Both the position numbers and the translations under genes were made by a program. Below, one piece after another: positions 1 to 18,489 of a DNA stretch of 18,489 nt. This DNA is from Halomonas chromatireducens (GTDB lineage Bacteria; Pseudomonadota; Gammaproteobacteria; Pseudomonadales; Halomonadaceae), in NCBI RefSeq assembly GCF_001545155.1, contig NZ_CP014226.1, forward strand, positions 3,567,327 to 3,585,815, written 5' to 3'. The notes beneath the pieces are model-generated. The model was given only the letters and a program-made list of their open reading frames with translations. It was not told where the DNA came from and did not search any database. Position 1 is the first letter of the stretch, and every line of letters starts with the position of its first letter.

Positions 1-9
1 CCCTTTTCA

Positions 10-1017
10 TCAGCTCCTGGCAATTACCAGTTGATGCAGCTCACGGGGCATTGAAAAAGTGATGGTTTCTTCGCGGCCTTCCAGTTCTTTTGGTGCGGCG
101 GCGCCGAGTGACTTCAAGCGTTCAATTACGTCTTTTACCAGCACCTCGGGCGCGCTGGCCCCGGCGGTGACACCCACGCGCTGCACGTTATCCAGCCAGC
201 TCGCATCGATCTGCTCGGCGCTGTCGATCAAGTACGCCGGTTTTCCCATGCTCTCTGATAGCTCACGCAGCCGATTGGAGTTGGAACTATTGGCACTACC
301 GACCACCAGCACCAAATCGCTCTCTGCGGCCAACTCACGCACCGCATCTTGGCGGTTCTGGGTGGCATAGCAAATATCATCCGTTCGCGGGCCGCTGATC
401 TCGGGGAATTTATTCCGCAAGACGTCAATAACCTTGGCGGTGTCGTCCATCGAGAGCGTAGTCTGGGTCACGAATGCCAGCCGGGTGGGATCCTTGACAT
501 CCAGATTGGCCGCGTCGTGTTCATTCTCGACTAGATAGATGCGGCCACCATGGGAGGTGTCGTAGCGCCCCATGGTGCCTTCCACTTCGGGGTGTCCTTC
601 GTGACCAATCAGAACACACTCCTGGCCGCGCTTGGCGTAGCGCAGCACTTCCATGTGAACCTTAGTGACCAATGGGCAGGTGGCGTCGAAGACTTTCAGC
701 CCGCGCCGTTCTGCATCTTGCTGCACAGCACGCGACACGCCATGGGCGGAGAAAATCACGATGACGTCATCCGGCACTTCGTCCAGCTCTTCGACGAACA
801 CCGCGCCACGCTCGCGCAGCGATTGGACCACAAAACGGTTGTGGACGACCTCATGGCGCACGTAAATTGGCGGGCCAAACACATCTAGCGCGCGATTGAC
901 GATATCGATTGCCCGGTTGACTCCTGCGCAAAAACCGCGCGGGTTGGCCAGTTTGATCTGCACAGGGGCTTCAGATGTCGTCTCCGGGAGCGTCTTGGAA
1001 GCTGTTTCAGAAGCCAT
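10..1017 (-). CDS. ispH: 4-hydroxy-3-methylbut-2-enyl diphosphate reductase (IspH/LytB)
   Basis: IspH is the last enzyme of the MEP isoprenoid pathway. It reduces HMBPP to IPP and DMAPP using a [4Fe-4S] cluster in the cytosol. The protein is 335 residues, the usual length. The three cluster cysteines are visible: Cys30 in [12 protein letters not shown], Cys114 in [11 protein letters not shown] and Cys216 in [11 protein letters not shown]. The signatures [17 protein letters not shown] and [13 protein letters not shown] are also present. I chose the ATG at 1017 because AAGGGGTG lies just upstream; an in-frame ATG 24 bases earlier has no such site. In many gammaproteobacteria ispH follows fkpB. 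Here only a possible fkpB remnant lies upstream, so ispH may use its own promoter. The product supplies isoprenoid units that the prenyl synthase at 1694 could draw on, but that gene is on the other strand and not co-transcribed. Confidence 0.97.
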
Positions 1018-1077
1018 GCTCACCCCTTGATGCCACTGCATCGCAAAAAAATGGAGAGTGCCGTTAATAATAAACAG

Positions 1078-1176
1078 CGCGTTTAATGGGGTCAGCCCCA
1101 GCTCAACGACGGAATTGTCGATCTCAAAAATCAGGTTACCCCCCGCCAGCGTCTGGTTAAAGGCCTTCCCGATTGA
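1078..1176 (-). pseudogene. fkpB: possible 3' remnant of fkpB (FKBP-type peptidyl-prolyl isomerase)
   Basis: The minus-strand frame just upstream of ispH reads [15 protein letters not shown], followed by DNSVVELG. From memory, SlpA/FkpB proteins end in a segment of the type DFNHPLAGxxLxFEIxV, which matches well. In gammaproteobacteria fkpB is normally directly upstream of ispH, so the position also fits. The reading frame is closed by an in-frame TAG about ten codons before this segment. I found no FKBP N-terminal or middle domain further upstream in any minus-strand frame. The remnant frame runs without a stop into the ispH frame. I infer a decayed gene with only its last 30 or so codons left. 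The match is short and could be coincidence. Confidence 0.4.
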
Positions 1177-1693
1177 ATCGTCGACACACTACCAGCGCCA
1201 CAACCGCGCCGCTATCCGCTCTGGCCTTCCCCATCAATCCAATCACAAACAGGGAAAGCCTGTCGATGGTCGATGAGCCCGCCTACGCTTATGCACAGCA
1301 TTTTTCCGGAAAAGCCGTAGATAGAAATGCAAGAGAACTGATGATCATCAGGTGGCTTGATCACGCCTCAGTGGCCAGCGCCTGCCCCGAACCAGCAGAA
1401 AGGGCCGGTCTGGCACCCTGATGAAAAAGCTGGGGTAACATGAACGGGGCCGTTGCAGGTCGCTGGGCGGACCGGTACGCTTTCATTCCGACGGCCTCCT
1501 TCAGTGTATTACTGGTTAACGCCTGTTGATGCGGCCAATTGATTAGAATAGCCCAGCTGCATGTTCGTGGAAAAATGTGCCTTTTTTAGCGCTCATCGCT
1601 TTTTTCACGCCAATCCCGAGATATCGGAGACATTCAACATGATCTGGCTCGAGCGGGAAATACCCTGTTCCCGACATCGGAGATGAGACTGCT
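1177..1693. other. intergenic stretch without a convincing gene
   Basis: About 0.5 kb between the fkpB-like remnant and the prenyl synthase gene. A 51-codon ORF (ATG at 1266, stop ending at 1421) follows a purine-rich AGGGAAAG. It has no recognisable domain, and I do not call it a gene. The interval must hold the promoter for the 1694 gene. A TAGAAT hexamer near 1544 is a possible -10, but no good -35 accompanies it. This could be scar sequence from loss of the gene that once preceded ispH. Confidence 0.4.
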
Positions 1694-2752
1694 ATGAGGC
1701 CTGCCTCGCTCGCCCTACAGAACCGGCTGCTGCCCGGTGTCTCCCGGACGTTTGCTCTGACCATTCCACAGTTACCGATGCCCCTGCGCCCGGCGATCAC
1801 CAATGCCTATCTCCTGTGTCGTATTGCCGACACGGTGGAAGATAGCACCGCCATGGCGCCCGACGAAAAAGACGCTCATTACCAGCGCCTGCTGGAAGGG
1901 CTGAGTGACCCCATCGCCGCTCGGAAGTTCTCCGAGGCGCTGCTCGATACCAGACTGGTACAAGACCCCCTGGAACGGGAACTCATCGTTCAGACACCCG
2001 GCGTGCTGCTCGCCTTCGGAGAATTGCCGGTCGATCAGCAGAGGGCATTGCGCGATTGCTTAACCACCATGTGCAACGGCATGGCGAATTTCGAACGTCT
2101 CAAGAACCCCTATGGGCTCGAAGACAGTGACAGCCTGCGCGATTACTGCTACGTGGCTGCTGGATGCGTTGGCGAAATGCTGACTCGCCTGTTCGCCGAC
2201 ATCAATCCGAAAATCCACGCCCAGCGCGAAGAGCTTCGGCGCCTGTCGTTGGCCTTCGGCCAGGGACTGCAGTTGACCAACATTCTGAAAGACGTCTGGG
2301 ATGATCGTCAGCGCAATATTTGCTGGCTCCCGCGTGACGTCTTCGAGGCGCGTGGCATTGACCTGAGGCGGACACATGACTGGCAGGATCATCCCGGCTA
2401 TCGCGACGGGATCCGCTTTCTGGTGGCCGTTGCGCATCATCATCTGCGCCAGGCGCAAGAGTACACGCTGCGCATTCCCGCCTCTGAGGTCGGCATTCGC
2501 CGCTTCTGCAGCTGGTCGATCGGCATGGCGCTCTCGACGCTGCGCAACATTGCCGACAACCCAGGTTTCACTGCCGGCGAGCAGGTCAAGATATCGCGGC
2601 GACGCCTGCGCATGATCGTGGCCACGAATAACCTCACGGTCGTCAACGATATGCTGCTGCGAGGTGTCTTTCGGCTGAGCTGCTACCGACTGCCCAGCGT
2701 TCAGGAACAGGAACTCGGCCGCCTGCAGGCGGGCCATGACGGAAATGCATGA
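1694..2752 (+). CDS. squalene/phytoene synthase family prenyltransferase
   Basis: A 352-residue class-I trans-prenyl synthase that would join two prenyl diphosphates head-to-head (family knowledge). Two aspartate-rich motifs for Mg-diphosphate binding are visible: DTVED at residues 46-50 and DVWDD at 200-204. Family segments are SRTFALTIPQLP near the N-terminus, YCYVAAGCVGEMLTRLF around 151-167, and FGQGLQLTNILKDVWDD. The YC-x-VAG-VG segment is closer to squalene synthases than to CrtB, so farnesyl-PP to squalene is the more likely reaction, but substrate cannot be settled from sequence. GGAG about 11 bases upstream of the ATG supports the start. The P450-CNB gene lies 90 bases downstream on the same strand with no clear terminator between, suggesting co-transcription. 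No cyclase or desaturase is present in the window, so the final product is unknown. Confidence 0.85.
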   Translation: MRPASLALQNRLLPGVSRTFALTIPQLPMPLRPAITNAYLLCRIADTVEDSTAMAPDEKDAHYQRLLEGLSDPIAARKFSEALLDTRLVQDPLERELIVQTPGVLLAFGELPVDQQRALRDCLTTMCNGMANFERLKNPYGLEDSDSLRDYCYVAAGCVGEMLTRLFADINPKIHAQREELRRLSLAFGQGLQLTNILKDVWDDRQRNICWLPRDVFEARGIDLRRTHDWQDHPGYRDGIRFLVAVAHHHLRQAQEYTLRIPASEVGIRRFCSWSIGMALSTLRNIADNPGFTAGEQVKISRRRLRMIVATNNLTVVNDMLLRGVFRLSCYRLPSVQEQELGRLQAGHDGNA

Positions 2753-2842
2753 AGATGCGCCCCACGCTTTTCTTATTCTGGCGCAACGCCACCCGCATGC
2801 GGCATATAGCCGGACAAGCACCCAATAACAGGAATCCGCTTG

Positions 2843-5014
2843 ATGACTGATTCGAAGCCCACCGAGTCTACGCCCCCACCCAGCCTGCCTGGCTTACCCC
2901 TGCTCGGCAACACGATCGAGTTGCTGACCAAAGACGCCAATCGGTTTTTCAGTGAGGCCTACGAGAAGCTCGGCCCGGTGTTTCAGGTCAACTACCTGTT
3001 TCGCAATTACACCATCATGGCGGGGCCGGAATCGCTGAACCATCTGCTGGAATTCCGCGAACAGGGCATGAGCCGAGAGGCGTTTTTCGGTCCGGTGGAC
3101 AAACAGATCGGGGGGGTCGTGCTGCTGACGCAGCCCGTTGGGGCGTATCAGAATCTACGCAATCAGGCACGTCTCGCGTTTTCCCGTCAGCTGGCCGCAG
3201 AGTTTATTCCCGATCTCGTCGGCTGCGTGGATGAGGGCCTGGATCGGCATCCGCCGGGCAGCACCGTGTCGGTGATGGATCTATGCACACGCGTAAGCTT
3301 CGATCAATACAGCCGGTTACTGTGTGGTGAGAGCCTGGACGCCTACTTCGATACCGCCAACCGCTACGCGGTGTGGGTAATGAACATAGGCGTCAAGAAG
3401 GTGCCGGAGTTCAGCGTCCATCTGCCGGCCTACAAGAAGCTGCGCCGGGACGTCATGAAGATGGCGGATGAAGTACTCACGCGTTATGAAAATCGCCCGG
3501 CAGACCATGGCATGCCGTACACGATCCTGGATGCCCTCGTCAGCGCCACAGACGATGACGGAAACCCGTTGCCGCGCAAGGATCTGGTGGCAACGTTGCA
3601 GTACGGCATTATCGGTACCGTGGTGTATATGAACCGCACCGTCGCCTTCCTTCTGCACGACCTGCTATCGAACCCCGAACACTACGAACGCGTGCGCGAA
3701 GAAGTCGACGGCGCCTATGCCAACGGGCTGCCCGACAGCCTCGATCTGCGCGGCATGAGCACGCTGAATGCGGCGCTCAAGGAGTCGATGCGGCTACACC
3801 CGGTGTCGCTTGGCATGCCATTCATGGTCGATGAGCCCTTCGAGTTCAACGGCCACACGGTTCCCAAGGGGCAATTCTGCGTCTATAGCGGGGTCCCTAA
3901 CCACTTTAGTGCCGACTTTTATCCGGAACCACACCGATTCGATCCAGACCGGTGCCGCGCACCACGCAATGAACACAAACAGCGCCGGGCATACGCGCCT
4001 TACGGATATGGCAAACGCGTCTGCCCCGCAGGGGGGCTGGTGGAGACGTGTACCCTGGTTTCGATCAGCCGGATCATTCACCGACGCACCTTCGAGCGCG
4101 TACCGGCCAATGATCCGCTGCGCACCGTCCTCGCTCCGCTGCCAGCACCGGATCGCAAGTTCCGTATCCGTTTTAATGAAGAGCGCAGCAAGCATGCCGC
4201 GGGAAAGACGGATCACACGCAACTCGCCGTCAACGCACTCGATGAGCTTTTCGAGAGTGGCCGCCTGGCGAAGCCCGCCATGCGCGAGCGGCTGGACCAT
4301 GTGACCGCCCGCCGCCATGAGCCGGGTGATTACATCCTGCGCAAGGGAGAGCGGGCCGAGACATTCCATGTTCTGATTGAAGGCACCGTCGAGGTGACGT
4401 CGGGGTCGGATGAACATCTGGCCACCCTGGAGCCAGGCAGCTACTTTGGCGAAATCGGCCTGCTCGGAGAGGGTCGCAGAACCGCCAACTGTCTGTCGAC
4501 TACCCGCACACTGGTGCTGGAGATGACGCGGGAAGATTTCCTGGCCATCGTGCTAAAGGATGACCTGGTGCCCGGTGAAATCGCGGCTGCGCTGCGCCAG
4601 CGCTACCTGACCACCCGTATGCACAAAGCCCTGCCTGCACTCACCTCAGAGCAGCTGAGAACGCTGGCCGGGACCGGCTCGCTGAAACGCTTCGAGGCCG
4701 ACGACACCATCATTCGCCAGGGGGATGAGGCCGACTGGTTTTACATTCTTCTCACCGGGAAAGTTGCAGTACTGATCGAGGATGCAAATGGGACACAGCA
4801 AGTGGCGACGCTTGAAGCAGGCGACCACTTTGGTGAAATCGGCATTATCGAATCAAGAGCACGAACGGCAACGGTACAGGTTACGCCGGATGGCCCCGTA
4901 GAGACCCTCGCTATCCAGCGCGATGCCCTGTTGGAGCTCGTCGAACACGATCCGCAGGCTCGCAAGGATATTGCATCAGTCATCATGGACCGAATCCGCA
5001 CAGGGGCGCCGTAA
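2843..5014 (+). CDS. cytochrome P450 fused to two cyclic nucleotide-binding domains
   Basis: A 723-residue protein; ordinary P450s are about 400-500. Residues 1-460 are a P450 with a proline-rich entry (LPGLPLLGNTIEL), the K-helix E314-S-M-R317, and the heme-thiolate loop YGYGKRVCPAG with Cys394 as presumed iron ligand. The I-helix region (about 255-266, GIIGTVVYMNRT) lacks the usual acid-Thr oxygen-activation pair. Two CNB domains follow, at roughly 480-590 and 605-715. Their phosphate-binding cassettes are FGEIGLLGEGRRTA (from F535) and FGEIGIIESRARTA (from F663); both keep the Glu and Arg that contact cyclic nucleotide in CAP/PKA-type domains. No DNA-binding domain or membrane anchor is seen. 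ATG 2843 is preferred over an upstream TTG because AGGA lies 9 bases before it. The neighbouring prenyl synthase suggests a terpenoid substrate (inference). Confidence 0.9.
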   Translation: MTDSKPTESTPPPSLPGLPLLGNTIELLTKDANRFFSEAYEKLGPVFQVNYLFRNYTIMAGPESLNHLLEFREQGMSREAFFGPVDKQIGGVVLLTQPVGAYQNLRNQARLAFSRQLAAEFIPDLVGCVDEGLDRHPPGSTVSVMDLCTRVSFDQYSRLLCGESLDAYFDTANRYAVWVMNIGVKKVPEFSVHLPAYKKLRRDVMKMADEVLTRYENRPADHGMPYTILDALVSATDDDGNPLPRKDLVATLQYGIIGTVVYMNRTVAFLLHDLLSNPEHYERVREEVDGAYANGLPDSLDLRGMSTLNAALKESMRLHPVSLGMPFMVDEPFEFNGHTVPKGQFCVYSGVPNHFSADFYPEPHRFDPDRCRAPRNEHKQRRAYAPYGYGKRVCPAGGLVETCTLVSISRIIHRRTFERVPANDPLRTVLAPLPAPDRKFRIRFNEERSKHAAGKTDHTQLAVNALDELFESGRLAKPAMRERLDHVTARRHEPGDYILRKGERAETFHVLIEGTVEVTSGSDEHLATLEPGSYFGEIGLLGEGRRTANCLSTTRTLVLEMTREDFLAIVLKDDLVPGEIAAALRQRYLTTRMHKALPALTSEQLRTLAGTGSLKRFEADDTIIRQGDEADWFYILLTGKVAVLIEDANGTQQVATLEAGDHFGEIGIIESRARTATVQVTPDGPVETLAIQRDALLELVEHDPQARKDIASVIMDRIRTGAP

Positions 5015-5183
5015 CGCTTCGCTAGCCCGATGGATGGTCCGTATACCATTGGGCAGCTCTCTCTTTAGGAAGCAACGAAGGATGACAGAGTCTGTTTGGC
5101 CCAAGGTCGTCTTTGCCGGCACCCCCATGCCCACTAGACTGATGAGTAATAATCTATAAAAGACCCTATATGAGGAGTGACCG

Positions 5184-5555
5184 ATGGCCAAGGTTCTGGT
5201 GGTAGACGATGAGCCCAACATCGTTCTGTCGATCGAGTTCCTGATGCAGCAGGCCGGCTTCGACGTGGTTACCGCCGAGGATGGTGAAAGCGCTCTCAAA
5301 AGCGTTACCGATTCGCCACCGGATCTCATCCTGCTCGATATCAGCCTGCCTGGCATCAGTGGTTTCGACGTCCTGGAACAGCTGCGCAACGATCCACAAC
5401 ATGCCAGGCTGCCAATCATCATGCTCACGGCCCATGGTCGCGAGGTAGAGAAAGAGAAGGGATTGGCCCTGGGGGCCGATGATTACGTGACCAAACCCTT
5501 CTCTACCCAGGCGCTGGTCGAGAAGGTAAAGACCCTGCTGGCCGAGGATGCCTGA
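5184..5555 (+). CDS. stand-alone CheY-like response-regulator receiver
   Basis: A 123-residue single receiver domain with no output domain. The acidic pocket is Asp8-Asp9, the phosphoacceptor Asp52 (LILLDISLP), the switch Thr82 (IIMLTAHG), and the conserved Lys104 in DDYVTKPFS. All catalytic positions are intact, so it should accept phosphate from a histidine kinase; none is in this window. The start is supported by GAGGAG 7 bases before the ATG. A TATAAA hexamer at about 5154-5159 is a possible -10 of its own promoter, although I found no good -35. It lies 170 bases after the P450-CNB gene and may or may not be functionally linked to it. The gene for a small membrane peptide overlaps its stop codon. 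Confidence 0.93.
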
Positions 5556-5725
5556 TGATGCGTGGCAAGCTCCCCAGGCGCCAGCGCCTGATCGGGCTAT
5601 GGCTGCTGCTCAGCGGAATCAGCCTCTTTGGTGGAGCCATCTTCGCCGCCTGGCTGGATAGCCTGTTTCAGCCTCAAGGACTGGCCCGGCTGGTACTCTG
5701 GCTGGGCTGCTTCTTTATGATGTAG
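5555..5725 (+). CDS. small membrane peptide (56 residues), unknown function
   Basis: The ATG shares its A with the TGA stop of the receiver gene (stop 5553-5555), the classic TGATG arrangement of translational coupling. The peptide has a basic N-terminus ([11 protein letters not shown]), a hydrophobic helix at about residues 12-33, a short loop, and a second hydrophobic stretch at about 43-56 ending in FFMM. It therefore probably spans the inner membrane twice, or ends inside the second helix. It shares the GC-rich composition of the receiver gene. I do not recognise a family. The IS30 element begins about 60 bases downstream, so the original operon may have continued and been interrupted. 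Confidence 0.6.
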   Translation: MMRGKLPRRQRLIGLWLLLSGISLFGGAIFAAWLDSLFQPQGLARLVLWLGCFFMM

Positions 5726-5783
5726 GCTTGTGATGAAGCTAGGAAATGGTGCTCTCTCAATAAATAATTTCGCCCCCTATGGG

Positions 5784-5811
5784 GGGCGGTCTCCAGTTCC
5801 AAGCGCAACAC
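5784..5811. repeat. left terminal inverted repeat of IS30 copy A
   Basis: It starts GGGCGGTCTCCAG and ends GCAACAC, and pairs with 6855-6882. A 33-base relative of this end occurs at 9443-9475 in opposite orientation. Confidence 0.8.
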
Positions 5812-6829
5812 TATTGAAGGGTGCTCGGGCCGGCAACGGATTTCTTGAGCACCTCGGCATAAGCTTCCAACGGCGTTCGCCAGTCCAAAGTCTTACGAGG
5901 CCGGGTATTCAATGAGTCGGCGATAGCATCTAGTTCTGCCTGACTGTAGACAGAGAGGTCCGTCCCCTTCGGCAGGTACTGTCGCAACAGCCCGTTGGTG
6001 TTCTCATTCGATCCCCGCTGCCATGGGCTATGCGAGTTAGTGAAGTAGATGGCCGTACCGCTCTTCTGAGTGATTTCGGCGTGTTTCACCATCTCGCGGC
6101 CTTGGTCATAGGTAATGCTGAGCCGCAGTGCCCGCGGCAACTCGTTCAGCTTATCGCTGAACCCCACAGCCGCCGCTGTCGCCGTGGTGCCATCCAGTTT
6201 GGCCAGGATGACTAAGCGCGTGGTGCGTTCAACCAGCGTGCCGACGGCAGAACGGTTGTTGGCGCCCATGATCAGGTCACCCTCCCAGTGGCCCGGCATC
6301 AGGCGATCCTCGATCTCGGGCGGCCGCAGGTGAATGCTGATCAGATCCGGAATCTGGTTGCGTCGATCCTGGCCGCGACTGCGTGGCCGTCGTTTGCCCT
6401 TGCCTTGACGCAAGCAGGCTATCAGCTCCTTCTTAAGCGTCCCGCGCGGCATGAGGTAGATCGCGTTGTAGATGGTCTCATGCGAGACCTGTCGGCCAGT
6501 GTCGTGAGGAAACATGAGCTTCAGTGTGCTGGCGATTTGCTTCGGTGACCAGTACTGACGCAGCAGATGGGTCACTAGCTCGAACAGCTCACCCTCGGGA
6601 TGCAGTTTCGGGCGCTGACGTGGCCGATGGCGCGTCAATCGGTCTCGATGGCCTGCCAGGCCGGCATTGTAGCCCTTGACGGGATCAACCGTGTGGCGAG
6701 CGAGTTCGTGCGACACGGTACTCGATGCACGGCCCAGGTGTGGGCGATGTCGCGGATCGAGTGCGTGGCTCGCATGATCATGAGGGCGGCTCGCTCTTCT
6801 AAGTTGAGGTGGTGATAACAATGGGTCAT
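5811..6829 (-). pseudogene. IS30-family transposase, frameshifted
   Basis: The N-terminus (ATG at 6829, MTHCYHHLNLEERAALMIMRATHSIRDIA) carries the family's helix-turn-helix start. It lies in a different frame from the rest, which begins HLGRASSTVSHELARH and continues to the stop. The two parts join if one base is added at about 6740-6746 (the expected reading is DIARHLGRASSTVS). The catalytic DDE domain is otherwise complete, with GHWEGDLIMGANNRS, ITYDQGREM and SNENTNGLLRQYLPKGTDL. A conventional ORF call would start at 6884 with an unrelated leader in place of the first helix-turn-helix. IS30 transposases are normally made from one frame, so I read this as an inactivating 1-base deletion, not programmed frameshifting, although I cannot exclude the latter. 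Confidence 0.85.
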
Positions 6830-6854
6830 GGCAACACGATACCTGAGGGTTCAC

Positions 6855-6882
6855 GTGTTGCACTTGGTCATTGAGACCGCCC
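6855..6882. repeat. right terminal inverted repeat of IS30 copy A
   Basis: It reads GTGTTGCACTTGG inward and GAGACCGCCC at the outer edge. It lies on the transposase 5' side. Confidence 0.8.
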
Positions 6883-6885
6883 ATC

Positions 6886-6915
6886 TTGATTTACGATCCC
6901 ATTGTAGCCTATGAA
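6886..6915 (+). promoter_or_regulatory. candidate sigma-70 promoter for the nucleotidyltransferase/HIT pair
   Basis: TTGATT (6886-6891) and TATGAA (6910-6915) are separated by 18 bases. The site lies immediately outside the IS30 copy A end and upstream of the gene at 7005. A separate TATAAT at 6941-6946 is an alternative -10 without a good -35. Assignment is by eye only. Confidence 0.35.
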
Positions 6916-7004
6916 TGTGTCGGACTAGTGACTTGATTTTTATAATTTTAATACATGGCCGTGACTTGCAGCGAATTCGTGCAATCTAAAATAGAGAGGG
7001 AGTG

Positions 7005-7418
7005 ATGAAAGTAATAGGGTACACGACAGGCGTTTATGACCTTTTCCACATTGGCCACTTGAACCTTCTGAAGCGAGCCAAGCTTGAGTGTGACTACTTG
7101 ATTGTTGGTGTAACCACTGATGAGCTGTCTGAGTTTAGAAAGGGCAAGCGACCAATCATTCCCTTTACAGAGCGGATGGAAATCGTAGAGCACATAGAAT
7201 TTGTCGATGAAGTTGTTCCTCAAACAAACATGGACAAGTTTGAAGCCTGGAACAACTGGAAGTTTGACAAGATGTTTGTAGGCAATGATTGGCAGGGCAC
7301 TGAGAAGTGGAATGAGTTGGAGCGTCAGTTTGCTGAAGTCGGCGTAGAGATCGTCTATTTTCCATACACGACTCATACTTCCAGCACCAAGTTGAGGGAG
7401 ATACTGGAGAAGCTATGA
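7005..7418 (+). CDS. cytidylyltransferase family protein, glycerol-3-phosphate cytidylyltransferase (TagD)-like
   Basis: A 137-residue nucleotidyltransferase. In this family the enzyme joins CTP and a phosphorylated alcohol such as glycerol-3-phosphate, giving CDP-glycerol for polymer synthesis. The nucleotide-binding HxGH motif is H15-I-G-H18 within GVYDLFHIGHLNLLKRAK. RPIIPFTERMEIVEHIEFVDEVV and a C-terminal HTSSTKLRE (in place of the RTEGISTT of TagD) also fit. The length equals TagD. GAGAGGGA upstream selects the ATG at 7005 over a GTG three bases earlier. The gene is visibly AT-richer than the ispH, P450 or acyltransferase genes, indicating foreign origin. The stop overlaps the next gene's start by 4 bases (ATGA). 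The substrate is inferred; ethanolamine-phosphate or other sugar-phosphate substrates remain possible. Confidence 0.85.
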   Translation: MKVIGYTTGVYDLFHIGHLNLLKRAKLECDYLIVGVTTDELSEFRKGKRPIIPFTERMEIVEHIEFVDEVVPQTNMDKFEAWNNWKFDKMFVGNDWQGTEKWNELERQFAEVGVEIVYFPYTTHTSSTKLREILEKL

Positions 7419-7849
7419 CACAGGAAAACATGCTCACAGCATTCCGTGAAACGTTTCAGCTAGATGGGCTAACTATTCTTCAAAATGAACATTGGGTGCT
7501 GTCGGTCCGCCCTGAGCAGCTGACCTTGGGCTCAATGGTGTTGAGTTCTGCCAAGGGAAAAACTGAGCTGAGCCAACTGACAGCGGAAGAGGGAGCTGAA
7601 CTGGCCCAGATGCTGGGTAAAGCGGAAACGCTAGCAAAGAAAAAATTTGGTGCGATACGTATCAATGCAGTTTGCTTGATGATGAAAGACCCGATTGTTC
7701 ACTTTCACATATTTCCACGTTACGATAGAAATGTGGAAGTCGATGGGATCATATGGCGTGATGAAGACTATCCAAGCCCCCCTGTTATTAGGAAAATTGA
7801 TACTGATATAGAACTGCTTGATTATCTGATGAGCAAACTCAGGTTATAA
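7415..7849 (+). CDS. HIT-family nucleotide hydrolase/transferase
   Basis: A 144-residue histidine-triad protein. HIT proteins cleave or transfer nucleoside monophosphates through a covalent nucleotidyl-histidine. The signature is VHFHIFPRY: His96 and His98 align with the catalytic and following His of the HxHxHxxPR motif, but the first His is replaced by Ile94. The start overlaps the preceding stop (ATGA), with GGAG 6 bases upstream, so translation is coupled. Coupling to a CTP-using nucleotidyltransferase suggests it hydrolyses or recycles a CDP-linked intermediate (inference). A HIT/kinase of unrelated nucleotide metabolism is the alternative. No terminator is seen after it; IS debris follows. 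Confidence 0.85.
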   Translation: MTQENMLTAFRETFQLDGLTILQNEHWVLSVRPEQLTLGSMVLSSAKGKTELSQLTAEEGAELAQMLGKAETLAKKKFGAIRINAVCLMMKDPIVHFHIFPRYDRNVEVDGIIWRDEDYPSPPVIRKIDTDIELLDYLMSKLRL

Positions 7850-8038
7850 TGTTCAATGTATTTTTTCTTCCGACCTGACCTAGGGAACCGCTGATCAATT
7901 CGATGCCGAGCGCCTCTAGCGCTCAGCGCAGCAAATTTCGCGCTTCAGCGCTTGATTTTTGACCACCTCAAGTGGCCTATTTCCCTGGCCCTATCCGTCA
8001 ACGTAGTTGTCACCTAAACGGATTGAGAGGTGATCAAC
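7850..8038. other. short intergenic stretch resembling insertion-sequence debris
   Basis: It holds AGGGAACCGCTGATCAATTC at about 7881 and a TTCCCT about 90 bases later. Between them are short GAGCGC/GCGCTC palindromes. It also contains GTTGTCACCTAAACGG just before the truncated OrfA, which could be that element's terminus. Composition returns to GC-rich here. No gene is visible. Confidence 0.4.
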
Positions 8039-8269
8039 GTGCGTTACCCCGCAGAGCGTAAGGAAGCCATCCTCAAGAAGATGGCGCCGCCCATGAGCCT
8101 GACCATCCCGGAACTGGCCGAGCAGGAAGGCATTACAGCGACAACCCTCTACAATTGGCGGAAACAGGCCAGATCACGAGGACAGGTTTTGCCATCACGT
8201 TCGACCAAGCCCGACCAATGGACCAGCCAGGAGAAGTTCCAGATCGTCCTGCCTAGATTCATAGAATAA
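8039..8269 (+). pseudogene. truncated transposase OrfA (helix-turn-helix, IS3-type)
   Basis: The fragment begins VRYPAERKEAILKKM and carries a helix-turn-helix (LTIPELAEQEGITATTLYNWRKQAR), then WTSQEKFQIVL. This is the N-terminal part of a common OrfA-type transposase subunit. Homology stops at about 8251; the last codons (PRFIE) come from the inserted IS30 element. GTG 8039 is favoured, with GAGAGG 8 bases upstream; GTG 8030 is also open. No continuation was found on the far side of the IS30 element, so the rest has been deleted. It is non-functional as a transposase subunit. Confidence 0.7.
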
Positions 8270-9361
8270 CCGCAGCACTTTGGACCACCGGGTAGAAGCA
8301 GGGGGGCCAGCGCCGGTACTCTCACTGCCTTACCTACCAAAGTGAAGCAGAGCATGGGATACCGACAGCTGACCCAGACCCAAAGATACCAGATCTTCGC
8401 CCGCCACGACCTGGGCGTGAGCCAGCGGCAGACCGCCAAAGAGCTTGGCCTCCATAGCAGTACGGTCAGCCGCGAGCTGCGCCGCAATGTCATTGCCAGC
8501 GGCAAAGATCCCGAGCAGGCACAGTCCCGCGGCGACTACCGGCGACGCACCGCCTGGAAGTGGACGAAGCGCTTGCCCAGCATGATCACCGCCGTCGTCG
8601 ACCGGCTGCGTGAAGAGTGGAGCCCGGAGCAGATCAGCGGTTTCATGGCCCCCTTGGCCGGCTTAGGCGTCAGTCACCAGTGGGTCTACTCTTTGATCTG
8701 GGATGAAAAGGCGCAGGGTGGCGATCTCTGGCAGCATCTCCGTCAGCCCAAACGGCGCAGCAAGCACCGGGCCCAGGCCAAGAGCGCAGGACTCGGCAAG
8801 ATTCCCAACCGTGTGGGCATCGAGCATCGCCCGGCGGAGATCAATACCAGGCTCGTCATCGGGCACTGGGAGGGCGACACCGTGATCCGGGGGCACAAGC
8901 AATCAGGGCTGGTCACGCTGGTAGAGCGTCGCAGCGGCTACCTGCTGGCAGCACGGCTGCCTAGGATATCGGCGGAGCTGACGCAAGCGGCCATGATCCG
9001 CCTGCTGAAGCCTCGCCGGGGTGCTGTGCAGACCATCACCCTGGACAACGGCTCGGAGTTCGCCGGTCACGAAGCCGTGGCCAAGGCGCTGACTGCTGCG
9101 ACCTACTTTTGTGATCCCTACTGCTCCGGCCAGCGTGCGAGCAACGAGAACACCAATGGCCTGGTACGGCAGTACTTCCCCAAGGGAACGGACTTCCGGC
9201 AGGTCACCAACGCCGAGTTGCGCAAGGTGATCAGAAAGCTCAATGACCGCCCCCGAAAGCGCCTCGGCTACCGGACACCGGCACATGTGTTCTTGGGAGA
9301 ATACTCAAGAGCCCTGGATACCGCAGGTGCTGCGCGTATTGCTTGAATTCAGGGAATCAGG
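8252..9361 (+). mobile_element. IS30-family insertion sequence (copy B)
   Basis: The left edge is set where the OrfA homology stops, at CCTAGATTC (8252). The right edge is set at GAATCAGG (9354-9361), whose reverse complement CCTGATTC resembles the left end. The repeat is short and gapped, so the edges are tentative. The transposase is only distantly similar to copy A, so this is a different IS30 element. The right flank is not the remainder of OrfA, implying deletion or rearrangement after insertion. Confidence 0.55.
8354..9346 (+). CDS. IS30-family transposase, apparently intact
   Basis: A 330-residue DDE transposase. The N-terminal helix-turn-helix is MGYRQLTQTQRYQIFARHDLGVSQRQTAKELGLHSSTVSRELRRN. 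The catalytic core shows GHWEGDTVIRG, ITLDNGSEFAGH and SNENTNGLVRQYFPKGTDF, holding the D, D and E positions. No frameshift or stop is seen. An in-frame GTG at 8342 would add four residues; the ATG is chosen because MGYRQL fits the family start. It acts on its own IS ends and could have produced the local rearrangement. Confidence 0.9.
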   Translation: MGYRQLTQTQRYQIFARHDLGVSQRQTAKELGLHSSTVSRELRRNVIASGKDPEQAQSRGDYRRRTAWKWTKRLPSMITAVVDRLREEWSPEQISGFMAPLAGLGVSHQWVYSLIWDEKAQGGDLWQHLRQPKRRSKHRAQAKSAGLGKIPNRVGIEHRPAEINTRLVIGHWEGDTVIRGHKQSGLVTLVERRSGYLLAARLPRISAELTQAAMIRLLKPRRGAVQTITLDNGSEFAGHEAVAKALTAATYFCDPYCSGQRASNENTNGLVRQYFPKGTDFRQVTNAELRKVIRKLNDRPRKRLGYRTPAHVFLGEYSRALDTAGAARIA

Positions 9362-9442
9362 TTCTTGGCGGAACGCGCTGATTTCTCAAGAGAATACCAT
9401 CCGCTATCTTCGTTTTAAGGCCGCCCTCATGAATAAGCCGGG

Positions 9443-9475
9443 TTCAATAGTGTTGCACTTGGAACTTGAAACCGC
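9443..9475 (+). repeat. stray IS30 copy-A-type terminus upstream of the Stealth gene
   Basis: These 33 bases match the reverse complement of 5786-5818, the transposase-3' end of copy A, at 30 positions by eye. They begin TTCAATAGTGTTGC and end ACCGC. No transposase sequence precedes them. They are therefore a solo end left by a lost or deleted relative of copy A, or the end of a related element, lying 10 bases upstream of the Stealth reading frame. Confidence 0.7.
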
Positions 9476-9485
9476 TTTATCTCAA

Positions 9486-10487
9486 ATGGAGATTGTTTTG
9501 GATATTGACGCAGTTATCACTTGGGTAGATGGATCTGATCCCAAGCATAATCAGAAGCGCAACCATTGGCTGCTGAATGAAGCTGGTGAACTACATGATA
9601 ATGCCACTGATACCAATCGTTGGTTAAATAATAATGAAATTAGATACTGCTTGAAATCCATAGAGATACATGCACCTTGGTTTAGAAAAATATGGATTGT
9701 AACCGATGATCAAGTTCCAGAACTGTCATATCTGAGCAAAGAGGCACGAGATAAAATTAAGATTATTGACCATCGGCATATATTTCGAGGCTATGAGGAG
9801 TTTCTTCCGACTTTCAACTCTCTCTCAATAGAAACCATGCTTTGGAGAATTGAGGGGCTGTCTGATAATTTTGTATACTTTAATGATGATGTGTTTCTTG
9901 TAGGGCCAACAGGGCCAACCCGGTTTTTTCAGAATAATAAGCCAGTCTTGCGTGGTCAATGGGTGGATTTTACAGACATAGACGAGGAGAGGCTGCATAG
10001 AATAAATAAAATAAATTCGGCCACAATGCTAGGGTTCAATCAAAGCCATTTTTTTGCTTCAGCGCATGTGGCATTCCCATTAAAAAAACGTGTGCTGGAA
10101 GAGCTTTTTCTTAATTACGAAAAGGCTTTCGTAAAAAACATTAGTTATCGATTTCGAGATAAAAGACAGTTTCTGGCACAGGGGGTTCATGACTTGTTCT
10201 TGATAAAGTCAAACAATTGCTATTTTAGCAAGAAGAAAGACCATGTTCATATTAAAAAAGATAATGTGTTAACTTTAGGTAGGGCTAAAACCAAAAAAAG
10301 GATTGATAAAATTTTTAGTAATAAAGTTAGAATTGCTTGTATAAATGATTTCCATGCCATGGAGTCAGAGTTTGTAGGTTTTGCCAAGTGGATTGAGCGT
10401 GCTGTTGGTGAAAGAAAAGATTGCCTGTATTATCTAAAAAAAGCGCAAGTGCGCATAAGGAAAAAATACTTCAAAAGAATTAGTTGA
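9486..10487 (+). CDS. Stealth-family sugar-phosphate transferase
   Basis: A 333-residue protein of the Stealth family. These enzymes transfer hexose-1-phosphate to build phosphodiester-linked capsule or exopolysaccharide (family knowledge). Conserved blocks in order are IDAVITWVDGSDPKHNQKR at the N-terminus, RWLNNNEIRYCLKSI with APWFRKIWIVTDDQVP, FNSLSIETMLWRI, FVYFNDDVFLVGP, and GFNQSHFFASAHVAFPL. The gene is AT-rich with a lysine-rich C-terminus, unlike its GC-rich right neighbour. The start is uncertain. ATG 9486 has no ribosome-binding site; TTG 9498 follows GGAG by 6 bases and still keeps LDIDAVITWVDG. A longer frame from 9243 only reads through IS sequence. With the TagD-like gene on the far side of copy B it suggests a split polysaccharide phosphotransfer locus. 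Confidence 0.9.
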   Translation: MEIVLDIDAVITWVDGSDPKHNQKRNHWLLNEAGELHDNATDTNRWLNNNEIRYCLKSIEIHAPWFRKIWIVTDDQVPELSYLSKEARDKIKIIDHRHIFRGYEEFLPTFNSLSIETMLWRIEGLSDNFVYFNDDVFLVGPTGPTRFFQNNKPVLRGQWVDFTDIDEERLHRINKINSATMLGFNQSHFFASAHVAFPLKKRVLEELFLNYEKAFVKNISYRFRDKRQFLAQGVHDLFLIKSNNCYFSKKKDHVHIKKDNVLTLGRAKTKKRIDKIFSNKVRIACINDFHAMESEFVGFAKWIERAVGERKDCLYYLKKAQVRIRKKYFKRIS

Positions 10488-10782
10488 TGTTTTTGCTAAG
10501 TATGTTCATACATCCATGGAAATCTAGTTGCCTAAGGTACAATTTCCCGCAGTGATTTAAAATGCCTAGTTTTAAGTGGAAACTATCCAACCTTGTGAGT
10601 TAGAGCAGGACATGGATCAGCAACGTGTGGGTATCCATGGCAATTCCTCTGTTTCAGCGTCTTTCACGACACTCTTGCAAGGCGCTGGCGTTTCGTGGAA
10701 GATGTTAGGAAACACTGTTCGATAACTATATTAACCAAGTGCCCTGTATTTGCAAGGGCCAATCGAATGGAAACGAAACGTC
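10488..10782. other. intergenic stretch between Stealth and acyltransferase genes
   Basis: Composition shifts from AT-rich to GC-rich here. A 37-codon ORF (ATG 10612, stop ending 10725, MDQQRVGIHGNSSVSASF...) follows AGAGCAGGA. It has no recognisable domain and may be chance or a gene fragment. An inverted repeat CATGGAT/ATCCATG (10611-10617 and 10633-10639) with a 15-base loop lies at its start but has no T-run, so it is not an obvious terminator. Confidence 0.35.
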
Positions 10783-12141
10783 ATGACACAGAGGCCTCAG
10801 GCATTGGGCTCGACAACGATAAACGACGGCGAACCTCAGGCCGCCCGGGATCGCTATCCCGATGCCCTGCGCGCCGGTGCGCTGCTGGTCGTCGTGTTCG
10901 GCCACTGGATCGCGACGCTGCCCCGGCTCGACAACGGCCTGATGACCACCACCGATCACCTGTTGCTGGTGTGGACGGGCGCCGGCGTACTCACCTGGGT
11001 ATTGCAGGTGGTCCCCCTGTTCGTGTTCGTCTCGGCCGCAGTCAGTGCCGACGGTGCCCAGCGCCGGTTGGAACAGGGCCATCGCCAGCTGCACTGGTGG
11101 GCAGGCCGGGCGCTTGGCCTGGCGCGACCCACCGTGACCTACCTGGCGGTGCTGGTGGCCTTCGTCATCGTCGCCGCCTACACCGGGGGGCGCCTGCTCG
11201 GCCCCCTCAACCACTCGCTGACCGTCCATCTCTGGTTCCTGATGATGCTGCTGGGAGTGCAGGCGCTGCTGCCGCTCAGCGTCTGGGCCGACCGCCGCTG
11301 GGGGCTCAAGGCCGTGGCGGGGCTGCTAGTGCTTGCCGCCCTGGTGGATCTCCTGCGCGCCGGCATGACTGCCCCCGGCGAGTTGCTGGAGCTGGGCACT
11401 CACGTCACCGCCAACGGCGGCGGCATCGGCTGGCTCAATGCCATTCTCGTTTGGCTGTTGCCGCAGCAGCTCGGCATCGCCTGGAAGCACGGCCGCTTCT
11501 CCGGCCTGGGCTGCGGCCTCGCCCTGCTGCTGTTCGGGCTGCTGTGGCTGGCAGCCGCGGTGGCCTCGGGCTATCCCGTCGCCATGGTGGACGGTGAATT
11601 CGGCGTGCCCAGCAACCTGCTTCCGCCCACCCTGGCCCTGGTGGGCGTGATGTGGGTGCAGGTCGGCGTCGTACTGACTTGTGAAGGCCCCATGCGCCGC
11701 CTACTGGAGCGCCGCCGAGTCGACAGGGTGGTGACTATCCTCGGCGCCCTGGGCATGCCGCTCTACCTCTGGCACAAGCTGGCCGAGCTGCCGGCAGCCT
11801 GGCTGGGCGAGCGACTCGGCCTGCCCATCGACGCCGGCATACCGGGCGAGGTTGGCTTCTGGCTCGGCCGCCTGTTGTGGCTCCTGCTGTGCATCGTCGC
11901 TGTCGCCCCGGTCATGGTCGCCGTGGTGTCCTTCGAGATGAGCCGCAAGCGCGACGTGGTCTCCGCCACCGGCACCTCGGCGATTCTGACCGGTGGGGCC
12001 GCACTACTCGGCGGCATCATCGCCAGCCTGGCCCTCGGCGCCCTGCCCGGCGCCCTCTTCGGCCTGGCCGGCGTAGCGGCCGCCTCCTGGCTGCTGCGCG
12101 CCCACCCGCAGCCGACAGGAGAACCACTGGGACGCACCTGA
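10783..12141 (+). CDS. membrane acyltransferase, acyltransferase-3 family
   Basis: A 452-residue integral membrane protein with about ten hydrophobic segments. The opening RYPDALRAGALLVVVFGHW is the family pattern, with the Asp-x-x-Arg before the first membrane helix and the conserved His inside it. Members move acyl groups such as acetyl onto sugars of surface polysaccharide or onto other extracytoplasmic acceptors (family knowledge). The actual acceptor here is unknown. ATG 10783 is chosen over an upstream TTG at 10750; the ribosome-binding site is weak in both cases. The last 50 residues are alternating Gly/Ala-rich helices and a short polar tail (PQPTGEPLGRT). It is strongly GC-rich, unlike the Stealth gene, so it probably belongs to the host backbone. 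A GacA box for the RNA gene lies 31 bases after its stop. Confidence 0.8.
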   Translation: MTQRPQALGSTTINDGEPQAARDRYPDALRAGALLVVVFGHWIATLPRLDNGLMTTTDHLLLVWTGAGVLTWVLQVVPLFVFVSAAVSADGAQRRLEQGHRQLHWWAGRALGLARPTVTYLAVLVAFVIVAAYTGGRLLGPLNHSLTVHLWFLMMLLGVQALLPLSVWADRRWGLKAVAGLLVLAALVDLLRAGMTAPGELLELGTHVTANGGGIGWLNAILVWLLPQQLGIAWKHGRFSGLGCGLALLLFGLLWLAAAVASGYPVAMVDGEFGVPSNLLPPTLALVGVMWVQVGVVLTCEGPMRRLLERRRVDRVVTILGALGMPLYLWHKLAELPAAWLGERLGLPIDAGIPGEVGFWLGRLLWLLLCIVAVAPVMVAVVSFEMSRKRDVVSATGTSAILTGGAALLGGIIASLALGALPGALFGLAGVAAASWLLRAHPQPTGEPLGRT

Positions 12142-12172
12142 GCCGAGTAACAGGAAGTGGAACCGAAGGCCT

Positions 12173-12190
12173 TGTAAGCTATTTCTTACA
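12173..12190. promoter_or_regulatory. GacA/UvrY-type upstream activating box
   Basis: TGTAAG (12173-12178), six bases, CTTACA (12185-12190) is a perfect match to the known operator of the GacA response regulator upstream of rsmX/Y/Z and csrB genes. The palindrome extends one base on each side (TTGTAAG/CTTACAA). A second CTTACA half-site occurs at 12208-12213. It lies roughly 60-80 bases upstream of the inferred start of the GGA-rich RNA. Confidence 0.85.
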
Positions 12191-12249
12191 AATTCTATCG
12201 GCAATGTCTTACACACCACTTGCCGCAGGTTAACGTCACAGGCTAGCTC

Positions 12250-12404
12250 GAGTGTGACAGTAGAGGCGTACTGAGCACGGAGGCTCAGCCAGGGATGACC
12301 GAGTCAGGAATACTCGACTATCCAAGGATGCTCGGGGTGGAAGGATACCCGAGGTGGATGTAAGGAAGCGAAGATCCAGCCCGGCCGAAAGGCCGGGCTT
12401 TTTT
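12250..12404 (+). ncRNA. CsrB/RsmZ-family regulatory RNA (copy 1)
   Basis: About 150 bases, with eight GGA motifs at 12279, 12293, 12307, 12326, 12339, 12343, 12356 and 12364. Several sit in hairpin loops: CTGAGC/GCTCAG (12271-12288), CGAGT/ACTCG (12300-12316), CTCGGG/CCCGAG (12331-12353), and GGAT/ATCC (12356-12377). In known CsrB, CsrC, RsmY and RsmZ RNAs such GGA loops bind and titrate the translational regulator CsrA/RsmA. A perfect GacA box lies upstream and a strong terminator closes the unit. The 5' end is estimated; no clear -10 is visible. Overlapping short ORFs are not genes. The host should therefore have a GacS/GacA (BarA/UvrY) system and CsrA, both outside this window. Confidence 0.85.
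12379..12404 (+). terminator. intrinsic terminator of RNA copy 1
   Basis: An 8-bp stem GCCCGGCC/GGCCGGGC with a GAAA tetraloop, followed by six T. Confidence 0.95.
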
Positions 12405-12524
12405 GTTTACCGTCTCTCGCTGATCTCGCCGCTACCCATTCGTAGCATTAAATCGACGTTTACTTACAGGATTCTTTATCACAGGTTAATTCGGTATCGG
12501 CTCTGGGCTGCTACTTTTTATGAA

Positions 12525-12658
12525 CAGGGTAAGGGAAAGCCCACACGGAAGGCCGAGCGACGGAACGCTCAGAAACCAAGGAGGCTTGGGAAGGATTCCC
12601 AAGGTAGGTTGACAAGGGAGCGTCAAGGACTCGCCCGGCCCCAGCGGCCGGGCTTTTT
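12525..12658 (+). ncRNA. CsrB/RsmZ-family regulatory RNA (copy 2, tandem)
   Basis: A second GGA-rich unit begins about 120 bases after the first terminator. GGA motifs are at 12534, 12547, 12562, 12580, 12589, 12593, 12617 and 12627. Hairpins exposing GGA are GAGCG/CGCTC (12555-12570), CCAAG/CTTGG (12576-12589, mutually exclusive with the next), CTTGGGAA/TTCCCAAG (12585-12603), and TTGAC/GTCAA (12609-12626). The sequence differs from copy 1 apart from the architecture and the identical terminator stem. Only a half GacA site (CTTACA, 12463-12468) lies upstream, so its control may differ. The 5' end is a guess. It probably also sequesters CsrA/RsmA. Confidence 0.75.
12633..12658 (+). terminator. 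intrinsic terminator of RNA copy 2
   Basis: The same 8-bp stem as in copy 1 (GCCCGGCC/GGCCGGGC), with a CCAGC loop and five T. Confidence 0.93.
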
Positions 12659-12754
12659 CTTGGATTGAATTGCGCCAGAACGGCTCCTGCTCAGGGGTAG
12701 CGCCCCCTCTCTTGAAAAATGTTACCTATGCTCTCGAAGAACGTTAACTGTTCG

Positions 12755-12778
12755 CAGCACTCCAGCACTCCAGCACTC
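12755..12778. repeat. three tandem copies of an 8-base unit
   Basis: CAGCACTC is repeated three times without interruption. The array abuts the stop codon of the minus-strand hydrolase (stop 12777-12779). Confidence 0.85.
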
Positions 12779-14819
12779 AAACAAGATCGCGCGGGATTTT
12801 CTCGTCCCAACTCTTGGAAAATACCCGGCTATCGCCCTCAAAGGCATCAAGTGTCGCTCGCAGACGAAAGCTTTGAGCGTCAGACGTCATTAATGTGCGA
12901 GTCACACTGCGTACTTCCCAGCCGCCGCGTCGGAAAGTACGCTCCCACTCGGTCCAGCCACTCACGCTGTCGTAATTGCCGTAGGCATAGGTATAGCGCT
13001 CGACGACCCGTGCCGAGAGTTCCAGCTCGATGTCATCGAGACGAAAGGTGCCTTGGTCATTGATGACTTCGAGTGTGGTCTGGTCATTGGCCAGGTCACG
13101 TATCACTCGCCACGCCTCCTGGCTCGGCTGTATCACGCTAACCGCCAGAGGCGGTGCTGCCTCCGGCGAGCTAAATGGGGGCAGTGCCGCTTCTTCCCGG
13201 GGCTGGGGCTCGCGGCATGGCAGAATCATCAGGCACCCGGCAGGGTGCACTGTCAGTCTGACAGGCACAGGAGACGGCCAGGCCAGCGGCCAGTAACTGG
13301 TCGAAAGCGAGAGGCGTATCGCGTTGCCCACGGGAAACTTCTGCGCGATGTGTTTAAGCGGGACGCGCACGCGATAACGCTTGCCCGGTTCCAAGGCCTG
13401 GGGAAACTCGTCACTGTCACGGTGGGTCAGGTTCAGCAGGCCATAGGAAATCCGGGTCGCCTTATCGTCATCGGCAATATCGCTGAGCCGTAGCGCCACC
13501 ATCGCCACCGGCTGATCGGCTTCGATCTCGAGCTCGACAATGGGTTGTCCGCAAATCTCGATGTCCTGTTCGAGCCGTGCCGTCTGGAAAATCAGCGAGC
13601 CGCCGTCCTCGTCGCGTTGATCGTGAGGCAGGTCCGGCGGAGCATTGTAGGAGCACCACTTGCCAGCATACAGCCCTACAGACAGCGGCGAACGAACGGA
13701 AAGAGGAGCATCGTCGCCCGATACGCAAGCCGAGGGATTCGGGGGGTCCGGCAGCAAATCATGACCACTGGTGAAACGGAAGTGCTTCGGTTCGATCCGC
13801 GGTGATGGCCAGCTCGGTTCGGCAACCCAGCGCCCCGGTCGTACCTCGTAGCGGGCCGACGGCGGAACCGATTCCTGCATCCATACGCGCAGCATCGGCT
13901 CGTCCATGATGCCCGTTTCTTTGCCCTTCAACCAATAGTCCCACCAGCGTAGTGATTCCTGCAAAAAACCGATGGCCGGGCCCGGAACACCATGATACGG
14001 ATACATGTGCGCCCAGGGGCCAACCAGGCCCTTGCGTGGCACATCGAGCCCCGCGAGCAACCGAAACACGGCGTTGCAATATCCGTCTGCCCAGCCGCTG
14101 ATGGCATAGACGGGGCAGCGAATGAGTGAGAAGTCCTCGCAAACCGAGCCATGCTTCCAGTAGTCGTCGCGACGCTGATGCTGCAGCCAGGTAGCCAGCC
14201 AGAGCCCACTATGCTCAAGGCGCTCCAGCCACATGTCCCGCCAACGCTCACCAACCAACAGCGGGTCGGGTGGGCAGGTATTGCCATCGAACATGGTCGA
14301 GGCCCATGACAGGTTATCGCCAAGCAGGCAGCCACCCATGTGGTGGACATCATCGGCGTAGCGATCGTCGGTCGAGCACAGTGTGATGACGGCCTTCAGC
14401 TCGGGCGGCTGCATTGCCGCAATTTGCAGGCCGTTGAACCCGCCCCAGGAGATGCCGATCATGCCGACATCACCGGTACACCAGGATTGCTGACCCAGCC
14501 AGTGCAGGATCTCGACGCCATCGTCCAGTTCCTGCTTCAGGTATTCGTCGGTCAGCACGCCGTCCGATTCGCCACTGCCACGTATGTCTACACGCACCCC
14601 GGCGTAGCCGTGGCCGGCCCAGTAAGCGTGCGTCTGTGCGTCACGCATCGCCGTCAGGTCTCGTTTGCGATAAGGCAGGTATTCGAGGATTGCCGGTACC
14701 GGATCACTCTCGGCATCCACCGGTCGCCAGATACGAATGGCCAGCCGACAGCCATCGGCCAGCGTGATCCAACCTTCCTCATCCTGCACGTCGCGGGGAA
14801 AATCGCTGACGATATGCAT
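12777..14819 (-). CDS. CocE/NonD-family (peptidase S15-like) serine hydrolase
   Basis: A 680-residue alpha/beta-hydrolase with the S15 layout: hydrolase domain, helical cap, and a C-terminal jelly-roll. The catalytic triad is visible as Ser124 in GISWGG, Asp245 in SGWADGYC and His271 in GPWAHMYP. The family includes cocaine esterase, glutaryl-7-ACA acylases and Xaa-Pro dipeptidyl-peptidases, so the substrate is an ester, amide or small peptide (family knowledge). No signal peptide is evident at the N-terminus (MHIVSDFPRDVQDEEGW), so it is probably cytosolic. GGGAG and AGGG lie upstream of the ATG. It follows the ATP-grasp gene by 59 bases on the same strand, so the two are likely one operon. 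Location beside cyanophycin genes suggests peptide or amide cleavage linked to that polymer, which is inference only. Confidence 0.88.
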   Translation of the reverse strand: MHIVSDFPRDVQDEEGWITLADGCRLAIRIWRPVDAESDPVPAILEYLPYRKRDLTAMRDAQTHAYWAGHGYAGVRVDIRGSGESDGVLTDEYLKQELDDGVEILHWLGQQSWCTGDVGMIGISWGGFNGLQIAAMQPPELKAVITLCSTDDRYADDVHHMGGCLLGDNLSWASTMFDGNTCPPDPLLVGERWRDMWLERLEHSGLWLATWLQHQRRDDYWKHGSVCEDFSLIRCPVYAISGWADGYCNAVFRLLAGLDVPRKGLVGPWAHMYPYHGVPGPAIGFLQESLRWWDYWLKGKETGIMDEPMLRVWMQESVPPSARYEVRPGRWVAEPSWPSPRIEPKHFRFTSGHDLLPDPPNPSACVSGDDAPLSVRSPLSVGLYAGKWCSYNAPPDLPHDQRDEDGGSLIFQTARLEQDIEICGQPIVELEIEADQPVAMVALRLSDIADDDKATRISYGLLNLTHRDSDEFPQALEPGKRYRVRVPLKHIAQKFPVGNAIRLSLSTSYWPLAWPSPVPVRLTVHPAGCLMILPCREPQPREEAALPPFSSPEAAPPLAVSVIQPSQEAWRVIRDLANDQTTLEVINDQGTFRLDDIELELSARVVERYTYAYGNYDSVSGWTEWERTFRRGGWEVRSVTRTLMTSDAQSFRLRATLDAFEGDSRVFSKSWDEKIPRDLV

Positions 14820-14878
14820 GACCCTGCTCCCATTTTCGTAATCGGGTTTCTTACATTCATTCCCACGACTAGAGCACG

Positions 14879-16180
14879 TCAGCCGACGATGTCCTCGAAC
14901 GCAAAATTAAGCTGCTCGGCAAGGCGTGCGTAGTTCTCTTCCAGTGCGAGATCGTCGTCTGCCCCCATCCACACGTAAGCCAGGGCGTAGCTGTAGCTGT
15001 CTTGCTCAGGTAGGGATGACAAGCGCATGCCGATCTCGACCTGTACCGTGATCATGGTGCCGGGAAAGGCTTGCTGCAGTGTCTCGATTTCCTCGGCACT
15101 CGGTACCCGGCTGACGGTGGCGTCGACGAAGAACACCCGATAGAAGAATTTCGCTGCAACCTTGAATGCCCCTTGACGGTAAGGCATGTCTGGCAACTGT
15201 CCCAGAGCCAGGTCCACCGTCACTTGCTGATGGCTGACCCCATCGACCTTTTCGAAAAGGTCGCAGTGTGATTGTGCAATACGGGTATTGATCTCCAGCA
15301 GCCAAATGCGATCTTGAACCTCATCCCAGAAGTATTCGACGTTGAAGGCCGCATTGTCGTATCCGATATGGGCCATCACTTGACGAGTCAGTTCCTGCAT
15401 CTTTGCCTGAATGTGAGAGGGTAGACGGGACGGGTAGCGATAATAGAAAAAACTCAGCACTTGCGGATAGCGAATCGAATCGACAATGGCATAAGGGGTA
15501 ACATCACCTTGGAAGACGTATCCCTCGACCGTACATTGCCACCCACCGATAATCTCTTCAGCCATGCAGTGGCCACCATCGACAGAGCGCACTTCGCCAG
15601 GCAAGCTGGCTTGCTCAAGCACATAATTGAAAGGCTCTGAAATCGTGCCAATGCCTTCACACAATTGCGATACGGCATGGGCGAAGTCCTCGGGACTATC
15701 AATGCGGAAGCCAAGTCGCGACCCTGAAGACTTGATGGGTTTCACGAAAAAGGGGAAATAAAGCCCAGCCTCTCCAATATGCTGCAATGCCTGGCTGTCG
15801 AAGGGATCAAAAACGGTAAAGCGCGGAATATAATCGGCAATCACCTCATGTTGAACGAGTCGACTCCAATACTTGTGCTCGCATTTTAGCAAACTCTCGA
15901 GACTGGTAGAGCGCGTACCAAATCGCTTGCAGAGCAGCGGCAGCATGGTCGAGACGGGGAAATCCATGTAGCCAACGATGGCATCAATAGGCTCACTGAA
16001 TTCTTTCAGTTGAGTTTCGGCCCTGTCCAGCATGTCTTCGATAGGAAAAACTTCTGTATCGTTGACCTCCATTGGGTCGATCACACCATGAAACCGATAA
16101 TTCTCAGCCCCACGTAAGTGATTGAGTCGTTTGCAATTATAATCATCCATCCCGACAACAAAAATATTCCGTTCGCTCAT
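14879..16180 (-). CDS. ATP-grasp domain protein (carboxylate-amine ligase type)
   Basis: A 433-residue ATP-grasp enzyme. These activate a carboxylate as acyl-phosphate and join it to an amine or thiol. The N-terminal pre-ATP-grasp domain begins MSERNIFVVGMDDYN. The nucleotide-binding lysine region is FVKPIKSSGSRLGF at about 145-158. A Mg-binding strand pair follows at FNVEYFW (about 279) and LLEINTR (295-300). ATG 16180 is chosen because AGGAGG lies six bases upstream; an ORF extension of 35 codons lacks a ribosome-binding site. It resembles proteins annotated as biotin-carboxylase-like, but no biotin-related domain is present, so that label would be misleading. It is divergently transcribed from cyanophycinase and precedes the S15-like hydrolase, suggesting a peptide or amide-forming step paired with a hydrolase. 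Confidence 0.85.
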   Translation of the reverse strand: MSERNIFVVGMDDYNCKRLNHLRGAENYRFHGVIDPMEVNDTEVFPIEDMLDRAETQLKEFSEPIDAIVGYMDFPVSTMLPLLCKRFGTRSTSLESLLKCEHKYWSRLVQHEVIADYIPRFTVFDPFDSQALQHIGEAGLYFPFFVKPIKSSGSRLGFRIDSPEDFAHAVSQLCEGIGTISEPFNYVLEQASLPGEVRSVDGGHCMAEEIIGGWQCTVEGYVFQGDVTPYAIVDSIRYPQVLSFFYYRYPSRLPSHIQAKMQELTRQVMAHIGYDNAAFNVEYFWDEVQDRIWLLEINTRIAQSHCDLFEKVDGVSHQQVTVDLALGQLPDMPYRQGAFKVAAKFFYRVFFVDATVSRVPSAEEIETLQQAFPGTMITVQVEIGMRLSSLPEQDSYSYALAYVWMGADDDLALEENYARLAEQLNFAFEDIVG

Positions 16181-16533
16181 GATCGCCTCCTGGCGCAAGC
16201 TCGGCTGTCGTAGTCCTCGCAGCCGCGGTGCAACGGGTAGCAGGCAGGGTATGGCCATTGCCGTCCTGACCCACGGGACTGGCATGGGGGAAGGCCGCTT
16301 ATCAAAGCATAGCGGTTAATTGTTGCTGCGCTGGGGCAATACGCGATAGAGCAGAAATTTCACTACTCCACAGCTGGGGTCTAGTCCTACCGGGGAATCG
16401 CTATAAACATGGCTAAGGCGGTTTTCGGCTGTTATAAGTGAAGAGACGGGTTAAAGCATCACGCGATACGCCATTACCAGCACCGGTAATGATTCAGCGT
16501 ACCTCAAGAGCGTCGCTGGGCGGCGAATGGGAT
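16181..16533. other. divergent intergenic region between ATP-grasp and cyanophycinase genes
   Basis: It must carry promoters for both directions. TATAAA at 16402-16407 is a candidate -10 for the plus strand, without a convincing -35. The cyanophycinase frame is open from GTG 16438 and ATG 16489, but those codons lack ribosome-binding sites and family similarity, so I treat them as leader. No RNA gene or terminator was recognised. Confidence 0.4.
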
Positions 16534-17397
16534 ATGGCTTCACACTACCCCACCATTTCCGGCCACATCGTGGCCATTGGCGGTGCCGAGGACAAGACTT
16601 CCGAACTCGCCATCCTGCGACGAGTTTTCGAGCTTGCCCCCAAAGACAATGCCGAAGTCGCCATCATCGCCACGGCCAGCAGCATTCCTGAACAGCTCCT
16701 GCCCTGCTATGAAGCGGCTTTTACTCGCCTGGGCGCAAGCCAGGTCCATGCGCTGGAAATCCAGGATCGCCAACAAGCCGCCGACCCCGAGACTGTCCGA
16801 CTTATTCAACGAAGTGGCGTGATTTTCTTGACCGGGGGCGATCAGCTTCGCCTGACCAATATTTTTGGCGGCACCGCCACCCTGCGGGCGATTCGCGAAA
16901 GCCTTAGGGCCGGCGCCGTAGTAGCAGGGACAAGTGCAGGCGCTGCAGCCATGCCAAGCACCATGATCTACAACGGTGCGGCAGCAGACGCCTTGCGCAA
17001 AGGGGCGGTCAACATGAGCTTCGGGCTGGGCATCGTTCGCGGGATGGTCATCGACAGCCACTTTCTCGAGCGGGGTCGATTCACGCGTCTCATGGAAGTG
17101 GGTGCCAGCAACCCGGAGCAGTTGGGCGTCGGCATTGGCGAGAATGCAGCGGTCATTGTTCATCCGAACCGCATTCTGGAAGCCATCGGGCCGGGGCACG
17201 TCATCATCATCGACAGCCGGGATCTGGCGAGCTCCAATATTGCGGAATTGGCGATGGGCGAGCCGGTTGCCGTCGAGCACATGATCCTGCACGCCATGGT
17301 CAGTGGCCATGGATACGATATCGATTCACGACGCTATCTCGTCGCTGAGGAACTCAGCGCCATCCTGGCAGGGAGCCATGGGAATGAACATACTTGA
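16534..17397 (+). CDS. cphB: cyanophycinase
   Basis: A 287-residue serine exopeptidase of the S51 type. It cuts beta-Asp-Arg dipeptides from cyanophycin, the Asp/Arg storage polymer. The nucleophile Ser134 lies in AGTSAGAAAM, matching the GTSAGA elbow of characterised cyanophycinases. HIVAIGGAEDKTS, IFLTGGDQLRL and GLGIVRGMVIDSHFLERGRFTRL are further family blocks. No export signal is seen, so it acts in the cytosol. The start is chosen by homology: known proteins begin only a few residues before GGAEDK. GTG 16438 and ATG 16489 would add 32 and 15 residues. The 3' end overlaps the synthetase start by 14 bases, so synthesis and degradation enzymes are translationally coupled. Confidence 0.93.
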   Translation: MASHYPTISGHIVAIGGAEDKTSELAILRRVFELAPKDNAEVAIIATASSIPEQLLPCYEAAFTRLGASQVHALEIQDRQQAADPETVRLIQRSGVIFLTGGDQLRLTNIFGGTATLRAIRESLRAGAVVAGTSAGAAAMPSTMIYNGAAADALRKGAVNMSFGLGIVRGMVIDSHFLERGRFTRLMEVGASNPEQLGVGIGENAAVIVHPNRILEAIGPGHVIIIDSRDLASSNIAELAMGEPVAVEHMILHAMVSGHGYDIDSRRYLVAEELSAILAGSHGNEHT

Positions 17398-18489
17398 ACA
17401 TCGGGCGCTGCGCGGTCCGAATTACTACAGCCGCTATCCGGCTATCTTCCTGCGCCTGGACATCGGTGAACTCGAGGAGCGGCCAAGCGATACCGTTCCC
17501 GGCATCACAGAACGCATCACCGAACTCCTGCCGACCCTGTACGAGCACCGGTGCTCGGTCGGACGTGCCGGCGGGTTTCTGGAACGACTCGTCCGGGGCA
17601 CCTGGGCCGGCCACGTCGTAGAGCATGTCGCAATTGAACTGCAGAACCTGATCGGCTTTTCGGTGGGCTACGGCAAGACGGTCGATTCCTACGAAACCGG
17701 CATCTATAACGTCGTCTATCGCTACCGGGACGAGGCCTGCGGCCTGGCGGCCGGGGTGGAAGCCATTGATATCGTCACACGGCTCTTCAATGGCGACGAG
17801 ATCGATATCCCCACGGTGGTATCCCGCCTCAAGCAGGTGCGAGACGCGCATATGCTGGGGCCATCTTCGGCATCGATCGTGGATGCCGCCAAGCGCCGAG
17901 GGATTCCCTGGGCTCGCCTTGACCAGAGCAGCAGCTATGTCCAATTGGGACACGGCTGCCGTCAGCAACGAATCCAGGCAACGGTGACTTGCCGCACAAG
18001 CCTGATAAGCCACGGCATCGCCGATGACAAGCACTGGACCAAGCAAGTGCTCGGCGAGGCCGGGATTCCCGTGCCGCATGGGCACATTTGCCATTCGATC
18101 GATGAGGCGCTCGAGGCCGCTCTCGATCTCGGCTATCCCGTTGTCGTAAAGCCGCTGATCGGCAATCACGGCCGCGGTGTCAGCACGGACATCACCAACG
18201 AAGCGGCACTGCGGGAAGCGTTCACCATTGCCTCCCGCCACAATTCGACGGTCATGGTCGAGAACTTCATCAAAGGAGAGGATCACAGGCTACTAGTGAT
18301 CGACGGCAAGCTCGCCGCCGCCGCCAGGCGTCGCCCGGCCCATGTGATCGGCGATGGTCAGACGACACTGCAGGCGCTGATAGACAGGGAGAACCGGGAC
18401 CCGCGTCGCGGTATCGGCCATGAAAACCTGCTGACACAGATTCAGCTGGACGAACATTCCCATCGGCTGATAGCACAGCAGAATCTTAG
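17384..18489 (+). CDS. cphA: cyanophycin synthetase, 5' part (runs off window)
   Basis: The first 368 codons are present with no stop before the edge; full-length CphA is about 870-900 residues. CphA polymerises Asp and Arg into cyanophycin with ATP, using an ATP-grasp domain for Asp addition and a Mur-ligase-like domain for Arg. MNILEHRALRGPNYYS is the standard CphA start. The N-terminal domain is followed at about residue 185 by YVQLGHGCRQQRIQATVT, a CphA hallmark. ATP-grasp segments follow: IADDKHWTKQVLGEAGIPVP, YPVVVKPLIGNHGRGVS and VMVENFIKGEDHRLLVI. The Mur-ligase part lies outside. ATG 17384 is preferred over ATG 17378 because GGGAG is 8 bases upstream of it and only 2 from the other. 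It overlaps cyanophycinase. Confidence 0.96.
   Translation, partial: MNILEHRALRGPNYYSRYPAIFLRLDIGELEERPSDTVPGITERITELLPTLYEHRCSVGRAGGFLERLVRGTWAGHVVEHVAIELQNLIGFSVGYGKTVDSYETGIYNVVYRYRDEACGLAAGVEAIDIVTRLFNGDEIDIPTVVSRLKQVRDAHMLGPSSASIVDAAKRRGIPWARLDQSSSYVQLGHGCRQQRIQATVTCRTSLISHGIADDKHWTKQVLGEAGIPVPHGHICHSIDEALEAALDLGYPVVVKPLIGNHGRGVSTDITNEAALREAFTIASRHNSTVMVENFIKGEDHRLLVIDGKLAAAARRRPAHVIGDGQTTLQALIDRENRDPRRGIGHENLLTQIQLDEHSHRLIAQQNL

Follow-up and report, generated by a model that had tools for sequence, protein, structure and literature searches.

A cytochrome P450 carrying two C-terminal cyclic-nucleotide-binding domains, encoded beside a predicted squalene synthase gene in Halomonas chromatireducens

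What is the function of a cytochrome P450 that shares its polypeptide chain with a pair of cyclic-nucleotide-binding (CNB) domains? The question is raised by a gene of the salt-loving bacterium Halomonas chromatireducens, which was analysed within an 18,489 nt stretch of DNA (the window; positions 3567327–3585815 of the single-contig, 3.97 Mb genome). We know of no P450 whose activity is set directly by a second messenger that binds to its own polypeptide. The features of the window that bear on the question are the following.

2843..5014, + strand: P450-CNB-CNB fusion gene, 723 aa (translation, Pfam, homologues, alignment)
2876..4117, + strand: P450 domain, residues 12–425
3575..3667, + strand: I helix, residues 245–275 (AF2 model and CYP51 alignment), with Tyr262 (3626–3628, Tyr in 34/34) in place of the classical P450 Thr
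3782..3793, + strand: ExxR, residues 314–317
4022..4024, + strand: heme-ligand Cys394
4301..4558, + strand: CNB domain 1, about residues 487–572 (edges approximate), cassette 535–548 at 4445–4486
4685..4948, + strand: CNB domain 2, residues 615–702, cassette 663–676 at 4829–4870
1694..2752, + strand: predicted squalene synthase (SQS_PSY), Asp-rich motifs at residues 46–50 and 200–204
10..1041, − strand: IspH (MEP pathway), a second copy in this genome
5184..5555, + strand: single-domain response regulator

The fusion gene runs uninterrupted from an ATG at nt 2843 to a stop at nt 5014 (a program-made ORF list begins it one codon earlier, at a TTG), and an AGGA stretch lies 9 bases 5' of the ATG. 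A promoter and terminator scan gave no signal exceeding that of shuffled sequences. Pfam searches with the translated protein returned p450 (135.1 bits, cut-off 22.8) over residues 12–425, and cNMP_binding (135.2 bits) across two stretches, the better of which is residues 615–702. Frame and domain matches agree with an earlier note on this DNA, which had described a single ORF joining a P450 to two CNB domains. The AF2 model of the protein has a pLDDT of 84.6. That two separate genes were joined by an error of assembly or annotation is so improbable that it can be set aside, as the same fusion occurs in four genome assemblies and 34 proteins, and nothing was found in favour of such an error.

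Protein searches detected 33 further proteins of P450-CNB-CNB type (25, P0002–P0026, and 8, P0060–P0067). P0026 was kept in the family although truncated within CNB2, and the fragments P0027 and P0028 were excluded. The named isolates H. salipaludis, H. salicampi and B. montanilacus encode the protein at 91–96% identity, and the source names of other homologues include Fodinicurvata, a Halofilum MAG and a Myxococcota MAG. Genome searches, limited to scoring a small number of candidates in each genome, found the fusion in 4 of 250 Halomonadaceae genomes; across the class, full-length matches were present in 2 of 369 (the window's genome and G362) and partial ones in 17 more, and across the phylum the fusion was seen in 1 of 398 (the window's own), a second match spanning the P450 alone. 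In a quick tree of 68 P450 domains (34 from the fusions and 34 others chosen by hand) all of the fusions lie on one side of a branch with an SH-aLRT value of 99. The P450-CNB-CNB proteins are a real family, and a rare one among the genomes sampled.

The heme-binding features of this family are complete. Cys394, Glu314, Arg317 and Arg370 are invariant in the 34-row alignment of the fusion proteins, the heme Cys and the ExxR lying where the earlier note had placed them, and these motifs, with a PF00067 score above the cut-off, assign the protein to the cytochrome P450 superfamily. The I helix is unusual. Position 262 is Tyr in all 34 proteins and position 261 is acidic in none, so the acid-alcohol pair of classical O2-activating monooxygenases is missing throughout. 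Alignment with CYP51 places Val261-Tyr262 on the His-Thr of that sterol demethylase, which is therefore not retained either. In the CYP152 peroxygenases the acid-alcohol pair is replaced by Arg-Pro; none of the 34 proteins carries Arg at 261 or Pro at 262. A Tyr at 262 that is not preceded by an acid makes classical monooxygenation doubtful, and from these residues the heme chemistry is probably not of the classical O2-activating kind; given the absence of the pair from every member, it may be of a peroxide or rearrangement type. The closely related stand-alone P450s P0068, L013, L014 and L034 retain Asp-Thr in the I helix. Tyr occurs at the Thr site in the GPP34-P450 fusions P0029 and P0030 and, by manual reading, in L015 (778–2820), which has an N-terminal extension that Pfam does not assign, so that the CNB fusions are not alone in having it (wrong-frame rows of this comparison, such as L013_3120 and L015_493, were not counted). 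In fold the P450 most resembles CYP51, CYP184A1 and CYP120A1; the VIA-align list used for this covered the P450 part only. No redox-partner domain was detected in the fusion protein, nor in any of the 13 further proteins of the window that were scanned. The genome encodes a second P450 (L002, 391–2826, − strand), which ends in a 2Fe-2S domain and is perhaps self-sufficient for that reason.

Both CNB domains carry a phosphate-binding cassette with the Glu and Arg typical of the domain. In CNB1, F535, G536, E537, G539 and R546 are retained in 34/34 proteins, and in CNB2, F663, G664, E665, G667 and R674 in 33/33 (P0026 stops before CNB2), so that the FGExG...R-T-A signature reported earlier for both domains is borne out by the alignment. 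Of 28 other CNB proteins from the same homologue search, examined as a control, 25 have a similar cassette; being this common, it marks a CNB domain of the cNMP type and implies no special role. Modelled alone by AF2, the CNB pair has a pLDDT of 89.2, and the 50 matches listed in a fold search were tandem-CNB structures of the PKA and PKG types (one of them, 9fqr, bears the name of its complex as title and is elsewhere named PKA RI-alpha). Superposition of the whole pair on PKA or PKG was poor (rmsd 13–18, TM about 0.4). A Crp-Fnr transcription factor was rejected, as no DNA-binding Pfam domain was found at E≤0.001 and the CRP equivalog model scored 79.8 bits against a cut-off of 266. A Family 2B encapsulin was likewise rejected (62.1 bits against a cut-off of 400, the best stretch, 602–713, being CNB2), and Pfam shows no capsid domain; the match of NF041163 (encapsulin, cNMP-binding) in the CNB region is below the cut-off. 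By itself the cassette does not discriminate between cAMP and cGMP, and Clr, a CRP homologue, is reported to be activated by both (PMC10127613).

In all four Halomonadaceae loci the predicted squalene synthase gene is directly upstream of the P450 gene, at a distance of 90 bp. Its product matches SQS_PSY (185.8 bits) and has both Asp-rich motifs of that domain; it is the sole SQS_PSY match in the window's genome. The squalene synthase model TIGR01559 was the best of six models listed, at 106.9 bits with a cut-off of 286.75, and the name is given here as a prediction. No squalene-hopene-type cyclase (PF13243) was matched in this genome. For the G362 orthologue of the fusion protein (46% identity), the 12 kb covered around its gene, with only about 1 kb on the upstream side, contain no match to SQS; a PEMT/ICMT-family methyltransferase gene (L012, 1011–1463, − strand) lies 25 bp after the fusion gene. 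The IspH gene adjoins the SQS-P450 pair in three of the four loci. Its product is 91.6% identical to the operon IspH of H. salicampi and 79% identical to the other copy in its own genome, which weakens the idea of a purpose-built second copy and makes hitchhiking as likely as selection for IspH. The response regulator also adjoins the P450 gene in three of four loci; in L003 and L005 an exonuclease and a histidine kinase gene come after it, and the stretch of about 1.5 kb covered beside the cyclase (see below) in the fusion-free loci examined contains no match to it. It was rejected as a partner of the P450 on these grounds and probably represents recipient-genome context, its membership of the system being doubtful.

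The fusion genomes also encode a candidate source of cyclic nucleotide. A CHASE2 class III cyclase, most likely of the cAMP type to judge from its Lys/Thr pair, was matched in 4/4 fusion genomes and in 28 of 246 others (32/250 in total; E≤1e-100, identities 41–100%, query from a fusion genome). The co-occurrence has a hypergeometric probability of 2.3e-4, calculated without kinship correction for four fusion genomes that are not independent, and treating both 250-genome searches as the same set, with which the genome handles listed are consistent. The presence of the cyclase in 28 fusion-free genomes means that it has other roles too. Its distance from the P450 gene is 2.9 kb in H. salipaludis, where CHASE2 and cyclase domains were confirmed by Pfam, 4.0 kb in B. 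montanilacus, 16.4 kb on the same contig in H. salicampi, and 1.47 Mb in the window's genome. A cyclase tree was built from 22 of the 34 matches (an earlier 19-row tree had dropped five rows by a motif filter; the present one includes those and omits L072 and L073). The three cyclases of fusion-bearing genomes of groups g1 and g283 form a tight branch (100/100) that groups with six of the ten g3 rows (96/92), and the four fusion-free g1/g283 cyclases form a separate branch (100/100). The cyclase of G495, a fusion-bearing g3 genome, sits with that of the fusion-free G554, so the cyclases of the four fusion genomes do not form a single clade.

The H. salicampi (g3) locus reads FecR, cyclase, TrpS, pilins, operon IspH, fkpB, lspA, ileS, ribF, murJ, a GST-like gene, SQS and P450, most names being read from sequence starts. 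The cyclase, IspH and SQS-P450 pair look to have been partly co-transferred, and the simplest account would be that a g3-type segment was transferred and lost its intervening genes, the cyclase, IspH, SQS and P450 being kept. In B. montanilacus a gene for a protein with Popeye (POPDC) and CNB domains (L005, 4171–4818, − strand) sits between those for the CHASE2 cyclase and IspH. Of the 250 family genomes, 18 have a match to this protein, and in 15 of these the match is within 10 kb of the cyclase. The gene is whole in B. montanilacus, but the genome of the window has it in two pieces (2.10 and 2.61 Mb), a split that fits a later rearrangement separating cyclase and P450. Elsewhere in the window, the region 5811–10487 has low-GC parts (0.37–0.46), a cytidylyltransferase gene, a Stealth-type gene and two IS30-like transposases (manual reading of rve/HTH matches), and looks recently acquired. 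The region 12777–18487 encodes a cyanophycinase, a protein whose N-terminus resembles cyanophycin synthase (its gene is truncated where the window ends), an ATP-grasp protein and a CocE/NonD hydrolase.

The reading that we favour is of a P450 with a CYP51/CYP120-like fold whose C-terminal tandem of cyclic-nucleotide receptor domains would bind, at one or both sites, a cyclic nucleotide, most likely cAMP made by the CHASE2 cyclase of the same genomes. The bound nucleotide would alter P450 activity or access to a partner, and the level of the second messenger would thereby be coupled to modification of a squalene-type isoprenoid supplied by the neighbouring synthase. Such a P450, gated by a second messenger, unusual in its catalysis and with a substrate of this type, is put at a little short of an even chance. 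The more specific proposal, in which cAMP or cGMP on the same chain switches the P450 directly, the chemistry on the squalene-type isoprenoid is non-classical, and the system has passed from genus to genus together with a cyclase of its own, is offered more tentatively. Direct gating draws some support from the invariant cassettes and from the cyclase in 4/4 genomes, at less than 17 kb in three of them; the remote cyclase of the window's genome, the lack of SQS near the G362 gene within the span covered and the poor superposition of the CNB pair all count against the favoured reading. The gated oxygenase of the earlier note is retained in part: the fusion, motifs and cassettes stand, and the term oxygenase is weakened by the missing acid-alcohol pair. 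The links to the squalene synthase and the cyclase go beyond that note.

The same observations can be read in other ways. CNB domains can serve as docking parts, and the pair, whether nucleotide-bound or not, might provide oligomerisation, localisation or partner docking, with P450 catalysis not directly affected. Encapsulin systems with a cNMP-binding domain do exist (PMC8346489), and the sub-threshold NF041163 match would accord with this, but invariant cassettes in both domains and a co-occurring cyclase exceed what a pure scaffold needs, and we regard the proposal as rather unlikely. A conventional O2-dependent monooxygenase, gated or not, in which Tyr262 or another residue takes over the function of the Thr, is unlikely: loss of the I-helix Thr is tolerated by some oxygenases and the closest folds are those of CYP51, CYP184A1 and CYP120A1, but an acid at 261 is lacking as well, and the stand-alone relatives keep Asp-Thr, although the GPP34-P450 fusions share the Tyr. 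Loss of the pair, and the lack of a redox-partner domain in the proteins scanned, would also suit a heme-based sensor or ligand trap that performs no turnover, the CNB pair acting as effector or the reverse. Full conservation of the heme ligand, ExxR and Arg370, the pairing with SQS, which suggests an enzyme, and the lack of an output domain in the protein make such a sensor improbable. If gating of the P450 by a cyclic nucleotide is real, the family would offer a ready-made allosteric P450 and would connect the isoprenoid chemistry of bacteria with cyclic nucleotides, in proteins whose I-helix oxygen-activating pair is replaced by a fixed Tyr.

Among the titles retrieved from a literature that was only partly searchable, none describes a P450-CNB fusion, so novelty in print is not established. 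The P450 part has about 20% identity to CYP184A1, CYP120A1 and the CYP51 of Methylococcus capsulatus. The latter is a CYP51-ferredoxin fusion, with a ferredoxin at the C-terminus where the present protein has a CNB pair, and differs also in its I helix (His-Thr rather than Val-Tyr). CNB domains beside terpenoid biosynthesis are seen in other systems: geosmin clusters have CNB proteins next to terpenoid genes (PMC4558948), and encapsulin systems combine cNMP domains and terpene cyclases (PMC8346489). Unlike these systems, the fusion protein has its CNB pair on the enzyme itself. The GPP34-P450 fusions occupy a near branch of the P450 tree; they have an N-terminal GPP34 domain and no CNB (P0029 by Pfam scan, P0030 by its listed domains). 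The tandem CNB modules of PKA-R and PKG are the top matches in both fold and sequence, and likewise consist of consecutive CNB domains, two in number, whose cassettes are similar. In those proteins the module is joined to a kinase or its inhibitor segment and its domains are oriented differently, whereas here the CNB pair is attached to a P450.
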